A DNA stretch of 64,000 bases from a virus: positions 37,075 through 101,074 of the IMG/VR virus record IMGVR_UViG_3300018080_000131; one strand, given 5' to 3'. The notes beneath the pieces are model-generated. The model had not been told where the DNA came from, ran no database searches, and worked only from the letters and a program-made list of their open reading frames with translations. Below are positions 1 to 64,000 of this stretch, piece by piece. Position numbers and translations under genes: made by a program. Every line of letters starts with the position of its first letter. Within the stretch, counting starts at the first letter, position 1.

Positions 1-936
1 ACTTGTGGAAGAAAAGTAACAGAGAAATCAGTAGAAGATGTTAAGAAAAGATATAAAGAGGATTTGAAACCTTTGCTTTTAAAACAAAAGAAATGGAATG
101 AAGAGGTTGTTAAATTTAATAAAGAAAAAGAAGATAAGAAAGTAAAATGGGATAAGAAAATAGATGAACTTATTAAGGCTGAGGATGAGCTTCTTGATGC
201 TGTAGAAGATTTTGAAAAAGAGAAGAAAGGGTTTGAGGATAAGATAAGAAGATTTGAGGATGATATTAAAGATAATAAAAGAGAGATTAAGGGTTTAGAA
301 GATAAGAAAGATTTAGCAGAAGGATATGCTCAGGAAGCTATTGATAAGAAGAAAGAGGGTTTAAAGAAGGTTGAAAATGGTATTAAGGATATTAAAAAAG
401 CTATGAAGAAGTTAGAGATTGATATTCCTTATTATGAATTTTGGGTTGAAGGGTTTGGTAATAAGGGTATTAAGAGCTTCTTGATTGATGAGGTAGTTCC
501 AGTGTTGAATAACAAAGTTAGTGAGTTTGCATCTGCTCTTATGGATGATAGTGTTCAGGTTCAGTTTGATACTCAAAGTAAATTGAAGAGTGGGGAGTAT
601 AGAGAGAAGTTTGATGTTAAAATGGTAGTTGGTGATGAGGAAATTAATTATAGTAGTTTCTCAGCAGGAGAGAAAAGGAAGATTGATGTTGCAATTCTAT
701 TAGCATTACAGAATCTTATCTTTCAGAGAAGTGCTAGTGGTTGTAATTTGGTTGTTTTTGATGAGGTGTTTGATGCTTTAGATAGAGTTGGAATTGAAAG
801 GGTTGTTAATTTACTTAGTGAAGAATCTAAAGAGAAATCTATTTTTGTGATAAGCCATATTCAAGAGCTTCAGGATTATTTTGATAAAGTGATTATAGTA
901 AAAAATAAAAATGGAATAAGTGAATTGGAGGCATAA
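1..936 (+). CDS. SbcC/Rad50/gp46-like exonuclease ATPase subunit, C-terminal part (partial)
   Basis: The frame is open from base 1, so the gene starts upstream. The first visible residues (TCGRKV) look like the second half of a CPxC zinc hook. They are followed by a Lys/Glu-rich coiled coil of about 110 residues and then the C-terminal ATPase lobe: ABC signature FSAGEKRK, Walker B LVVFDEVFDALD, and a final VISH switch histidine. This is the layout of T4 gp46, SbcC and Rad50, which work with a gp47/SbcD-type nuclease in recombination and DNA degradation. The partner gene is not in the window. The small gene that follows starts directly after the stop. Confidence 0.85.
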   Translation, partial: TCGRKVTEKSVEDVKKRYKEDLKPLLLKQKKWNEEVVKFNKEKEDKKVKWDKKIDELIKAEDELLDAVEDFEKEKKGFEDKIRRFEDDIKDNKREIKGLEDKKDLAEGYAQEAIDKKKEGLKKVENGIKDIKKAMKKLEIDIPYYEFWVEGFGNKGIKSFLIDEVVPVLNNKVSEFASALMDDSVQVQFDTQSKLKSGEYREKFDVKMVVGDEEINYSSFSAGEKRKIDVAILLALQNLIFQRSASGCNLVVFDEVFDALDRVGIERVVNLLSEESKEKSIFVISHIQELQDYFDKVIIVKNKNGISELEA

Positions 937-1116
937 ATGCTTAATTTATTAATTGGTTTGAAACATCCAGATAAGGTTTTTAATGTTGATAATTATCAGG
1001 AGTTTCAACATAAGAAGTTTGGAAATCAGTTATGGATTCAAATGAAATTAGCTGATGGTGGAAAAGCAGAAGTTCCAGCAGAGAATGTTGCTTTTATAAT
1101 AGAGGCTAAGAAATAA
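937..1116 (+). CDS. Hypothetical protein, 59 aa
   Basis: ATG directly follows the TAA of the ATPase gene, and the stop overlaps the next start (TAATG). The product is a small mixed-charge protein (MLNLLIGLK... to ...FIIEAKK) with no motif I recognise. It is supported by perfect packing between two real genes. Confidence 0.6.
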   Translation: MLNLLIGLKHPDKVFNVDNYQEFQHKKFGNQLWIQMKLADGGKAEVPAENVAFIIEAKK

Positions 1117-1685
1117 TGGCAAAAGATTGGAAAGGATTTGAAAGAGAAGTAGCAAGATTGCTAACTGTAGTTTACTATCCTGATGGTGATGGAGAATTTA
1201 GAAGAGTTCCACAATCTGGTGGTTGGGATAAGAAGGTTGTTACAGGTGATATAATGGCATTGAAAAAAACTTATGAAGATAGTTTTGTCTTTGATGTTAC
1301 TTTTCCATTTTCTGTAGAATGTAAAACACATAGAGATATTAAACATTTCTTTTCAGGATTGTATTCTAAAGATAGTGAATTATTTCAGTGGATGCAACAA
1401 GCTGAAGATGATTGTAGACATATTCCTAATAGAAGACCTATTGTTACTTTTAGATTGTATAGACAGAAGATTGTGAGTATGTTGAAAGCTGAAGATTTTA
1501 GTAAGTTGAAGGAGATGTTTGGAGAACCAAAATTTAAGTATTATTTTCTTAGAAAGTATCCTACAGAATTTGAAGAGAATTTTGATATTAATCTTTTGGT
1601 ATTGTGTTTATTCAGTGATTTTGTAGAATGGATTGATTGGGGTATTTATAAAATGAAATATATAAGGAGTATGGTGAGGAAATGA
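1116..1685 (+). CDS. Putative PD-(D/E)XK nuclease / Holliday-junction-resolvase-like protein
   Basis: 189 aa. The N-terminus has an acidic helix (FEREVARLL), then RVPQSGGWDK, then TGDI (D45) and VECKTH (E68, K70). This is the E...GD...ExK pattern of restriction-endonuclease-fold enzymes, and the arginine plus SGG loop is common in phage resolvase-like members. It probably acts on branched or recombining DNA together with the neighbouring gp46-like subunit (inference). The start is coupled (TAATG) to the gene before; the stop overlaps the next gene by 4 nt. Confidence 0.55.
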   Translation: MAKDWKGFEREVARLLTVVYYPDGDGEFRRVPQSGGWDKKVVTGDIMALKKTYEDSFVFDVTFPFSVECKTHRDIKHFFSGLYSKDSELFQWMQQAEDDCRHIPNRRPIVTFRLYRQKIVSMLKAEDFSKLKEMFGEPKFKYYFLRKYPTEFEENFDINLLVLCLFSDFVEWIDWGIYKMKYIRSMVRK

Positions 1686-2014
1686 AACTTAAATACTGGT
1701 TAAAATACAAATGGCAAAGATTAACTAAAGGGTTTGGTGATGATGAAGTTTGGAATTTAGATGTTACAATAGCTGAATTTATTCTTCCAAGATTAAAGAG
1801 GCTTAGAGAGATTCAACATGGTTTTCCAGCTTGTTTAGATAAAGATGGAGAAGATTTAGGTGCAGTAGAATGGGATAGAAGATTGGATAGTATGATAGAG
1901 GCTTTTATAATAATTAGTAATGAGTGTTATTGGGATATGGATAGTGAAATGAATAAGGTTGTTAAGGAAGGTTTGAATTATTTCAGAGAGCATTTTTTTG
2001 ATTTATGGGATTAA
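1682..2014 (+). CDS. Conserved phage hypothetical protein, 110 aa
   Basis: The ATGA overlap with the preceding nuclease shows operon coupling. The product is helical and rich in Trp and acidic residues. Its centre (WNLDVTIAEFILPRL, HGFPACL, EWDRRLDSMIEAF) resembles a recurrent phage protein of unknown function. No catalytic motif is visible. Confidence 0.7.
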   Translation: MKLKYWLKYKWQRLTKGFGDDEVWNLDVTIAEFILPRLKRLREIQHGFPACLDKDGEDLGAVEWDRRLDSMIEAFIIISNECYWDMDSEMNKVVKEGLNYFREHFFDLWD

Positions 2015-2017
2015 GAA

Positions 2018-2227
2018 ATGAGAATGATTTGTTTCTTTAGAGGCTTGTTGAGAACATTTATATATCCTGTTGGCTGTTGGGTTTCTGGTCATAATCTTGT
2101 TGAAACTTTTAATGATGGGTTTACTCAGGTGTTAACTTGTGAGACTTGTGGTTTTGAGTCAAAAGGTAAAAAAGAGGGATTTTTCAGAGAATTTACAGAA
2201 AAAAATGAAAAAAATTTTCATGTATAA
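2018..2227 (+). CDS. Small zinc-ribbon-like protein, 69 aa
   Basis: It contains a Cys-X4-His pair (GCWVSGHNLV) and a CxxC knuckle (TCETCGF), enough for one zinc site, with a hydrophobic N-terminus. It is one of many tiny CxxC proteins in the window. It is the last gene before the first strong promoter. Function unknown. Confidence 0.55.
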   Translation: MRMICFFRGLLRTFIYPVGCWVSGHNLVETFNDGFTQVLTCETCGFESKGKKEGFFREFTEKNEKNFHV

Positions 2228-2281
2228 CTTGTTTGTTTTTATGTACTTAGAAAAAAACTTTAAAAAACTTTAAAAAAAGAC

Positions 2282-2310
2282 TTGACAAACAAGAAAAAAT
2301 GTTTTATATT
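2282..2310 (+). promoter_or_regulatory. Strong sigma70-type promoter, copy 1 of 6
   Basis: Perfect -35 TTGACA (2282-2287), 17-nt spacer, -10 TATATT (2305-2310). An A-rich UP-like tract runs upstream (about 2250-2280). The same module recurs at 18551, 19394, 20134, 24831 and 25806. Expected transcription start is about 2317. Confidence 0.9.
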
Positions 2311-2343
2311 ATAAGTACAATGACAAATAAAAAGGAGCAAACA

Positions 2344-2652
2344 ATGAAACAAGCAAAGAGAAAAGGTATTATTGGTGAGTGTCCTTTGTGTTCCACAGAG
2401 GCACAGAGCAGAGTGCTTTATTACACAGAGGTTACTGGTGTTTATGAATGTGCTTTTTGTGGTGCAATTCATGGACAGTGTTACAAAGGTGATTCTTATA
2501 CCTTGGTGAAACCTTTCTTCCATCCTAATCCTAATGAGGTTGAGGCTGAGGATACAAGGTATTATGATTTAACAGTATTGGGTTCTGATGGAGTAACAAG
2601 AAGGCATGGTTGGTTTGACCCCAAAACAAAGACAATTATCCAGGTTGGATAA
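2344..2652 (+). CDS. Zinc-ribbon protein, 102 aa, early-type
   Basis: Start chosen at ATG 2344, 7 nt after AAAGGAG. The open frame runs back through the promoter -10, so earlier starts are not credible, apart from an in-frame ATG near the transcription start (2320) that would add eight residues. CPLC and CAFC form one zinc ribbon at about residues 13-39. The C-terminal half is a small beta-rich domain ending WFDPKTKTIIQVG. Function unknown. Confidence 0.75.
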   Translation: MKQAKRKGIIGECPLCSTEAQSRVLYYTEVTGVYECAFCGAIHGQCYKGDSYTLVKPFFHPNPNEVEAEDTRYYDLTVLGSDGVTRRHGWFDPKTKTIIQVG

Positions 2653-2653
2653 A

Positions 2654-3052
2654 ATGGTTGACAGAAAATATTATTCAACAATGATTCTTCCAATAGAAGT
2701 TTCACAAACAATAGCTGATTCTTTTTGTGGGATTTTTGGTCTTCCAAAAGTTGAAGTTATTTACAAAGATTTGTCTTATCTAAATGCTTGGGGATTGTAT
2801 GAAGGAACTAAAGTGTTTCTGGAAAAAACAAGACCAAGGCTTGCTACTCTTCTTCATGAGATTGCCCATCATGTTCAGAATGAAGAGAATCCTAATTACA
2901 GATGTTTTGAATCTGTTCATGGTGCTTCTTATCAGAAAGCAATCAGAAAGGTTGTTAAGGTTTTTAGAGAAGCTTATGGTTGTGAAAGGTTTATATACTT
3001 TTCAGGTAAACAAATTTTAGAACCTAAAAGGAGAAAGAAAAATGGGTTATGA
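2654..3052 (+). CDS. HExxH zinc metalloprotease-like protein (SprT/ImmA-like)
   Basis: 132 aa. LLHEIAHHV gives the HExxH zinc motif and glutamate base. A downstream VHGASY (HG-x-x-Y/F) could supply the third ligand, as in SprT-like zincins. Such phage proteins are usually regulators or host-protein proteases; the target is unknown. The gene begins two bases after the stop of the zinc-ribbon gene and shares its promoter. I chose ATG 2654 because the longer frame overlaps the previous gene. Confidence 0.65.
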   Translation: MVDRKYYSTMILPIEVSQTIADSFCGIFGLPKVEVIYKDLSYLNAWGLYEGTKVFLEKTRPRLATLLHEIAHHVQNEENPNYRCFESVHGASYQKAIRKVVKVFREAYGCERFIYFSGKQILEPKRRKKNGL

Positions 3053-3470
3053 TGTAACATTGTATTTAGGAAATCTTTGGTCAACTGACAGTTGGAGAGA
3101 GGAAATCACAAATAGTAAAGGGGAGAGTATGCAGAGTTATGAGCAAGTTGCTGAAGTAGATTTGTGTTGTGTTGATAATTCTCTTCATAAACTTATGAAT
3201 GAAATGCCAGTTAGTAGGTATTACATTTGGCAAAAATCTGATGATATTGAGAATGAACCAAAAGTTACTAATGATGGTTACAATGATTTTAAGATGTTTA
3301 CTGGTAATGATGTTAAAAAATTGTATGCTTTGATAATGGCTGAACAGGCTAAAGATATGCATGAGTATCAAGGTAGCCAAGGCTATAGAAGATATGATAT
3401 GGCACTTGGTATGCTTAGGAATCTTATGGAGAATTTTAATAATCCTATTGTTATTTGGTATGGTAGTTAA
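3042..3470 (+). CDS. Hypothetical protein, 142 aa
   Basis: ATG follows a good GGAGAAAG ribosome site and overlaps the previous stop by 11 nt. It starts MGYDVTLYLGNLW and has an aromatic, acidic composition without a motif I recognise. It sits in the same transcription unit as the two genes before it. Confidence 0.65.
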   Translation: MGYDVTLYLGNLWSTDSWREEITNSKGESMQSYEQVAEVDLCCVDNSLHKLMNEMPVSRYYIWQKSDDIENEPKVTNDGYNDFKMFTGNDVKKLYALIMAEQAKDMHEYQGSQGYRRYDMALGMLRNLMENFNNPIVIWYGS

Positions 3471-3494
3471 GAAAATAAGAAAGAAGTAAGTAAA

Positions 3495-3707
3495 ATGATT
3501 TGGGTTTTAATGGAATGGCTTTACACAGTATTGGGATTAGTAGGATGTTATTTAGTTGTGAAGAAAAAGAGAATAGGATGGTTGATTTGGCTTTTATCTT
3601 GTCCAATTATGGTAGGTGTTTTGATTCATAAACAAAGTTACCCAATTATTTTAGTGTTTATTGCTTATGGAATTTTAAACATTAAAGGATGGATAGAATG
3701 GAAATGA
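3495..3707 (+). CDS. Small membrane protein, two or three TM segments
   Basis: 70 aa and almost wholly hydrophobic, with Lys/Arg clusters (KKKR, HKQ) between segments at about 8-22, 28-44 and 48-63. The ending (NIKGWIEWK) recalls short PnuC-like phage membrane proteins, but the resemblance is weak. Its end overlaps the next small ORF. Confidence 0.6.
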   Translation: MIWVLMEWLYTVLGLVGCYLVVKKKRIGWLIWLLSCPIMVGVLIHKQSYPIILVFIAYGILNIKGWIEWK

Positions 3708-3847
3708 TTAAAACTAAGTGTTGTAAAAAAGCAGTAAATTATCATGTACAAGATAATTGCATACATGATTTTTTAACTTGTAGAGATTGTGGGAGAGAAG
3801 TAAATTTTAAAGGAAATATAATAAAAAAAGGAGAAAAAAATGAGTAG
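3698..3847 (+). CDS. Tiny Cys-rich protein, 49 aa
   Basis: ATG 3698 (or 3704) after AGGATGG. The product has CC near residue 8 and CxxC near residue 28 (LTCRDCGRE), a likely zinc knuckle. It overlaps the membrane protein upstream and the transglycosylase downstream by a few bases, as is usual in this genome. Confidence 0.5.
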   Translation: MEMIKTKCCKKAVNYHVQDNCIHDFLTCRDCGREVNFKGNIIKKGEKNE

Positions 3848-4532
3848 AAAGAATGGTTTTAATGTTTGGATGACTATTTTAACATCTATGGTTTTAGGAT
3901 TAATTGGTGGTTTTGTTGCTGAGATTCATAGTGATAAAAAGATTATAAAGACCTTGAATGAAAGATTGGCTGAGGTTGAGATTGAGCTTAAAGCTAATTC
4001 AAAGCAGATACCACACATAGCAAAGTATATGACAGTGGTTAGGAATCTTACTGAAGCTGTTGGTGATAATATGACAGCATATGAGATTGTAGAAGTTTCA
4101 AAGATTATTGTTACTCAGTGTCAGATTCATGAAGATATTGAGTTGACACCAGATTTGATTTTTGGGCTTATTGAAAGAGAGAGTGGGTTTAATCCTAATG
4201 CTGTTAGTTCAGCTAATGCTTATGGATTAATGCAAATAACTAGAAGCTGTTTTGCAATTCATCTTTCAGAACTTGGATATGAGTTTTCAAAAGAGGTTGC
4301 TTTAAATCCAGTGGTAAATATTCAGGTTGGTATAATGGAATTGATTAGGTTGAGAAGGCTTTATTTGGAAGAAGGTTTTGAAGGTTGGAGTATTCCTTTA
4401 CATTCTTATTTTTGGGGTGAGAGATATACAAGAACACTGTTAACCACAAAGAATAGGGTTAATGTTCCTGGTTTGGAATATTCAAAAGGAATAATAGACC
4501 TTGCAAAAGGATGGAAGGAGAAGGGAGTATGA
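3840..4532 (+). CDS. Lytic transglycosylase (SLT domain) with N-terminal membrane anchor
   Basis: 230 aa. Residues 9-27 form a membrane anchor and 35-55 a short coiled coil. The SLT domain begins near residue 100, with the family signature RESGFNPNAVSS...AYGLMQIT. Glu114 in ESGFNP is the predicted catalytic acid cleaving MurNAc-GlcNAc bonds. A good AAAGGAG precedes the ATG. The anchor means it would act from the inner membrane or be exported, either in lysis or as a virion-associated enzyme. It lies far from the second lysin (amidase at 35105). Confidence 0.85.
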   Translation: MSRKNGFNVWMTILTSMVLGLIGGFVAEIHSDKKIIKTLNERLAEVEIELKANSKQIPHIAKYMTVVRNLTEAVGDNMTAYEIVEVSKIIVTQCQIHEDIELTPDLIFGLIERESGFNPNAVSSANAYGLMQITRSCFAIHLSELGYEFSKEVALNPVVNIQVGIMELIRLRRLYLEEGFEGWSIPLHSYFWGERYTRTLLTTKNRVNVPGLEYSKGIIDLAKGWKEKGV

Positions 4533-4723
4533 AAAAAGAAGAAAAAATTAAAATAGTTAAGGATTTTCATAAAGGTGTAGAATTACAAAGACAAGCTGAT
4601 AATTTGATGTATGGGGTTTCTTCTATATCTCATGAGATTAAAGAAGGGGAAAGAATAATTATTTCTTTTATATATAAAGGTAAGGGTTATAAGATTTTTG
4701 GAGAGGATTTAATAAATGGGTAA
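4529..4723 (+). CDS. Hypothetical protein, 64 aa
   Basis: Starts in an ATGA overlap with the transglycosylase. It is Lys/Glu-rich with a beta-like C-terminus (IISFIYKGKGYKIF). No motif is recognised. It overlaps the next gene by 8 nt. Confidence 0.6.
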   Translation: MKKEEKIKIVKDFHKGVELQRQADNLMYGVSSISHEIKEGERIIISFIYKGKGYKIFGEDLING

Positions 4724-4928
4724 GTTAAAGGTAACAGAAGAGCTTATTAGAAAGGCTGAGAGAGTGATTGGTAATGGTAGTATACCAACTAATAGGGGAT
4801 TAAGTAGAAAGGAGCTTAGAAGCCTTGAGAGAGCTAATATAGTAAAGAAAACTAAGGTATTTGAGAAGAAGAAATACTCAGATGCTAATCCTCAGTATTA
4901 TTATATATGGGAGATGGTTGAAAAATGA
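4716..4928 (+). CDS. Hypothetical protein, 70 aa, possible winged-helix-like fold
   Basis: Small basic protein. VTEELIRKAERVI followed by LSRKELRSLERANIVKK and YYYIW resembles a minimal helix-turn-helix with a wing, but the assignment is weak. It is translationally coupled to both neighbours. Confidence 0.55.
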   Translation: MGKLKVTEELIRKAERVIGNGSIPTNRGLSRKELRSLERANIVKKTKVFEKKKYSDANPQYYYIWEMVEK

Positions 4929-5179
4929 AACAAAAAAAGGAAAAACATTTAGTTAATCCAGACAGATTTTATGTTATTCAAAAGCTTGAAGATTTAGGTG
5001 GGAAAACTAATGATTTAACTTTAATTTGTTGTGATTGTGGTTTGGTTCATGATGTTTGGTTTAAAGTTAAAAATGAAAAGTTGTATTTTAAAATAGATAG
5101 AAATGAATATGAAACTGAATATTGGAGAAAATATGGAAAGTTACCAGATAGGAGAAAGAAGAGAGGTATTTTTAAATGA
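4925..5179 (+). CDS. Hypothetical protein, 84 aa, one Cys knuckle
   Basis: ATGA overlap with the previous gene. It contains CCDCGLVHDV, then a positively charged C-terminus (LPDRRKKRG). A single knuckle plus His could bind zinc. No family assignment. Confidence 0.6.
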   Translation: MKQKKEKHLVNPDRFYVIQKLEDLGGKTNDLTLICCDCGLVHDVWFKVKNEKLYFKIDRNEYETEYWRKYGKLPDRRKKRGIFK

Positions 5180-5352
5180 GTAAAAATTTTTATATGAATG
5201 ATTATAATGAGGCTGAAGGTGTTTTTGTTGATACAGCTATTAATGAAATTTGTGATATTATGTTGTATAGGGGTAATATGATGGAAGAAGGAAGACTAAG
5301 AGAGATTCTTGGTAAATTGATTTTAAGGGTGATAAAAGATGAGCAAAAATAA
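5176..5352 (+). CDS. Hypothetical protein, 58 aa
   Basis: ATGA overlap with the gene before. It runs to a TAA that overlaps the next gene by 14 nt. Acidic N-terminus, amphipathic helical C-terminus (REILGKLILRVIK). Supported by exact packing rather than by homology. Confidence 0.5.
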   Translation: MSKNFYMNDYNEAEGVFVDTAINEICDIMLYRGNMMEEGRLREILGKLILRVIKDEQK

Positions 5353-5767
5353 AGTTCCTAAAACAAAGGTAAAAAAAGAGAGAATAGATTTACTTGATTT
5401 TGCTGTTATGAATGTTGTGATGTATATGGAAATTGAAAGAGATGCTAGAAATGTTCTTATTAGAACAAAAAGACTTACTCAGTTTCTTGATTTGAAGTTG
5501 AAAATAGAAATGGCTTTTTGTGAGAATGTTTTGATTAATCTGTTTGGGGTTTCAAAAGCTGAGATTATAAGAATAGCTGAAGGATTTAGAGCAGATAAAA
5601 ATTGGGAAAAAGAGGTTGAGAGGTTTGTTGATGCTGTTGCTCCAGGTGGAACAAAGAAGGTTCAGTTATTTAATGAGAATGATTTTAAGAATGAGGTTAT
5701 TAATCAAGATAGAACTAAAAAGGAAGAAAAGAAAATAAAAACAGGTGGTGGGTTGATAATATCATGA
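5339..5767 (+). CDS. Hypothetical protein, 142 aa
   Basis: Helical protein starting MSKNKVPKTK. A Gly/Lys-rich stretch near residue 100 (APGGTKKVQLF) and a charged C-terminal tail ending GGGLIIS. No recognisable domain. Coupled to the HAD gene by a 4-nt overlap. Confidence 0.65.
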   Translation: MSKNKVPKTKVKKERIDLLDFAVMNVVMYMEIERDARNVLIRTKRLTQFLDLKLKIEMAFCENVLINLFGVSKAEIIRIAEGFRADKNWEKEVERFVDAVAPGGTKKVQLFNENDFKNEVINQDRTKKEEKKIKTGGGLIIS

Positions 5768-6165
5768 AAGAAAAAAGATTAAAAAGAAGTGAAAAAAGAA
5801 AACATAGTAATATGGTTGTTGCTGTTGATTTGGATGGCACTATTATTAAAGATTGGTCAGGAAGTATATTTGAATTTGGTGAGCTTCAGAAAGGTGCAGT
5901 TGATTATATGAAGAAGATAAGAAAAGCTGGTTATACTATTATGATTCATACATGCAGATTAACTCCAAGTGTTTATAAGTATGCTAATGATACACAAGAG
6001 CTTGCATTAGTGAGAATAGAAAAGTTTCTTGATGATAATGATATTCCTTATGATGCTTTTTGGGTAGGAGAAGGGAAACCAGTTGCAGATTTTTATATTG
6101 ATGATAGAGGAATAAGATTTGAAACATGGAAACAGGTTTGGAGAGAGATGAATGAAAGAATGTGA
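5764..6165 (+). CDS. HAD-superfamily phosphatase
   Basis: 133 aa. HAD motifs appear in order: motif I VDLDGTI (nucleophile and acid/base Asp), motif II IHTCR, a motif III lysine in EGKPVADF, and motif IV YIDDRG. This compact form resembles phage HAD phosphatases such as 3'-phosphatases or nucleotidases, but the substrate cannot be read from sequence. It precedes a HIT-like protein by overlap, so both may act in nucleotide or DNA-end metabolism (inference). Confidence 0.75.
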   Translation: MKEKRLKRSEKRKHSNMVVAVDLDGTIIKDWSGSIFEFGELQKGAVDYMKKIRKAGYTIMIHTCRLTPSVYKYANDTQELALVRIEKFLDDNDIPYDAFWVGEGKPVADFYIDDRGIRFETWKQVWREMNERM

Positions 6166-6421
6166 GTTGTGTGATTTGGAAAAGAAAACTAAGTGGTATT
6201 ATGAAGATTCTGAATTTGTAGTTTGTGATTGTGAAACTTGTAAAATTCCTATGATTGTTAGTAAAGACCATAATTTTAGGTTAAAGGATTTTCCTGGTCA
6301 TGGTGCAGATAGAATTTTTAAGATAGTTCAAAAAGTGTTTCCAGGTAGAGATTTTTATTTTAGAACTGAGCAAAGAAAGGTAAAGAATCATTGGCATTGG
6401 CACATAATTTTTGAGGAGTAA
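6152..6421 (+). CDS. HIT-like protein with HxHxH motif
   Basis: 89 aa. N-terminal CELCDL and CDCETC, a strand ending IVSKDHNF, and a terminal HWHWHIIFE matching the His-x-His-x-His active-site triad of HIT-family nucleotide hydrolases/transferases. The protein is shorter than typical HIT proteins. Clear order of elements, but fold not proven. It overlaps the HAD gene by 14 nt. Confidence 0.55.
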   Translation: MKECELCDLEKKTKWYYEDSEFVVCDCETCKIPMIVSKDHNFRLKDFPGHGADRIFKIVQKVFPGRDFYFRTEQRKVKNHWHWHIIFEE

Positions 6422-6425
6422 AATA

Positions 6426-6962
6426 ATGTTATATGAATTTTCAAAACAGTTTGAATCTTTTGTTAAAGCTTGTAAGAGTCAGTGGGTTTGTGGTGGTGAT
6501 AGATATGCTTTAGAAGAGAATAAAGAGTTCACTGATTTGGTTTGTGAGATTGCTGGTAATATTTGGATAGGTGGAAATATTATTAAGTATTCAGGTGAGA
6601 TTTGGAATTCAAAAAGGCATGGAGAACCTATTGTTGAAGTTAACTTTTTCAAAATTGCTGTTTATTCTTATATTTGGTGGTTGAAAGAGGTAAAACACCC
6701 AACAACAGGAATTGCATTGAAGAAGAAATATTGGTATGAGTTTGTTGTAGGAATGTGGAAAGCTCATTGTGGTTTAGATAAGTTAGGAGAAATTGGAACA
6801 GATACATTTATTGAGTTGATAGATTGGTTGAAAATGCTTGGTCCAAAGAAAATAGAATATTGGGATATTTTGTTTACAGTAGGAGCAAGAGCTTATGAAT
6901 GGTGGTTATTAGAACAGCATAATTTAACTGATAGAGATAAAGGTGAGGAATTTGAGAAATGA
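6426..6962 (+). CDS. Hypothetical protein, 178 aa, Trp-rich
   Basis: Start at ATG 6426, 7 nt after GAGGAG; the in-frame TTG at 6411 is less likely. Mostly helical and aromatic (WWLKEV, YEWWLLE). It looks like a conserved phage protein of unknown function. ATGA-type overlap with the next gene. Confidence 0.65.
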   Translation: MLYEFSKQFESFVKACKSQWVCGGDRYALEENKEFTDLVCEIAGNIWIGGNIIKYSGEIWNSKRHGEPIVEVNFFKIAVYSYIWWLKEVKHPTTGIALKKKYWYEFVVGMWKAHCGLDKLGEIGTDTFIELIDWLKMLGPKKIEYWDILFTVGARAYEWWLLEQHNLTDRDKGEEFEK

Positions 6963-7489
6963 AAATTAGATTTATAATAGAAATTTATAATAAATATGAT
7001 TATTTTGGTAAAGATGAGTTTAGAACTTTTAGAGTTGTTGATGATACAGATGTTAATTCTATTGAAACTGCTGAAATAGAAATTAAAAAATTGATTGATA
7101 AATTTAATGAAGAAGAAAAAAATAATTATGGAGAAAAGGCTGGAAGTAGAAAATTATTAAGAATTATTGATGAAGAAAAATTAAAAAAGTGTCCAACTGA
7201 ATTAATATGGGATTCTTATATGAGACAGGAATTACAGGGTGAGTGTTCTGAATGTGGGTATAAGTTTATTGATTTTTTTAATAGAGGAAAACAAAAACCA
7301 GAAAATTTTAAACATTGTTTGGGTTTTGGTCAATCAAGAGTTAAAAATTTTGATAGAGTTATTGTTTTTGAGTGTCCAAAATGTTTTTTAAAATCACAAT
7401 TTCATTGTAATGATAATTGGTATGATTTATATGGTGAATGGATTGTTGATAATTCTATATTTTTGAAAGATGAGAAAAATAATGAGTAA
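6959..7489 (+). CDS. Hypothetical protein with zinc ribbon, 176 aa
   Basis: CSECGYKF near residue 93 and FECPKCFLKSQFHC near residue 137 give a four-Cys zinc ribbon. The N-terminal 80 residues are acidic and uncharacterised. The stop lies inside an ATGAGTAA overlap with the ribonucleotide reductase gene. Confidence 0.6.
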   Translation: MKIRFIIEIYNKYDYFGKDEFRTFRVVDDTDVNSIETAEIEIKKLIDKFNEEEKNNYGEKAGSRKLLRIIDEEKLKKCPTELIWDSYMRQELQGECSECGYKFIDFFNRGKQKPENFKHCLGFGQSRVKNFDRVIVFECPKCFLKSQFHCNDNWYDLYGEWIVDNSIFLKDEKNNE

Positions 7490-9155
7490 AGCTGTGTGTG
7501 ATTTAAAAGGTGGTTCTTGTGTTGCAGAAGCAAGGTATTATAGTGAAGGAGAAGATTGGGATAAGTTGGCTATGAGAGTTTCACAGGCTATTGGTGTTAA
7601 TGAAAGTGATATTGTGGTAGCTCAAACATATGATATAATAAATAGAAAAGAGTTTATTCCTGGTGGTAGGATTCTTAGAAATGCAGGAAAGCTAAAAAGA
7701 AATCTTTTAAACTGTTTTGTTATTCCTATTGATGATAGTATAGAGGCTATTGCTAATTGTATGAGAGATTCATTAATAACTTGGTCTTCTGGTGGTGGAG
7801 TAGGTGTTAATTTTTCTCCATTAAGACCAGTAGGAGAAGAGATTAAAGGGAAAGGTGGTGAGTCTTCAGGATTGGTATCTTTCCTAGAGGCTATGGATGC
7901 TGTTGCTAATACTATTGAGTGTGGTGGTCAAAGAAGGAGTGCTTGTATTGCTATTGTTGATATTTCTCATCCAGAGATAGAAGAGTTTATTGATGCAAAG
8001 TTGAAGCATGGGAAGTTGAAAAACTTTAATATATCAGTTGGTATTAATGATGCATTTCTTGAAGCAGTAGAAAGAGGGAATGGCTGGAATTTAGAGTTTA
8101 GGCAAAAGGTATATAAAGAGGTAATGGCTAGAGATTTGTGGGATAAGATTCTAAAAAACATGATTAATTCAGCAGAACCAGGATTGTTGAATATGAGTAA
8201 TTTGACTAAAGCTAATAGTTATTACTTTTCTCCTATTATTGCTACTAATCCTTGTGGAGAACTTCCTTTGAGTGCTTATGGTTCTTGTGATTTAGGAGCT
8301 TTGAATTTACCTTTATTTGTTACTCCAGGTGGTTATACTAATTGGAAATCTTTGGAAGATGTTATAAAATTAGCTGTTAGGTTTTTGGATAATGTTATAG
8401 ATATAACTACATACCCAATTCCACAAATGAAAGAAGTTGCAGAAAAAGGAAGAAGAGTTGGTTTGGGGATAATGGGATTAGCTGATTATTTATTTCTGAA
8501 GAAAATAAGATATGGTTCTGAAAAGGCTAATAATGAGATTGAACATTTGTTTAAGTTTATTAGAAATACAGCATATGAAACAAGTATAAAGCTTGCAAAA
8601 GAAAAAGAACCTTTCCCAGCATTTGATTCAGTGGATTATGGTAAGGCTAGTTTTGTTAGGAAGCTTCCTGCTAAGATAAGAAAGGCTATAAAGGAAAATG
8701 GTATTAGGAATTCTTCTCTTTTAACAGTTGCTCCTACAGGTACAACAAGTATGGTAGGAGAAGTTACAAGTGGAATTGAGCCTTTGTTTTCTAAAGCACA
8801 TAGAAGAAAGGATGCTTTAGGTGAGAGAGTTATTATTCATCCTATGTATATAGAATTTTTGAAAGATGGGAAGATTCCTGATTGGTTTGTTGATGCTCAT
8901 GATTTGAAACCAGAAGAGCATTTTGAAACACAGGCTTTGATTCAGAAATATGTGGATGGAAGTATAAGCAAAACAATTAATCTTCCTGCTAATACAACAG
9001 TTAAGCAGTTGTCAGAATGGCTTCTTGAATATGCTTATGAGTTGAAGGGAGTTACAGTGTATGTTGATAAAAGTAGGAAGGAGCAGGTTTTGTATCCTAT
9101 GAGTAAAAAGGAAGTAAAAGAATATTTGAAGGAGAAGGAAAATGAAAGCAAGTAA
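7482..9155 (+). CDS. nrdJ: Class II (adenosylcobalamin-dependent) ribonucleotide reductase
   Basis: 557 aa. It converts ribonucleotides to deoxyribonucleotides for phage DNA synthesis. Family landmarks: FIPGGRILRNAG, NLLNC (C78), NPCGEL with N256/C258/E260 as the radical-site triad, GSCDLGALNL (C269, likely redox partner of C78), and the phosphate loop APTGTTSMVGEVTSGIEP. Single-chain length and no small-subunit gene nearby favour class II. No C-terminal redox CxxC pair is present. Start at 7482 (an upstream in-frame ATG exists at 7470). It overlaps both neighbours. Confidence 0.9.
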   Translation: MSKAVCDLKGGSCVAEARYYSEGEDWDKLAMRVSQAIGVNESDIVVAQTYDIINRKEFIPGGRILRNAGKLKRNLLNCFVIPIDDSIEAIANCMRDSLITWSSGGGVGVNFSPLRPVGEEIKGKGGESSGLVSFLEAMDAVANTIECGGQRRSACIAIVDISHPEIEEFIDAKLKHGKLKNFNISVGINDAFLEAVERGNGWNLEFRQKVYKEVMARDLWDKILKNMINSAEPGLLNMSNLTKANSYYFSPIIATNPCGELPLSAYGSCDLGALNLPLFVTPGGYTNWKSLEDVIKLAVRFLDNVIDITTYPIPQMKEVAEKGRRVGLGIMGLADYLFLKKIRYGSEKANNEIEHLFKFIRNTAYETSIKLAKEKEPFPAFDSVDYGKASFVRKLPAKIRKAIKENGIRNSSLLTVAPTGTTSMVGEVTSGIEPLFSKAHRRKDALGERVIIHPMYIEFLKDGKIPDWFVDAHDLKPEEHFETQALIQKYVDGSISKTINLPANTTVKQLSEWLLEYAYELKGVTVYVDKSRKEQVLYPMSKKEVKEYLKEKENESK

Positions 9156-9453
9156 ATATTTAAAAGGTGAGATTCTTTATGAGATTTTTGAAGAAATGTG
9201 TAAAAGGGTTGGAGCTAGTCTTGATGATATTGAGCTTGTGGAGAATAATGGTAAATATGAGTTTCCATATTATGCTTATGAATGGACAGAAGAAGAAGAA
9301 TCTGATTTTAGGAAATGGTTGACAAACTATCTATATAAAAACAGAAAGAAGTTTGGAATGTCATATATGACAAAGAAGAGGATTGATATTTATGAGACTC
9401 CATTATTTTTGTTAATGTATGGATGGAAATATAAGCAAGGAGAAGAAAAATGA
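9142..9453 (+). CDS. Hypothetical protein, 103 aa
   Basis: ATG follows AAGGAGAAGGAAA inside the end of the reductase gene. Acidic, aromatic protein (EEEESDFRKWL). No recognised domain. ATGA overlap with the next gene. Confidence 0.6.
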   Translation: MKASKYLKGEILYEIFEEMCKRVGASLDDIELVENNGKYEFPYYAYEWTEEEESDFRKWLTNYLYKNRKKFGMSYMTKKRIDIYETPLFLLMYGWKYKQGEEK

Positions 9454-9617
9454 ATAAAACTATTTCATTTGAAATTGAATGTATTCTTGGTCAGGGTTAT
9501 ATTCTTACTTATGAAAGTAATGATTTTTCTTGTAGTGGTGAAGAAAAGCATATTTTTATGAGTAGACAAGAGCTTTATGATTTTATTGAAAAGAAATTTG
9601 AAGAGGAAAATGTTTAA
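9450..9617 (+). CDS. Hypothetical protein, 55 aa
   Basis: ATGA overlap with the gene upstream and a strong AAGGAGAAG ribosome site. Ends KFEEENV, the same seven residues that end the next gene, because a 30-bp direct repeat spans both gene ends. Function unknown. Confidence 0.55.
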   Translation: MNKTISFEIECILGQGYILTYESNDFSCSGEEKHIFMSRQELYDFIEKKFEEENV

Positions 9618-9764
9618 ATGAGATTAGAAGAAGCTGAAGATAAGGCATATGAGTTATTGGAAGCAGGTTATGTTTGCTCTGATTGGACAATTGAAGTAGA
9701 TAGTTTTTTAGAGTGGTTGAGGGAGAATGGGATAAAATTTGAAGAGGAGAATGTTTAAATGAGA
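9594..9764 (+). repeat. 30-bp direct repeat pair flanking a small gene
   Basis: Copies at 9594-9623 and 9735-9764 differ at one base. Each covers the last seven codons (KFEEENV), the TAA and the next start region AAATGAGA. Spacing is 141 bp, exactly the length of the enclosed gene, as expected from a tandem duplication or recombination between gene ends. Confidence 0.8.
9618..9758 (+). CDS. Hypothetical protein, 46 aa
   Basis: Begins immediately after the previous TAA and ends in the second copy of the 30-bp repeat. Acidic and helical (LEEAEDKAYELLEAGY). The repeated GAAGAGGA just before the stop acts as ribosome site for the next gene. Confidence 0.5.
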   Translation: MRLEEAEDKAYELLEAGYVCSDWTIEVDSFLEWLRENGIKFEEENV

Positions 9765-9923
9765 ATGTGTTTATGGCTTATTCAGTTAGGTGTTTGGTTT
9801 ATTGTAACAAGATTGGATAATAGTTTAAATATTACTATTCTTGCTGTAGTTAGCTTGTTTATTTCATTATTGGCTTTAGGAGTTGATTGGGGTAATAAAG
9901 AAGGAGCTAGGTGGAAAAAATAG
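9759..9923 (+). CDS. Small two-TM membrane protein, 54 aa
   Basis: ATG directly after the previous stop, with GAAGAGGAG upstream. Two hydrophobic segments (about 4-18 and 25-42) and a basic C-terminus (GARWKK). Possible holin- or immunity-like role, not provable. Confidence 0.5.
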   Translation: MRMCLWLIQLGVWFIVTRLDNSLNITILAVVSLFISLLALGVDWGNKEGARWKK

Positions 9924-10023
9924 GTTGAAATATGGGTAAAATATACCTGTATAAGGGTGTTAGAGGCTTTCTAAGAGAAGAACTATATAATAGTAATATG
10001 TTTACATTAGTAGAAATAGAAAG
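9924..10023 (+). repeat. Intergenic repeat element, copy 1 of 3
   Basis: Shares long stretches with copies at 14984 and 27981, including a 20-nt identity with copy 2 (GTAAAATATACCTGTATAAG) and TCTAAG (9970-9975). A TATAAT (9986-9991) sits 10 nt after TCTAAG, as in copy 2. Role unknown; see findings. Confidence 0.75.
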
Positions 10024-10042
10024 ATGCTTAGGATTGGTCTAA
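9932..10042 (+). CDS. Mini-ORF carried by intergenic repeat copy 1, 36 aa
   Basis: Reads MGKIYLYKGVRGFL... and ends in a TAATG overlap with the next gene, which argues for real translation. A weak AGG lies 8 nt upstream. Copy 2 encodes a related 29-aa peptide; copy 3 has a stop at codon 16. Most differences between copies change amino acids, so DNA or RNA conservation may be the real driver. Confidence 0.4.
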   Translation: MGKIYLYKGVRGFLREELYNSNMFTLVEIERCLGLV

Positions 10043-10290
10043 TGAAAAGAATAAGTGGTATTGATATTAGTAAATGGGGTATTTGGTTTAATTATCAGTT
10101 TTGGATTGACAAAGAAAAAAGAATAAATGAGGAAGACGGTTTGCTTTATGTGTGGATATGGAAAAGAAAGAAAAAATATAGAAGATTCAAATACTGTTCT
10201 TCTATATCTCAGGGTTTGTTTAAGAGCTTGAAAGAGGTAAGGGAATTTTGGGTTGATTATAATAAATTTGTAAGATGGTATAAAACATGA
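10042..10290 (+). CDS. Hypothetical protein, 82 aa
   Basis: ATG 10042 overlaps the mini-ORF stop (TAATG) with AGGATTGG upstream. Aromatic and basic (WIWKRKKKYRRFKY). ATGA overlap with the primase gene. No recognised domain. Confidence 0.6.
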   Translation: MKRISGIDISKWGIWFNYQFWIDKEKRINEEDGLLYVWIWKRKKKYRRFKYCSSISQGLFKSLKEVREFWVDYNKFVRWYKT

Positions 10291-11201
10291 AAACAATAGA
10301 TGAGATTTTTGAAGGTGTTTGGGTTAGTGATGGTGAGTTTTTAATTCAGTGTCCTTATTGTAATGACCATCCTACTCATAATCATTGTTATGTGAATATC
10401 AAAAAAAGTGTTTTTAATTGTTTTTATTGTGGAGAATCAGGAACATTAAAAAAGCTGTTAAAGGATTTTGGTGATGATGAGAAGGTTAAGACGATAAGAA
10501 GAAGGCATGGGGTTAAAGAAAGACAAAAACATAAAGAAATATCAATTGATGAGTTTAATAGATTTAATCCAGTAACAGGAGCTAATGGTACTAATGATTT
10601 ATTAGCATTGAAATATCTTGAGAATAGAGGATTAAGACCATTTGAGATTAGGAATTATGATATTAGGTATGCTTCTTCAGGTAAGTATTTTGGAAGGGTG
10701 ATTATTCCTATTTATGAGGAAGGTGATTTGGTTTGTTTTATTGCAAGAAGTTTCTTAGATATGATTGAACCTAAATATTTATTTCCAAAGCATGGAGAAA
10801 CTAAATTAACTACAAATGAAGCATTATTTGGGTATGAGAAATCAAGAGATTATTGGTCAAGCAATCATGTTATTGTAGAAGGTGTTTTTGATGCTATAAA
10901 GATAAATCAAACAGATAATTTTAAAGGTATAGCTATTATGAGCAAGCATTTAAGTGAAGGTCAGAAATATAAGCTGTTGAAGCTGGAAGGAACTTTTTAT
11001 ATAATGCTAGATTCAGATGCTAAGTTAGATTCTTTGAAGGTTGCTGGAGAATTATCTAAGTATGGAAAAATTGTGAAGGTTGCGTTTATTAAAAGTAAAG
11101 ACCCAGGAGAAGCTAGTTTGAAGGAAATAAGAAAGGCTTTGAGACAAGCTGAGCCTTTTTCTTATGAACTAGAAATGAGAATAAAAATGGAGGATTGGTA
11201 A
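10287..11201 (+). CDS. DNA primase (DnaG-type: zinc finger plus TOPRIM)
   Basis: 304 aa. An N-terminal CHC2-type zinc domain has CPYC (22-25), nearby His/Cys, and CFYCG (45-49). The TOPRIM domain has IVEGVFDA with E199, LDSDA with D242/D244, and KDPGE (271-275), the metal-binding residues of primer synthesis. No helicase domain is fused, and the protein is much shorter than bacterial DnaG, as is common in phages. It should prime lagging-strand synthesis; no helicase is visible in this window. Confidence 0.9.
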   Translation: MKTIDEIFEGVWVSDGEFLIQCPYCNDHPTHNHCYVNIKKSVFNCFYCGESGTLKKLLKDFGDDEKVKTIRRRHGVKERQKHKEISIDEFNRFNPVTGANGTNDLLALKYLENRGLRPFEIRNYDIRYASSGKYFGRVIIPIYEEGDLVCFIARSFLDMIEPKYLFPKHGETKLTTNEALFGYEKSRDYWSSNHVIVEGVFDAIKINQTDNFKGIAIMSKHLSEGQKYKLLKLEGTFYIMLDSDAKLDSLKVAGELSKYGKIVKVAFIKSKDPGEASLKEIRKALRQAEPFSYELEMRIKMEDW

Positions 11202-11212
11202 GGCAGGTAAAA

Positions 11213-11479
11213 ATGCTAAAAATAACAGTTGAGATTATTCCTTTTGGAATAAAAGATATGAAGAAAAGGCTTGGCGAGATATATATTACTAATGATGGTA
11301 CTGGAAATGAAGAAATAGGAAATTATAATTATACAATTAAAACTGAAAGAAGACAAGATGAGAAGATTGGTGATGAGTTAAAAGGGAGAGTAGAGAACTT
11401 CCAAAGAAGAAAGTGTAATTTTTGGAAGCTGTTGTATTTGATTTTGAAGGGAGTTTATGATGGGAGAGAAAAAATATAA
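11213..11479 (+). CDS. Conserved phage hypothetical protein, 88 aa
   Basis: Start at ATG 11213 behind AGGCAGG; an in-frame TTG at 11195 is possible. The N-terminal half (VEIIPFGIKD, LGEIYITNDGTGNEEIGNYNY) matches a pattern seen in many phage proteins of unknown function. Overlaps the GIY-YIG gene. Confidence 0.6.
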   Translation: MLKITVEIIPFGIKDMKKRLGEIYITNDGTGNEEIGNYNYTIKTERRQDEKIGDELKGRVENFQRRKCNFWKLLYLILKGVYDGREKI

Positions 11480-12284
11480 AATTTATTTGATTATAAATAA
11501 AATTAATGGAAAAACATATGTTGGAATGACTAGTAGGACAGTTAAACAGAGAGTAGAGGGTGGTCATTTTACTAAAAATGCTAATATTCTGTTACAAAGA
11601 GCTTTAGATAAATATGGAAAAGATAATTTTGAATATGGTACTTTAGAAGTTTGTGGTTGTGAAGAGGATGCTGTTGAAGCTGAAAAATTTTGGATTGCTA
11701 CTTTTAATAGTATTTCTAATGGATATAATATAGATGAAGGTGGTACTTTTCCAAGTGAATCTATGAGGGATAAAAGTAGTGAAGGACTTAGAGAATATTG
11801 GAAAAGAGTTACAGGTAAGAAATCAGTAAAAAGAATAAATATTAAGAAAATAAATGAATTAACACAGAAATATGTTGATACAAAGGATGAAAAAATTTGG
11901 GATGATTTAATTTCAGAATTGTATATTATTATTGATATTTTACTTGGGAAAAATTATACAAGAATAAAAACTCTTTGGGATGATATGAGACAAGATGTAA
12001 TAATTAACTTGTGGAAAAATAGAAGAACTGTTGGTGATACCTGTTCTCATAGTTTTTATAATCATTATTATAATAGAATTAGAAAGGGGTTAAATAGAGC
12101 TATAAAAAAATATGAAGGTGAAAAATATGAAGAAAGTGATTATTTAATTTATAAGGAGAAAAAACAACCTATGTATGATTTTTTAGATATGAATGTTAAG
12201 TCTATAGAAGATTTAACTGATGAGGAAAAATTAGAAGTTGGTTTGGATACTGAAGGAAATATGTCAGAAGATTATGAAGAGTAA
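11457..12284 (+). CDS. GIY-YIG nuclease fused to sigma-region-2-like domain
   Basis: 275 aa. Residues 8-100 carry a GIY-YIG domain: KIYLI, TYVGMTS, QRVEGGH, ALDKYGKDNF, then EAEKFWIATFN with the catalytic Glu and NGYNIDEGG. The C-terminal half (about 135-230) does not look like a homing-endonuclease DNA-binding tail. It reads like sigma region 2: long helices, DDMRQDVIINLW, then SFYNHYYNRIRKGLN. The family assignment of the first domain is firm; the sigma-like reading is inference. It sits directly before a Mor-like regulator and the terminase. Confidence 0.7.
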   Translation: MMGEKKYKIYLIINKINGKTYVGMTSRTVKQRVEGGHFTKNANILLQRALDKYGKDNFEYGTLEVCGCEEDAVEAEKFWIATFNSISNGYNIDEGGTFPSESMRDKSSEGLREYWKRVTGKKSVKRINIKKINELTQKYVDTKDEKIWDDLISELYIIIDILLGKNYTRIKTLWDDMRQDVIINLWKNRRTVGDTCSHSFYNHYYNRIRKGLNRAIKKYEGEKYEESDYLIYKEKKQPMYDFLDMNVKSIEDLTDEEKLEVGLDTEGNMSEDYEE

Positions 12285-12864
12285 TATTGATAAACCTAAT
12301 AAAGAAGCTATAGAGGCTTTTATAAAAGATTTTCCTAATTCTGTAGTTTCTGATTTACTTATGTATTTTGGAGAGGATGTTGTTGTGAGATTTGTGGAAT
12401 TGTATTCTGGTCAAAAGATAAATATTCCTTCAGTGAATAGTATTTGGATAAGTTACAGAAATAGGAAGGTTGTTGAAGAGCTTGATAAAAAAAATACAAA
12501 AGAAGTTAGGGAGATGTTGGCTGATAATTTTGGTTTGGAAGATAAAGAGGTAACAGATATATATGCATATTGTAAAGGAAAACATATAACAAGAGTTAAA
12601 CATACTACTATAAATAGGATTGTTGATGTTATATTTAGGAAGAATCTTAGGAAGTATCATAAAGCTGTTATGAAAATGACACAAGGAGCAAGTACTGATA
12701 GTACACAAGACCCAGAAATTTTGTATTTAGTTGAAGAAGCTAAAAGAGAGTTTTTGTCTAATTGTATGGAAGATTTGAATGAACATTTGGTAATTTGTGG
12801 TAGAAAAGACAAGAGAGATAAATGTGTTGAGCTATTAATGAAGAAAATAGATGAAGATATTTGA
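12274..12864 (+). CDS. Mor/C-like transcription regulator
   Basis: 196 aa. Start at ATG 12274, overlapping the GIY-YIG gene. Residues about 17-90 match the plan of the Mu Mor activator: helical dimerisation part (FGEDVVVRFVELYSGQKINIPS), a RNRKVVEEL stretch, then a helix-turn-helix (VREMLADNFGLEDKEVTDIY). The C-terminal 100 residues are unassigned. Mor proteins activate middle or late promoters, so it may control the terminase and structural genes that follow (inference). Confidence 0.55.
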   Translation: MKSNIDKPNKEAIEAFIKDFPNSVVSDLLMYFGEDVVVRFVELYSGQKINIPSVNSIWISYRNRKVVEELDKKNTKEVREMLADNFGLEDKEVTDIYAYCKGKHITRVKHTTINRIVDVIFRKNLRKYHKAVMKMTQGASTDSTQDPEILYLVEEAKREFLSNCMEDLNEHLVICGRKDKRDKCVELLMKKIDEDI

Positions 12865-12888
12865 TTTTACTAAGATTAGTTCAAAATA

Positions 12889-12922
12889 CTTGAAAAATCA
12901 AGCCTTCTACATTATTAGAAGG
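12889..12922 (+). promoter_or_regulatory. Two abutting hairpins upstream of the terminase
   Basis: CTTGA-AAAA-TCAAG (12889-12902) is directly followed by CCTTCTA-CATTAT-TAGAAGG (12903-12922). No U-run follows, so neither is a standard terminator. They occupy the only non-coding gap between regulator and terminase and could be a processing site, an operator or part of a packaging site. Confidence 0.6.
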
Positions 12923-12934
12923 GTATAAGTTAAG

Positions 12935-13255
12935 ATGGAAAATTTAATAGAGAAAAAACCAAGAAATATCATACAAGCTTTTGAAGAAGAGGAGTTTTTT
13001 GGTAAGTCTTTTCCAGGTAAGAAGAAAGGAAGCTGGGATAAGTGGAAAAGCTTCTTGAAAATTGTATATGGTATCAGATTAAACAAAAGGGACAGGGAAG
13101 TTTATGAGAGATGTACTGGTAGAAGCATTGATGATATTCCTAAAGGTGGTTTTGAAGAGTTTTATGGGATTGTAGGTAGAAGAGGTGGTAAAAGTACTAT
13201 TTCTTCATTTATTGCTTCTTATGAGGCTTTATTTGGTGGTTGGGAAAAAGTATAA
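12935..13255 (+). CDS. terL: Terminase large subunit, N-terminal ATPase part (ends at in-frame TAA)
   Basis: 106 codons up to a TAA at 13253-13255. Contains the Walker A GIVGRRGGKST (about 79-89) and adenine-contact region. The reading frame continues after the TAA in the same phase with no missing sequence (residues APGETGSVF...), and family members usually have Leu here. TTA to TAA is a one-base change, so this looks like a full terminase interrupted by a nonsense codon, a reading error or a recoded stop. It packages DNA through the portal. Confidence 0.8.
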   Translation: MENLIEKKPRNIIQAFEEEEFFGKSFPGKKKGSWDKWKSFLKIVYGIRLNKRDREVYERCTGRSIDDIPKGGFEEFYGIVGRRGGKSTISSFIASYEALFGGWEKV

Positions 13256-13276
13256 GCTCCTGGTGAAACAGGAAGT

Positions 13277-14491
13277 GTGTTTATTGTTGCTCCTGATAAA
13301 AAGCAAGCTGGAATTATTTTCAAATATTGTAAAGCTATGATTGCTGATAATTTTAAAGATATGATTGTGAGAGATACTACAGAATTGATTAGCTTGAAAA
13401 ATGGAATTGATATTGTGATAATGCCAGCTAGAATGACAGGTTTGAGAGGTTTTTCAACTATTTGTGTTATTCTTGATGAAATTGCTTTTTTGAAAACAGA
13501 GGATTATGCTAATCCAGCAGATGAGATTATTACAGCATTAGAACCTTCTTTGAAGGCAAAAGCTAAGTTGATTGGGATTTCTACTCCTTATGGAAAATTT
13601 GGTTATTTCTATGATATGTTTAAAGAGCATTATGGAAAAAGAGGTTCTGAAATTTTAGTTTGGCAAGCTCCAACAACATATATGAATCCAAGGTATGATG
13701 TAAGTAAAATCAGAAGAGCTAAAAGAAGGGATTTGTCAAAGGCTACAGCAGAATATGAGGCTACATTTAGAGAAGATGTAAGTTCTTACATTTCAGAAGA
13801 TGAGCTTTTGGGGTTAACAGAATTTGGTATAAAAGAAAGGTTACCAGAAGAGGATATGCCTTATTATGCTTTTGTTGATGTTTCTGGTGCTAGGAAAGAT
13901 TCTTTTACTTTTGCAATTGCTCATGTTGAAGAGGATTTTGTAGTTTTAGATGTTATTTATGAAAAAGTTCCACCATATAATATTGAAAATCAGCAACAGA
14001 TTTGTGCTGATTATTTGAAGAAATTTGGAATTAGGCATATTGTTGGTGATAAATATGGTGGTGATTTTCCAGTTCAAGGATTTAAGAGGAAGGAGATTCA
14101 GTATTATCAAAGCCAAAATCCTAAGTCTGATTTATATCTTGATTTTCAGATAGTTTGTAATTTGAAAAAAGTGAAATTGCTTGATAATGAAAGAATGAGA
14201 AAGCAGTTTATTATTTTAGAAAGGAAAACAGATGCTTCAGGAAAAGATTCTGTAATTAAGCCAAGAAATACTCATGATGATGTTGCTAATTCAGTTGCAG
14301 GAGCAGTAGTAATGGCATATAGGAGTATTTCAACTAGACCTTCTGAGGAAGAGCTAAAAAGCAGGATGTTTAGGAAAGTGCATAAAAGAGGGTTGAATTA
14401 TGATGAGGAATGGGCTAATATTTTGAAAGAAGCTGAAAAAGAAATGGAAGAGCAGTTAGCTAGAAGAAAAAAAGGAGAAGGAGAAAAATGA
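13277..14491 (+). CDS. terL: Terminase large subunit, C-terminal ATPase and nuclease part
   Basis: Same frame as the upstream part. The first possible start is GTG 13277, with a badly spaced AGGAA. Walker B is ICVILDEIAF. The RNase-H-like nuclease domain shows FVDVSGARKDS (first Asp), VGDKYGGDF and a last NTHDDVANSVAGA. All ATPase and nuclease residues are present across the two pieces, so only the TAA at 13253 separates them. The upstream 21 nt (13256-13276) also read as conserved terminase sequence. Confidence 0.85.
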   Translation: MFIVAPDKKQAGIIFKYCKAMIADNFKDMIVRDTTELISLKNGIDIVIMPARMTGLRGFSTICVILDEIAFLKTEDYANPADEIITALEPSLKAKAKLIGISTPYGKFGYFYDMFKEHYGKRGSEILVWQAPTTYMNPRYDVSKIRRAKRRDLSKATAEYEATFREDVSSYISEDELLGLTEFGIKERLPEEDMPYYAFVDVSGARKDSFTFAIAHVEEDFVVLDVIYEKVPPYNIENQQQICADYLKKFGIRHIVGDKYGGDFPVQGFKRKEIQYYQSQNPKSDLYLDFQIVCNLKKVKLLDNERMRKQFIILERKTDASGKDSVIKPRNTHDDVANSVAGAVVMAYRSISTRPSEEELKSRMFRKVHKRGLNYDEEWANILKEAEKEMEEQLARRKKGEGEK

Positions 14492-14715
14492 AAGGTTTGA
14501 TATATTACATAAACAAGATTTTAGGTAGAGTTCCAACAGAAACAGATAAGAGTTTTGCTAAAAAAGAGCTTGAGTATTTTATGAGAGGTAGAGGTGCTAC
14601 TCATAGGTTTGTAAGACCAGGAGAAAGATTCAGAAAGCCTTGGAAAAAAAAGAAAAAGCTTAAAGTTGGTGAATCTGAGAGAATTGGAAGATTTTACAAA
14701 TATGAGGAGAAATAA
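14488..14715 (+). CDS. Hypothetical basic protein, 75 aa
   Basis: ATGA overlap with the terminase and a strong AAAGGAGAAGGAG site. Rich in Arg/Lys (RPGERFRKPWKKKKKLK). Could bind nucleic acid. No family recognised. Confidence 0.6.
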   Translation: MKGLIYYINKILGRVPTETDKSFAKKELEYFMRGRGATHRFVRPGERFRKPWKKKKKLKVGESERIGRFYKYEEK

Positions 14716-14719
14716 GAAT

Positions 14720-14980
14720 ATGGATAATATTGGAAAAGAAATTATTTATTTTGAAGAATGGGTAGATAAGAGAATAAGACATATTGAAAGAAAGGAAAAG
14801 AGGAAACTTTTTATTAAATATTTAAAATATTATCTTACTAAAATGGAAGAGGCTATGGAAAAAGATGATAAGGTTAAGGTTCTTTCATTACAAAGAAAGT
14901 TTAAAGAAGAAGATGTTGGTTTTTATTATGTTTTTAAAATGGCAAGTTATTTTGCAAATAAACTATTTGATGAGGAGTAA
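14720..14980 (+). CDS. Hypothetical helical protein, 86 aa
   Basis: Start at ATG 14720 after GAGGAG; a longer frame overlaps the previous gene. Charged, helical sequence (RHIERKEKRKLFIKYLKYY). Followed by the second intergenic repeat element. Confidence 0.55.
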   Translation: MDNIGKEIIYFEEWVDKRIRHIERKEKRKLFIKYLKYYLTKMEEAMEKDDKVKVLSLQRKFKEEDVGFYYVFKMASYFANKLFDEE

Positions 14981-14983
14981 TTT

Positions 14984-15085
14984 ATAGGCTGAAATATGAG
15001 TAAAATATACCTGTATAAGGCTATTAGAGCTATTCTAAGCCAAAAACTTTATAATACAAGTATGTTTGCATTAATGGAGTTTTAA
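14984..15085 (+). repeat. Intergenic repeat element, copy 2 of 3
   Basis: Aligns with copy 1 from TGAAATATG through TCTAAG (15034-15039) and TATAAT (15050-15055), and with copy 3 through TCTAAG, AAAAACT and TTTGCATTA. The segment GGCT...AGCC can fold as a bulged hairpin in this copy only. Confidence 0.75.
14996..15085 (+). CDS. Mini-ORF carried by intergenic repeat copy 2, 29 aa
   Basis: MSKIYLYKAIRAIL... and then ...YNTSMFALMEF. It matches the copy 1 peptide at about half its positions. No strong ribosome site (AGG 12 nt upstream). Low confidence as a gene; reported because of the match to 9932-10042. Confidence 0.3.
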   Translation: MSKIYLYKAIRAILSQKLYNTSMFALMEF

Positions 15086-15119
15086 TAAGGCTTAAAAATG
15101 ATTTGGAGGTGATTAAATA

Positions 15120-15248
15120 ATGGCTAAAAGAGGTGTTCCTAAAAGAGATGGTTCTGGAAGAGGAACTAGAGCAAATAGAGGAAGAGGTGGATGTTCTTCA
15201 ACTAAAGTTAGAGGACAGGGAAGAAGTGGAAACAGAGGAAGGAGATAA
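15120..15248 (+). CDS. Tiny Gly/Arg-rich basic protein, 42 aa
   Basis: Preceded by an unusually complete Shine-Dalgarno, GGAGGTGAT, at good spacing, implying high translation. The product is nearly all Gly, Arg, Lys and Ser (KRDGSGRGTRANRGRGG), like short RDGTG-type phage proteins. Possible RNA or DNA binding (inference). Ends two bases before the next ATG. Confidence 0.6.
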   Translation: MAKRGVPKRDGSGRGTRANRGRGGCSSTKVRGQGRSGNRGRR

Positions 15249-15249
15249 A

Positions 15250-15408
15250 ATGAATATTTTTGAGCTTAAATGTTATTACTGTGGAAACATTAATAAAATA
15301 AAGTATCTGGGTAATGAAGAACCAAAGAAAGTAAAGTTTCAGTGTAGAGAATGTAAGAGAGATATAAAGTATGAGGATGAGGTTGCTAGAAATTTTAGGT
15401 TTTACTAA
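15250..15408 (+). CDS. Zinc-ribbon protein, 52 aa
   Basis: CYYC and CREC knuckles (about residues 8-11 and 32-35) spaced as in a minimal zinc ribbon. I use ATG 15250; the longer frame from 15133 is out-of-frame overlap with the Gly/Arg protein. TAATG overlap with the next gene. Confidence 0.6.
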   Translation: MNIFELKCYYCGNINKIKYLGNEEPKKVKFQCRECKRDIKYEDEVARNFRFY

Positions 15409-15509
15409 TGCTAGTTGAATATTTAGAAGCTTTGGGTTTTATTGCTTTAATTTGGGTTCTTCTTTTTATTTGGGAAAGATTAGGAAGGAAGAAGAAGCTG
15501 AAATTGTAG
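15408..15509 (+). CDS. Single-TM micro-protein, 33 aa
   Basis: TAATG-coupled to the zinc-ribbon gene. One hydrophobic segment (ALGFIALIWVLLFIW) followed by a basic tail (RLGRKKKLKL). Typical of tiny phage membrane proteins; function unknown. Confidence 0.45.
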   Translation: MLVEYLEALGFIALIWVLLFIWERLGRKKKLKL

Positions 15510-15518
15510 TTTTTTGTC

Positions 15519-15989
15519 ATGAAACATAGAACCAGAATTGAAAGAAAAAACAGAAAAAGCAAGAGATATATGACCTTGCATAAAAGTGGTTGGTTGTCTC
15601 AAAAGGACTTATCACAATTTTTGAATATCAGCATATGGACAATAAGAAGATGGAGTGGGTTAAGATATTGGAATACTTGGGATATTCCAGAAGGTTTTCC
15701 CAAACCAGTTGCAAAAGATGGAGAATGGAGATGGAATCTGAAAGAGGTTTTGGTTTTTTGTGGATTTAAAAAAGAAGAGGATGAAATGAGCTATCATGAA
15801 TTAACAGAGATTGAAAAATTGCTTAAAACAAATGAGGTTGCTGAAATGCTAAGATGTACTCATTATTGGGTTAGAAAATTGGCAATAAAAGGTGATTTGG
15901 ATTATGTTAAGCTTGGTAACCAGTACAGATTTAGGTATAAAGATGTACTAGATTTATTGAATAAAAAAAGGAAAAATTGTAGGATATAG
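15519..15989 (+). CDS. Protein with two MerR/excisionase-type HTH domains
   Basis: 156 aa. An N-terminal winged-helix unit (WLSQKDLSQFLNISIWTIRRW...WRWNLKEVLVFCGF) and a C-terminal excisionase-type unit (LLKTNEVAEMLRCTHYWVRKL...YRFRYKDVLDLL). Both end in the typical sequence that places a wing and last helix. It could be a recombination directionality factor, a regulator or a small-terminase-like DNA binder; there is no integrase, so excision is unlikely. Confidence 0.7.
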   Translation: MKHRTRIERKNRKSKRYMTLHKSGWLSQKDLSQFLNISIWTIRRWSGLRYWNTWDIPEGFPKPVAKDGEWRWNLKEVLVFCGFKKEEDEMSYHELTEIEKLLKTNEVAEMLRCTHYWVRKLAIKGDLDYVKLGNQYRFRYKDVLDLLNKKRKNCRI

Positions 15990-16000
15990 GTGGTGAGAAA

Positions 16001-16117
16001 ATGAGCAAACATGCAGAATATTCTTTTACCAGAAAAGCTGTTTTGAAAAGGGATAAGAGGAATAAGAAAAGGAAGAAAAGAGGTAAGGGAAGTAAGCATG
16101 TAAGGAAAAGCAAGTAA
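16001..16117 (+). CDS. Tiny Lys/Arg-rich protein, 38 aa
   Basis: Good AGGTGGTGAG site before ATG. About half of the residues are Lys or Arg (KRDKRNKKRKKRGKGSKH). Likely nucleic-acid binding. One base separates its stop from the next ATG. Confidence 0.5.
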   Translation: MSKHAEYSFTRKAVLKRDKRNKKRKKRGKGSKHVRKSK

Positions 16118-16118
16118 A

Positions 16119-16322
16119 ATGAACCAGTATATGAAAGAAGAGGAGCTTATAGAAGAGGCTTTGAAAAAATTGCATTTGTTAACTGGTGAAAAATGTCAGG
16201 AAAGGAAAGAAAAACAGGTTTTGAAAAAGTTGGTTGAAATAATAAAGAAAAAACAGATTAATCAATTGAAGAAAGATTTAAAAGGGGTAATAGACTATTT
16301 TACAGATAGGAGAGTAATATGA
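16119..16322 (+). CDS. Hypothetical helical protein, 67 aa
   Basis: Lys/Glu-rich amphipathic helices throughout (EEELIEEALKKLHLL, LKKLVEIIKKK). No motif. ATGA overlap with the next ORF. Confidence 0.55.
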   Translation: MNQYMKEEELIEEALKKLHLLTGEKCQERKEKQVLKKLVEIIKKKQINQLKKDLKGVIDYFTDRRVI

Positions 16323-16450
16323 GTATTATGATATTAAACAATATTTTGTATAGGTATAGAGATTTTATTAAACACAATAACTTATCATATATGAAAAGCA
16401 GGTATAATTTTTCTGATGATTTTGATGAGTGGTGTAATAGAACAGAATAA
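16319..16450 (+). CDS. Hypothetical protein, 43 aa
   Basis: ATGA overlap with the gene before and AGGAGAG upstream. Contains YRYRDFIKHNN and a terminal FDEWCNRTE. No family recognised. Confidence 0.45.
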   Translation: MSIMILNNILYRYRDFIKHNNLSYMKSRYNFSDDFDEWCNRTE

Positions 16451-16461
16451 AAATTAGGGGT

Positions 16462-16629
16462 ATGGGTATAAAAGAGAAGATAAGGAAAATGAGGTTGGCT
16501 ATAATACCAGATATGCCTAATATAATAACAGTAGATGATATAATGTTGTATATACCTAATGGTTGTATAGAATCTGATATATGGGATTATGTGGATTGGG
16601 AAAGAGAGATAAAAGAAAATAGGGAGTAG
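16462..16629 (+). CDS. Hypothetical protein, 55 aa
   Basis: ATG follows AGGGG. Reads MGIKEKIRKMRLAII...WDYVDWEREIKENRE. The 5' end (GGTATGGGTATAAAAGA) is repeated at 16707, where it opens a 17-codon ORF, suggesting a partial duplication. Confidence 0.4.
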   Translation: MGIKEKIRKMRLAIIPDMPNIITVDDIMLYIPNGCIESDIWDYVDWEREIKENRE

Positions 16630-17395
16630 GGTTGAAAAGAGAAGTAATGAAAATGCAGAGGATAGTATAGAAAGGAAACATACCTAAAATAGAGATATTT
16701 TTATAGGGTATGGGTATAAAAGAATGGTATATAGGAAAGAAAAAGGTAGTAGAAGGAAAGTAGATACATTGTATATACTTCATGAGGTGTCAAAAACTGC
16801 TCAATTTTTTGCAAGACAAAACCAAAACCAAGGCAAAGAAAAAAGAAGGCTTACTCCAGGGGTAGACCTCAGTTGCAAAGTTGTTGGCACAGGAGAGTAT
16901 GTTTTAGGTTATGAGGCTTTTTGAAGGGTATTATACCACAAATGAGGGGTGTATGTCAAGTAGGATGGTGCTGAAACAGGCTTGGGCTTCCAGAACAGCA
17001 GGGGTTTCTGATGAGCATGGTAGAATCTGTAAAAAACCAGCATATACCACAATATATAGGGGTATTGATGCTGTATATACTAGTCAAAAAAGTTAAGTTG
17101 CAGAAAATAAAAGAGATATGGGTAGAAAAAAGTTTACATAATAAAAGTTATAAGACACAGGTGGGGTATATGATGCAGGATTCTGGTAGTGAAAGTAAAG
17201 TTCAGGTGCAGTTGCAGGAACATTTTGGTATCAAAAGCCAGCAGAAGTTCTCAGGAGTTGGGGATTTTTTTCTTGGAATATGCAGAAGACAACAAGTACA
17301 CCAGTTATACAGTAACAGGGGTAGGATTCCTTGGAATTGAGAAAAAGGATTGTTTACAGTGAAATGTGGTACTATATAGATGAAAGGAGAGAATA
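16630..17395 (+). other. 0.77-kb stretch without a convincing gene
   Basis: Only overlapping weak ORFs exist here (16710-16763, 16724-16924, 16911-17096, 17068-17340). Codon use is unlike the neighbours (more Gln CAG, Val GTG and Ser/Thr codons ending in C or A). The motif GGGGTA or GGGTAT recurs at least seven times. I found short hairpins (GGTAT-T-ATACC near 16927; TTTTG-GTAT-CAAAA near 17224) but no long-range arms like those of the RNA at 18586. It may be a decayed gene, a second non-coding RNA, or a run of micro-genes. Confidence 0.5.
17068..17340 (+). CDS. Possible hypothetical protein, 90 aa (weak)
   Basis: ATG 17068 has AGGGG 6 nt upstream. The product (MLYILVKKVKLQKIKEIW... and then ...RRQQVHQLYSNRGRIPWN) matches nothing I know, and its Gln-rich middle is atypical for this genome. 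It is the best candidate in an otherwise unexplained stretch. Confidence 0.25.
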   Translation: MLYILVKKVKLQKIKEIWVEKSLHNKSYKTQVGYMMQDSGSESKVQVQLQEHFGIKSQQKFSGVGDFFLGICRRQQVHQLYSNRGRIPWN

Positions 17396-17572
17396 ATGAG
17401 TATTGTTTATGACCCTACAATAGAAGCCAAAGTGGTGCTTTGTCCTAAGTGTGAGGCTAATATGGAAGACTTGGAGTTTGAGATTGCTGGAGATGGTCTT
17501 TGGGAGTGGAAGTGTAATAAGTGTGGATATAGTTGGACAATGACAGAAGAGGAGATGAAGGAGTTGAGATGA
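17396..17572 (+). CDS. Zinc-ribbon protein, 58 aa
   Basis: AAAGGAGAG precedes ATG. CPKC (16-19) and CNKC (40-43) form a TFIIS-like zinc ribbon, with a Trp-rich loop (GLWEWK). ATGA overlap with the next gene. Likely nucleic-acid or protein binding. Confidence 0.6.
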   Translation: MSIVYDPTIEAKVVLCPKCEANMEDLEFEIAGDGLWEWKCNKCGYSWTMTEEEMKELR

Positions 17573-17796
17573 AAGAAAAGGTTTACTGTTGCAATTGTAA
17601 GTATTTTTATGGGTTTACTTCTCCAAATAGCCAAAAGACTTGTTTGGCTAAGTGTTTTACCAGAAGTACTCCAATAGTTCCAAAAGAAATCTTTAATCAG
17701 GATGGTGAGTTGCTGGGGACAAGAAATCCAGAAGAGGTTAATAGAAATAATGATTGCCCAGATTATAAAAGGAAATGGTGGAAGGTTTGGGTATGA
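17569..17796 (+). CDS. Cys-rich protein, 75 aa
   Basis: Start at ATG 17569 (ATGA overlap). CCNCKYF, KTCLAKC and a late NDCPDYKRKW give five or six Cys in a pattern seen in small phage zinc proteins. Function unknown. Confidence 0.6.
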   Translation: MKEKVYCCNCKYFYGFTSPNSQKTCLAKCFTRSTPIVPKEIFNQDGELLGTRNPEEVNRNNDCPDYKRKWWKVWV

Positions 17797-17984
17797 AAGA
17801 AAAAGAGATTATACTACAATTAATGGAGGCTTGTAATACTTTAATGGATGAGGTTGTAGGAAAGAAAGCTACTAGATGGGGTGTTGTCAATAAGGCTCTT
17901 GTTGATGGAAGTAAGTATATAAAGGAAATAGAAAAAAAAGAGATGATACAAAAAATAAAAAAATTGGGGTATATTGATGATTAG
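17793..17984 (+). CDS. Hypothetical helical protein, 63 aa
   Basis: ATGA overlap with the previous gene. Two amphipathic helices around TRWGVVNKALVDGSKYIKE. No motif recognised. Confidence 0.5.
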   Translation: MKEKEIILQLMEACNTLMDEVVGKKATRWGVVNKALVDGSKYIKEIEKKEMIQKIKKLGYIDD

Positions 17985-18249
17985 AAAACAGAAGAAAGCT
18001 TATAAGAAGCTAAAGAAACACTACAAAAAACATATTGAAAGCTGGGAAAAATGGTTAACACATATAGAGGAATACAGAATACCTTATTTTCAGGAAGAGC
18101 AGAGAAAGTATCATATACTGTTAAAGAATAAGAAAGAGATATTGGATTATTTAAGTGAGTATTATGGTTATTTAGCTGAATTGGAATACAAAAGAAAACA
18201 GATGGAAAAAGAAGAGGAAAGAAGAATCTCTTTTATAGGATTAAGATGA
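17977..18249 (+). CDS. Hypothetical basic coiled-coil protein, 90 aa
   Basis: ATG 17977 (an in-frame TTG lies three bases upstream). Lys/Tyr-rich helices (KKAYKKLKKHYKKHIESW) and a C-terminal KQMEKEEERR coil. ATGA overlap with the next gene. Confidence 0.5.
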   Translation: MIRKQKKAYKKLKKHYKKHIESWEKWLTHIEEYRIPYFQEEQRKYHILLKNKKEILDYLSEYYGYLAELEYKRKQMEKEEERRISFIGLR

Positions 18250-18404
18250 AAGAATATTTTAATTGTCTTAAATGTGGTTCTTTGTGTGAGGTTGTTTTCA
18301 AGGATAATGATGAGTATTCTGGAGAAGAGGTTTGTGAGAAATGTGGTGCTTCTCATGAGGTGTATTTAGTAACAGAATTGAAAGTATCTTTAAATGAAGA
18401 ATAG
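18246..18404 (+). CDS. Zinc-ribbon protein, 52 aa
   Basis: CLKC (7-10) and CEKC (30-33) knuckles in a minimal ribbon, then an acidic tail. It is the fourth gene of a packed run, ending just before a large hairpin. Confidence 0.6.
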   Translation: MKEYFNCLKCGSLCEVVFKDNDEYSGEEVCEKCGASHEVYLVTELKVSLNEE

Positions 18405-18408
18405 ATAA

Positions 18409-18440
18409 TTGTCAGAAATGAGGCTTCTCACTTCTGACAA
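18409..18440 (+). terminator. Large hairpin at end of operon (no U-run)
   Basis: TTGTCAGAAATGAG / CTCACTTCTGACAA around a GCTT loop: 13 of 14 positions pair, one A-C mismatch. It is followed by AAAAAAGG rather than U's, so it may be a processing site or 3' stabiliser instead of an intrinsic terminator. Confidence 0.55.
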
Positions 18441-18455
18441 AAAAGGTGATAAGTT

Positions 18456-18554
18456 ATGGAAAAAATTGAGAAAATGAAAAAAACTTTGCTGTATAAAATG
18501 CTTGTTTATAACAAGTTAAAAGAAAAAAGAAAAAAATTTCAAAAAAAGACTTGA
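18456..18554 (+). CDS. Possible micro-protein, 32 aa, Lys-rich
   Basis: ATG with AAGGTGAT upstream. Reads MEKIEKMKKTLLYKMLVYNKLKEKR... and stops inside the next promoter's TTGACA. It contains a 6-bp hairpin CTTGTT-TAT-AACAAG. Good ribosome site but no homology. Confidence 0.4.
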   Translation: MEKIEKMKKTLLYKMLVYNKLKEKRKKFQKKT

Positions 18555-18579
18555 CAAATGATAAAAAATGTTTTATATT
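18551..18579 (+). promoter_or_regulatory. Strong sigma70-type promoter, copy 2 of 6 (drives structured RNA)
   Basis: TTGACA 18551-18556, 17-nt spacer, TATATT 18574-18579, with an A-rich upstream tract. Unlike the other five copies the downstream leader is not AAGTA.AATGA but GTGATTGTCTTC. No ribosome site or long reading frame follows for 800 nt. Confidence 0.9.
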
Positions 18580-18585
18580 GTGATT

Positions 18586-19330
18586 GTCTTCAGTTAGAAG
18601 ATGTAAGTTCTTTAACAATTTAATTGATTGTCTCTTCTGAGAGAAGGGAGTTAATCCACAGTTCATCTTGAGCTTGGGAAAAGTTCCTAGAGGATGGAAG
18701 ATTCAACTAATCTGAGGATAGGTGTTGAAAACCTAGATGATTCACCTAGTTAGGAGTAGCTAACCTAATGATGATGGTGGTTGGGGTGTCCCCCCTGACA
18801 GTTGACCCTAGTTCTCCAAGGGTGTTCTTGTTACCAAGTGAGCTTAGTTGCAAGAGCTTGGTACTTCTCCCAGAAGAGACAATAAAATGTTTTCCTTCTA
18901 ATGGGAAGGTCAACTAGACAGAAGACTTACTCATTAGTGAAACAGGGAATTGATTAATGCTTTTAAGTAGGCATGGTCAGCATCTGAGTAGAACCATCTG
19001 TGGTAAGCAGAAAGACAAAAGGCTCTGTTGGCTGTCAGTTCTTTGTGAAGTATTAATGCTTCTTGCAGGTGGAATTCCTGCTCTTCCCATTAGAAGGAAA
19101 AATAAAAAATTCTCCTTAGAGTTTTTTCTGGGAGAATAGCTTAAGAAAGCTGTAATGCATTTAATAGGATGCTGGTGAGATGAGATGGTTATACTAGTTG
19201 CCATTTTATCTTCTCAATTCCAGCACTATGACTATAGCATAGTTAGCATAATAACAGTTTAAAGCTCTGGTTCTTTGAATCAGGTAAATGTTGGTTATGA
19301 AATCCAACTTCTCCCAGAAAAAACTTTGGT
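18586..19330 (+). ncRNA. Candidate large structured non-coding RNA (about 750 nt)
   Basis: Starts about 7 nt after a consensus -10. Three consecutive domains are each closed by a long-range helix: 18627-18646 with 18864-18883 (19 of 20 pairs); 18890-18908 with 19083-19101 (19 perfect pairs); 19122-19136 with 19309-19323 (15 perfect pairs). Inside are many local hairpins, such as TACCAAG/CTTGGTA, GGGG-TGT-CCCC, GCAGG/CCTGC, TGCTGG/CCAGCA, CTATG/CATAG and GTTGG/CCAAC. The 5' end itself folds (TCTTC-AGTTA-GAAGA, 18587-18601). Base composition is richer in C than the genes around it, and no coding frame fits. GOLLD and ROOL are known giant phage RNAs of similar size; I cannot tell whether this is one of them or new. 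The 3' end is uncertain. Confidence 0.8.
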
Positions 19331-19393
19331 GAGTAAAGTATTGTATAACAATAACTTAGAAAAAAACTTTAAAAAAAAAATGAAAAAAAAGAC

Positions 19394-19422
19394 TTGACAA
19401 ACACATAAAAATGTTTTATATT
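19394..19422 (+). promoter_or_regulatory. Strong sigma70-type promoter, copy 3 of 6
   Basis: TTGACA 19394-19399, 17-nt spacer, TATATT 19417-19422. About 45 bp upstream (AAAGTATTGTATAACAATAA, then A-rich) is shared with copy 5. The predicted start falls on or next to the ATG at 19429. Confidence 0.9.
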
Positions 19423-19428
19423 ATAAGT

Positions 19429-19611
19429 ATGATGATAAACAAAGAAACAAGCAAAACAAAACAAAGCCTTCTTGATGAGCTTTCTATCATTAGAGAAGAT
19501 ATTAAAGATGTTCAGTTTTCTATCCAGAATGGCAACATTTCTGATGTTTCTATTCTTAAAGGTCTTCAGGAAGTTGAAACATCTCTCTTAAATCAAATAA
19601 AGGAGTTTTAA
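19429..19611 (+). CDS. Hypothetical protein, 60 aa, possibly leaderless
   Basis: The only in-frame starts downstream of the promoter are ATG 19429 and 19432, which coincide with the predicted transcription start. No ribosome site exists, unlike in the other genes of this promoter family. The protein is a helical, acidic coiled coil (LLDELSIIREDIKDVQ, LKGLQEVETSLL). Translation may be leaderless (inference). Confidence 0.55.
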   Translation: MMINKETSKTKQSLLDELSIIREDIKDVQFSIQNGNISDVSILKGLQEVETSLLNQIKEF

Positions 19612-19612
19612 G

Positions 19613-20098
19613 ATGACAATTAAGTTTCATAGGCACTCAGGTTTTTATGGTGATGGCAATTCCAGGTATTTCTGGGAAGACAGAGAGTTGGATTTGTCAA
19701 AAGGTGTCATGAAGATTCATACTGTGGTTTCCAAGTATGGTCAGTTGGCTAGTAATGGTAACTTTCAGGAAGATACTGAGGATGAGGAAATTCAGGCTAT
19801 TCCTTTTAATAAGGAAACAGAAGAGCAGATTTATGAGATTCTTCTTCCTCTTATTGAAACAAAAGAGAAGTATCCTCATCTTGTTAACTTCAGATTCTTT
19901 TCCTACAAACACAAATTGTTTGTTACTGGTAGGATGAATAAAGCTGTTAAGATTGCTGTTAAGAGTGGTAGTCATTATTATGGTACAGATTGCAGTAAAA
20001 ACATCTTTGTGCTTCAGAGAAAAGGGTTGGTTGTTACTACTTATTATGAAGATACCTTCAAACATTCCTTCTGGAAAATCAAAGTGGAGAAAATATAA
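19613..20098 (+). CDS. Hypothetical protein, 161 aa
   Basis: AAGGAG before ATG. Starts MTIKFHRHSGFYGDG; contains a central acidic stretch and a C-terminal beta-rich region (KNIFVLQRKGLVVTTYYED). No family recognised. Second gene of a unit between promoters 3 and 4. Confidence 0.65.
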   Translation: MTIKFHRHSGFYGDGNSRYFWEDRELDLSKGVMKIHTVVSKYGQLASNGNFQEDTEDEEIQAIPFNKETEEQIYEILLPLIETKEKYPHLVNFRFFSYKHKLFVTGRMNKAVKIAVKSGSHYYGTDCSKNIFVLQRKGLVVTTYYEDTFKHSFWKIKVEKI

Positions 20099-20133
20099 GT
20101 TGAAAAAAACTTTAAAAAAAATGAAAAAAAGAC

Positions 20134-20162
20134 TTGACAAATGACTAAAAAAGTGTTATATT
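20134..20162 (+). promoter_or_regulatory. Strong sigma70-type promoter, copy 4 of 6
   Basis: TTGACA 20134-20139, 17-nt spacer, TATATT 20157-20162, A-tract upstream (20103-20130). Leader AAGTAGAATGAGAAAC matches copies 5 and 6. Confidence 0.9.
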
Positions 20163-20198
20163 ATAAGTAGAATGAGAAACAAAAAAGGAGAAACAAGG

Positions 20199-21011
20199 AT
20201 GAAACAAACAATTTATTACTTTGGTGAGAAACTTAGCTTCATGATTGAGACAGATTCTTCAGATGAGGCTCAGGCTCTTTTAGACTCTGAAAGAGCTAAA
20301 GGAAGAGCTTGTTGCTGTCTTCATGAAAATGGGAAACATCAGATTTATTCCCAGATTCCAGAAGAAGCAGTTAGGTTTCAGGTAGCCAACATTGACACTG
20401 AGGAAATTTATTTTGTCAGTGGTTGGGAAGAAGGTAGAGATAGTACTGACAAGTCAGCAATTCAGGAAGCAATCAAACTCAATGATACAATCACAATGGG
20501 TAAGGTGATTGTAACTCCAATTAGGTTTACTGATATTCTTGATGAACTGAATAAAGAGGCTCAGAAGGATGATTTACCTCTTGATGCTTCTAGGGAAGGC
20601 TCAGTGATGCATGGTATCCTAAAAGACTCTCAGAAGGCTTCTAATGAGCTTAAAGAGGTATTTGGTGATGTTATTAGTAAGTATACTGATGATGAGGCTG
20701 TAGATGATGGGCTTTTAGTTCCAGTTGAAGACCTTTTGCCAATTACTTATATGACAGCAGGTGTTTATGCAAAGTGTATTGAACCTTTTGTTTTAAAGGA
20801 TGTTATTACTGGTAGGACAATTAAGGGTACTTCTCCAAAAGCTTTGACAAAGAAGCTTATCACAAGAATCATTTCTGCTGTGAGTCTTCAGATAAGTGAT
20901 GGTTCTGCTCCTTCTGATGATTGGATGTATAAAGTTGATGCTTCAGGTTGGGAATTCTTTGTGGTTGAAAACCAGACAGGTTTTACAGTGATGTTTCCAG
21001 AGGAGTATTAA
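20199..21011 (+). CDS. Hypothetical protein, 270 aa, DUF6573-like C-terminal part
   Basis: Start at ATG 20199 after AAAAGGAG; an in-frame ATG at 20172 near the transcription start would add nine residues. The central region SKYTDDEAVDDGLLVPVEDLLP followed by a WxFxV-type end recalls the phage DUF6573 domain; the match is partial. The N-terminal 100 residues are uncharacterised. It uses more Cys and C-ending codons than structural genes, as do other genes of this promoter family. Confidence 0.65.
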   Translation: MKQTIYYFGEKLSFMIETDSSDEAQALLDSERAKGRACCCLHENGKHQIYSQIPEEAVRFQVANIDTEEIYFVSGWEEGRDSTDKSAIQEAIKLNDTITMGKVIVTPIRFTDILDELNKEAQKDDLPLDASREGSVMHGILKDSQKASNELKEVFGDVISKYTDDEAVDDGLLVPVEDLLPITYMTAGVYAKCIEPFVLKDVITGRTIKGTSPKALTKKLITRIISAVSLQISDGSAPSDDWMYKVDASGWEFFVVENQTGFTVMFPEEY

Positions 21012-21012
21012 G

Positions 21013-21444
21013 ATGACCTATAAAAAAGCACTTGGTTTGCTTATAGGAATTGCTAAGGATAATGGTATTAAGGTTTGTTTTCATGAGAGTGAATCTGAAA
21101 TAAGAGGTTATTGTATACCATCTGAGAAAAAAATAGTTCTTAATAAAAAGGCTATTTTAGACAAGCATGGAGAAAGGATGTTTTACTCAAATGTTACAGC
21201 AGTTTTGGCACATGAAATTGGTCATATTATGCTTCAGCATATTAGGCTTTGTGTAGATAGTTTTGATGAGATTATTGAGCAGGAAAAAGAGGCTTGGATG
21301 TATGCTAGTTTTCTTTTTAGTAGATTGGGTATAAGAATAACTAAAACATTTATAAATAGTATGGAAGAAGGTATTGAGAGTTATAGAATTGCTTATATGC
21401 AGAATATGGCTAAAGCATATAATAAATCAAAAGGAGAAAAGTGA
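21013..21444 (+). CDS. ImmA/IrrE-like HExxH peptidase-like protein
   Basis: 143 aa. VLAHEIGHIML is the HExxH motif and EKEAWMYASFLF, about 30 residues later, fits the downstream glutamate helix of the ImmA/IrrE (DUF955) fold. Phage members often cleave repressors or are linked to regulatory circuits. Second gene after promoter copy 4. Confidence 0.75.
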   Translation: MTYKKALGLLIGIAKDNGIKVCFHESESEIRGYCIPSEKKIVLNKKAILDKHGERMFYSNVTAVLAHEIGHIMLQHIRLCVDSFDEIIEQEKEAWMYASFLFSRLGIRITKTFINSMEEGIESYRIAYMQNMAKAYNKSKGEK

Positions 21445-21445
21445 A

Positions 21446-21622
21446 ATGAAAAAAACTACAATTTCTGATTTATTTAACAAGAAGGTTGAGTATGGTGGTG
21501 AGATTAGGACTTATGGAAGTGTCAGGAAGGAGCTTGAAGAAAAGGAGTTTCCATCACAATTGATTGACTATTATATGATGGGTTTACTTACTATGATGGA
21601 GAGGAAGGATTCTTCAAAGTAA
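21446..21622 (+). CDS. Hypothetical protein, 58 aa
   Basis: Start at ATG 21446 behind AAGGAGAAAAG; the longer frame from 21374 overlaps the peptidase. Short helical protein (LIDYYMMGLLTMMER). Function unknown. Confidence 0.55.
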   Translation: MKKTTISDLFNKKVEYGGEIRTYGSVRKELEEKEFPSQLIDYYMMGLLTMMERKDSSK

Positions 21623-21658
21623 AAGTGTATAACAAAAAAATTTGAATGAGGTGTTTTT

Positions 21659-21859
21659 ATGGGTAAGAGATATGTTAAGCATATGGAATGGAAGAGTAAG
21701 AGTTGGTTGGAGAAAGAGTATATAGAGAAACAAAAGAGTGTTAGAGAAATTGCTAAGGAATGTGGGGTTGCTGTTAGGACAATTGCTTATTGGCTAGAAA
21801 AGTTTGATATAAAAACAAGAGATATTTCTAAGAGTCTAGAGGTTAAATATAGGAGATAA
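21659..21859 (+). CDS. Small HTH DNA-binding protein, 66 aa
   Basis: WLEKEYIEKQKSVREIAKECG and VAVRTIAYWLEKFDIKTR form a helix-turn-helix like those at the end of HNH/homing nucleases and in small phage regulators. No nuclease domain is attached. GAGGTG lies upstream of the ATG. Confidence 0.65.
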   Translation: MGKRYVKHMEWKSKSWLEKEYIEKQKSVREIAKECGVAVRTIAYWLEKFDIKTRDISKSLEVKYRR

Positions 21860-21861
21860 TA

Positions 21862-22056
21862 TTGTTATTTAAAAACAAGATGAAACAAAAATTAGGTAAA
21901 GATGATTATGGATTTGTGATTAATGGAGAAACTGGAAATTTGGAAATGTCTCTTCCTAAGAAGGAAGAGTATACAATAAAAGAATTAAGCATTGTTTTAG
22001 CTGGTCTTGAAAAATTTAAAAAAGCTTTCAAGATATTAGTGGAAAATGGAGAGTAA
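21862..22056 (+). CDS. Hypothetical protein, 64 aa (TTG start)
   Basis: TTG 21862 has TAGGAGAT at ideal spacing, better than the in-frame ATG 21880. Contains YGFVINGETGNLEMSLPK and a C-terminal helix. No family recognised. Confidence 0.55.
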   Translation: MLFKNKMKQKLGKDDYGFVINGETGNLEMSLPKKEEYTIKELSIVLAGLEKFKKAFKILVENGE

Positions 22057-22059
22057 ATA

Positions 22060-22272
22060 ATGACAAAAAGAATATCAAGTAATATAACAAAATCAAGTAA
22101 AAAGAAACAGTGGACTTGTAAAAAATGTGGTAAAAAAGGTATTGTAGGTGAGTATACACAATCCTTAATCTGTGGTGATTGTGGAAATGTGATTAGTGAA
22201 TTTAAACAGGTTGAGATTATTACAGAACCTTGGATTGGGAAACAAGAAGAGATTATGGAAAGTGATAAATAA
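22060..22272 (+). CDS. Zinc-ribbon protein, 70 aa
   Basis: WTCKKCGKKG and LICGDCGNVI give a classical rubredoxin-like ribbon (about residues 24-49). Basic N-terminus, acidic tail. GGAGAG precedes the ATG. Confidence 0.65.
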   Translation: MTKRISSNITKSSKKKQWTCKKCGKKGIVGEYTQSLICGDCGNVISEFKQVEIITEPWIGKQEEIMESDK

Positions 22273-22298
22273 AATTACATTTTTTGAAGGAGATTGAA

Positions 22299-22922
22299 AT
22301 GCTAAGTAATTTTAAATTTACAGAACCTTTGGTATTTGATAATATTTATAATATTCCTGTTATAGAGAAGCAGGAGTTTAAGTTTGATGTTAATAAGGTT
22401 ATGGGTTTTAATTATTGTCTAAGTAAGAAGGAATTGATTGAGAATACAATTCATTTTTTCTTAGATGATTATCAGTTTGAGAGGGTTTGGAATAAACCTG
22501 AAAGATATTTGAAGATTCTGAAGGAGTTTAATGGTTGTTTTTCTCCAGATTTTTCAATATTTAGAGATGCTCCTTATCCAATTCAGCTATTTAATGTTTT
22601 TAGAAACAGAATAGTTGGGTTATATTGGCAAAGGAATGGTATTAATGTTATTCCTACAGTTGGTTGGGGTGATGTTGATACTTGGGATTTTTGCTTTGAA
22701 GGAGTAGAGGAAGGTTCTTGGGTTGCTATTTCAACAAGAGGAGCAATTCATAGAAATGAAGATAAAGAGTTGTTTAAAGAGGGTTATAATCAGATGTTAG
22801 AGGTTATTAAACCTGAGAAGATTATTGTCTATGGTAGGAAGTTGGAAGGTCTTGATGGAAACATTGAGTGGATTCCTTGGGACTATTATAGAACAGAAAA
22901 ATTAAATAGTGAGGAGAATTAA
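22299..22922 (+). CDS. DUF4417 family protein
   Basis: 207 aa. Start at ATG 22299 after GAAGGAG. The core CFSPDFSIFRDAPYPIQ, then GLYWQRNGINVIPTVGW, SWVAISTRGA and a final PEKIIVYGRK is the recognisable DUF4417 layout, found in phages and mobile elements; biochemical role unknown. It commonly sits beside a small MGGRG-type protein, as it does here. Confidence 0.75.
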   Translation: MLSNFKFTEPLVFDNIYNIPVIEKQEFKFDVNKVMGFNYCLSKKELIENTIHFFLDDYQFERVWNKPERYLKILKEFNGCFSPDFSIFRDAPYPIQLFNVFRNRIVGLYWQRNGINVIPTVGWGDVDTWDFCFEGVEEGSWVAISTRGAIHRNEDKELFKEGYNQMLEVIKPEKIIVYGRKLEGLDGNIEWIPWDYYRTEKLNSEEN

Positions 22923-22923
22923 T

Positions 22924-23190
22924 ATGGGAGGAAGAGGTTCAGGTTCAGGTGGTGGAGCAGGTGGTGGTGGAGGTGGTGCATCTCCAGAAACACCAGCACA
23001 AGCTCAGGCTATGATTGATTCAATTGATAGTAGAATGGATGGTTTGAGAACTAGGATTAGGTATCATATTGAGAGAGGTGCTACTTCTCAAGCTACTGCT
23101 TTACAGAGAAGATTAAGAAGGCTACAACAAAGAAAAAAAGCTTTACAAGCTTTAATGAAGAGGCTTCAAAAAGCTGGTGTTCCAACATAA
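22924..23190 (+). CDS. Small Gly-rich N-terminus protein (MGGRG-type), 88 aa
   Basis: ATG 22924 after GAGGAG. N-terminal MGGRGSGSGGGAGGGGGGA followed by a helical, Arg/Gln-rich half (LQRRLRRLQQRKKALQALM). The Gly tract is encoded mainly by GGT/GGA. Function unknown. Confidence 0.6.
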   Translation: MGGRGSGSGGGAGGGGGGASPETPAQAQAMIDSIDSRMDGLRTRIRYHIERGATSQATALQRRLRRLQQRKKALQALMKRLQKAGVPT

Positions 23191-23205
23191 TAATTAGGAG
23201 ATATA

Positions 23206-24756
23206 ATGGATTTTAAAGGATTTTTCTATAGGGTTTGGTATGATTGGTTGAATCTAAGAAAGAATGTATTCTGTCCTTTGGCAAAAAAGAATAATTGGAA
23301 ATGGTTATTTAATGTTTGTGATTGTCAGAGATATGAACCTAAATATATTTGGGTATGGGTATGTTCTGATTGTGGTAAGTTGACAGAAGAAGGAAAACCA
23401 AAAGCTATTTATAAAAAATTCCTTAAAGGAACAGAACCTACAGAGAAGTGTACTTGTGCAATTATACCACCAATAGAAAAAGTAGAAAGAACCATTTGTC
23501 TTGTTAGTGGATTGCTTGCTAGAGGTTTCTGTTTACATACAGAAGTGAGAGAATACAACAAAGGAACAGAACCTACAGAGAAGTGTGATGTTCATGATTT
23601 TGTAAAATCTAAAAGAGATGAAGAAAAATGTGCAGGTATGCTAGGTTTCTTTTTAAGCTTTATTAGACAAGCTTGGAATCCTAAAGACCAGATGAAAACT
23701 GTTGAGGAACACCAAGCTGTTTTTTCTGAGTTAGCAAGAAGAGGATATAAGTATGTTGATTGGTTTATGTGGTTATGTGATAATAAATATGAACATAAAT
23801 ATTTAAATGATAAGACTCCTTTTTATCAATATAAAAATGCTGTTGGGAAAAGGATGTTTGATTTAATGAAATGGGATGAAAGATTTTGGGAATTGTTTGA
23901 GATATTTATTAAACTACATAAACAGTTTAATCTTGTCCCTGTTCCTCAGATTCTTATGGCTAGATATTGTGATTATCCTTTTGAGAATAATAGAAATAAA
24001 GTTAGAGGTTTTTGGGATAAAACAGCTAGAGATGTTCAGTATGATTTGATTGATAAAACTGTTAGCATTGTTAAAGGAATTGTTGGAAAAGATTTTCTTG
24101 TGAAGTTTGTAAATGAACCTCAGCATGGTGGAAGTGATAGTAGGTTTCATACAATTGCTGAATGGCATCATGATATGTTTTGGCATGGTCTTTGCAAACA
24201 TTTTGATACTGGAGAAGAGGCTTTGAGTCATTTGGTCATTGATAATTCTGGTTCTGAAGCTGGTCAATTGTTGTTGGTTTGGCATCATGGTGGTGAAGAT
24301 GGTCAAAGGTGTCCTAAATGTGGTAAGCTTTTTAAAGATATATTTGGCTACAGTACTGAAGAATGGATGGGTAGGCTTAGAATTGGAGAACAGCACACTG
24401 TTAGTATTGTGGATGATTTGGAAGCTGGTCATAATTCTTTAAGAAAGTTTTTTGGTTCTGCTAATAGAAAGGTGAGATGGCATGAAGATGGTGGTGCAAG
24501 TGATTGTTCTAAAGCTCATGGTTACCATAATGGATATTGTTTTGCTAATGCTGAAGAGTATGGTAAAATGTGTGCTAAGGTATGGAAGATGCAAGCTGAA
24601 AGAGGAAGAGGAAAGATATGTTATATTTGTATATTTCCTGCTGAAACATTATTTTATATTGATAAGGTTTTCCTAGAAACTTACAGAGTAGATACTATTA
24701 ATTGGGACAGATTTGATGAAATGGTGAAAATGCATAAAAAATATCTTGGAGATTGA
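23206..24756 (+). CDS. Large protein with two GTEPTEKC Cys repeats and a glycosidase-like region
   Basis: 516 aa. Residues 30-135 hold Cys pairs (VCSDCGK) and two copies of KGTEPTEKC. The second (ICLVSGLLARGFC...GTEPTEKCDVH) closely resembles the Cys-containing C-terminal tail of class A penicillin-binding proteins. Residues 165-500 look like an alpha/beta-barrel hydrolase: KFVNEPQHGG has the NEP motif of GH5-like acid/base Glu, and RWHEDGGAS could hold a second acid. The domain naming is inference. No signal peptide. It ends the unit just before promoter copy 5. Confidence 0.55.
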   Translation: MDFKGFFYRVWYDWLNLRKNVFCPLAKKNNWKWLFNVCDCQRYEPKYIWVWVCSDCGKLTEEGKPKAIYKKFLKGTEPTEKCTCAIIPPIEKVERTICLVSGLLARGFCLHTEVREYNKGTEPTEKCDVHDFVKSKRDEEKCAGMLGFFLSFIRQAWNPKDQMKTVEEHQAVFSELARRGYKYVDWFMWLCDNKYEHKYLNDKTPFYQYKNAVGKRMFDLMKWDERFWELFEIFIKLHKQFNLVPVPQILMARYCDYPFENNRNKVRGFWDKTARDVQYDLIDKTVSIVKGIVGKDFLVKFVNEPQHGGSDSRFHTIAEWHHDMFWHGLCKHFDTGEEALSHLVIDNSGSEAGQLLLVWHHGGEDGQRCPKCGKLFKDIFGYSTEEWMGRLRIGEQHTVSIVDDLEAGHNSLRKFFGSANRKVRWHEDGGASDCSKAHGYHNGYCFANAEEYGKMCAKVWKMQAERGRGKICYICIFPAETLFYIDKVFLETYRVDTINWDRFDEMVKMHKKYLGD

Positions 24757-24830
24757 AAAAAATTTTGATGTGTAAAGTATTGTATAATAATAACTTAGAA
24801 AAAAATTTAAAAAAAATGTTAAAAAAACAC

Positions 24831-24859
24831 TTGACAAACAAGAAAAAATGTTGTATATT
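24831..24859 (+). promoter_or_regulatory. Strong sigma70-type promoter, copy 5 of 6
   Basis: TTGACA 24831-24836, 17-nt spacer, TATATT 24854-24859. Upstream AAAGTATTGTATAATAATAA and A-tract match copy 3. Confidence 0.9.
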
Positions 24860-24892
24860 ATAAGTACAATGAGAAACAAAGGAGAAACAAAG

Positions 24893-25198
24893 ATGACAGA
24901 AACAAAAGAAAGACCAGAGGTTAAAGCTGGTGATTTTGTCAATCCTGATGGTTGGGGAAAGTGGAATGGTGAAATACTTCAGGAAGATGATGGTTTCAAA
25001 GATTCTTCTTTTCCTGGTTGCCAGTTCAGGCTTCCTTCTAATACCTGTCCTGATTGTAAGTTTGCTGTTAATGTCAGAATAACAGGTAAGGAAAGATGGG
25101 ATAAAGGTTCTGGTTGGTTCAGGTGTGAAGTTGAGTTTGTTGGTGATGGAGAACCTTCAACATTCACCAGAGGCTGGCTTCATAAGAATGTTTGGTAA
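24893..25198 (+). CDS. Hypothetical protein, 101 aa, early-type
   Basis: Start ATG 24893, after AAAGGAG and eight codons after an in-frame ATG (24869) near the transcription start. Contains CPDCKFAVNVRITGK and a Trp-rich end (TRGWLHKNVW). Probably beta-rich. Function unknown. Confidence 0.65.
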   Translation: MTETKERPEVKAGDFVNPDGWGKWNGEILQEDDGFKDSSFPGCQFRLPSNTCPDCKFAVNVRITGKERWDKGSGWFRCEVEFVGDGEPSTFTRGWLHKNVW

Positions 25199-25212
25199 AA
25201 AGGAGAGATAAA

Positions 25213-25380
25213 ATGGCATTAGGAAGTAAGAAAAGAGATTATGTAACTTCAGCAAGATTGGTTGAAAAAAGGCTTGCTCTTCATTTTCAGTTTATGAATG
25301 AATATATTCAAAATGGAATGGAAAAAGATGAAGCAAGTAAGAAAGCTTTTAAGGATATTCAAGAAGGAAGGATAAAGTAA
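25213..25380 (+). CDS. Hypothetical protein, 55 aa
   Basis: ATG 25213 behind AAAAAGGAGAG; the longer frame overlaps the previous gene. Basic helical protein (GSKKRDYVTSARLVEKR). TAATG overlap with the next gene. Confidence 0.55.
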   Translation: MALGSKKRDYVTSARLVEKRLALHFQFMNEYIQNGMEKDEASKKAFKDIQEGRIK

Positions 25381-25796
25381 TGGTTGGTTACATTAGTTGG
25401 AAATATAATAATGCATGTTTACCAGAAGAAGGCTATATTGAAGTTGTGATTATGACAAAGAAAGAGAAGATTAGTAACTTCTATAAAATTAAAAGATTTG
25501 AAGGTGATGATTTGAGAGATGGTAATATTGCTGTATTCTACAATAGATTAATTACTGGTTCTTTTTGGAGAAGTGGTCAAACTATTTTTTATACTGATAA
25601 TGTTCCTTGTAGAACTAATGTTGAAGAGTTAAAGAGTTATAAGGTTTGTGAGAATTGTATTCATCTTACACAAGGTTTCCACCAGATAAAGGGTAGAAAA
25701 ACTTATACTTTTGAGTGTGGTAGTTTTGAAAGTAAGAAGAAAGGAAAGAAGGTTAGTTTATCAGATACCTGTGAAAAGTTTTTTTCAAAAAAATGA
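25380..25796 (+). CDS. Hypothetical protein with C-terminal Cys cluster, 138 aa
   Basis: TAATG-coupled. CENCIHLTQGF...FECGSF...DTCEKFF places four or five Cys in the last 45 residues, a likely zinc site. Its stop is 10 nt before promoter copy 6. Confidence 0.6.
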   Translation: MVGYISWKYNNACLPEEGYIEVVIMTKKEKISNFYKIKRFEGDDLRDGNIAVFYNRLITGSFWRSGQTIFYTDNVPCRTNVEELKSYKVCENCIHLTQGFHQIKGRKTYTFECGSFESKKKGKKVSLSDTCEKFFSKK

Positions 25797-25805
25797 AAAA
25801 AAGAC

Positions 25806-25834
25806 TTGACAAATAAAATAAAATGTGTTATATT
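25806..25834 (+). promoter_or_regulatory. Strong sigma70-type promoter, copy 6 of 6
   Basis: TTGACA 25806-25811, 17-nt spacer, TATATT 25829-25834, preceded by AAAAAAATGAAAAAAAGAC as in copy 4. Leader AAGTAGAATGAGAAATAAAG. Confidence 0.9.
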
Positions 25835-25867
25835 ATAAGTAGAATGAGAAATAAAGGAGTAAAAAAG

Positions 25868-26251
25868 ATGAGTAGAGAAGAAAGTAATAGGCTTGAGAGG
25901 CTTATGAGTGGTTTGGAAGAAGTTACTGGTCATAGGGCTTCTATGAGTCAGAAGGAGCTTTGGAATCTTGCTCCTAAAGAGGCTAAAAGAACTGTTAGGA
26001 AAATGAGAAGACTTGAAAAAAAAGCTAAAAGGCTTCCTAGTAGGAGTTCTCATCCTGAGCTTCAGAGTGTTACTGTTCCTAGATTGGCTGATGGTCTTAT
26101 GAGATTGGTTGGTAATACTCTTAGGGTTGGAAATAAAGTTCTTGTTGGTGGAGAACCTGCTAGACAGCTTCATAAACATGGTGCTATGATGGAAAGTGAT
26201 TATCAGAATTATAAAGCTAAAGATTCTAAAAATAAATCAAGGCATTTGTAA
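25868..26251 (+). CDS. Hypothetical basic protein, 127 aa, early-type
   Basis: Start ATG 25868 after AAAGGAG, with the family's in-frame leader ATG eight codons earlier. Helical and very basic (KRTVRKMRRLEKKAKRLPSRSSH), so likely DNA or RNA binding. Function unknown. Confidence 0.6.
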   Translation: MSREESNRLERLMSGLEEVTGHRASMSQKELWNLAPKEAKRTVRKMRRLEKKAKRLPSRSSHPELQSVTVPRLADGLMRLVGNTLRVGNKVLVGGEPARQLHKHGAMMESDYQNYKAKDSKNKSRHL

Positions 26252-26269
26252 AAATGTGAGGTGATATGA

Positions 26270-26488
26270 ATGAGTAAATATAATGTTAGGGTTTTAAGTT
26301 TTCTATATGATATTAATAAGCTTGATTCAGATATTGCTGGGTATCCTCATTATTTTACTGTAGAAGCAAAATCCAAAAAAGAAGCAGAAGAGAAAATGAG
26401 AAAGAAAATGGTTAAAAGATATGGAGAAAACTATTTTAAAATAACTGATGTTGAATTATATGATAAAGATTTTGCTTCTTATGATTAA
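26270..26488 (+). CDS. Hypothetical protein, 72 aa
   Basis: GAGGTGAT before ATG. YFTVEAKSKKEAEEKMRKKM is a short alpha/beta pattern common in small phage proteins of unknown role. Confidence 0.55.
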   Translation: MSKYNVRVLSFLYDINKLDSDIAGYPHYFTVEAKSKKEAEEKMRKKMVKRYGENYFKITDVELYDKDFASYD

Positions 26489-26499
26489 AGGAGAATAAA

Positions 26500-27126
26500 A
26501 TGAGTGAGCTTCTAGAAAAATTCAAGAGTCTTTTAAAGAAAAGAGAAGGAATTGTACATGAAAGAAGCAAGCTTTATAAGTTGAAGTTTGATATGAGAGA
26601 TGCAGATTATCAAGAGAGATATGATAAAACTAAGTTCCAGCTAAGAAAGTTTGATGATAGAGAGAGAAAGATTAACAAGCTTCTTGATGGTCTTGCTAAA
26701 GAGCTTCCTGTTCAGGTTAGTAAGAATTGGAAGAAGTATGATTCAGTTTGGGAGTCAACATATTCTTCTCAAGGGTTTGGTTCTTATAAGTATGCTAAGG
26801 AAAGAGCAGAAAAAATAGCTGATGATATTAAAGTGAATGGTGTTCCAGTGAAGATAGAGATTGAAACAAAGAAGTTTGAAGGTTCTGGTTCTATATTTAG
26901 TAGTAGAAATTCTCATTCAACATTTAATATTTATGTGAAAGCTGATAAGGTAAATAGAGAGATTCTTAAAAGAAAACCTGGAGTTACTTTTAGGGAATGG
27001 ATTAGGTTATGCTGGAAAAGAGGTGTTAATCCAAGAGTATATAATCCTTTTCTTCCTCATGGTTTGGAAGAGAAGCTTGAGATTGATTATTTTGGAAATG
27101 ATTTAAGAAAAGGAGAAGTAAAATGA
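26500..27126 (+). CDS. Hypothetical protein, 208 aa
   Basis: AAAGGAG site. N-terminal 70 residues form a coiled coil; a central beta-rich part (VKIEIETKKFEGSG) contains Ser-rich SSRNSHS; the end is basic. No family recognised. Overlaps the next gene (ATGA). Confidence 0.6.
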   Translation: MSELLEKFKSLLKKREGIVHERSKLYKLKFDMRDADYQERYDKTKFQLRKFDDRERKINKLLDGLAKELPVQVSKNWKKYDSVWESTYSSQGFGSYKYAKERAEKIADDIKVNGVPVKIEIETKKFEGSGSIFSSRNSHSTFNIYVKADKVNREILKRKPGVTFREWIRLCWKRGVNPRVYNPFLPHGLEEKLEIDYFGNDLRKGEVK

Positions 27127-27299
27127 CAGTAAAAGAATTAATCAAAAGGCTTGAGGCTTTGGATGCTCCTGAAGCTTTAATTTTTGTTGATGTAATGAGA
27201 TTTGGTGATGTTGTGCAAAGTGGATTGCAAATTACTAGGGTAGAAAGAGAAGATAATTTTGAAATCTCCCATGTTGTGGAGTTTACAATAGAAAAGTAA
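27123..27299 (+). CDS. Hypothetical protein, 58 aa
   Basis: ATGA-coupled, with AAAAGGAGAAG upstream. MTVKELIKRLEALDAPEALIF... is a pattern seen in small phage proteins (ELIEELEKLD...). Function unknown. Confidence 0.55.
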   Translation: MTVKELIKRLEALDAPEALIFVDVMRFGDVVQSGLQITRVEREDNFEISHVVEFTIEK

Positions 27300-27323
27300 T
27301 TTAAATTAATTAGGAGAAATAAA

Positions 27324-27983
27324 ATGAATGAAAATGAAAACAAAGAAGCCAAGGATTCTAGGGTTGGAGTGCTTAACAAGCATAGTTTGGATTTATTCTT
27401 ATTAGTTGATAAGAATAAGGCTATGAAAAGGGATGTTTTAAATGGTATTCATGTTACAGGTGAGTTTACAGAAGTTACTAATGGTCATTATGCTATGAGA
27501 ATTAGTAATAATCATATGCATCATGATGATTATCCAAATGGTCCAAATGGTGAAAAGATTAGTGATAAGAAGGAAGTTGATATTGTTGTTCCTGTGGAAG
27601 TTGCAAAAAAACTACAAAAGAATTTGCCAAAAATGAAGAGTCTTCCTATGATGGAAAATGCTGTTTTTGGTGAAAACACAAAAGAAGATAATTCAAATGT
27701 TGAAATTATCACTTATGATTTAGAGGCTTGGAATCCAGTTAACTTCAAACCTATTGAAGATAAGTTTCCTGATATGGATGCTGTCATTCCAAAGAAACAA
27801 GCTGAAATTGAAATTGGTTTTAATCCAGATTATATGATAAAGCTTTGTCAACAGTTTAAGAAGAATGGTGTTGATACAGTTAAGCTGTCTATTCATTCTC
27901 CAACAGAGGTTATGGTGTTGGATGGATGGAATTCTAGAACTGACCAGGAGATAAAAGCTTTGTTGATGCCAAAAAAGGTCTAG
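27324..27983 (+). CDS. Beta-clamp-like DNA polymerase processivity factor (putative)
   Basis: 219 aa, about 60 percent of a bacterial clamp. The C-terminal half has the clamp pattern: KFPDMDAVIPKK, a central helix NPDYMIKLCQQF, strands VKLSIHSPTEVMVLDG and a terminal IKALLMPKK matching the clamp's IMPMRL ending. The N-terminal part is divergent. It would tether the phage or host polymerase; no polymerase gene is in this window. Confidence 0.5.
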   Translation: MNENENKEAKDSRVGVLNKHSLDLFLLVDKNKAMKRDVLNGIHVTGEFTEVTNGHYAMRISNNHMHHDDYPNGPNGEKISDKKEVDIVVPVEVAKKLQKNLPKMKSLPMMENAVFGENTKEDNSNVEIITYDLEAWNPVNFKPIEDKFPDMDAVIPKKQAEIEIGFNPDYMIKLCQQFKKNGVDTVKLSIHSPTEVMVLDGWNSRTDQEIKALLMPKKV

Positions 27984-28075
27984 AATATGGGTAAAATTTA
28001 TGCTTCTAAGGCTCTAAGAGGCTTTCTAAGCTAAAAACTATGTTGTATAAGTATATTTGCATTAGTGAGTAGATT
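27981..28075 (+). repeat. Intergenic repeat element, copy 3 of 3
   Basis: GAATATGGGTAAAAT, CTAAGAGGCTTTCTAAG, AAAAACT and TTTGCATTA align without gaps to copies 1 and 2. Its reading frame (MGKIYASKALRGFLS) stops at codon 16 through a C-to-T-type difference, so this copy cannot encode the full peptide. The TATAAT of the other copies is TGTTGT here, with TATAAG at 28046-28051. Confidence 0.7.
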
Positions 28076-28087
28076 GAGGAGCTTAAA

Positions 28088-28315
28088 ATGGGTAATAGGA
28101 AGAGACAAAAAGAGAATTTGAAGAAGCTTCAGGAGTGGATGTTGGAAAAAGAAAAGGAAAATAAAGACAAAGAGATTAGAAAAATGAAGGATAAGAAACA
28201 TGAGGCTATTAGGAAAGAAAAGGAGAAAAAGAAAAATCTGAAAAGAGTTGACAAGATGAGAAAGAATGTTGATAGATTAAAAAGAAAAAAGGAGAGGGAG
28301 AAGATGAAGAAGTGA
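28088..28315 (+). CDS. Hypothetical charged coiled-coil protein, 75 aa
   Basis: GAGGAG site. Over 60 percent Lys/Glu/Arg (KEKENKDKEIRKMKDKKH). Likely a long helix. Its stop overlaps the GTG of the next gene. Confidence 0.55.
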   Translation: MGNRKRQKENLKKLQEWMLEKEKENKDKEIRKMKDKKHEAIRKEKEKKKNLKRVDKMRKNVDRLKRKKEREKMKK

Positions 28316-28737
28316 AAAAAATTTTATGTTTGTTGGCTATGTTGCTTTTTATTCCAGGGTGTATTATAATCAGTGAGGATTTTCAATATAGCAGATATGA
28401 GAGGTTAAGGTTTAGAAATCCTGTTAGAACAGTTTATTACAGTTATTGTGATTATAGTATTTGGAATCCTTATTGGTATACTAATTGGTATTATGCTAAT
28501 TGGTACAATTGGAGATATAATAGATACTGGAGAAGTTACAGAAATAATTATTATTGGTCAGGTACAACAAGAAGTTCTTCTAGTGATGTAATATCAAAAA
28601 GTAGTTTGAGAGATAGAAGTAAAAATAAAAGAGTGAGTGGGGTTGTTTCAAAAAGTAAGATTAAACAAAAGACCAGTAATAGTGGTTCTAAAAAAACAGT
28701 GAATAAAAGTAAGGGAAAGGTTAAAAAAAAGAAATAA
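28312..28737 (+). CDS. Lipoprotein with Tyr/Trp-rich region
   Basis: GTG start overlapping the previous stop. A type II signal peptide (KKILCLLAMLLFIPGC) ends at a lipobox Cys at residue 17. Residues 26-82 are extremely rich in Tyr, Trp, Asn and Arg (WYTNWYYANWYNWRYNRYW); the last 55 residues are Ser/Lys-rich. It is probably a periplasmic or outer-membrane lipoprotein. No family recognised; low complexity makes homology hard to read. Confidence 0.65.
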   Translation: MKKILCLLAMLLFIPGCIIISEDFQYSRYERLRFRNPVRTVYYSYCDYSIWNPYWYTNWYYANWYNWRYNRYWRSYRNNYYWSGTTRSSSSDVISKSSLRDRSKNKRVSGVVSKSKIKQKTSNSGSKKTVNKSKGKVKKKK

Positions 28738-28754
28738 GATAATAGGAGTAAAAA

Positions 28755-29240
28755 ATGCCTTATGTAAAACAAGCATTAAGAAAAAAATTAGATAATTTGG
28801 TAAAGATTTTTATTGAGTATATGGAAGCTAATGATTGTCTTTGTTGGGATTATATTCTTTTTAAAGATGCTGAAAGAAATATAGACCCAGGTTATAATAA
28901 CTACAAAAATTATATTGGTGAAATTACAGAGAGTGTTAATGAAATGGAAAGAAGATTTGGAAGGTCTTCTGTTATGGGAGAAATAATTAATGTTCCTATT
29001 TTCTTTGATGATGAATTTAATGCTTTAAATAATCTTGTAGATGAAATATCTTCTTTATCTATTAATGGTGATTTGAATTATGTGCTGTTTGCTTTTGGGA
29101 AAAGATTTGATTTTAATAATAGTAGATATAAAATAGAGGATTATCTTTTACAATTGAAAAAAACAGTTGGTTTAATTAGGGATAGGATTTTGTCAATTTA
29201 TGAGAATGTAAAAATAGATGAAAATGGAGATGTTAAATGA
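28755..29240 (+). CDS. DUF6899-like phage protein, 161 aa
   Basis: MPYVKQALRKKLDNL, then NGDLNYVLFAFG and YKIEDYLLQLKKTV...YENVKIDENGDV follow the layout of a widespread phage protein (DUF6899) of unknown function. ATGA overlap with the next gene. Confidence 0.6.
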   Translation: MPYVKQALRKKLDNLVKIFIEYMEANDCLCWDYILFKDAERNIDPGYNNYKNYIGEITESVNEMERRFGRSSVMGEIINVPIFFDDEFNALNNLVDEISSLSINGDLNYVLFAFGKRFDFNNSRYKIEDYLLQLKKTVGLIRDRILSIYENVKIDENGDVK

Positions 29241-29668
29241 GAAAAATTAATTTATCTTGGAATATAAAGTATGCTATTTTTTGTATTGTTAGTTTAGCTG
29301 TTATTACAGGATTTGTTTTAGGTGTATTAGATGATACCTCTACTTCTGATAAAGTAGTTACTGTAAGCTCAGTAGATTCTGTTAAACCTGCTGAAGAAGA
29401 AATGGTAGATATTTCATATGAAGATATGAGAGTTTATGTGTTTCCAAATAATGAAATGTTGATAATAAAGAATCCTATGTTTTTGAAATATGCTTCTGAT
29501 GGTGGTCATTTAATTATAACTATTGATGAGAATAAGGTGGTGAAGGCTACAAGAATTAGTAAGGATTGGTATTTCTTTACAATTTATTGTAAGGCTGAAA
29601 ATATTATACCAAATTTTAAAGATAAAGAAGATTTAAAAAAGAAAGGAAATGGTTTTGGAGGATATTAA
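29237..29668 (+). CDS. Membrane-anchored protein of a three-member paralog family
   Basis: 143 aa. One TM segment at about 12-30, a Ser/Val linker, then a domain at about 60-118 (VYVFPNNEMLIIKNPMFL, GGHLII, ISKDWYFFTIYCK). The same pattern occurs in the next gene and in the gene at 36652, so they are paralogs. The domain would face the periplasm. Function unknown. Confidence 0.6.
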   Translation: MRKINLSWNIKYAIFCIVSLAVITGFVLGVLDDTSTSDKVVTVSSVDSVKPAEEEMVDISYEDMRVYVFPNNEMLIIKNPMFLKYASDGGHLIITIDENKVVKATRISKDWYFFTIYCKAENIIPNFKDKEDLKKKGNGFGGY

Positions 29669-29669
29669 A

Positions 29670-29915
29670 ATGAGGTACACAGATAATCAAAATTTAAAAT
29701 TTAGTGATATTTCTTTGGAGCTTTGGAGAGAATATGATTTTCTTGATAATGGTAAAATTGTTACTATTAAAATTGAGAATCCTTTAGTTTTAAATGTTAG
29801 TGCTTCTGGTGGTCATAGGATTATTGATTCTAAAGGTATTGCTCATTATATTCCTTATAAGTGGATTGCACTTAGATGGGAAAATGAAGAAGATGCTCCA
29901 AGGATGCAATTTTAA
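29670..29915 (+). CDS. Small paralog-family protein (soluble), 81 aa
   Basis: Start ATG 29670 after GGAGG; the longer frame overlaps the previous gene. Carries the shared domain: VTIKIENPLVL, GGHRIIDSKG, IPYKWIALRWE. Tandem with its membrane-anchored relative. Confidence 0.6.
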   Translation: MRYTDNQNLKFSDISLELWREYDFLDNGKIVTIKIENPLVLNVSASGGHRIIDSKGIAHYIPYKWIALRWENEEDAPRMQF

Positions 29916-29929
29916 GAGAGGTAAAATAA

Positions 29930-30304
29930 ATGAAGAAAAAAATTAAAAGAGTTTATGTTGCTGGTCTTTTAACTCCAAGAGGAATTAAGAGTACTAATCC
30001 AGCTATTGAATATTTAATCAATATTTCTGATTTGGTAGATGCTAGTCTTGATTTAATTGAAGCTGGGTATACTCCATTTTGTCCAGCTTTGGATTTTCTT
30101 TATTTCATTAAGATGAAAAAGAGAATTACAGAACCTATGATTAAGAGGTTGAGTAAAGATTGGTTAGAGGTATCAGATGCAATTCTTCTTACTCATCAAT
30201 GGCAAAAATCACCAGGAACTTTGGCTGAACTTGAATATGCAAAAAAGAATTATATTCCATCATTTGAGAGTATTGAAGAATTAAAAAAATATGATGGGGA
30301 ATAA
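29930..30304 (+). CDS. Nucleoside 2-deoxyribosyltransferase-like protein
   Basis: 124 aa. VYVAGLLTPRG at the first strand, FCPALDF, SKDWLEVSDAILLT and SPGTLAELEYAKK match the phage DUF1937/DUF4406-type Rossmann-like deoxyribosyltransferase family. The Glu in LAELE corresponds to the family's active-site acid. Substrate uncertain; it could salvage or modify nucleosides. Confidence 0.65.
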   Translation: MKKKIKRVYVAGLLTPRGIKSTNPAIEYLINISDLVDASLDLIEAGYTPFCPALDFLYFIKMKKRITEPMIKRLSKDWLEVSDAILLTHQWQKSPGTLAELEYAKKNYIPSFESIEELKKYDGE

Positions 30305-30551
30305 GAAAATTTTAGAAAAACTTGATAAGATAGAATTTGCTTTTAAAACAAGAGAAAGAGAGAGATGGTCTAAATCTGAAAGGGATGAGGTTTTAAAAAG
30401 AGGTGAAGAACCAGCAGATTTTTATCAGATATGGTCTAAGTTAATAAAGCTTTGGGCTATTAAATATTGGATTAAGAAATATAATTATCTTCCTCTGTCC
30501 TATAAAAGACAGATTGAGGAATGGGAAGAGGAATTGAATAATTACTTATAG
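30291..30551 (+). CDS. Hypothetical protein, 86 aa
   Basis: Overlaps the previous gene by 14 nt (second ATG at 30294). Trp/Lys-rich helices (FYQIWSKLIKLWAIKYWIKK). It precedes the portal gene directly. Confidence 0.55.
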   Translation: MMGNKKILEKLDKIEFAFKTRERERWSKSERDEVLKRGEEPADFYQIWSKLIKLWAIKYWIKKYNYLPLSYKRQIEEWEEELNNYL

Positions 30552-30559
30552 AGGTTAGA

Positions 30560-32149
30560 ATGGAAAAAGAGAAGAATAAGGGCTTTGTGTCTAAAGTTAG
30601 GAGTGGTCTAGCTAGGTTTGTATTTGGAGATGAGTTTATTGCAAAACAAACTACAGAATATATTCCTGACAAGGGGAGAACTCCAAACTTTTTTAAAAGC
30701 TTTTATAATCAATATATTGATGCAATAGAAAAGGCTAGAAAAAGGCATGATAAATATGACAGGTATAAATTTCTTGATGACAATTTAGCTGAAGCTTCAG
30801 CTTCATTAAATATTTATGCTGATAATATTGTTAGTGGAGCTATGGGTGGAAGAGAAAATTATATGGTTTTGCTTGATGAGGCTACTCCTAATAAAAGTGA
30901 GATTGAGGAAGTTATAAAATATAATGAACAGATGAGTAATATTAAAAATTCAATTTGGGATATTGCTAGGAAGATGTTGAATTATGGGGATGATTGGAGA
31001 GAAGTTGTTATTGCTCAAAATGATAAAGGATTGAAATATATTGATAAATTAAAACCTTTACCAGTAAAAGAAATGTATGCTGAAGTGGATGATAGGGGTG
31101 TTTGGAAAGACCCATTATATCCATATACTCAAAAAAAGGATGAAAGAGATGATGGTGTTAAATTTGATTGGTGGAGAATACTTCATTTCAAAGTTGGAGA
31201 AGAGGTTTATGGTGATGATTATTCTTTGTTTGCTAATGCTTCTCAGAGAATAGGAAGACAATTGTTGTGGATAGATGATTGTATGGTTATTGCTAGGATG
31301 AGTAGAGCTTGGATGAGGTATGCTTATTTGGTTGATACAGAAGGTTTGAATCCTGAAGAAAGATGGGAATATGCTCAGAGATTTTTAGAGATGATGAAAA
31401 GAACTGAAGAGGCTGAAGAAAGTACTGGAAGGTTGAATCAATATGATGCTCCAAGGATGCCTGATGAGGATATTGTTATTCCTGTTACAAAGGATTCAAG
31501 ACAGGATATTAAACCTTTGAGTGGTGATTTGAATATAGGTAATATTGATGATGTTAGATACTTCCAAGGTAAGTTCCTTATGGCTTTGAATATTCCTAAA
31601 GCTTATATGGCTATTGAAGAAGGTGTAAGGTCAAAGGCTACATTACAACAAATAGATGTTCAGTTTGCAAGACAGGTAAGAAGGAAGCAAGATGCTCTTA
31701 TTCCTGGTCTTAAAAAACTTTATAAGTTGATATTTACTTTGGCTGGTATTGATTATACTTCATTTAATTGGGATATTGTTTTCCCAGAATTGGCTACTAT
31801 TGATGAATTAACAAGATGGGAAATGATGAAAATAAAAGCTGAGGTTGCTAAAATTTTAGCTGTTGATGTTGGAGCTATTAATAATGAATATATTTATTAT
31901 GAGATTTTGGAGATGACAGAAGAAGAGGTTAATAAATACAGGTTGGTTACTCCTGGTAGAGAGCCTTCTGATTTAGTTAATATTCCACCAGAAGTAGCAG
32001 GTAAGTTGAAGAATGACCCATATGTTAGGCAAATGATTGATGATTTAACTGATATTATTTCTTGGAGAAAAGCACAAACTGACAAGCTTGAAGGAATGAA
32101 GGCTGTTGGTGTTGAAAGAAATAAGAGTTTGAAAGAGATGAGAGATTAG
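30560..32149 (+). CDS. Portal protein (T4 gp20-like)
   Basis: 529 aa. It forms the dodecameric vertex through which the terminase packages DNA. Recognisable stretches: KYDRYKFLDDNLAEASASLNIYADNIVSG, a wing/stem region with RYFQGKFLMALNIPKAYM, SKATLQQIDVQFARQVRR, and a C-terminal clip-crown helix region. Length and motif order fit gp20-type portals. GAGG precedes the ATG. A tRNA gene follows 5 nt after the stop. Confidence 0.85.
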   Translation: MEKEKNKGFVSKVRSGLARFVFGDEFIAKQTTEYIPDKGRTPNFFKSFYNQYIDAIEKARKRHDKYDRYKFLDDNLAEASASLNIYADNIVSGAMGGRENYMVLLDEATPNKSEIEEVIKYNEQMSNIKNSIWDIARKMLNYGDDWREVVIAQNDKGLKYIDKLKPLPVKEMYAEVDDRGVWKDPLYPYTQKKDERDDGVKFDWWRILHFKVGEEVYGDDYSLFANASQRIGRQLLWIDDCMVIARMSRAWMRYAYLVDTEGLNPEERWEYAQRFLEMMKRTEEAEESTGRLNQYDAPRMPDEDIVIPVTKDSRQDIKPLSGDLNIGNIDDVRYFQGKFLMALNIPKAYMAIEEGVRSKATLQQIDVQFARQVRRKQDALIPGLKKLYKLIFTLAGIDYTSFNWDIVFPELATIDELTRWEMMKIKAEVAKILAVDVGAINNEYIYYEILEMTEEEVNKYRLVTPGREPSDLVNIPPEVAGKLKNDPYVRQMIDDLTDIISWRKAQTDKLEGMKAVGVERNKSLKEMRD

Positions 32150-32154
32150 TTTTT

Positions 32155-32227
32155 GCCAGGATAGTATAATGGAGATTATTCCTGTTTTGTAAGCAGAGAG
32201 ATGAGGGTTCAAGTCCTTCTCCTGGCT
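32155..32227 (+). tRNA. tRNA-Thr (anticodon UGU)
   Basis: Complete cloverleaf: 7-bp acceptor (GCCAGGA/TCCTGGC), 3-bp D stem, anticodon arm CCTGT-TTTGTAA-GCAGA (anticodon TGT at 32189-32191; outer C-A mismatch), 5-nt variable loop, T arm GAGGG-TTCAAGT-CCTTC. Discriminator U, no encoded CCA. It reads ACA codons, which are common in this genome. The usual TTCGA in the T loop is TTCAA, in line with the window-wide lack of CpG. Confidence 0.9.
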
Positions 32228-32240
32228 TTTAGAGGTAACA

Positions 32241-32654
32241 TTGAGATATTTAACAGATAGAGAAAAGTTTAAGATTGTAAAACAGTTAAGAGAGATGTAC
32301 AAATATGCTGATGATAAATCTAATAAAAAAATAGATTCAAAACTTATTCCTTATTTGAAAAGATTGAATAATGTAGTTGGTGTTGCAACAATTCAAAGTT
32401 GTGTTGGTCATAAAGTTGAAGATGGTTATGAGGATGGTTATTTATGGTTGAGACTGTCAGAGAAGATAAGGAATATTGTTTATGATAAGGTTTATAGTCT
32501 TGTTAACATTGATGGTGTTATAAAGATTTCTATAATCTATCATAGTTCTGGAGAAGAGTTGTTTGAGATTAATTTTCAATCAGTTGAAACAAGTGAAGGA
32601 AGAAAGGCTATTGAAAAGGTTGTAATATTTTTTGAGTTATTAAAATGTTATTAG
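32241..32654 (+). CDS. Hypothetical protein, 137 aa (TTG start)
   Basis: TTG 32241 lies 5 nt after AGAGGT. Contains TIQSCVGHKVEDGYEDGYLWLRL, faintly like TYW3-type folds, then alternating strands (VIKISIIYHSSGEELFEINF). Assignment too weak to name. Overlaps the MuF gene. Confidence 0.6.
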   Translation: MRYLTDREKFKIVKQLREMYKYADDKSNKKIDSKLIPYLKRLNNVVGVATIQSCVGHKVEDGYEDGYLWLRLSEKIRNIVYDKVYSLVNIDGVIKISIIYHSSGEELFEINFQSVETSEGRKAIEKVVIFFELLKCY

Positions 32655-34834
32655 ATGTAGAAGTATTGCTAGAGGCTATTCCTGCTCTTATGGAAGCTGA
32701 AAAGGCTTTAGTGGATAAAGGAAATAGAGATTTGGTTGCTATGGCACAGGCTGATGCTATGTTTGCTATGGGTATGCAGAATCCTGATGTTATGGAAGGT
32801 GGTTTTAAAAAGTTCCATGATATAACAGCAGGATTTGAAGATGATATGATTAATATTGCTTTGAAGTTTAGAGATGGTACAATTAATAATGCTGAAGCTT
32901 TGAGAAGGTTTAAGGCTATGGTTGGTGATAGATACCAGAAGATGTTTTTAGCTGGAACTGAGGCTGTTGGGAATCCTCAGTATTCAAGAGTTGGGTTGAC
33001 TAAGAAAGATATGGCTTTTATTAACAAAGCTAGAAGAGCAGAGATGAAATATTTTAGAAGATTTCTATATGATATTAATGACCCAAAACATCTTCCTTTT
33101 AATAGGATACCTAAAGATGCTATGGGAAGAGCTTTACCAGGATACAGGATACAAAGGCACTCATATGTTAGTAGAGCTAAGTATTATGCTAATAGTGGTA
33201 AAGCACAGTTTTATAATGGCATGGTTGCTGGTGCTGGTAGTCAGATGAATATTAAATGGGTTTTGGGAGTTCCACAAACAGAGCATTGTCCTGTTTGTCC
33301 TATTTATGCTAAGAAAATTTATACTTGGAAAAACTTACCAACAGTTCCTAGAGGTGGTGATACTCCATGTTTGTTTAAATGTTATTGTCATTTAGAGTTT
33401 GTTCCAAAAGCTACAGGAAAAACTTTTGATATTCCTGGTGCTATTGCTCAGGCTGGTCAAGGAACAGTACAAGGATTAACTGCTCCTGGGAGATGGGCTA
33501 GGGCTACTAATTTTGCTGGAGAACCAGTTTCTCCAAATGATGCATTTATGTTAGATTTACTTTATTCTAATATGAATAAAGCAAGACAGATGATAGCTCT
33601 TGGTGTTGATAAAAAATATTGGATTGGTCTTAGAAAAGATTTTAATGCTAGGATTATAGATTATGCTAAAACTAGGGGTTTAAGGGTTACTCCTACTACT
33701 TCTGTTAAAGATTTAGTTGCTACTATTAAAGATGCTAATAAATTTAAAGGTAAGCTTATTGCTTTAAGAGAACCAGAAGAGTATGCTCTTTTATCTCATG
33801 GTGATGAGGTTGTTATGGTTAGGGGTGATTTTTCTAGTGCTGGGGTTATTAAAGTTGCTCCAGATGGTAGAAGATTTTTTATTGATTCAGATGGAAAAGA
33901 GATATTATTAGATTATGGTAAAGATATTTTCTTTGTTGTAAAGAAAAATGAGGTTACTTTTTCTGCATCTGTAGAAGCTGAATCAGCTAAGATTCTTGAA
34001 TGTTTTAATGTTACTAAATGTGAACATCTTTCTGCTATTGATAAAAATGGAAAAGTTTTATTAACTGCTATTAAAGGTACAAGAGGTCAAGTAAAGCTTA
34101 GTAAAGAACAGGCTAAAATAATATTAGATAATGCTGAATGTGTTATTCATAATCATCCTTCATCTAGCTCTTTTTCTTATCCTGATATTGTAACTTCTTC
34201 TGCTTTAAGAGTTAAATATTCAATTGTAGTTAGTAAAGAACATATTTATAAAGCTGTTCCAGATTTAGAAAATCCTAATTGTCCTTGGGGTAAAAGTGAT
34301 TTTACTATTATAAGTTTTAGAAGCAAGTGTGAAGTTTTTGATTCTAAAATTAGACCAAAATACAGAAAAAGAATAGATAAGGAAATAGAGATATATAAAG
34401 AAAAATATTCTAAAGGTGAGATAAATGCTTATGAGCTTGCTAAAATGGAAGATAAAATTACTTTAAAACATACCCATGATTATTCAGAAGAAATGATGAA
34501 ATTTATTGTTGATAATTTTGGTTTCAAATATGAAAAAATTCCTGTTGCTGAATCAGGTTGGAATCTTCCACAGGTGATTGAATCTATTATAAAAGAGCAG
34601 AAAGGAGAACCAGTTACAACATATACTAATCCTTTTACTTTATCTGACCCAATAAAATATAAGAATATTTATTTAAGGCATATGTTTGGTGGTGATAAAG
34701 AATTATATAAATTTTTTGTTAGTCTTTGGAAGAAGGCTAAAGAAGAAAATGCTTTCTTTCCTATTAATATTGCATGGATAAGATTTAGGGAAGTTTATAA
34801 AGAAACAGATGATGGTGAATGGGAGAAGAGATAA
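32645..34834 (+). CDS. MuF-like head morphogenesis protein with C-terminal JAB/MPN-like domain
   Basis: 729 aa. The N-terminal 300 residues are MuF-like minor head protein: GKAQFYNGMVAGAG, KWVLGVPQTEHCPVCPIYA, PCLFKCYCHLEFV. A linker follows; residues about 445-560 carry VIHNHPSSSSFSYPDI (H502, H504) and YSIVVSKEHIYKAVP, a JAB/MPN-like metalloprotease pattern also used in polymorphic toxins. The last 150 residues are charged and uncharacterised. The protein is thus a virion component with an enzymatic or effector tail (inference). Follows the portal, as MuF genes do. Confidence 0.75.
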   Translation: MLLDVEVLLEAIPALMEAEKALVDKGNRDLVAMAQADAMFAMGMQNPDVMEGGFKKFHDITAGFEDDMINIALKFRDGTINNAEALRRFKAMVGDRYQKMFLAGTEAVGNPQYSRVGLTKKDMAFINKARRAEMKYFRRFLYDINDPKHLPFNRIPKDAMGRALPGYRIQRHSYVSRAKYYANSGKAQFYNGMVAGAGSQMNIKWVLGVPQTEHCPVCPIYAKKIYTWKNLPTVPRGGDTPCLFKCYCHLEFVPKATGKTFDIPGAIAQAGQGTVQGLTAPGRWARATNFAGEPVSPNDAFMLDLLYSNMNKARQMIALGVDKKYWIGLRKDFNARIIDYAKTRGLRVTPTTSVKDLVATIKDANKFKGKLIALREPEEYALLSHGDEVVMVRGDFSSAGVIKVAPDGRRFFIDSDGKEILLDYGKDIFFVVKKNEVTFSASVEAESAKILECFNVTKCEHLSAIDKNGKVLLTAIKGTRGQVKLSKEQAKIILDNAECVIHNHPSSSSFSYPDIVTSSALRVKYSIVVSKEHIYKAVPDLENPNCPWGKSDFTIISFRSKCEVFDSKIRPKYRKRIDKEIEIYKEKYSKGEINAYELAKMEDKITLKHTHDYSEEMMKFIVDNFGFKYEKIPVAESGWNLPQVIESIIKEQKGEPVTTYTNPFTLSDPIKYKNIYLRHMFGGDKELYKFFVSLWKKAKEENAFFPINIAWIRFREVYKETDDGEWEKR

Positions 34835-35130
34835 TGCTTTATGATATTTTAGCAGAGGTTGGTAGAAGAGAGCTTGTTTGGGTTGATAATGTTTTAAAGA
34901 AATATGGTTGTTTTCCAAGAGAGATTCATGTTAGCAAAATGTCTTATTTGTTAATGTCTTCTTATTCATTAGTAGGTTTAAATGATTGGTTAGAACCATC
35001 TATTCCTATGATGGTTTTTTGGACTTATGATGCTGATGAAGATGTTTTTATATATGATGAAGAAGGTAATTTATTAGAAAAAATTGATAGAGGTATAATA
35101 TTAAATGAAAAAATTAAAAGTAATGTTTGA
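34834..35130 (+). CDS. Hypothetical protein, 98 aa
   Basis: TAATG overlap with the MuF gene. Mixed fold with FWTYDADEDVFIYDEEGNLLEKI. As it is tightly coupled to a possible toxin-like C-terminus, a partner or immunity-like role can be imagined but not shown. Overlaps the amidase gene by 26 nt. Confidence 0.55.
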   Translation: MLYDILAEVGRRELVWVDNVLKKYGCFPREIHVSKMSYLLMSSYSLVGLNDWLEPSIPMMVFWTYDADEDVFIYDEEGNLLEKIDRGIILNEKIKSNV

Positions 35131-35737
35131 TGCTGGTCATGGTGGTAAAGACCCAGGAGCAATAGGAGAATATTTTTCTGGTTGGGGTAGAGAGGTTATT
35201 GTTAAAGTAAAAGAGAAGGCTTGTACTTTAAGTATTGCTAAGAAGTGTGTGGATTATATTAATGACCAGGAGTATCCTATTATTCCTTATATGACCAGAG
35301 AAGAAGACAGGTATGTTTATTTATCTGAAAGGTGTTATAAGGCTAATAAAGAAGAAGTTGATATTTTTGTTTCAATTCATCATAATGCTAGACCTATGCA
35401 GGGAAAATATGGGTTTGAGATTGAAACATACCATCATAAAAATTCAGTTATTGGAATGGTTATTGCTGATATTGTACAAAAGAATTTTATTGATTATTTA
35501 CCAAATGAGATTGAGTTACCAGTATTTGATAGAGGAATCAAAACTGCTGGGTTTTATGTTTTAAATCATACAGTTATGCCAGCTATACTTGTGGAGCTTG
35601 GATTTTTATCTGACCCAGAAGAGGCTAGGTTTTTAAATACAGATGTTGGAAGAAGTGTATTAGCAGTTGGTATAATTGAAGGATTAATGAAATATTATAG
35701 TACTTGGGTTGACCCCAGATATTATCATGTTGGTTAA
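35105..35737 (+). CDS. N-acetylmuramoyl-L-alanine amidase (Amidase_3)
   Basis: 210 aa. FDAGHGGKDPGAIG gives the first zinc His (H12), VSIHHNARP another His, and ILVELGFLSDPEEARFL the catalytic Glu, the full Amidase_3 pattern. It cleaves the amide bond between MurNAc and L-Ala in peptidoglycan. No signal peptide or cell-wall-binding domain, so it is either a holin-dependent endolysin or virion-associated. Confidence 0.9.
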   Translation: MKKLKVMFDAGHGGKDPGAIGEYFSGWGREVIVKVKEKACTLSIAKKCVDYINDQEYPIIPYMTREEDRYVYLSERCYKANKEEVDIFVSIHHNARPMQGKYGFEIETYHHKNSVIGMVIADIVQKNFIDYLPNEIELPVFDRGIKTAGFYVLNHTVMPAILVELGFLSDPEEARFLNTDVGRSVLAVGIIEGLMKYYSTWVDPRYYHVG

Positions 35738-35898
35738 TGAGTTTAACAAAAGATGAGAGAGATATTGCAGTTGAGCTTGTTAACTTTAGGAAAAGAGGTA
35801 TTAGATGGTGTCATTTAGAAAAGAAATATGGTTTAGAAAAAAAGGAATTAAAAAGGATAATGTGTATTTACAATGGAGAAAGAAATAATGAAAAGTAA
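35737..35898 (+). CDS. Small HTH-like protein, 53 aa
   Basis: TAATG overlap with the amidase. FRKRGIRWCHLEKKYGLEKKELKRIM reads as a single helix-turn-helix like sigma-4 or homeodomain-type units. Overlaps the exonuclease gene start. Confidence 0.5.
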   Translation: MSLTKDERDIAVELVNFRKRGIRWCHLEKKYGLEKKELKRIMCIYNGERNNEK

Positions 35899-36637
35899 GA
35901 AAGAAAAACTACATTTTCCACCATTAAATTTAAACAAATTAAGAAAAGATGAGATTTTAAAACTGTATAATCATAGGTGTAAACAACATGGAATGAGATA
36001 TACAGAACATCCTGGTTGTATCTATCAAGATGATTTTGATTTACATGCTGGGATAAGAGAGAAGGTTGGTTTTTTGGATATTGAAACTGCAAATTTTCAA
36101 CCACCATTTGGTCATGTTATTTGTTGGTCAATAAAAGAATATGGTGATGGTGGTGAGCTTTTTAATGCTAAGATTAGTACTAAAGATATTCAAAGAGAGG
36201 CTAAAAGTTCTTTAAAATCTCCAGTTCAGATAGACAAAGCAATTTTACAAGAATTTGTAAAAGTTGTAAGAAACTTTGATAGGATTGCTGTTTATTGGGG
36301 TAAGAACAGAAGGTTTGATATTCCTTATTTAAGACATAGATGTTTGAAATTAGGATTGAATTTTCCTACTTATAAGGAGATTATTGTTGTTGATGTTTAT
36401 GATTGGGTTAAGAATTTTTTAAGATTATCAAGTAATAGATTAGGAATTGTTTGTAAAGAGTTTGGATTTCCAGCTAAGGAACATGATATGTTTCCTGCTC
36501 ATTGGGTTAAAGCTAATTCAGGAAACCAGAAGGCTATTGATTATATACAGATACATTGTGATGAAGATGTACTGGCATTAGAACCAGTATATAATTTGCT
36601 TCTTCCTTTTGCTAGGAATTCAAGAACTTCAATATAA
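35888..36637 (+). CDS. RNase H-fold 3'-5' exonuclease (DEDD-type)
   Basis: 249 aa. Start ATG 35888 after GGAGAAAG. GFLDIETANF supplies D64/E66; YWGKNRRFDIPYL holds the second Asp; HCDEDVLALEPVY the last Asp with a Tyr, consistent with DEDDy exonucleases. A basic N-terminal 50 residues contains a possible CxxH zinc element. Probably acts in DNA repair or recombination. Confidence 0.75.
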   Translation: MKSKKEKLHFPPLNLNKLRKDEILKLYNHRCKQHGMRYTEHPGCIYQDDFDLHAGIREKVGFLDIETANFQPPFGHVICWSIKEYGDGGELFNAKISTKDIQREAKSSLKSPVQIDKAILQEFVKVVRNFDRIAVYWGKNRRFDIPYLRHRCLKLGLNFPTYKEIIVVDVYDWVKNFLRLSSNRLGIVCKEFGFPAKEHDMFPAHWVKANSGNQKAIDYIQIHCDEDVLALEPVYNLLLPFARNSRTSI

Positions 36638-36651
36638 GAGAGGAGAATAAA

Positions 36652-36879
36652 ATGGGAAAGAAAAAGAAAGATATTTCTAATGAGGTCTATAGGCTTTATA
36701 GATTTGAACAGAATAATGCTGTTGTAAAAAATCCTATATCTCTTGAAATTGAGGATGATGGCACTCATATTATAGAAGATGAAGAAGGTAGGGTTCATAA
36801 AATTAAACCAAATTGGATTCATTTGAGGTATGAGCTTAAAAATGGTCATAAAAAAGAAGTTATTCAAGAGAAAGAATAA
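36652..36879 (+). CDS. Small paralog-family protein, 75 aa
   Basis: Third member of the family at 29237 and 29670: YRLYRFEQNNAVVKNPISLEI, GTHIIEDEEG, IKPNWIHLRYE. AGGAG precedes the ATG. Basic start and end. Confidence 0.6.
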   Translation: MGKKKKDISNEVYRLYRFEQNNAVVKNPISLEIEDDGTHIIEDEEGRVHKIKPNWIHLRYELKNGHKKEVIQEKE

Positions 36880-36883
36880 AAAA

Positions 36884-37111
36884 ATGGGAACTGTTATTGA
36901 GAAATTGATTCATTTTCCAGAGGAAAGAAGGGCTGAGATTAATTGTTACCTTGATGAGTTGGTTAAAGAGAATAAGGTAAATAATATTAATTTTAGTATG
37001 GTTACAACAGGTGGAATTTGGAGAATTTGTGTAGATTTTAAAGAAGAAATAGATGCTTCAGAGTTTTTAAAAAGATTTTGGGGGATGCACTATGAATCTA
37101 AGAAAAAGTAA
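36884..37111 (+). CDS. Hypothetical protein, 75 aa
   Basis: ATG 36884, directly after the previous stop; a longer frame overlaps it. Helix then strands (VNNINFSMVTTGGIWRICVDF). No family recognised. Overlaps the cupin gene by 20 nt. Confidence 0.55.
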   Translation: MGTVIEKLIHFPEERRAEINCYLDELVKENKVNNINFSMVTTGGIWRICVDFKEEIDASEFLKRFWGMHYESKKK

Positions 37112-37457
37112 AGGTAGTAGAGTTATTGAAAAGGTTGTTGAAAAGCCTTGGGGTTTTGAAAGATGGTTTGCTGAAGTTCCAGATGGTTATTTAGGGAAGA
37201 AGCTTATTATTTCTGGTGGTCAAACAACAAGCTACCATCATCATGAAAAGAAGGAAGAAACTCTTTTGGTTGTGAAAGGTGTTTGTCATCTTGAAACTGA
37301 TAGTGGTGTTTTTACTTATGTTGCTGGTGAATCTTTTCATATTTTTCCTTTGGAAAATCATAGAATGTTTTCAAGGGAAGGAGAAGTTGTGCTTATTGAA
37401 GTGTCTACTTATTTTCCAGATGATACTGTAAGAGTCAAGGATTTTTATAACAGATAA
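37092..37457 (+). CDS. Cupin protein, mannose-6-phosphate-isomerase-like
   Basis: 121 aa. KPWGFERWFA, TSYHHHEKKEETLLVVKG and HIFPLENHRMFS are the two cupin motifs (His3, Glu, late His as metal ligands), close to the C-terminal domain of type II phosphomannose isomerase. It could act in nucleotide-sugar supply for the glycan island downstream, but lacks the GMP-transferase domain. Ribosome site GGGGGA. Confidence 0.8.
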   Translation: MNLRKSKGSRVIEKVVEKPWGFERWFAEVPDGYLGKKLIISGGQTTSYHHHEKKEETLLVVKGVCHLETDSGVFTYVAGESFHIFPLENHRMFSREGEVVLIEVSTYFPDDTVRVKDFYNR

Positions 37458-37525
37458 TAACTTAATTGATTAGGATAGGTTAGGAGGCTTAGTTCTAATG
37501 ACTATAAGCAGAGAGGCTTATAAAA

Positions 37526-38458
37526 ATGGTGAGGAAGTTATTAGGTATTTTTGTATTGGTTTTGTTTTTTGTATCCTGTGGGTATAAACTTGATATTCAA
37601 TTTACTTCAAATACTGTATTAAAAAAGATTGATGAAAATACTATGACAATTGCAGTTTATTATTATATGGGTAATGATGAGTTTAGAAAGAGATTGAATG
37701 AATTGAGTAATATAGATTCTATTAAAATGAGAGGGAGTGTTAAAAATAAACCTTATGCCTTGCAGGTTGTTACTCCAGTATTGGAAGATAATGATAAAGA
37801 TGTTAAAGTACTAGCATATATAGGTTCTGGAACATTGTTAAAAGAGAATTATATTATAAGTGTTAAGCATTTGTTTGACAAAACTGAAAATGTTAGTGAT
37901 ATGAAAATTTGGGTTTTTAATGCAAAACATATAACTCCTATTGAAGCAGAGTTAATTGCTATTAGTGAAGGGAAAGAGTTTTGTGATGATTATGCTGTTA
38001 TAAAGCTAAAAGAAGATTTGGGTTATGATGGTGCTAGGATAATAAGTCCTTCAAGAGTGAAAAGAGGAGATAAAGTTATTTTTGTTGGTTCTCCTGGTGG
38101 TGTTGCATTTCTTACCAGATTTGGATATTTAACTACATTTAAATATTTTTTAAAGAAGAATAATGATAATAATTTAGCACTAGCTTTTTATGATGATTTT
38201 TATTATTGGTGTGTTTATCCAGGTGGTCCAGGTGATTCTGGTGGTTCAATAAGAGATATGGATGGTAATTTGATTTCTGTAATATATTGTGGTGTTACTT
38301 TATATGATGAAGAATATTTATTTGCTAATCCTACTGAAATGCTATGGTGTTTTTTAGAAAAGCATAATTTGGAATGGATTGGAAAGAGGGATTTTCCAGA
38401 AGAAACTGAGGAAACTAAAATAGATAGTAATAAAGATATTGTTTTGCAAAAGAGGTAA
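37526..38458 (+). CDS. Trypsin-like serine protease lipoprotein
   Basis: 310 aa. Type II signal peptide with lipobox ending VSC (Cys18). A chymotrypsin-fold domain follows with the triad in order: His115 in SVKHLF, Asp155 in DDYAVIKL, Ser238 in GPGDSGGS. It should be a lipid-anchored protease outside the cytoplasmic membrane, acting on host envelope or incoming phage proteins (inference). Such an enzyme is unusual in a phage structural region. Confidence 0.8.
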   Translation: MVRKLLGIFVLVLFFVSCGYKLDIQFTSNTVLKKIDENTMTIAVYYYMGNDEFRKRLNELSNIDSIKMRGSVKNKPYALQVVTPVLEDNDKDVKVLAYIGSGTLLKENYIISVKHLFDKTENVSDMKIWVFNAKHITPIEAELIAISEGKEFCDDYAVIKLKEDLGYDGARIISPSRVKRGDKVIFVGSPGGVAFLTRFGYLTTFKYFLKKNNDNNLALAFYDDFYYWCVYPGGPGDSGGSIRDMDGNLISVIYCGVTLYDEEYLFANPTEMLWCFLEKHNLEWIGKRDFPEETEETKIDSNKDIVLQKR

Positions 38459-38762
38459 GATAAGTATATGGCAACTGATATTATGGCTGTTTGTATTGGT
38501 TGCTTTTATATTGTTGTTAAGTAGGTGTTCTATGTTTCCAAGTGAGCATTATCCTTTTCCAAATGTTGAAAAAACTTCAATTAATGAGAATTGTAAAACA
38601 TTTAGGAATTGGGGTGTTTCTGATAGTGAGTTTATGGAGTATGTTCATAAAGAAGTTGAAGGTACTGGTTATATAAAAATTAGTACAAGGAGAGGAAGAT
38701 TGCTTGTTGGTGGAGATGTTATTATGACAGCTATTGTCTATTATGAGAAAGAAAATAAATAA
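38439..38762 (+). CDS. Small lipoprotein or membrane-anchored protein, start uncertain
   Basis: The frame has no ATG before its hydrophobic segment. TTG 38439 lies inside the protease gene, while AGAGGT at 38452 points to an ATA codon (38460 or 38466). The hydrophobic stretch LILWLFVLVAFILLLSRC ends in a lipobox-like Cys, then an 80-residue periplasmic part. It may be an outer-membrane spanin-like protein (inference). Confidence 0.55.
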   Translation: MFCKRGKISIWQLILWLFVLVAFILLLSRCSMFPSEHYPFPNVEKTSINENCKTFRNWGVSDSEFMEYVHKEVEGTGYIKISTRRGRLLVGGDVIMTAIVYYEKENK

Positions 38763-38907
38763 AATTTTTGAAGGAACATTTATTCTAAAAGTTGTGGTAT
38801 TTAGTATTGTTATTTCAATAGCTTTGGAATATTTGGATTCTTTCTTTATTGTGGTTTTGTCAGTATTTTTGGGATTTCTATTAGGAAGAGATTTTGAGAA
38901 GAGGTAA
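38743..38907 (+). CDS. Two-TM micro-protein, holin-like, 54 aa
   Basis: Overlaps the preceding gene by 20 nt. Two hydrophobic segments (FILKVVVFSIVISIAL; SFFIVVLSVFLGFLL) flanked by basic ends, the class II holin layout. Position among lysis-like genes supports the reading. Confidence 0.5.
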   Translation: MRKKINKIFEGTFILKVVVFSIVISIALEYLDSFFIVVLSVFLGFLLGRDFEKR

Positions 38908-38916
38908 GAAGTTATT

Positions 38917-39063
38917 ATGTCAAAAAAGAAAAAGAATTATGATGAAAAATATGAACCTTATATAAAGAGTAGGAGTATGTTTCATAAACCTACAAGAGTT
39001 CATAAAAAAAAGAAAGAATATAATAGGAAAGATAAAAGTTGGAAAAATTTAGATAATTGGTGA
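38917..39063 (+). CDS. Tiny Lys-rich protein, 48 aa
   Basis: ATG behind GAGGTAAGAAG. Lys/Tyr-rich, no hydrophobic segment (RVHKKKKEYNRKDKSWKN). Its TGA begins the TGATATAGA box in front of the 60-nt RNA element. Confidence 0.5.
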   Translation: MSKKKKNYDEKYEPYIKSRSMFHKPTRVHKKKKEYNRKDKSWKNLDNW

Positions 39064-39071
39064 TATAGATT

Positions 39072-39131
39072 GAGGAATGGGATTAAGAAAGGCTTATCAG
39101 AAATGATTATCATGACTTTATCTCATTCCTC
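39072..39131 (+). promoter_or_regulatory. 60-nt structured RNA element, copy 1 of 2
   Basis: Outer arms 39072-39083 and 39120-39131 pair over 12 bp (one G-U). The inner core TATCAGAAATGATTA (39095-39109) is identical to copy 2 at 43657 and contains a GAAA loop closed by ATCA/TGAT. Spacings (11 and 10 nt) are the same in both copies while arm sequences differ. Sits 20 nt before the next gene's ATG, upstream of its ribosome site. Confidence 0.75.
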
Positions 39132-39151
39132 TTACAAATATGGAGAGTTAA

Positions 39152-39832
39152 ATGGAAAAAATTAATGTAATTTTAGTTGTACTTTTGGTAATAGCTATAC
39201 TTGGTGTTGGCTATATGTGGGGTGTTAATAAAGCAAATAAAAAACAAGTACAGGCTATTGAAAGAGTTTATCAAGAGAAAATTGATAATTTACAAAATCA
39301 ATTAATTGAGAAAGATAAAGAGCTTCTTGATTTAGAAACTGAAATAGCTGAATTTGAAGAAGATTTACAAATATTGAGAGATGATTTAATTAATATTAGG
39401 AAAGATAATGAGAAAATGAAAGAGAAACTTAAAGAAGCTCCACCAGAGGCTTTGGTTTCTGAGGCTAGAAGAATTGTTGATACTGAAGAGATTTGGCAAT
39501 CAGGTGAGGATATTAAATTTTCTCTTTCTGCATTTAGGGATAATACTATTATTTTAGCTGAATGGGAAAACTTCAAAATTAGATTTATTCCTAATCTTCA
39601 GGAAACTATTTCTGTTCAGAAAGATACTATTAGTGCTTTAAATGCTAAAGATTTGATTTGGAAAGAAAAAGAAAAGCTTTGGGAGAGTCAGAGAGAATCA
39701 CTTGAGAGAATTAATGATGAATGGAAAGAGTTTGTTATTAAGAGACAGAGAAGAGGGTTTTTTGACACTGTACTAAAAATAGGTGGTGGAGTGTTAGCAG
39801 GTATTGTTGTTGGTAAGGTTGTATTAAAATGA
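39152..39832 (+). CDS. Membrane-anchored coiled-coil protein (inner-membrane spanin-like)
   Basis: 226 aa. N-terminal TM (about 5-24), a coiled coil through residue 95, a mixed middle region, a second coil, and a C-terminal hydrophobic GIVVGKVVL segment. GGAGAG precedes ATG. The long N-anchored coil near lipoprotein and holin-like genes suggests an i-spanin or tail-associated membrane protein. Confidence 0.55.
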   Translation: MEKINVILVVLLVIAILGVGYMWGVNKANKKQVQAIERVYQEKIDNLQNQLIEKDKELLDLETEIAEFEEDLQILRDDLINIRKDNEKMKEKLKEAPPEALVSEARRIVDTEEIWQSGEDIKFSLSAFRDNTIILAEWENFKIRFIPNLQETISVQKDTISALNAKDLIWKEKEKLWESQRESLERINDEWKEFVIKRQRRGFFDTVLKIGGGVLAGIVVGKVVLK

Positions 39833-40059
39833 ATGTATTAACAGGTTTTGGAAAATGGTTGTGTTCAACTAAGTTCCAGATTGCTATTATTGTTATTGGT
39901 TTGATATATCTACAGCAGGAGCTTTATGGTTTAAGTCCTGAAGTTGTAGCAGATTCTCTTGTGAAACTTTCATTAGCTTATTTTGGAGCTAGGATTGCAG
40001 AACCATTTGTTGAATATGTAGTTAAGAAGGTTGAGGAGAAGAAAAATGCCAATTCCTAA
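39829..40059 (+). CDS. Small membrane protein, holin-like, 76 aa
   Basis: ATGA overlap. One strong TM (FQIAIIVIGLIYLQQ), a weaker one (LVKLSLAYFGARI), and a charged C-terminus (VKKVEEKKN). Consistent with a holin; not proven. Confidence 0.55.
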   Translation: MNVLTGFGKWLCSTKFQIAIIVIGLIYLQQELYGLSPEVVADSLVKLSLAYFGARIAEPFVEYVVKKVEEKKNANS

Positions 40060-40939
40060 ACCAAATTCAGAAGAAGAGAAAAAAGATTTCATTTCTAGAT
40101 GTATGGGAAATGAAACCATGAAGAGTGAATATAAAGATAATAAACAGAGACTTGCTGTTTGTTATTCTCAATGGAAAAAAAGGAATGAAGAGGTTAGAAT
40201 GGATTTAAGAAGAAAGTTAGAAAGAAGGATTCTAGGAAAGAAGGATACAAAGATTAAGATTAAAGAACAGGAAGCTAGTACTAAAAGTTGGGCTTCTGTT
40301 AATAAGTCTAAACTTCCTGCTTCATGTTTTTTGTGGGTTAAAGACCCAAACAAAAAAAGTACATGGAAACTTCCTTATAGGGAAGGTGCTGGAAGTATAG
40401 ACTCAAAAACTGGAATGTATAAAGAGGCTGGTCCAGTTAATGTTAATGCTATTAGAGCTATTATGAGTGCTTTGGCTGGTGCTAGAACTGGTGATAAGAT
40501 GAGTGTTCCAGCAGAGATTAAAAAGAAGGCTGAGGCTTTAGCAAAGAAATATAAGATTGGGAAATATAAAGAAAATATGTTTAGTATGAGGAATATGATT
40601 GTTGCTGAAGTTTTTATGTCTTTGAGAGATGCTATTCATAAAGCTGTTGTTGATAGATTTGGTAGTCATTCTTATGTTGCTGATTATTCCAATAAAGAAG
40701 TTATAATTGGTTATACTGCTACTTCTCCTGATGGTGAAGTTCCAGTTACTACTGATGATAAGTTTGATAAAATATCTTATAAAGTTAAAAATGGAGAAAT
40801 TGAATTTACTGGTACACCAAAAGAGGTGAAAAGAGTTACCAGATATGAAAGCAGATTGAGTGCTGAAGACCTACAGGAATTAGTTGGGTTTGAGTATGAG
40901 GTTAGGAAATTTGCTGAAGCATATGAGGAGAGTAAATAA
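40046..40939 (+). CDS. Phage head-associated protein, 297 aa
   Basis: Start ATG 40046 after GAGGAG. MPIPKPNSEEEKKDFISRCM...QRLAVCYSQW is an N-terminal domain common next to prohead proteases. A second block (SWASVNKSKLPASCFLWV...AEIKKKAEALAKKYK) is also common in phage head modules. The C-terminus is uncharacterised. Ends in TAATG overlap with the protease-scaffold gene. Confidence 0.6.
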   Translation: MPIPKPNSEEEKKDFISRCMGNETMKSEYKDNKQRLAVCYSQWKKRNEEVRMDLRRKLERRILGKKDTKIKIKEQEASTKSWASVNKSKLPASCFLWVKDPNKKSTWKLPYREGAGSIDSKTGMYKEAGPVNVNAIRAIMSALAGARTGDKMSVPAEIKKKAEALAKKYKIGKYKENMFSMRNMIVAEVFMSLRDAIHKAVVDRFGSHSYVADYSNKEVIIGYTATSPDGEVPVTTDDKFDKISYKVKNGEIEFTGTPKEVKRVTRYESRLSAEDLQELVGFEYEVRKFAEAYEESK

Positions 40940-42348
40940 TGAAATTATATCCTATTCTTGAATATACAATTGGTGAATGTACAGTACTTGGTGAAACTAT
41001 TGTTGATGAAAAATCTAATGATAAAACTATGAGAGTTGAGGTTGTTTGGCAGGTTGCTGATAAAATAAACACTAATGGTAGGTTATATCCAAGGACAATT
41101 CTTGAGAAAAATATTGGTGAAATAAATAATAGAATTAAAGAAAAGAAAACTGTCTATGGTTCTTCATTTCATCCCAGAGATGGGATTGGTGATGCTCATG
41201 ATGTTACACACATTTGGGAATCAGTTGAAATGAATGAGGATGGTATTTGTACTGGAATTTTGAAGGTGCTTCCTACTTCTAAAGGTAAAGAAATTCAAAC
41301 AATATTAAGAGAAGGTGGTTATATTGGTATCAGTTCTAGAGGATTTGGTACTACCACAAAAATAGAGAAGGAAGTTGAAGGTAAGAAAATATCTTATCTT
41401 CAGATAAATGAGGATTTTAAACTACAAAGTCCTGGTGATTTTGTACTTGCTCCTTCTGTCAGTGAGGCAGGGGTTAGGGCAGTTTTAGAGTCCTTGAATA
41501 AAATGGAGCTTCAGTTAAAAGCTGAAGACTCTGAAGAGAATAAAGAAGAGGTAAAATTGGAAAAGAAAGATAAGAAAGAAGAGGAAACTAAAGTGGAATC
41601 TAAAGAGGAAGCCAAGGAAGAAACCAAGGTTGAATCTAAAGAGGAAACTAAAGTGGAATCTGAAGAGCTTGATGCTCTTAAAGAAAAGATTTCTGATTTA
41701 GAGAAAGCTGTTGAAGAGAAGGATGCTTCTCTTAAAGAGAAAGATGAAGAGATTGAGAGAATGAAGGCTGAGCTTGCTAAGTTTGAAGCTTTTGCTGAAA
41801 AGCTTGGTAAGGATGTTCTTGATATACTTCCTGAAAGTGAAAAAGAAGAGGAAGAGGTTGAAGAAGAAGTTGAGGAGTCTGAGGTTGATAAGCTGAAGAA
41901 AGAGAATGAGGATTTGAAAACTAAAGTGGAAGAGTTTGAATCTGAAAAGAAAGCTAAAGCTGAAGCTGAAAAGAAAGCTAAAGCTGAAGCTGAGCTTCAG
42001 GAAAAACTCAAAGCTAAAGTTGATGAGACTCTTAAAGATGAGAAGTATAAAGTTTATGAGTCAGTGATTAGAGATAGAATTACTAAAGATGAAAAAATTA
42101 CTATTGAATCAGAAGATGCTGTTGAATCAGAAATAGAAAAACTCCATGCTGAAATTTCTGAAATTGCTGTCAAAGCTAAAAATGCTGAGATTGGCAAAAC
42201 AGGAATAGAAGAGATTGGAAAAATTGAAAATCCAGAGGGTGAAGAAAAATCAGCTTCTGAGAAAAATCTAAAGGAACAGTATAATGAGGCTGTTTCTGCT
42301 GGGTTTAGGGGTAGTTTTGAGAAGTTCAAAACTATTCAGAAAAAATAA
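40939..42348 (+). CDS. Prohead protease (gp21-like) fused to scaffold
   Basis: 469 aa. Residues 30-170 follow the gp21/S80 protease: NTNGRLYPRTIL, SSFHPRDGIGDAHDVTHIWE (catalytic His) and YIGISSRGFG (catalytic Ser). Residues 190-400 are a Lys/Glu-rich coiled coil with imperfect repeats of KVESKEETK, a typical scaffold to be degraded during maturation. The end (NEAVSAGFRGSFEKFKTIQ) may contact the capsid. Fusion saves a separate scaffold gene. Confidence 0.8.
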   Translation: MKLYPILEYTIGECTVLGETIVDEKSNDKTMRVEVVWQVADKINTNGRLYPRTILEKNIGEINNRIKEKKTVYGSSFHPRDGIGDAHDVTHIWESVEMNEDGICTGILKVLPTSKGKEIQTILREGGYIGISSRGFGTTTKIEKEVEGKKISYLQINEDFKLQSPGDFVLAPSVSEAGVRAVLESLNKMELQLKAEDSEENKEEVKLEKKDKKEEETKVESKEEAKEETKVESKEETKVESEELDALKEKISDLEKAVEEKDASLKEKDEEIERMKAELAKFEAFAEKLGKDVLDILPESEKEEEEVEEEVEESEVDKLKKENEDLKTKVEEFESEKKAKAEAEKKAKAEAELQEKLKAKVDETLKDEKYKVYESVIRDRITKDEKITIESEDAVESEIEKLHAEISEIAVKAKNAEIGKTGIEEIGKIENPEGEEKSASEKNLKEQYNEAVSAGFRGSFEKFKTIQKK

Positions 42349-42360
42349 TAGAGGTAAAAA

Positions 42361-43578
42361 GTGTTAAGTAAAAAAGTAAATAAGTTTTTGCAAGAGCAGA
42401 AAAAGAGAATGATTGCTCTTGATGAAGCAGAACTTCCTGTTGATGATGGTTTTAGAGCTAATGTGATGAGAGATGAGAATGGAAGAAGGGCTAGTGTTAA
42501 TGAAGTTATTTATCAGAATATGATTGATTGGCTTAATTCTCCTCAGGCTGAAGCAATCCTTTGGAAAGAGAGAGAAGTGCTTGAAAGTGCTATTTCTGAA
42601 GATACTCTTTCTACTAGTGTCCCTACTTTCACTACTGCTTCTCTTCCTTTGGTGAGAAGGATTTATAACAAGCTTGATGCTGTTGATTTGGTTTCTGTGC
42701 AACCTTTGAGTGGTCCTACTGGTTATATCTTTTATCTTGATAAGAAATATACTAGTACTACTGGTGAGGTAACTGCATTACAGAGAACTGACCAGCAAAA
42801 GCCTAGAAGGTATATGAATTCTAGTGAGCAGGGTACTATTAGAGAATTGCAGATGGGTATTACCAGATTGCTGATTGAGTCTGATATTTATAAATTGAAG
42901 GCTGATTGGACAATTGAGGCTGAACAGGACTATAAATCTCAGTATAAACTTGATGTTGAAGGCGAGATGGTTTCTGAGCTTGCTGATGAGGTTACCAGAG
43001 AGCTTAATAGGAAAATCCTATATGCTCTTAGAAATGGTATTGCTCATACTGTAACTTATAATCCTACTGGGTATCTTACAGGAGATACAGATTCAACTTC
43101 TAGGTTGGATTATAGAAAGTATGGATTGTTTGGTGCTTTGTATGATGCTCAGGCTTGGATTCTTGAGAATAAGGTCAAAGATGAAACTGCTGTTGATTGG
43201 TGGGTTATAATGAGACCTACTGAGTGGGCTAGATTTAGAAAAATTGGTATGCATGATATGTCAGTTCTTTCTAATGATAGAACTGCTGAAGTTCAGGGTA
43301 GGCATGTTGGCACTATTGATGGAATGTTCAAGGTCTATGTGTCTAATGAGATGAAGAAGAATCAGATGTTGATGGGAATCAAGAAGGGTTGGAAATATGC
43401 TGTTGGTTATTATGCTCCTTATGTTCCTCTTTTTGTGTCTGAGAAATACATCATAAATGATGATTTTACTCAGTTTGCAAGAGGAGTTATGACAAGGTTT
43501 GCCCATGGGGTAATTCCTGAAACTTCTACTGGTTCTACCAACAATGGTCTTGTTCTTATTGATGTAACTTCAAGCTAA
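42361..43578 (+). CDS. Major capsid protein (T4 gp23-like, HK97 fold)
   Basis: 405 aa, GTG start behind AGAGGT. Features of gp23-type capsid proteins: SVPTFTTASLPLVRRIYNKL near residue 90, YIFYLDKKY, the spine-helix region SDIYKLKADWTIEAEQDYKS...GEMVSELADEVTRELNRK, and WWVIMRPTEWARF. The mature N-terminus is probably cut by the protease upstream. C-ending codons are more frequent than elsewhere, fitting high expression. Confidence 0.9.
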   Translation: MLSKKVNKFLQEQKKRMIALDEAELPVDDGFRANVMRDENGRRASVNEVIYQNMIDWLNSPQAEAILWKEREVLESAISEDTLSTSVPTFTTASLPLVRRIYNKLDAVDLVSVQPLSGPTGYIFYLDKKYTSTTGEVTALQRTDQQKPRRYMNSSEQGTIRELQMGITRLLIESDIYKLKADWTIEAEQDYKSQYKLDVEGEMVSELADEVTRELNRKILYALRNGIAHTVTYNPTGYLTGDTDSTSRLDYRKYGLFGALYDAQAWILENKVKDETAVDWWVIMRPTEWARFRKIGMHDMSVLSNDRTAEVQGRHVGTIDGMFKVYVSNEMKKNQMLMGIKKGWKYAVGYYAPYVPLFVSEKYIINDDFTQFARGVMTRFAHGVIPETSTGSTNNGLVLIDVTSS

Positions 43579-43596
43579 TAGTTGATATAGAGGCTG

Positions 43597-43623
43597 GAGA
43601 GAGGATGCTTGTCATCCTCTCTC
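43597..43623 (+). terminator. Perfect 11-bp hairpin after the capsid gene
   Basis: GAGAGAGGATG-CTTGT-CATCCTCTCTC. No U-run follows (ATCCAAAATTG), so it may stabilise the 3' end of capsid mRNA or be a weak terminator. A TGATATAGA box (43583-43591) precedes it. Confidence 0.6.
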
Positions 43624-43633
43624 ATCCAAAATT

Positions 43634-43693
43634 GATGGGAAAAATTAAATGCCATGTATCAGAAATGATTAAGATTTGCTTATTTTTCTCATC
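43634..43693 (+). promoter_or_regulatory. 60-nt structured RNA element, copy 2 of 2
   Basis: Arms 43634-43645 and 43682-43693 pair over 12 bp (one G-U) with a sequence unrelated to copy 1. The core TATCAGAAATGATTA (43657-43671) is identical. It ends 11 nt before the ATG of the first glycan gene, where no ribosome site is visible. Confidence 0.75.
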
Positions 43694-43704
43694 TCCAAAC
43701 TAAA

Positions 43705-44748
43705 ATGAAACTTTTTAATATTGCTGTCAATAAATCAAAATGTAGTCAGGGATTCTCTGATAATTTTGGTGAATCTGTTTCAGTATATCCTAATTGGGGT
43801 GTTGATGTTTCCTTTACAAGAGGGAAACCAATTGCTATAAAAGAGATAGGAAGTTTTGTAAATTTTCTTAGGAAAAGGGATATTAAGGAATTTTCAATAA
43901 AGAGAAGTTTTGCTCTTGGTGATGTTTTAATGTTATGTCCAGTTTATCATTATTTAAAGGATATTGGATTTGAACCAAGGTTATTTATAAAAGATAAGTA
44001 TGCTGGTCTTATGAGATTGCTTGGGACAAATGCTTATTCTATTGATGATATGGATAGTATTATTGATAATCCTGGTTATGGAATTATTCTTGATGGTACT
44101 TTAGAGCTTGACCATGTAAGAAAGAATTTGCAAAAATTTAGCAGAGTTCAATTATATTTTTCTGCTTTGGGAATTTATGATTTCCCAGAAGAAGTCAGGT
44201 GGGATTGTGATTTGAGTAAGTTTCCAGAAATTGAGACTAAATTTGATGATTATGTGGTATTTCAAAGTAAGGGTTCAACAGGTGCAAAAACTCTTCCAAA
44301 TGATACTTCAATTCATATTGTCAAAAGATTAAATGAAGAAGGAATAAATGTAGTTTATATAGGGGACAAAAGAGGTGGAATGGGCAAACAGGTTGATATG
44401 GAGAAGACAGATTTAGCTCATTTCAGGTATAGTGCTAAAGGGTTGTTTTCTCTTATTGGGAAAGCTAAGTGTGTGATAAGTATGGATTCTGCTCCATTAT
44501 GGATTAGTCATTTCACAAAGACTCCATTAATGACTATACTTGGTCCAACAAGTTCAAAGGTAAGATTAAACCACCATCCATTAAATCCTGATGGTGTTGA
44601 GTATTTGCAGTTGAATGAAAGGATAGATTGTGATTGTTGTTTTGAAAAGGCTAAAGCTTGTAATTGGAATTATACTTGTTTAAAGTTAGATAAAGAAAGG
44701 TTATTTAAAATGATTTATGAAAAGATAAAGAGGTTTTGGAATGATTAA
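43705..44748 (+). CDS. Glycosyltransferase family 9-like protein
   Basis: 347 aa. FALGDVLMLCPVYHYLK resembles the N-terminal GDxL loop of GT9 heptosyltransferases, and LIGKAKCVISMDSAPLWISHFTKTPLMTILGPT is the C-terminal nucleotide-sugar site (Asp in MDSAP). CDCCFEKAKACNW near the end is a Cys cluster also seen in GT9. It would transfer a sugar to a glycan. First gene of the glycan island. No clear ribosome site; the 60-nt RNA element lies in front. Confidence 0.75.
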   Translation: MKLFNIAVNKSKCSQGFSDNFGESVSVYPNWGVDVSFTRGKPIAIKEIGSFVNFLRKRDIKEFSIKRSFALGDVLMLCPVYHYLKDIGFEPRLFIKDKYAGLMRLLGTNAYSIDDMDSIIDNPGYGIILDGTLELDHVRKNLQKFSRVQLYFSALGIYDFPEEVRWDCDLSKFPEIETKFDDYVVFQSKGSTGAKTLPNDTSIHIVKRLNEEGINVVYIGDKRGGMGKQVDMEKTDLAHFRYSAKGLFSLIGKAKCVISMDSAPLWISHFTKTPLMTILGPTSSKVRLNHHPLNPDGVEYLQLNERIDCDCCFEKAKACNWNYTCLKLDKERLFKMIYEKIKRFWND

Positions 44749-47584
44749 ATTATTAGAACATATGCTTAAAGTTGATGGTAAGCAAATTGACCCAAAAATG
44801 AAATGCACTATTAGTTTTTATGATAGAAAGGAAGAACCAAGAATTTTTAAACCAGGAGAGTATGTAACATTGAAAGATATTAAAAACTTTAGAATACCAG
44901 ATAAATATCTTGTTAATCCTGAGTGTATGAGGCTTAAAGGAGCTTTTAAATTTGCTCATAAACATAAAGGAACTTTTACAGTTGGAATCTTGAGGAATCA
45001 TAGAGGTGCTGGAGATGTTATTATTGCTTCAGTTATTGCAAAGGCTTTAAAATTTGTTTATAAAGATAAAGCACAGGTTTGGTTTTGTGTAAAATCAGAA
45101 CATGCTTGTTTGTTAGAAAATAATCCTCATATTGATAAGGTGTTTACTGATGAAAAGGAAATGATGAAAGAGAATCCAGATATTAGGGTTGATACTAATG
45201 TTATTGATTTTAGAGTTAAATTAAAAGAGTTTGAAGAGGCTGGAAAGCCATTAAAAAATAGAACTGATATTTATCTTGAGGAACTTGAGTTATATGTTGA
45301 GAATAAAACTCCTGTTTATGTAGTTACAGATGATGAGAAAAAATGGGCTAAGAATGAATTAAATAAACTTGGGTACAATTCAAAAAAAAGAATTGTTGGT
45401 TTGCAATTAGAAGGTTCTGTTAAAAGTAGAACTTATCCTTATATGAAAGAAGTTGGTGAGTTGCTTAAAAAAGAAGGTTACCAGATATTTTATCTTGATG
45501 AGAAAAGTGATGGTAAATTTAAATATGGGTTTAGAGAGATTGCTTCTCTTATGAATGAAATGTATATGATAATCACTCCTAATTCATTTATGTATCATTT
45601 AGCAGGAGCTTTAGGTAAAAGGGGTTTGGTGTTGTTTGGTTCTTGTGATGGTAATATTTGGGTTGAAGATTATGAAAAGATTCTTCCAGTAGAGATACCT
45701 TGTCCTTTTGGACAGAAAAAATGTTGGTGGAGTTTTAGGTGTCTTGAAGGTGATAGTTTGAAAGAGAAGGAGAATAAAGGTGTTCCTAAATGTTTAAGTG
45801 ATATTACTCCTGAGCAGGTTGTTGAAAACATGGAAAAACATAAAAATGTCAAGAAGGTTCTTGTGCTTGCTCTTACTTATGATTTTTTAAATCTTACTAA
45901 AGATATGGTTGATTCTGTAAGAAGTTTTCATGATTATGATATTTTTATTGTGGATAATGAGAGTAAAGATGGAACTGTTGAATGGTTAAAAAATAGAGGA
46001 ATTGATTTTGTCTCAAAAAAGACCAGTGTTGCTCAGGCTGAAAATATTGGTTTGGAAAAAGCATATGAGGGAGGCTATGATTATTGTTTAGTTTGTAATA
46101 ATGATATTATATTATCTGCTGATTATATTGATGTTTTAGTTGAAATTGCAGAAAGAAGAAAATCTTATATGACCACAGGGAAGGTTATTACTAAAGATTC
46201 TAAAGAAATGCTTGATTTTGAAAAGCTAAAAGATAAGAATATAGAACTTCCTATTCAAGTCATGGAAGCTGGTGATTATTCTGCTATTCTAATGTCAAGA
46301 GAATGTATTGAAAAGGTTGGAAAGTTTGATGAAAGGTTTGGTCCAAGGTATCAGGAAGATGAGGACCATATGTTAAGAGTTAGGCTTTCTGGTCATGATA
46401 TTATTAGAACTTACAGTACAAGTTTCCTTCATATGCTAGGGCAGGTTTGTAAAAAGAATAGAAAAGAATCTATTTATCATGAAGATAATTGGGCTAGGAA
46501 TGTTAGAAAATTTAAGAAAAAATGGGGTATTGATTTATATGCTGAAAGAAATAAGTTAAAGCATTTGAATGAGATTAAAAACAATGTTCCTAATTGGAAT
46601 GATATGATTCATATTCCTATTACAGATAAAAAGGTTAAGTTTGATATTCATAATATTACTACTCCAATTAATATAATAAAAGAGGCTATTAAGAATAATA
46701 AAAAATCTAGGGTTGCTGTTGTTAGGAGAATGGGGGGAGCAGGAGATATATTATTTATATCCATTATAGCTAAAACATTGAAGAATATTTTTGGTGCTAA
46801 GATTGAAATTGATTATGCTATTCCAAAAAATTTATTCTCTTTATTGAAATATAATAAGCATATTGATAAAGTTGTTGATTATCATGATTTTCATGGTGGT
46901 GATTATGATTTTGTATTTCATACAACAGATTATGAATATGAACAGGAAATGTTACAGGTTGAAGAAACAGGATGGATTCAGAAGGCTAGAACTGAAATGT
47001 TTGTTGAGTTAGTTGGTATTGATGCTGATTTAAAACCTGATTTTGATTTAACAAATGATGAGATAAAGTGGGGTAAGAAACAATGGGAATTTGCTGGTGA
47101 TAAAAAGAAAATTGCTGTTTCTATTAAAGGAAGTAATAAAATGAAAGAGTGGATAAGGTTTGATGCTTTTATAGAAATGCTTGAGAGGAAAGGTTATGCT
47201 GTTATTGTCCTTGAAAGAATGGAAGGAGAGAAATATAAATATAGCCTTAGAGAAGCAGGAGCTATTATAAATGCTAGTGATGCTGTTGTATCACCAGATA
47301 GTGCTTTTTCTAATATAGCTGGTTGTTTGGGTATTCCAGTTGTAACTATTTTTCCTAATAGGAATGGTAAGATTTTTGAAAGAATGTTTCCTAGTATGAT
47401 TGCTGTTCAAGGAGAGTGTCCACATTTTGATGATAGGAATTATTGTGATTATAAAGTTCCATGTTTTGAAGGTTCTATACAGGATTATAGAAAAAAAGAA
47501 CAGATTAAACCACCAAAATGTTTAAATGGTTTATCTCTTGGTAAGGTTTTTGAAGCATTAAGGAGAGCTTTAAATGAGGCTTGA
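44741..47584 (+). CDS. Three-domain glycosyltransferase GT9-GT2-GT9
   Basis: 947 aa. Domain 1 (about 80-345): ILRNHRGAGDVIIASVIAKAL, then ITPNSFMYHLAGALG. Domain 2 (about 370-600): GT2 fold with VDNESKDGTVEWL, NNDIIL as DXD-like metal site and a later EDEDHMLRVRL. Domain 3 (about 654-947): VVRRMGGAGDILFISIIAKTL and VSPDSAFSNIAGCLGIPVV. The two GT9 units resemble each other more than the neighbour at 43705. One chain could thus add several sugars. Overlaps both neighbours by 8-11 nt. Confidence 0.8.
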   Translation: MIKLLEHMLKVDGKQIDPKMKCTISFYDRKEEPRIFKPGEYVTLKDIKNFRIPDKYLVNPECMRLKGAFKFAHKHKGTFTVGILRNHRGAGDVIIASVIAKALKFVYKDKAQVWFCVKSEHACLLENNPHIDKVFTDEKEMMKENPDIRVDTNVIDFRVKLKEFEEAGKPLKNRTDIYLEELELYVENKTPVYVVTDDEKKWAKNELNKLGYNSKKRIVGLQLEGSVKSRTYPYMKEVGELLKKEGYQIFYLDEKSDGKFKYGFREIASLMNEMYMIITPNSFMYHLAGALGKRGLVLFGSCDGNIWVEDYEKILPVEIPCPFGQKKCWWSFRCLEGDSLKEKENKGVPKCLSDITPEQVVENMEKHKNVKKVLVLALTYDFLNLTKDMVDSVRSFHDYDIFIVDNESKDGTVEWLKNRGIDFVSKKTSVAQAENIGLEKAYEGGYDYCLVCNNDIILSADYIDVLVEIAERRKSYMTTGKVITKDSKEMLDFEKLKDKNIELPIQVMEAGDYSAILMSRECIEKVGKFDERFGPRYQEDEDHMLRVRLSGHDIIRTYSTSFLHMLGQVCKKNRKESIYHEDNWARNVRKFKKKWGIDLYAERNKLKHLNEIKNNVPNWNDMIHIPITDKKVKFDIHNITTPINIIKEAIKNNKKSRVAVVRRMGGAGDILFISIIAKTLKNIFGAKIEIDYAIPKNLFSLLKYNKHIDKVVDYHDFHGGDYDFVFHTTDYEYEQEMLQVEETGWIQKARTEMFVELVGIDADLKPDFDLTNDEIKWGKKQWEFAGDKKKIAVSIKGSNKMKEWIRFDAFIEMLERKGYAVIVLERMEGEKYKYSLREAGAIINASDAVVSPDSAFSNIAGCLGIPVVTIFPNRNGKIFERMFPSMIAVQGECPHFDDRNYCDYKVPCFEGSIQDYRKKEQIKPPKCLNGLSLGKVFEALRRALNEA

Positions 47585-49016
47585 GATTAAAGAAAAATTA
47601 CAGTTTCCTTCTCATGTTGATATTGAACTTACTAATGCTTGTCAGTTAAGATGTATTTTTTGTCCAAGAAAATATATGACAAGAAAAAGAGGTTTTATGG
47701 AGTGGAAGGTTTATAAAAAAATAATTGATGAGATAAATGGAAAATCTAAAACTGTTTATCTTCATCAGTTTGGTGAGTCTTTATTACATTCAGATTTAGT
47801 GGAAATGGTTAAGTATGCTAGTAAGGCTGGTTTATGGGTTTCATTAAGTACAAATGGTCTTATGCTTAATGAGAACCTTTCTAAGAGGCTTTTTAAGGCT
47901 GGTCTATCTCATATGTTTCTATCACTTGATTCTATGAATCCTGAGCTTCTAGAGAAGCTTAGAGTGGGTATTAATGGTAAAAAAGCTATAGAAAATATGG
48001 AAAATTGTATTAAGGTTAGAAAGAATATGAAAGATGTTAAAACCAAGCTTGAAGTTCAGATGATAAAAATGGATAGAAATAAAGATGAGATTGAGGAATA
48101 TAAGAAAAAATATTCTAAAATGATTGAAGGTGTTGGTAAGGTTATGATTAAACCTTATTGCATGTATGCTGGGAATGTTCCTAATTTTACTCCAAAAGAA
48201 GACAGGAAAGTTAAGAAGTTTGAGTGTACTATGTTTAATTATTCTATAACTATTCAATGGAATGGTGATATTGTTGTTTGTTGTATGGATTATGATGGAG
48301 TTACAAGGTTTGGTAATGTTAATAAAACTTCAATAGCTCAGGTTTGGGATTCACCAGAATATAAGCAGTTTAGATTAGCACACAAAAGAAAAGATTTTTC
48401 AAAACTATATCTTTGCAGAGGATGTTATTGGGCTTCAGAGTTGGTATTTGAGGATTTTCCAAAAGCTAAGAAGATGTTGGAAGAACATAATACTGTTCCA
48501 AGATTAAACAAAGATACTATTGATTATTTGAAAAAGTTTTTAAATGAAAATAAAAAGGTTTTAGAAGTTGGTTCTGGTAGTTCAACAATATGGTTAGCAA
48601 AAAGAGTAAAAAAAATTGTTTCACTTGAAGATAAAAGAACTTGGTATGAGGCTGTAAATGAAAAATTAGTAAAAGAAGGGTTGAGTAATGTTAGAGTTAT
48701 TCTTCATAGTGATTATTATAAAGATAAGATATTTTCTGAAATAATTCAAAATGAAGAGTTTGATGTTGTTCTTCTTGATGGTGCAGATTATAGAGGAGCT
48801 AGGTTGAATTGTATGAATCAGGCTATTTCTTTTGTAAAACCTGGAGGCATAATTATTGTTGATGATTCTGAAAGAATAGATTATGATGAAGGTTTGAGTT
48901 ATTTTGATAGTTATGACTGGAAGAGGATTGATTTTGAAGGAAAAGATGCTTGGGGAGATGAGAAAAAGGCTACAATTTATATAAGACCAGAAGTAGAAGT
49001 GAGGTTGCTTAAATGA
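47574..49016 (+). CDS. Radical SAM/SPASM protein fused to SAM-dependent methyltransferase
   Basis: 480 aa. C23-x3-C27-x2-C30 in TNACQLRCIFC binds the radical SAM cluster; a Cys-rich SPASM-like part follows (VVCCMDYDG, LYLCRGCYW). From residue about 328 a class I methyltransferase begins: VLEVGSGSSTIWLA and DVVLLDGADYRGARL, GGIIIVDDSER. In phage and bacterial glycan clusters such proteins modify sugars. Fusion of both activities is unusual. Substrate unknown. Confidence 0.8.
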   Translation: MRLEIKEKLQFPSHVDIELTNACQLRCIFCPRKYMTRKRGFMEWKVYKKIIDEINGKSKTVYLHQFGESLLHSDLVEMVKYASKAGLWVSLSTNGLMLNENLSKRLFKAGLSHMFLSLDSMNPELLEKLRVGINGKKAIENMENCIKVRKNMKDVKTKLEVQMIKMDRNKDEIEEYKKKYSKMIEGVGKVMIKPYCMYAGNVPNFTPKEDRKVKKFECTMFNYSITIQWNGDIVVCCMDYDGVTRFGNVNKTSIAQVWDSPEYKQFRLAHKRKDFSKLYLCRGCYWASELVFEDFPKAKKMLEEHNTVPRLNKDTIDYLKKFLNENKKVLEVGSGSSTIWLAKRVKKIVSLEDKRTWYEAVNEKLVKEGLSNVRVILHSDYYKDKIFSEIIQNEEFDVVLLDGADYRGARLNCMNQAISFVKPGGIIIVDDSERIDYDEGLSYFDSYDWKRIDFEGKDAWGDEKKATIYIRPEVEVRLLK

Positions 49017-50014
49017 AACTAAGTAATTATGATATGTCTTCTTATTTAACATTTAGATATATTATTAATCCTAGTTTAAGATTTTGTGGAACTGAAATAG
49101 AGGTTGAAACTGCTGATGATATTTATGAAGTATTTGGTGGTGTTGAGAATATTTGTAATAATTGGAGTGGAAGAGTTGGGATATTGTTAAGTGGTGGTAT
49201 TGATTCTGGTATTCTATCATATTTCTTACCAGAAGGAACTAAGGCTTTTACAGTTAATTTTAAAGCTGATAGTGATGTTAATGAAGAAGAAAGAGCAAGG
49301 GAATATGTTGAGAGAAATAAGTTAGAACATCATATAATTGAGGTTGGTTGGGAAGATTATATTAAATATGAACCTGTTTTAATGGAATTTAAACATTCTC
49401 CTCTTCATCCTATAGAGGTTGCTTTATATAAAGCTTCTTTGAAAGCTAAGGAGCTTGGTGTTGATTTATTTTTTATAGGTAATGGAGCAGATTCTAATTT
49501 TGGTGGAATGGATAAGTTGCTTTCTAGAGATTGGAGTTTTGATGAGTTTGTTGAGAGATATAGTTTTGTTAATCCTTTTGATGTTCTTAAAAATCCTGTT
49601 GATATGAATAAAATATACAGATTATATGAGAGAGATAATAAAGTTGATGTTATTAGTTTTCTTAATGAGATTCATGGAGAAGGTATTACCAGGACTTTTG
49701 AAAATGCTATATGTGGTGCTGATATTATGTTGTGTACTCCTTATGAAATGATTAAATTAAAAAATGGTATTGATATTGATAGAATTAGGAAGGGAGAACC
49801 AAAATATATATTAGTTGAGTTGTTTAAAAAATTGTATCCAGATTTAAATCCACCAGCTAAAATACCTTTTGTTAGACCTATGGAAGAGTGGTTTGAGAAT
49901 GGGTTTGAAATTAAGTCTGATATTTTTAAAAATGATTTAGATTTAAATAAGTTTTCTGGAGAGCAGAAATATTTATTATATTGTTTGGATAAATATGTCA
50001 ATAAGTATAATTAA
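49013..50014 (+). CDS. Asparagine-synthase-like ATP pyrophosphatase (no glutaminase domain)
   Basis: 333 aa. GILLSGGIDSGILSYFL is the PP-loop (S60-S65), with AFTVNFKADSDVNEEERAREY and FFIGNGADSNFGG matching the synthetase C-domain. The N-terminal class II amidotransferase domain is absent, so ammonia must come from elsewhere or another nucleophile is used. In glycan clusters WbpG-like members amidate sugar acids. ATGA overlap with the radical SAM gene. Confidence 0.8.
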   Translation: MKLSNYDMSSYLTFRYIINPSLRFCGTEIEVETADDIYEVFGGVENICNNWSGRVGILLSGGIDSGILSYFLPEGTKAFTVNFKADSDVNEEERAREYVERNKLEHHIIEVGWEDYIKYEPVLMEFKHSPLHPIEVALYKASLKAKELGVDLFFIGNGADSNFGGMDKLLSRDWSFDEFVERYSFVNPFDVLKNPVDMNKIYRLYERDNKVDVISFLNEIHGEGITRTFENAICGADIMLCTPYEMIKLKNGIDIDRIRKGEPKYILVELFKKLYPDLNPPAKIPFVRPMEEWFENGFEIKSDIFKNDLDLNKFSGEQKYLLYCLDKYVNKYN

Positions 50015-51173
50015 GGCTGATAATTATCTTCCTGAAACTATTCAGGAATCTGTTACTAATGGGTTTAATTATTTAGGAATGTATGATTCTTTTAAGAGTT
50101 ATATTAAACCTGGAAATGTAGTTTTTATAAAGCCAAATTGGTGTATTAGTAGGAATAGGAGAAGTTGTTTAGGTAAATATATATTTACTCTTATTACTCA
50201 TCCAAATGTGATTAGAGAAATAGTTAGTAGGGTTGATGATGCTCTTGATGGTAGTGGTGAAATTATTGTAGGGGATTGTCCTACAATAGATGCAGATTGG
50301 AATGAATTGATGTTTATTCAGAATTTATATGATTTAAAAGACAAGACAAAAACAAAATTAAGTTTTGTTGATTTAAGAAATATGGTATGTAAAAATTTAA
50401 AGCATTATGGTAAAAAAGATAAGATGGATATTCAGGTTGGTGATGTTAATGGTCAGGTTTTGTTTAATTTAGGTGAAACATCTATGTTTTATAATATAGA
50501 TAATATGTATTCAAAGAGGCTTCATGGTATTTTTGATTCAGATAAAGATGAAACAATTAGAAATCATTCTGGTATGAGTCAGTGGTATAGTATTTCTTCA
50601 ACAATTTTTAATTCAGATGTATTTATTTCTATTCCCAAGTTGAAAACTCATCATAAAGCTGGAGTAACATTGAATCTAAAAGGGTTGGTTGGTACAGTTT
50701 TGAATAAGAATTTACTTCCTCATTGGACAGATGGGTTTCCTGCTATTGGTGGTGATGCTTATCCAGATTTTAAAACTTGGTTTAAATATTTGTTTAAGAG
50801 AGTAAAGAAAAGAGGAGCTTGGATTGGTAATGATACTATTTGGAGAATGGTTGTAGATTTATATAATATTTTTAGAAATTTATATAAAGGTAAAATGTTT
50901 ACTGTTATTGATGGTGTTGTTGGTGGTGAGGGAAATGGTCCATTTTGTGCAGAACCAAAAGGTTCAAATGTCATAATAATGGGGGATAGTTTTCTTGAGG
51001 CTGATATTGTTTCTACTGAGATGATGGGGTTTAGGATTAAGTGTGTGAAGTATTTATATTATTTTATTAAAACAGGTATTGTGGATAGAAAAAAGATAGA
51101 TATTTACAATGAGGTATACCCAGGATTTTTGAATTTTAAAACTCCTGATGGTTGGGAAAGGATGAGGAAATGA
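49995..51173 (+). CDS. DUF362 family protein
   Basis: 392 aa. VVFIKPNWC, HPNVIREIV, a GDCP loop, FISIPKLKTHHKAGVTLNLKGLVG and VIDGVVGGEGNGPF are hallmark DUF362 stretches. The ferredoxin domain found in some relatives is missing. DUF362 proteins occur in polysaccharide and envelope gene clusters; chemistry unclear. Overlaps both neighbours. Confidence 0.8.
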   Translation: MSISIIKADNYLPETIQESVTNGFNYLGMYDSFKSYIKPGNVVFIKPNWCISRNRRSCLGKYIFTLITHPNVIREIVSRVDDALDGSGEIIVGDCPTIDADWNELMFIQNLYDLKDKTKTKLSFVDLRNMVCKNLKHYGKKDKMDIQVGDVNGQVLFNLGETSMFYNIDNMYSKRLHGIFDSDKDETIRNHSGMSQWYSISSTIFNSDVFISIPKLKTHHKAGVTLNLKGLVGTVLNKNLLPHWTDGFPAIGGDAYPDFKTWFKYLFKRVKKRGAWIGNDTIWRMVVDLYNIFRNLYKGKMFTVIDGVVGGEGNGPFCAEPKGSNVIIMGDSFLEADIVSTEMMGFRIKCVKYLYYFIKTGIVDRKKIDIYNEVYPGFLNFKTPDGWERMRK

Positions 51174-51595
51174 TTATTGGATATACAACAGGTGTTTTTG
51201 ATTTGTTTCATATTGGTCATTTGAATCTTCTCAAAAATGCTAAGGCTTTGTGTGATAAATTAGTTGTTGGTGTAACAACAGATGAGCTTATGTTGAAATA
51301 TAAAAATAAAAAAGCAATTATTCCTTTTGAAGATAGGCTTGAAATAATAAGAAATATTAAATGTGTAGATGCTGTTGTTCCTCAGAGAGATATGGATAAG
51401 TTTAGAATGTGGAAAAAATTGAAATTTGATATTATGTTTGTTGGTGATGATTGGTATGAAACATTAAAATGGAAGGAGATTGAATCTCAGTTTAAAATAG
51501 TTGGTGTTAAGATTGTTTATTTTCCATATACAAAAGGTGTTTCTTCTACTTTAATTAATGAAATATTAGAGAAAGAAAGAGGGCTTAGTGAATGA
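51170..51595 (+). CDS. Cytidylyltransferase (TagD/glycerol-3-phosphate type)
   Basis: 141 aa, start ATG 51170 (ATGA overlap). GVFDLFHIGHLNLL contains the HxxH-type nucleotidyltransferase motif (H14, H17), with FVGDDW and YTKGVSSTLI (the S-T-x-I/L end motif). Length equals TagD. It would make CDP-glycerol or a similar CDP-alcohol, likely the donor for the LicD-like transferase next door. Confidence 0.85.
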   Translation: MIIGYTTGVFDLFHIGHLNLLKNAKALCDKLVVGVTTDELMLKYKNKKAIIPFEDRLEIIRNIKCVDAVVPQRDMDKFRMWKKLKFDIMFVGDDWYETLKWKEIESQFKIVGVKIVYFPYTKGVSSTLINEILEKERGLSE

Positions 51596-52224
51596 ATTTA
51601 ATTCCAAAAGAAGCAAAAAGTTTACCAAGATTAGGTGTTGGTTTAATTGGTGAGAATAGAATTATAGAAGAATTATTCAGATTTAAAGTGTTTATGAATG
51701 AGATTAATGAAGAGTTTTTTCTTGTTGGTGGATTATTACTTGGAGCTATTAGAGAGGATGGGTTATTATCTCATGATAAAGATTTAGATTTTAGAGTTGA
51801 TGGTGATGCTATTTTATATAAGATGTTATGGTTTGAAAAGTTTAAATATAAATATTATGATGTTGCTCATATTGGTTCTTATGGAAATGGTAGAAATGAT
51901 AAGATTCTTTGGTTTAAAAAATATTTTAATGATAAAAGATTTGTTCTTGTTATTGAAATATCTGCTCAATATAAGAAAGATTGTTTTATGTTTTTTAATA
52001 GAGATGTTGGAAAAAGTTTTAAATTTAGAGAAGGAAGATTGGTTTGGAATAAAGATATTTTTAGACCATTTAAGACTTACAATCTATGTGGAATATCTCT
52101 TAATATTCCAAATAAATCTGAAGAGTGGTTAAATGTTATGTATGGTAAAGATAAATGGCAAAAAGAAGAAAAATGGGTTGATTGGAGAGGTCATACTGAA
52201 AATTTATATGAAGGGTATTGGTAA
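51592..52224 (+). CDS. LicD-family phosphotransferase
   Basis: 210 aa. FFLVGGLLLGAIREDGLLSHDKDLDFRV is the LicD/fukutin signature (GxLLGAxR, DxDxD-like). The C-terminal LNVMYGKDKW matches the family end. LicD members transfer phosphocholine or similar groups to glycans. Paired with a CDP-alcohol-forming enzyme, it probably adds a phosphodiester-linked group to the phage glycan (inference). Confidence 0.8.
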   Translation: MNLIPKEAKSLPRLGVGLIGENRIIEELFRFKVFMNEINEEFFLVGGLLLGAIREDGLLSHDKDLDFRVDGDAILYKMLWFEKFKYKYYDVAHIGSYGNGRNDKILWFKKYFNDKRFVLVIEISAQYKKDCFMFFNRDVGKSFKFREGRLVWNKDIFRPFKTYNLCGISLNIPNKSEEWLNVMYGKDKWQKEEKWVDWRGHTENLYEGYW

Positions 52225-52958
52225 TGTTAACTAGAAAAGATGTTGGACAGCAGATTTATATTGTAAGTTACCCAAGAAGTGGGAATACTTGGATGAGGTT
52301 TTTATTAATGAATATGTTTTATCCAGAAGAGGAGATAAGTTTTCCAAATGTTAATAGACTTGTTCCAGATGCTCATCAGAAAGCTGGTTGGCATAAGCAT
52401 AAAGTTTTTGACCCATTAATATTGAAATGTCATATACAGGAATATGCTCCATATTATGTTTCTAAAAATGTTTATATTTATAGAGATGGTAGAGATGTTG
52501 CTGTTTCTTATTATTATTTCAAAGGACTTGATAAAGAACTTGAGTTTAATGAATATTTATTTAGATTTATAGATGGTGGTCTTCATATGTGGAAGCCTTG
52601 GATAAATCATGTTTATTTTTGGCTTCTTGAGAATCCAAAATTTGATTTTATTCCTATTTGTTATGAAGAGTTAATAAAGAATCCAGAAGAGAATTTAAAA
52701 AAAATAATGTGGTTTTTGAATATAAAGAAGATTGATTCAAGTGATGAAGCTATTGAGAGAGCAGTTAAAAATTGTTGTCATGAGAATCTTTCAAATATTG
52801 CTCAGAGAGATGGTTTAAAACCTAGTCTTCTTGGTAAAAAAGCTAGAACTGGTTATTGGAAAGATTATATTAATAAAGAAATGCTTAATTATTGGTGGAG
52901 AAGAATAGGTGATGTTATGGAAAGAATTGGGTATGAGAAGGGAGAATCAAATAAATGA
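52224..52958 (+). CDS. Sulfotransferase (PAPS-dependent)
   Basis: 244 aa, start ATG 52224 (TAATG). YIVSYPRSGNTWMRFLL is the 5'-phosphosulfate loop, YRDGRDVAVSYYYF the 3'-phosphate site. CYEELIKNPEENLKKIMWFLNI is the usual downstream helix. It would move sulfate from PAPS to a sugar hydroxyl. No PAPS-synthesis genes lie here, so PAPS must come from the host. Confidence 0.85.
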   Translation: MLTRKDVGQQIYIVSYPRSGNTWMRFLLMNMFYPEEEISFPNVNRLVPDAHQKAGWHKHKVFDPLILKCHIQEYAPYYVSKNVYIYRDGRDVAVSYYYFKGLDKELEFNEYLFRFIDGGLHMWKPWINHVYFWLLENPKFDFIPICYEELIKNPEENLKKIMWFLNIKKIDSSDEAIERAVKNCCHENLSNIAQRDGLKPSLLGKKARTGYWKDYINKEMLNYWWRRIGDVMERIGYEKGESNK

Positions 52959-53653
52959 TTATGTCATTAAAATATAAGTTTTTGTTTAAGCATGTTCCTA
53001 GAGTTGCTGGTAAATCAATTATGAGTACTCTTACTCCTTATAGTGATATTGTTAAAGCTGGTCATGCAGATATGAAAGCTATTAGAAATAGTTTATTGCA
53101 TAGGAATAAATGGAGATTTTTGGTTGATTGTGAAACACCAGATATGGAGCAGGTTGAGATTTATGGAAGACAATTATGTATCAAAGAGAAATTTTTTAAG
53201 ATGAGTCAAGAAGAATATGATGAGTTATTTACTTTTGCTTTTGTCAGGAATCCTTATGGTAGAGAGTTGTCAAGGTATTTGTTTATAGGTAAAAGACCTC
53301 AGCATGTAAGATATAAAGAGGTTAATAATAGAACTTTTGAACAGTGGTTGAAATATTTATATGATAATCCAAATAGAAGACAGAATCAGTTAGATATGTT
53401 AACTGACAAAGAAGGTAAAATGATAATTACATTTGTTGGGAAGTATGAGAATTTGGAAGGTGATTTTAAAACAGTTTGTTCTAAAGTTGGTCTTCCAGCA
53501 GATTTAAAATTATTCCATATTGATTTAGTTGGTATGGAGCATTTAATAAGAAAAGATTATGGTCAATACAAAGACTATTTTACAGATGAAGCTAAGAAAT
53601 TAGTTAGAGAAATTTGTAAAAAAGATATTGAGTATTTTGGCTATGAATTTTAA
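52955..53653 (+). CDS. Sulfotransferase family 2-like protein
   Basis: 232 aa. FLFKHVPRVAGKSI corresponds to the phosphosulfate loop of Sulfotransfer_2 (HIPKTAGTS), TFAFVRNPYGRELS to the 3'-phosphate site, and the end YFTDEAKKLVREICKKDIEYFGYEF is typical. A second, distant sulfotransferase beside the first suggests sulfation at two positions. Its end overlaps possible starts of the next gene. Confidence 0.8.
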   Translation: MIMSLKYKFLFKHVPRVAGKSIMSTLTPYSDIVKAGHADMKAIRNSLLHRNKWRFLVDCETPDMEQVEIYGRQLCIKEKFFKMSQEEYDELFTFAFVRNPYGRELSRYLFIGKRPQHVRYKEVNNRTFEQWLKYLYDNPNRRQNQLDMLTDKEGKMIITFVGKYENLEGDFKTVCSKVGLPADLKLFHIDLVGMEHLIRKDYGQYKDYFTDEAKKLVREICKKDIEYFGYEF

Positions 53654-53663
53654 GGAGAAAGAT

Positions 53664-54596
53664 TTGAAAAAAACAATTTTGGTAACTGGTGGAGCAGGAT
53701 TTGTAGGTTCTGTTCTTATTCCATTATTAATTGAGCAAGGTTATAAGGTAAGGGCATATGATTCTTTATTGTATGGTATTGAACCTGTAATGGGGTTGTT
53801 TTTGAATAAGAACTTTGAGTTGATTAAAGGTGATATTAGAGATGTTGATAGAGTTAAGAAATATTCAGAAGGTGTTGATGCTGTTATTCATTTAGCTTCT
53901 CTTGTTGGGTATCCTATTTGTAAGAAGAATGAGAAAGAAGCTATGTCAGTAAATTCTTATGGTACACAGGCTGTTCTTAATAGTATTCCTTCTAAAGTTC
54001 CTTTTATTTTTGCTTCTACAGGTTCATGTTATGGGAACTTGGAAGGTATTTGTAAGGAAGATTTGCCATTAAAACCTTTAACAATTTATGGTAAATCAAA
54101 AGCTAAAGCTGAGGAGTTTATTCAGAAAAGAGGAAATTATGTGATTTATAGATTTGCTACAGGTTATGGTGTTTCTCCAAGGTTAAGATTAGATTTGATG
54201 ATAAATGATTTTTGTTATAAAGCTGTTAAAGAAAAGAATTTAATTGTATATGAGAAGCATTTTAAGAGAACTTTTATTCATGTATATGATATGGCTAGGT
54301 CTTTTTTATTTGCTGTTGAGAATTTTGATAAGATGAAGAATGAGTGTTTTAATGTTGGTTCTGAAAAGTTGAATTTAACAAAGGAGCAGATAGCTGAATA
54401 TATTAGAAGGTTTGTCCCATATTATTTGCATTATGCTGATTTTGGTCATGATGAGGATAAAAGAGATTATTCTGTAAGTTATGAGAAGATTAGAAAGCTT
54501 GGTTTTGAAACTAAGATTTCTATGGAAGTTGGTATTATTCAATTAATAAGGTTGTTTAAGGCTTTGGAGATTGAAAACAAATATTCAAATGTCTAA
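53664..54596 (+). CDS. NAD-dependent epimerase/dehydratase (SDR, extended)
   Basis: 310 aa. TTG 53664 chosen: TAAGGAG lies 7 nt upstream and the protein then begins KKTILVTGGAGFVGS at the usual place; ATG 53643 lacks a site. Rossmann GGAGFVG, VIHLASLVGYP, STGSCYG and catalytic YGKSKAKAE (YxxxK). It interconverts a nucleotide sugar for the transferases upstream. Exact substrate unknown. Confidence 0.85.
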   Translation: MKKTILVTGGAGFVGSVLIPLLIEQGYKVRAYDSLLYGIEPVMGLFLNKNFELIKGDIRDVDRVKKYSEGVDAVIHLASLVGYPICKKNEKEAMSVNSYGTQAVLNSIPSKVPFIFASTGSCYGNLEGICKEDLPLKPLTIYGKSKAKAEEFIQKRGNYVIYRFATGYGVSPRLRLDLMINDFCYKAVKEKNLIVYEKHFKRTFIHVYDMARSFLFAVENFDKMKNECFNVGSEKLNLTKEQIAEYIRRFVPYYLHYADFGHDEDKRDYSVSYEKIRKLGFETKISMEVGIIQLIRLFKALEIENKYSNV

Positions 54597-54754
54597 TGTC
54601 TAGGAAGAAGATTAAGGCTGTTATAGAGATAGAGTGTTATAATCCACCAGATAGTTGTAAAGGTGAGAGAAGAAGGGAATGGTTGGAAGATTCTATAAGG
54701 ATGGAATTGAAGAAGTTTGATTATAATCTATTAATTTTGGAGATAAAAAAATGA
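54596..54754 (+). CDS. Hypothetical protein, 52 aa
   Basis: TAATG with the gene before and ATGA with the gene after. MSRKKIKAVIEIECYNPPDS... has a strand-helix pattern ending LLILEIKK. Unknown. Confidence 0.5.
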   Translation: MSRKKIKAVIEIECYNPPDSCKGERRREWLEDSIRMELKKFDYNLLILEIKK

Positions 54755-54957
54755 TTGATTCAAGATGTAGGTCTTTTGTTAAAGCATTAGTTTGGAGAAT
54801 TATAGGTATTATAATTCTTGGAATTGTAACTTATGTAGTTACTGGAAGCTGGAAAGATGTTGGTATTATCACCATAATATTTCATGGAATAAGAGTTGTT
54901 TTGTATTATTACCATGAAAGAATATGGGAAAAAATTAAATGGGGTAGGAGTTTATAA
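54751..54957 (+). CDS. DUF2061 membrane protein
   Basis: 68 aa. SRCRSFVKALVWRIIG, a TM (IIILGIVTYVVTG), a second TM and YYYHERIWEKIKWGR are the DUF2061 signature. This family is often linked to sulfate-assimilation genes in bacteria, which fits its place beside two sulfotransferases. Role unknown. Confidence 0.8.
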   Translation: MIDSRCRSFVKALVWRIIGIIILGIVTYVVTGSWKDVGIITIIFHGIRVVLYYYHERIWEKIKWGRSL

Positions 54958-55904
54958 TGAATTTAGAAGGTAAAAAGGTCTTGTTAACTGGAGGCTCAGG
55001 TTTTCTTGGTAGGGTTATTAAAAGAAAACTCTTACTGAAAGATGTGGAGCTTTTTGCTCCAAGGTCTTCAGAAATGAATATGTTGGATTTTAGACAAGTG
55101 TTAGAATATTTTACTGAGGTTGACCCAGAAATTGTAATTCATAGTGGTGCTTATTATGGTGGTCTTGGTATAAATAGGATGTATCCTGCTGAGATATTCT
55201 TTCAGAATACTTTATTTTATGCTCATATTTTAGAGGCTTCAAAGTTGGTTGATGCTAAAAAGGTTGTGATGGTTGGAACTGCATGTTCTTATCCTGATGG
55301 TCTTGAGATTTTGAAAGAAGAGGATTTATGGAGTGGTGCTGTTCACAAGTCAGTACAGAACTATGGTGGTGTAAAAAAGATGATGCAGATTGGGATTGAA
55401 TCTTATAAAAATCAGTATGGAATGGATGGTATCCATGTACTTCTTGCTAATTTGTATGGTGAATGGGATAGTTACAATCCTGAAAGGAGTCATGTTGTTA
55501 GTGCTTTAATTAGGAAATTTGTTGAAGCTAAGATGTTTGATAGACCAGAAGTTGGGGTTTGGGGTACAGGAAGACCTATAAGAGAATTTTTGTATGTGGA
55601 AGATGCAGGAGAGGGTATTGTTAGGGCTACAGAAATGTATGATGATATTTCTCCTTTGAATATAGGAACTGGAATTGGTACAAGTATTAAAGAGCTTGTT
55701 AATTTAATTGCTTATGTTACTGAATATAATGGAAAGATTGTTTGGGAATCTGATAAGCCTGATGGACAGTACAAGAAAATTTTTAGTACTGAGAAAATGG
55801 AAAGGGTTTTGAATTGGAAACCAGAAATGCCTTTAATTGGTGGTCTTAAAAGAACCTGTAAATGGTTTGAAGACAACTATGAAGAGGCTATAAAAAGATT
55901 TTAA
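54957..55904 (+). CDS. GDP-L-fucose synthase-like epimerase/reductase
   Basis: 315 aa. VLLTGGSGFLG (Rossmann), HSGAYYGGLGIN, GTACSYPDGLEILKEEDLW, YGGVKK (YxxxK), NLYGEWDSYNPERSHVVSALIRKF and WGTGRPIREFLYVED are characteristic of the Fcl/WcaG family, which turns GDP-4-keto-6-deoxymannose into GDP-fucose. The preceding dehydratase (GMD) is not obvious in the island. Start overlaps the DUF2061 stop. Confidence 0.85.
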   Translation: MNLEGKKVLLTGGSGFLGRVIKRKLLLKDVELFAPRSSEMNMLDFRQVLEYFTEVDPEIVIHSGAYYGGLGINRMYPAEIFFQNTLFYAHILEASKLVDAKKVVMVGTACSYPDGLEILKEEDLWSGAVHKSVQNYGGVKKMMQIGIESYKNQYGMDGIHVLLANLYGEWDSYNPERSHVVSALIRKFVEAKMFDRPEVGVWGTGRPIREFLYVEDAGEGIVRATEMYDDISPLNIGTGIGTSIKELVNLIAYVTEYNGKIVWESDKPDGQYKKIFSTEKMERVLNWKPEMPLIGGLKRTCKWFEDNYEEAIKRF

Positions 55905-55916
55905 GGAGAATAAAAT

Positions 55917-56168
55917 ATGGAAACTTTAGGAAGTTTGGTTGATAAGTTAAGCATTGTAAATTTAAAACTTTATCACACAGAAGATATTGCTCAGGAAGAA
56001 GGAGCTAGTGATAAGCAGATTGCAGATGCAAAAAGAAAGATTAGCATTTTGAATAGACAAAGAAATGCTCTTATTGAAGAGATTGATGTTTTATTTGAAG
56101 ATGTTATGAAAGGTAAAAGACCAGTTCCACAAGTGTTTAGACAATTGAAGGATTATGGAAAAAAATAA
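55917..56168 (+). CDS. DUF4254-like small helical protein
   Basis: 83 aa. LGSLVDKLSIVNLKLYHTEDIAQ, ISILNRQRNALIEEIDVLF is the pattern of DUF4254-like proteins that accompany glycosyltransferases. AAGGAG precedes the ATG. Last recognisable gene of the glycan island. Confidence 0.65.
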   Translation: METLGSLVDKLSIVNLKLYHTEDIAQEEGASDKQIADAKRKISILNRQRNALIEEIDVLFEDVMKGKRPVPQVFRQLKDYGKK

Positions 56169-56310
56169 TTTAAAACTTATAAAGAAGACAGTAGAAAATA
56201 AAAAAGATACTGACCTTTATATAAGGGATGCATATGGTGAAGAACATATAGTGTTTCCAAAACAAAAAAAGACTATAATTGTCTTGGAAATAAAAAAGAA
56301 GAAGAGGTAA
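56155..56310 (+). CDS. Hypothetical protein, 51 aa
   Basis: Overlaps the previous gene by 14 nt. Lys-rich with one strand pair (DLYIRDAYGEEHIVF). It ends one base before the next ATG, with GAAGAGG serving as that gene's ribosome site. Unknown; possibly the first structural-module gene. Confidence 0.5.
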   Translation: MEKNNLKLIKKTVENKKDTDLYIRDAYGEEHIVFPKQKKTIIVLEIKKKKR

Positions 56311-56311
56311 T

Positions 56312-56995
56312 ATGGAAGAGAGTGTATTAATAGATGCTGTTAGAGCAGAAGTAGGGAAAGTAACTTCAACTAGTGGTGAGCTTCCTGATGTTGATATTCA
56401 GAGACAGTACCCTTGGATTTTGGATATAATAGCAGATAGAATAACTATTAAAAAATTAAGGTCTTTTACAACAGTTAAGAATCAAAGAAGATACTCAGTT
56501 AGTACAAGTACAAGAAGGGTTTCAAAGGTTTATCCACCAGGAACAATAGATGAGGAAATTTTAGATTTAGGTGATAGGATTGTAAGAGATTTTGCTGAAG
56601 GAAATGAGTATTATAATTTTCCTTCTATGTGGTATATCAAAATGGCTAGGAAAGTTAGAGGAAGGTCTAGATTTAAATGGTCATTTGATGCTATAGAAAG
56701 AGAGATTCTTGTTGACCCAAAACCTGATGAAGCAGGTGATACTTATTGGTATGTTTCAATTGAAAAAAGTAAGTGGACCTTAACTAATCTTCCTTCTGAT
56801 TTTGAATATCTTGTAGTTGTTGGTACTGCTTGGAAGGCTTTAGAGCAGATTGCATTGAGAAGAAATAGTCTTGGTGGTATTCAAAGAAGTGGAGGAATGG
56901 TTGATTATCCAGCTAGTAGTTTAAATTCTTATATTGAAAGGAAGAAAAGTGATTTCTTTACTGAATTAAATACCAAGGCACTACTCTATAGGTAA
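56312..56995 (+). CDS. Head-tail connector-like protein (putative)
   Basis: 227 aa. Position between capsid module and gp10-like gene, helical N-terminus (ESVLIDAVRAEVGK), YPWILDIIADR and a C-terminal IERKKSDFFTEL fit adaptor/connector proteins. No firm motif, so the name rests mostly on gene order. Confidence 0.5.
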   Translation: MEESVLIDAVRAEVGKVTSTSGELPDVDIQRQYPWILDIIADRITIKKLRSFTTVKNQRRYSVSTSTRRVSKVYPPGTIDEEILDLGDRIVRDFAEGNEYYNFPSMWYIKMARKVRGRSRFKWSFDAIEREILVDPKPDEAGDTYWYVSIEKSKWTLTNLPSDFEYLVVVGTAWKALEQIALRRNSLGGIQRSGGMVDYPASSLNSYIERKKSDFFTELNTKALLYR

Positions 56996-57000
56996 GAATA

Positions 57001-57495
57001 ATGGTTGGTTTAGAATTCTCTCTTGATTATGGAAGATATAGGCAAAGGCTGAAAAATTTATATCAAAGAGCTATTCCTTGGTTTAAAGATACTTTCAGGG
57101 ATATGGCTACAAAGGCTTATACAGATATTAAAGAGGCTACTCCTGAAACTTCTCCAGGTAGAACTGAAATTAGAGATTTGTGGAGAATGGAACATACAAC
57201 AAGTGGAATGGTGGAAACTTTTATTATTAAGAATCTTTACCAGGATGAGAAAGTGTTGATATTTTTTGAGAAGGGAACTAAACCACATATTATAAGACCA
57301 GTTAATGCAAAGTTTTTGCATTTCTTTATTGAAGATACTGGAGAGGAGATATTTACAAAACTGGTACATCATCCAGGTACACCAGCTTATAAAATGGTTG
57401 AACCAGCTAAAGAAGAGTTGAATGAGAAAGCAGATTTTTATATACAGAATTTTTTTCAAAATTTAGATAGATTGATGAATGAGGGAGTAAAATAA
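57001..57495 (+). CDS. HK97 gp10-like neck/tail-completion protein
   Basis: 164 aa. IFFEKGTKPHIIRPVNAKFLHFFI and HHPGTPAYKMVEPAKEEL are the gp10-family landmarks. It joins head and tail. TAATG overlap with the next gene. Confidence 0.8.
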   Translation: MVGLEFSLDYGRYRQRLKNLYQRAIPWFKDTFRDMATKAYTDIKEATPETSPGRTEIRDLWRMEHTTSGMVETFIIKNLYQDEKVLIFFEKGTKPHIIRPVNAKFLHFFIEDTGEEIFTKLVHHPGTPAYKMVEPAKEELNEKADFYIQNFFQNLDRLMNEGVK

Positions 57496-57926
57496 TGGCT
57501 ATATATTATGGAAAGGGTAGTAAAGAAGCAATTCTTTCTAATCTTGGTAGTGAGTTAGGTGAAATTACTGGAATACAGTTTGTTGATTATCAGAGAGTTT
57601 ATAATTCAGGAATAGATAAGGATAAGTATCCAGGTGTTTTTATAAATGATTTAAGGACAGATAAAACAAGGGTATTGAAGGATGTTGTCAGAAATATATT
57701 TACTGTTGGAATAGTGGGTTTTGTTTGGGTTGATGATGATGAGGATTTGGCTACAGAATTGAATTCTTTTATGGAAAGTGTGAAAGATAAGCTTATGGAA
57801 GATAATACAAGGAGTTCAAATGCATATGATACTAGAATAACTACAATTGAAACTGATGCTGGGAGTAGGCATCCACAGGGAGTTTTTATAATTATTCTTG
57901 AAATATTGTTTTTTAGTAGTGAGTAA
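57495..57926 (+). CDS. Tail-terminator-like protein 1
   Basis: 143 aa. KEAILSNLGSELGEITGIQF, a VDDDEDLATELNSFMESVKDKL helix and a QGVFIIILEILFF end follow the alpha/beta tail-terminator plan. Same layout as the next gene (LSNL..LG..G), so a tandem pair. Confidence 0.6.
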   Translation: MAIYYGKGSKEAILSNLGSELGEITGIQFVDYQRVYNSGIDKDKYPGVFINDLRTDKTRVLKDVVRNIFTVGIVGFVWVDDDEDLATELNSFMESVKDKLMEDNTRSSNAYDTRITTIETDAGSRHPQGVFIIILEILFFSSE

Positions 57927-57936
57927 GGAGTGAATA

Positions 57937-58365
57937 ATGGCTGAAAATAGAAGAAGTATTTTGTCAAATTTGGAAACTGCTCTTGGTAATGTTTCAGGTG
58001 TTAATACTGTTCTTAGATTCTATACTAATCTTGATGTAACACAATATACAGAAGCAGAGCTTCCTTTAATAGCTGTTAAAGAGCCTGGAGAAGAGAATGA
58101 CACAGAAATGACAGGTAGAAGGGCTATGGTTAGTATAGATTTGATGATTAGGTTGTATTTTGTAACTTGGGGGATTAATCCAACAAGCACATATGAAACT
58201 TTGGTTAAGAATATTAGAGATGAAATTGGAGAAGATTTTCATCTTAATAATAAATCTGTTGCTACTTGGGTTACAAGTGTTTCAGATATAGATGGTGATA
58301 TGCCTTTGTATTCTGTTGATATAGGTTTAAGATGTTTATATTATCAGAATCAACAGGCTACATAA
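57937..58365 (+). CDS. Tail-terminator-like protein 2
   Basis: 142 aa. RRSILSNLETALGNVSGVNTV, ELPLIAVKE, LVKNIRDEIGEDFHL and LYSVDIGLRCLYY. Similar length and order to the upstream gene. AAGGAG precedes ATG. One of the two probably caps the tail tube. Confidence 0.6.
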   Translation: MAENRRSILSNLETALGNVSGVNTVLRFYTNLDVTQYTEAELPLIAVKEPGEENDTEMTGRRAMVSIDLMIRLYFVTWGINPTSTYETLVKNIRDEIGEDFHLNNKSVATWVTSVSDIDGDMPLYSVDIGLRCLYYQNQQAT

Positions 58366-58375
58366 AGGTGATAAT

Positions 58376-58576
58376 ATGAAAAGAAAAAGAAAAGGAAAAA
58401 GGATTGATATTTGGTATTGTACTTATGTTGGTGAACATAAACATATATCATATACTGGTGTAGGAAGAGTTACACCAGGAGAAGAGTATCCTATTAAAGA
58501 TAAAAGTATAGCTGATTGTTTAAGGCTTTCTAAAAATTGGAAGGTTAGAAAAAGCTATATTTATGAGAAAGACTAA
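58376..58576 (+). CDS. Small virion-module protein, 66 aa
   Basis: Very basic start (MKRKRKGKRID), then TGVGRVTPGEEYPIKDKSIADCL, a pattern common in short head-tail proteins. Function not known. Confidence 0.55.
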   Translation: MKRKRKGKRIDIWYCTYVGEHKHISYTGVGRVTPGEEYPIKDKSIADCLRLSKNWKVRKSYIYEKD

Positions 58577-58597
58577 TAGGGTTGTGGAGGAAATAAA

Positions 58598-59773
58598 TTG
58601 AGTAATTGTGCATTAAATTTTGCTTTTGCTAATGAAGAAGAATGTTTTATTGTGAAAGAAACTAGTTGTGGAAGTTTGAAGAAACCTGGAGCAGATAATA
58701 GAGTTTATACTGTTGGTCCAATAGATTTTACCCAGGAACAGGAATTTTTAGATGATGAGCAGATTAGAGCAGGAGCTTCTAGGTTGTCTCCTATTAAAGG
58801 AAGGAAGACTCCTGGTGATTATAGCTTTAACACATATGTTAAGCCAAGTGGTACTCTTGGTACTGCTCCTGAACATGATGTTTTGTTTGATTGTCTAATG
58901 GGTAGTAAAACAGTTAATGCTGGAACTAGTGTAGTTTATTCACTAGCTAACCAGCTTGATTCTTTCTCTTTATGGGTAAAGAAAGGTCATACTGTTTTTG
59001 CTTTTAGAGGTGCTACTGTTCAAACTGCTGAATTTGGTGTTTCTGGTGATGCTATTGCTGGTATTTCATGGAGTGGTAATTATATGGAGCAGAAATGGGC
59101 TGGAACTGGTACAGTTAATGGTGCAGTTGATGGTTCTGGTGTTCCTGTAACTGAGTTGACTATGAAACCAGGACAAGCTAAAAGATATTGTGAAGGAATG
59201 TATATTGAAGTTGGAACTAATGATAATGGTGGAAATGGTTTTAGAATTACTAATGTTAATTATTCTACTAATAAACTTACTATTGCTGGTGGGGTTGATG
59301 ATGACCAAGGAACTGACCCAGCAGTAACTCCTTGGTTACCTATTGCTGGTGCTGAGGTTGGTACTCCTGTTCATGGCAAGATTGGAATGGTAACTATTGG
59401 TGGAGATAATTGTATTGTGCTTTCTGCTACAGTTTCTATCAATAATAATATTAAGTATTATATTGATGAGAAGAATAATGAATGGACAGCAGAAAGGTTT
59501 GGAAGACCTACTATCAGAGAAATTGAAGGTAATTTAGATTTGTATTTTCTTGAAGAAGGTCCAAACTATTTCTATGAAGCTGAATACCAACAGCAAGATG
59601 CTTTAATTATTCCTGCTGGTAATGTATCAGGATATATAATGAGTATTTCTATTCCTTATGCTGAATATAGAACTCCTAGAGTTACTGGTGATGAGGAATT
59701 TATGCAAAGTTTACCTTATATAGCTGTTGCAAGTTCAAGCTTGAATGATGAGATGACTATTACTTTTCAATAA
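58598..59773 (+). CDS. Major tail tube protein (putative), TTG start
   Basis: 391 aa. TTG 58598 follows GGAGGAAA. The sequence is Gly/Thr-rich and beta-rich, with FTQEQEFLDDEQIR, DYSFNTYVKPSGTLGTAPEHDVLFDCLMG and an extra middle domain (about 165-260) that may be a surface Ig-like insert. Position before a strong terminator and the chaperone pair fits the abundant tail tube. Confidence 0.7.
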   Translation: MSNCALNFAFANEEECFIVKETSCGSLKKPGADNRVYTVGPIDFTQEQEFLDDEQIRAGASRLSPIKGRKTPGDYSFNTYVKPSGTLGTAPEHDVLFDCLMGSKTVNAGTSVVYSLANQLDSFSLWVKKGHTVFAFRGATVQTAEFGVSGDAIAGISWSGNYMEQKWAGTGTVNGAVDGSGVPVTELTMKPGQAKRYCEGMYIEVGTNDNGGNGFRITNVNYSTNKLTIAGGVDDDQGTDPAVTPWLPIAGAEVGTPVHGKIGMVTIGGDNCIVLSATVSINNNIKYYIDEKNNEWTAERFGRPTIREIEGNLDLYFLEEGPNYFYEAEYQQQDALIIPAGNVSGYIMSISIPYAEYRTPRVTGDEEFMQSLPYIAVASSSLNDEMTITFQ

Positions 59774-59799
59774 GTAATGTGTTTTTATTAGATAATTAT

Positions 59800-59843
59800 G
59801 GGAGAGGAGATTTGGTTGCCAAACTCTTCTCCCAGATATTTTT
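59800..59843 (+). terminator. Intrinsic terminator after tail tube gene
   Basis: Arms GGGAGAGGAGATTTGG and CCAAACTCTTCTCCC around TTG pair over 15 bp (one bulge, one G-U), followed by AGATATTTTTAATTT. The best intrinsic terminator in the window; probably lowers expression of tail chaperones relative to the tube. Confidence 0.85.
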
Positions 59844-59863
59844 AATTTATGGAGGAATTATTT

Positions 59864-60343
59864 ATGGAACAAGAAGTTAAAGAGAAAAAAATGAATCTAG
59901 CTGATTCTATTAGAAAGGCTGGAACAAAGAAAAGTGTTGTGGAGTTTAAAAATCCTGATATTCCTGAATTCTATGTGAAGATTTCTTATGCTAGTAAGTT
60001 TATCATGAATCAAATAGCTGATACTGCTAGGGAGATTTCTAATGATAGAATGGGAAGGAAGATTGAGAGATTTAATGAAGATACTCTAAGAAAAGAGTAT
60101 GCAACAAAAATTATTCAAGGATGGAGAGGTTTAACTAGTGAGAAGTTGGCTAAGTTAATTCCTACTTTGCAGTATGATGAGGAAGAGAAGAACAGAGAAA
60201 TACCTTATGATGTTGATACTGCTGTTGCTATATTTGAAGTGTCAGGTGAGTTTGAGAATTGGGTTTTGACAGTTTGTACTGAGGTTAGTAATTTTACTCA
60301 TATTGCAAAACAAAAAGATGAAGAATATGAAAATTTAAAGTAG
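59864..60343 (+). CDS. Tail assembly chaperone (gpG-like)
   Basis: 159 aa, ATG 59864 after GGAGGAA. VEFKNPDIPEFYVKISYAS, IQGWRGLTSEKLAKLIPTL, EIPYDVDTAVAIFE and FENWVLTVC match long-tailed-phage G-type chaperones. It ends ENLK-stop right at a slippery heptamer, with the next frame continuing as the T part. Confidence 0.8.
   Translation: MEQEVKEKKMNLADSIRKAGTKKSVVEFKNPDIPEFYVKISYASKFIMNQIADTAREISNDRMGRKIERFNEDTLRKEYATKIIQGWRGLTSEKLAKLIPTLQYDEEEKNREIPYDVDTAVAIFEVSGEFENWVLTVCTEVSNFTHIAKQKDEEYENLK
60331..60337 (+). promoter_or_regulatory. Programmed -1 frameshift site A AAU UUA
   Basis: The zero frame reads GAA AAT TTA AAG TAG. The heptamer A-AAT-TTA fits X-XXY-YYZ, 4 nt before the stop. After a -1 slip the frame reads AAA GTA GTG GCT and continues through 60786. 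The downstream gene has no ribosome site of its own. Confidence 0.85.
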
Positions 60344-60786
60344 TGGCTGAGTTTTCCAGTTCAGATTCACCAAGAAGCTGTAAGCTTTGTGAGCAATTAT
60401 CAAAGCAGAAGTCTTTTAAGAAAGGTTCTAGGGTTAGGATTGCTGGTGTTTTTGATTGTGAGAACTGTCCAGTTTGGAAAGCAAAGCCAATTAAAGAAAA
60501 TGAGATTATAGTATTTCTCTATAATCAAATACCTTTCAGGTTTAATTCAATAAGTGGACAGGTGGAGTTTTCTGCTGAAGATGTAAAGTTTTTATTTGAG
60601 GTTTATGGTATTCATAAAGACCTTTGGGAAGATTATTATAACAGATTAATGTATTTGAACAGAGAAGTTAACATAGCTCATAAAAAACAAACAGAGGCTA
60701 TTAATAAGAAAAGAAAAGAAGATGAGGAATGGAAGAGGTTGAAGAAAGCTTCTTCTAAGAATGTTGTAGAAAAGGTTATGAGATAG
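60343..60786 (+). CDS. Tail assembly chaperone T part (made as frameshift fusion)
   Basis: 147 codons from GTG 60343, but most likely expressed only as an extension of the gpG-like protein. CKLCEQL and CENCPVW make a zinc knuckle pair, typical of some T domains. Helical charged C-terminus. Lies directly before the tape measure gene, as in lambda. Confidence 0.75.
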   Translation: MAEFSSSDSPRSCKLCEQLSKQKSFKKGSRVRIAGVFDCENCPVWKAKPIKENEIIVFLYNQIPFRFNSISGQVEFSAEDVKFLFEVYGIHKDLWEDYYNRLMYLNREVNIAHKKQTEAINKKRKEDEEWKRLKKASSKNVVEKVMR

Positions 60787-60793
60787 AGGTAAT

Positions 60794-63700
60794 ATGTCTT
60801 CTAAAGATGTAGTTGTTGTACTTGAATTTACAGATAAAGGTACAGCAAAAATTAAGAAAGTACTTCAGGATACTGAAGGTAGGCTTAAAGCTGTTGGTTC
60901 TTCTGCTGAGAAGTCTGGTAAAGGCTTTAAGAGTATGACAAATGAAACTAACAAAGCTACAGAAAAAACTTCTAAGTTCAAGTCAATGCTAAAAAGTACT
61001 GCTGTTCAGATGGCAACAGGTATGGGAATCATGATGGGAGTTTCAGGAGCAATAAGAGGTATATCTAATGCTGTAAAAAGTACTATCCAGGCTGGTATGG
61101 AGTTTGAAAAAGAATGGGCTAATGTAACAACAATGCTTTCTATATCAGAAGCAGAGACAGAAAAAATGAAAATGGGTTTAATTAAAATGTCTCCAGTATT
61201 GGGGGATACAACAGATTTAGCTAAAGGTATGTACCAGGTTCTTTCAGCTAGTATTGAACCTGCTAAGGCTTTAGATTTCTTAGCTGAATCAGCTAAGAGT
61301 GCTAAGGCTGGTGTTACTGATACAAAAACTGCTGTTGATGCTCTTACTACTGTTATAAATGCTTATGGGATGGAAGCTGAAGATGTTACAAAAGTAAGTG
61401 ATATTATGTTTGCTACAGTTAAAAGAGGTAAATTGACCTATGAAGGTATGGCTGGAGCTTTGGGAACTGTTGCTCCTATAGCTAGTCAAGTTGGTGTTAA
61501 GTTTGAAGAGATAGCTGGAGCTATGGCTACATTAACAAGGCAAGGTATTGATGTAAATACAACAACAGTTCAGTTGAGGCAGGTTCTTGTTTCTGTTTTG
61601 AAACCAACAAAAGAAGCTCAGGATGAGGCTAAAAGATTAGGTTTAGAATTCAATGCACAGGCTTTAAAGGCTAAGGGATTGTCAGGTTTTCTTGCAGATG
61701 TTCAAGCAAAAACAAAAGGAAATGCTGATTCAACTACAAAATTGTTTGGTAATGTTAGGGCTTTAACAGGTATTATGGGATTAGCAGGAGAAAGAGCTAA
61801 GGAGTATGCTTATGATTTGGAATTAATGGCTAGTGCTTCTGGAGCTACAGAAGAAGCTTTTCAAAAACAAATGAAAAGTTCTGCTTTTTGGATAGATGTA
61901 ATGAAGAATACTATAAAGAAATTACAAATTTCTTTTATGCAAGGAATGGTAGAACCTTTTAAGAAAGGTGTAAGAACAAGTGATGATTTAGATAATTCTA
62001 TAGGTATGTTAATTGATAAGGTTTTAAATTTAGGAAGGAATGTTGGTAAAACAGCTAAAAAAATTGTTGATAATATTAATATAGTTATTTCTACTCTTGG
62101 TGGTATGGATAATGCTATTAATACTGTTTCTAAAAGTTGGGCAGAAAAAATGGGTAAAAAATTGTTTGGAGATAAATCAGCAAAAGAGGCTATGTCAGAG
62201 GCTAGACAAGAAGCAAGAAAATGGTCAGAGCAGTTAGAATATGTAACTATTGCATATGAAGAATTAGCTAAAAATTATGCTAATCCAAAATGGAGAAGGG
62301 AGATGGAGGCTAGAAATGAGCTAATGAAAGAAGGTGCTAGACAAACTGAGCTTGCTAAATTTGAGAATAAAGGTCTTCTTGGTACTATGGCTCATTTATC
62401 TACAGAATATAGAAATACTATTAGTAACATTTATGCTACTTCAAAATCTCATGAGGAAGCTAGAAATAGGATAGAGGCTTATAATAATAGAATTAAACAA
62501 TCAACTGAGGCTCATGAAGATAATAATGAAAAAATAAAAACAAGTGTTGAGGTTATTAAAACTCTTACTGATAAAGCTGTTGAATTAAAAAATAATATTC
62601 CTGGTTGGCACTCTGCTTTATTGAATGAATTGAATATGGTTACTACCAGTGTTCAAAATATGAGTGAAAGAAATATTAAGAATGTTGGTGATACATTGAA
62701 ACAGTGGGTTACAGTTGATGCTGGGAATATTTTGAGTAACTTACCAGCAACTTATGAAGATAGAGCATTAATACCTATGGAAGATAAGACAAAAAAAGTT
62801 ACAGAAGAAATGGCAAAGAGTTTTGAAGAGATTGGTATGGCACTCCAACCTATTGCTGAAGAAATAGGTGGAACTTGGGGTGATTTAATTGCTAATGTTG
62901 GTGTAGCCTTTGGTTCATTGAAGAAAGATACTGTAATGACCTTTAAAGGTATAGCTGATGCAATTGGACCAGTTTTGAGTGGAAAGATAGGTGGAGCTAT
63001 AGGTAGTCTTATTAGTGGTACAAAGAAGAACTTTGCTAGTTTAGGAAGTAGTTTAGGAAAAAGTATTGGTGGGTTGTTAGGACCAGTTGGAAGTGTTGTG
63101 GGTAGTTTAGCAGGTGGTCTACTTGGTGGTTTGTTTAAAAAGAAAGTGAAGAAAACAGCAGAGGAATTAAGAGCAGAAAAGTTGGATGTTTGGATTGGTA
63201 ACATTACAGGAGCTATGAAAAACTTAGGTGATATTTCAGAAGAGACAGCTAAAATAATAGCTGAAGATGTGGTTGATAGAGGTATGAAAGGTTATATAGC
63301 AGAAAGCAAGAATTTTGCAAAGATAATTGAAGATGTGGGAGTGAGGCAGGATAACATAAATCAGCTATGGTCTAGAGCTACAGATATTATTCATCATGTT
63401 ACAAGTGGTGAGCTTGATGCAGTTGAAGGTAGTAAGGCACTAGGAGAATCTTTTAACCTGTTATTGAAAGGTACTCAGGATTTGGGCTTAGAAGGTTCTA
63501 GAGCTATGACAAACTTCATACAGAAGATAAGAGAAAGTGGTTTGGAAGTTAAAGAAGTAACAGAGTATGTGAATCAACAGTTAGATGTGGTAGTAAGTGG
63601 TTTTCAGAGTATGGTAGGTGCTAGTGATGGAAGTGCTGAGAGTTTACAAAGACTTGGTACAATAGCTATGGGTACTTTTGCAGAGATGATTAATAATGGA

Positions 63701-64000
63701 GATTCATATTATGAAGCATTGATGAGAATGAGAGAACCAGTGCTTGCTTTGGCTGAAAAGTATGATGAATTGGGAATAAAAGGTAGTGAGGCTTTTGAGG
63801 AATTAAAAAGACTTACTCAAATAACAGAAGACCATAAAGAACTAGTTCAAGCTATTGATGGTGCTAATACTGCTTTAACAGCTATGAATAATATTGGTAT
63901 GTTAACTCAGGAATTGTTTGATGCTATGAATCAAGAAGCTGTTACTTATTTTAACCAGCTTGTTAATTCAGGTGTAGCTAGTGAAGATGCATTAAAACTG
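60794..64000 (+). CDS. Tape measure protein, TP901-type (partial, runs off the end)
   Basis: 1069 codons open to the last base; AGAGGT precedes ATG 60794. N-terminal coil, then the TP901/PhageMin core (about 90-300): FEKEWANVTTML, LYxVLSAS-type stretch, YGMEAEDVTKVSDIMFATVKRGK, GMAGALGTVAPIASQVGVKFEE. A Gly-rich hydrophobic section (about 725-780) likely forms membrane-active helices, then a basic KKKVKK. It sets tail length. At least 1069 aa implies a long tail. Confidence 0.9.
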   Translation, partial: MSSKDVVVVLEFTDKGTAKIKKVLQDTEGRLKAVGSSAEKSGKGFKSMTNETNKATEKTSKFKSMLKSTAVQMATGMGIMMGVSGAIRGISNAVKSTIQAGMEFEKEWANVTTMLSISEAETEKMKMGLIKMSPVLGDTTDLAKGMYQVLSASIEPAKALDFLAESAKSAKAGVTDTKTAVDALTTVINAYGMEAEDVTKVSDIMFATVKRGKLTYEGMAGALGTVAPIASQVGVKFEEIAGAMATLTRQGIDVNTTTVQLRQVLVSVLKPTKEAQDEAKRLGLEFNAQALKAKGLSGFLADVQAKTKGNADSTTKLFGNVRALTGIMGLAGERAKEYAYDLELMASASGATEEAFQKQMKSSAFWIDVMKNTIKKLQISFMQGMVEPFKKGVRTSDDLDNSIGMLIDKVLNLGRNVGKTAKKIVDNINIVISTLGGMDNAINTVSKSWAEKMGKKLFGDKSAKEAMSEARQEARKWSEQLEYVTIAYEELAKNYANPKWRREMEARNELMKEGARQTELAKFENKGLLGTMAHLSTEYRNTISNIYATSKSHEEARNRIEAYNNRIKQSTEAHEDNNEKIKTSVEVIKTLTDKAVELKNNIPGWHSALLNELNMVTTSVQNMSERNIKNVGDTLKQWVTVDAGNILSNLPATYEDRALIPMEDKTKKVTEEMAKSFEEIGMALQPIAEEIGGTWGDLIANVGVAFGSLKKDTVMTFKGIADAIGPVLSGKIGGAIGSLISGTKKNFASLGSSLGKSIGGLLGPVGSVVGSLAGGLLGGLFKKKVKKTAEELRAEKLDVWIGNITGAMKNLGDISEETAKIIAEDVVDRGMKGYIAESKNFAKIIEDVGVRQDNINQLWSRATDIIHHVTSGELDAVEGSKALGESFNLLLKGTQDLGLEGSRAMTNFIQKIRESGLEVKEVTEYVNQQLDVVVSGFQSMVGASDGSAESLQRLGTIAMGTFAEMINNGDSYYEALMRMREPVLALAEKYDELGIKGSEAFEELKRLTQITEDHKELVQAIDGANTALTAMNNIGMLTQELFDAMNQEAVTYFNQLVNSGVASEDALKL

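Follow-up and report, generated by a model that had tools for sequence, protein, structure and literature searches.

What kind of signal is carried by two 60-nt sequences that share a fixed centre but differ in their mutually pairing ends, and that lie close before two genes of a phage related to T4? The source record is a 101,074-base phage genome from IMG/VR that encodes a T4 gp23-type major capsid protein, UvsX and a phage DNA polymerase, and the window (G000:C1:37075-101074) is the whole stretch of 64,000 nt that was analysed. The sequence-only reading had proposed two copies of a regulatory RNA or protein-binding element placed just upstream of a lysis-like gene and of a glycan island. 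Its coordinates and geometry hold for both window copies, each with one G-U pair in the outer stem, and the placement is borne out, since copy 1 precedes a spanin-like lysis gene and copy 2 the first glycosyltransferase of the glycan island. The number of copies needs correction: both window copies are real, but the 101-kb genome holds three, the third lying outside the window in front of uvsX/recA. Each element is built as a 12-bp stem, 12 nt, the hairpin ATCA-GAAA-TGAT, 12 nt and the closing arm of the stem, as follows.

39072..39083, + strand: copy 1, 5' arm of the outer stem (GAGGAATGGGAT)
39084..39095, + strand: copy 1, 5' linker, 12 nt
39096..39107, + strand: copy 1, apical hairpin ATCA-GAAA-TGAT (15-nt invariant core at 39095-39109)
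39108..39119, + strand: copy 1, 3' linker, 12 nt
39120..39131, + strand: copy 1, 3' arm of the outer stem (ATCTCATTCCTC)
39152..39832, + strand: spanin gene following copy 1, Rz-like by its PHROG match, encoding an N-terminal membrane helix and a coiled coil
43634..43645, + strand: copy 2, 5' arm of the outer stem (GATGGGAAAAAT)
43646..43657, + strand: copy 2, 5' linker, 12 nt
43658..43669, + strand: copy 2, apical hairpin ATCA-GAAA-TGAT (15-nt invariant core at 43657-43671)
43670..43681, + strand: copy 2, 3' linker, 12 nt
43682..43693, + strand: copy 2, 3' arm of the outer stem (ATTTTTCTCATC)
43705..44748, + strand: gene after copy 2, glycosyltransferase family 9
G000:32348-32407 (L001:1478-1537), gene strand: copy 3, directly before uvsX, outside the window

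All copies lie on the strand of the following gene, and the distance from the end of the element to the start codon is 20 nt for copy 1, 11 nt for copy 2 and 21 nt for copy 3. The predicted fold forms the expected stem in all three. In each of them a T opposite a T flanks the stem on its outer and inner sides, the loop side of the stem closes with AT/AT, and the 5' linker starts with TAA; the apical tetraloop GAAA is of the GNRA type. Among the neighbouring genes, a trypsin-like serine protease with a lipoprotein-type N-terminus is found near the lysis-type genes (window 37526-38458), and the glycan island contains a 480-aa protein (window 47574-49016) whose N-terminal part appears by eye radical-SAM-like (CQLRCIFCPR) and whose C-terminal part methyltransferase-like.

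A box upstream of both window copies had been counted with the element. It was dropped as a component, because it is missing at copy 3, ends 2 nt before copy 1 and 42 nt before copy 2, and overlaps, at copy 1, the stop codon of a small ORF that precedes the element. A simple hairpin near copy 2 is also separate.

39061..39069, + strand: TGATATAGA near copy 1, judged outside the element
43583..43591, + strand: TGATATAGA near copy 2, judged outside the element
43597..43623, + strand: simple hairpin GAGAGAGGATG-5-CATCCTCTCTC, 3' of the major capsid gene

The three copies align without gaps over 80 columns, and this absence of indels weakly suggests a constraint on length. All 12 pairs of the outer stem are formed in every copy (100% of cells paired), although only four are constant, two being changed on one side and six on both. 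None of 500 shuffles matched the observed compensation, and the pairing is destroyed when the partner is shifted by 1-3 columns. Three copies thus uphold the proposal, first made from two, of an RNA element whose core is fixed and whose outer helix is compensated. Five pairs carry two-sided changes between copy 2 and copy 1, and six between copy 2 and copy 3, while copies 1 and 3 look like duplicates whose resemblance extends past the element. Because no relative found conserves the element, the comparative evidence is restricted to three paralogous copies, and with two of these being duplicates it represents few independent events. The inner hairpin shows no variation across the copies, and covariation therefore says nothing about it.

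These pairings bear on whether the active form is DNA or RNA. A near-palindromic, invariant core upstream of a gene in every copy is what might be expected of an operator, a promoter part or a recombination site, with the outer repeat aiding a cruciform. However, the outer arms vary yet match each other, which needs a folded strand, and the two irregular pairs read G-U on the coding strand but would read C-A on the opposite one, which points to a sense RNA. Core-like words are also not enriched elsewhere in the window, so that a DNA site appears improbable. The same lack of enrichment led us to reject the idea that the core is a general promoter or a frequent word. No sigma70-type early promoter lies adjacent to the element on the gene strand, the promoter-like sites of the region being at shuffle level, and the phage's own early promoter type (ACTTGACAAA...TATAAT) is not present at the copies. 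Host-type early promoters, composed of an A-tract, ACTTGACAAA and TATATTATAAGTAGA, are repeated at gaps of the early region (window 2228-2298, 20099-20171, 24757-24847 and 25797 onward).

The core itself is not explained by chance. Paired ends of 12/12 at the spacing of the element occur in four 60-nt windows genome-wide, against a shuffle mean of 3.97, and three of these four share the identical 15-nt core, while the best shared core in 60 dinucleotide shuffles averaged 6.3/15 and reached 11/15 at most. The core is invariant while the linkers drift, copy 2 sharing few linker positions with the others. A core held constant amid drifting linkers suggests a recognised sequence; a protein is the simplest candidate and probably the one that recognises it. 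Duplicates retained passively, with no function, would agree with the resemblance of copies 1 and 3 and with the absence of the element in relatives; they are nevertheless very improbable, as double stem changes and an invariant core amid drifted linkers need selection.

The explanation preferred here, held tentatively, is a protein-recognised, cis-acting RNA hairpin in the mRNA leader or intercistronic part, directly 5' of uvsX/recA, the spanin-like gene and the glycosyltransferase gene. The 12-bp stem would hold out a small apical GAAA hairpin of fixed sequence on two 12-nt linkers, the apical core would most likely be recognised by an RNA-binding protein or nuclease of the phage or the host, and recognition may set the translation or stability of the following gene. 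We infer RNA as the active form, the protein binding and its effect; no RNA-binding partner protein was identified. Compensated hairpins at similar places in relatives favour a leader hairpin. A more specific proposal, which must be regarded as rather doubtful, is a new phage RNA operator in which one trans-acting protein binds the GNRA hairpin, with its symmetric 12-nt linkers and 12-bp stem, and co-regulates genes for recombination, lysis and glycans.

Other readings were tested and are disfavoured, namely an RBS switch, an intrinsic terminator, a general promoter and a small protein. The stem does not include the ribosome-binding sites, whose predicted accessibility is about equal whether or not the element is present. 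This shows no simple switch, and the reading as an RBS switch was rejected. None of the three stems is followed by a U-run, and the intrinsic terminator was likewise discarded.

Translation of a tiny leader peptide through the hairpin could instead couple to the next gene. A frame reading TCA-GAA-ATG-ATT (SEMI) is open across all three copies (G000 32340-32432, 76144-76239 and 80679-80777) and terminates at the next start codon or close to it, with an ATGA overlap at uvsX; open frames also cross several long hairpins of the relatives. Yet the codon scores of the three frames fall within the lowest 2% of in-frame stretches of the genome, the frames of copies 1 and 3 are separated by 10 nonsynonymous codon changes and one synonymous change, and TTG is the sole start in the frame of copy 1. 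A leader ORF is accordingly quite improbable, and a small protein or leader peptide gene was rejected for its noncoding codon score and the lack of purifying selection on codons. Small repeated sequences of other kinds also occur in this genome. A 27-nt word, AAATGTGGTACTATATAGATGARAGGAG, is found three times directly 5' of gene starts, at window 17366-17395 (G000 54440) and, outside the window, at G000 14335 and 26407; it could code for a tiny leader peptide, MWYYIDER, or contain a promoter/RBS. Tiny paralogous ORFs of the form MGKIYLYKAIRGFLSQKLYN occupy separate gaps at window 9924-10023, 14981-15132 and 27984-28087.

Relatives were obtained by capsid and UvsX searches and comprise near-complete records of 92, 97 and 98 kb plus several fragments, with which synteny is clear. 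At the junction of the capsid and glycosyltransferase genes their simple hairpins are unrelated in sequence. Between SSB and uvsX some relatives lack a gap altogether, and the hairpins that others carry there are again of unrelated sequence. A direct case of exchange is seen between L313 and L314, where the flanks directly 5' of uvsX are near-identical and the intercistronic hairpins wholly different. Swapping at this junction is seen among the relatives' hairpins, but not for the element itself.

Two of the relatives, G006 and G007, have in common a long hairpin 5' of a UvsW-like helicase gene (L162:18649-18739 = G006 38649-38739), with a Shine-Dalgarno sequence in its 5' arm and a small open frame across it. 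Its arms are compensated (GGAGGCACGA/TCGTGCCTCC versus GGAGGTACAA/TTGTACCTCC), and it is a candidate for a second leader hairpin with true covariation between phages. Leader hairpins about 20 nt 5' of starts are thus habitual in these phages, with quick turnover of their sequences. Another hairpin, at G006 38510-38585, follows the plan of the element (12 bp, 20 nt, ATCC-GAAA-GGAT, 20 nt, 12 bp), and is followed by a U-run and promoter-like sequence. As a look-alike of the element it is only suggestive, because a scan of the kind that found it gives 0-2 matches per shuffled set and the sister phage G007 has no such hairpin.

This turnover gives some weight to an intercistronic hairpin cassette in which structure alone matters, PeSL-like, marking operon borders and aiding 3'-end formation or mRNA stability, to be gained, lost and exchanged by recombination, with a core inherited mainly by duplication. 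The unrelated or absent hairpins at the SSB-uvsX junction, including the difference between L313 and L314, are consistent with it, as are the G006 hairpin with its U-run and promoter-like sequence missing in G007, the similarity of copies 1 and 3 beyond the element, and the PeSL shuffling in T4-like phages that the citing paper PMC4503421 reports. A passive loop, however, would not be expected to keep a 15-nt core between the strongly drifted linkers of copy 2, and the copies have no U-run and no regional promoters beyond chance level. Such a cassette is a possible account of lesser probability, and we favour the protein-recognised leader hairpin over it, with the DNA site and the leader ORF behind.

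The sequence-only reading had suggested a motif-model search for a wider occurrence of the element and had named a lack of further copies in relatives as grounds for refutation. Such a lack is largely what was seen: apart from the three copies, none was found in ten related viral records or in the collections searched. In IMG/VR, the pattern of the core 15-mer gave at least 119 stretches, with arm pairs of at most 8/12 among the matches listed, and the AT-N12-hairpin-N12-AT pattern at least 118, with at most 9/12 among the matches listed. A TAA-N8-core pattern gave 17 loci with at most 6/12 arm pairs, and one strict pattern in prokaryote genomes, ATTAA-N9-hairpin-N12-AT, 9 matches, none with the stem. 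A covariance model run on 537 kb of the phage and its relatives recovered the three copies and no others; its runner-up was the reverse strand of copy 1 (E 0.1), and a hairpin after the SSB gene (G000 31708-31772; E 0.21) has arms resembling copy 2 and no core. When the copies were compared by BLAST with phage records, only weak short matches appeared. The element reached the gathering score of no Rfam family. As far as sampled, it is confined to this phage lineage rather than being a widespread class; absence here means 'not found' and not 'does not exist', as records closely similar to this phage may be missing from what was searched.

Should the core be a binding site, a T4-related phage would have a post-transcriptional regulon of three unlinked, functionally different genes, and freely swapped intercistronic hairpins would be readable signals rather than inert terminators. 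Being small and available in three natural variants, the element is easy to test.

Several known systems resemble the element in part. RNase III processing sites of T7 are intercistronic hairpins of about 60 nt with fixed geometry and an internal loop, and boxB of lambda is a small RNA hairpin with a fixed loop that is recognised by a protein. The element is like the T7 sites in size, fixed geometry and the presence of an internal loop, but this loop has 12 + 12 nt and the upper stem is only 4 bp. The T4 gp43 operator is likewise a small fixed-loop hairpin before a gene, recognised by a protein (PMC3014915); unlike it and boxB, the element has no known cognate protein and carries its hairpin on an outer 12-bp stem and 12-nt linkers. 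T4-type phages use leader hairpins for control, and the leaders of T4 e, soc, 49, I-TevI, 25 and 38 also place RNA structure beside the translation start, one of them before a lysis gene (PMC3014915). In those leaders the structure contains the Shine-Dalgarno sequence or start codon or sits between them, whereas the stem of the element ends 11-21 nt upstream with neither inside the helix, leaving predicted RBS access about unchanged. The nearest class in kind is the promoter early stem-loop (PeSL) cassettes of T4-type phages (Arbiol et al., 2010; Comeau et al., 2014; via PMC4503421). These are described as intercistronic stem-loops of T4-related phages, present in several copies and tied to the swapping of neighbouring modules. 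The element is also a stem-loop in intercistronic gaps of such a phage, but it differs from this description in having no early promoter or U-run, a 36-nt loop with a fixed core, and three copies only. Its stem belongs to the hairpin habit of these phages, while what sets this phage apart is the invariance of the core and the fixed length of the linkers. The best reading is that the element represents this phage's own version of the T4-type intercistronic hairpins, which change fast, and that a fixed apical core distinguishes it.
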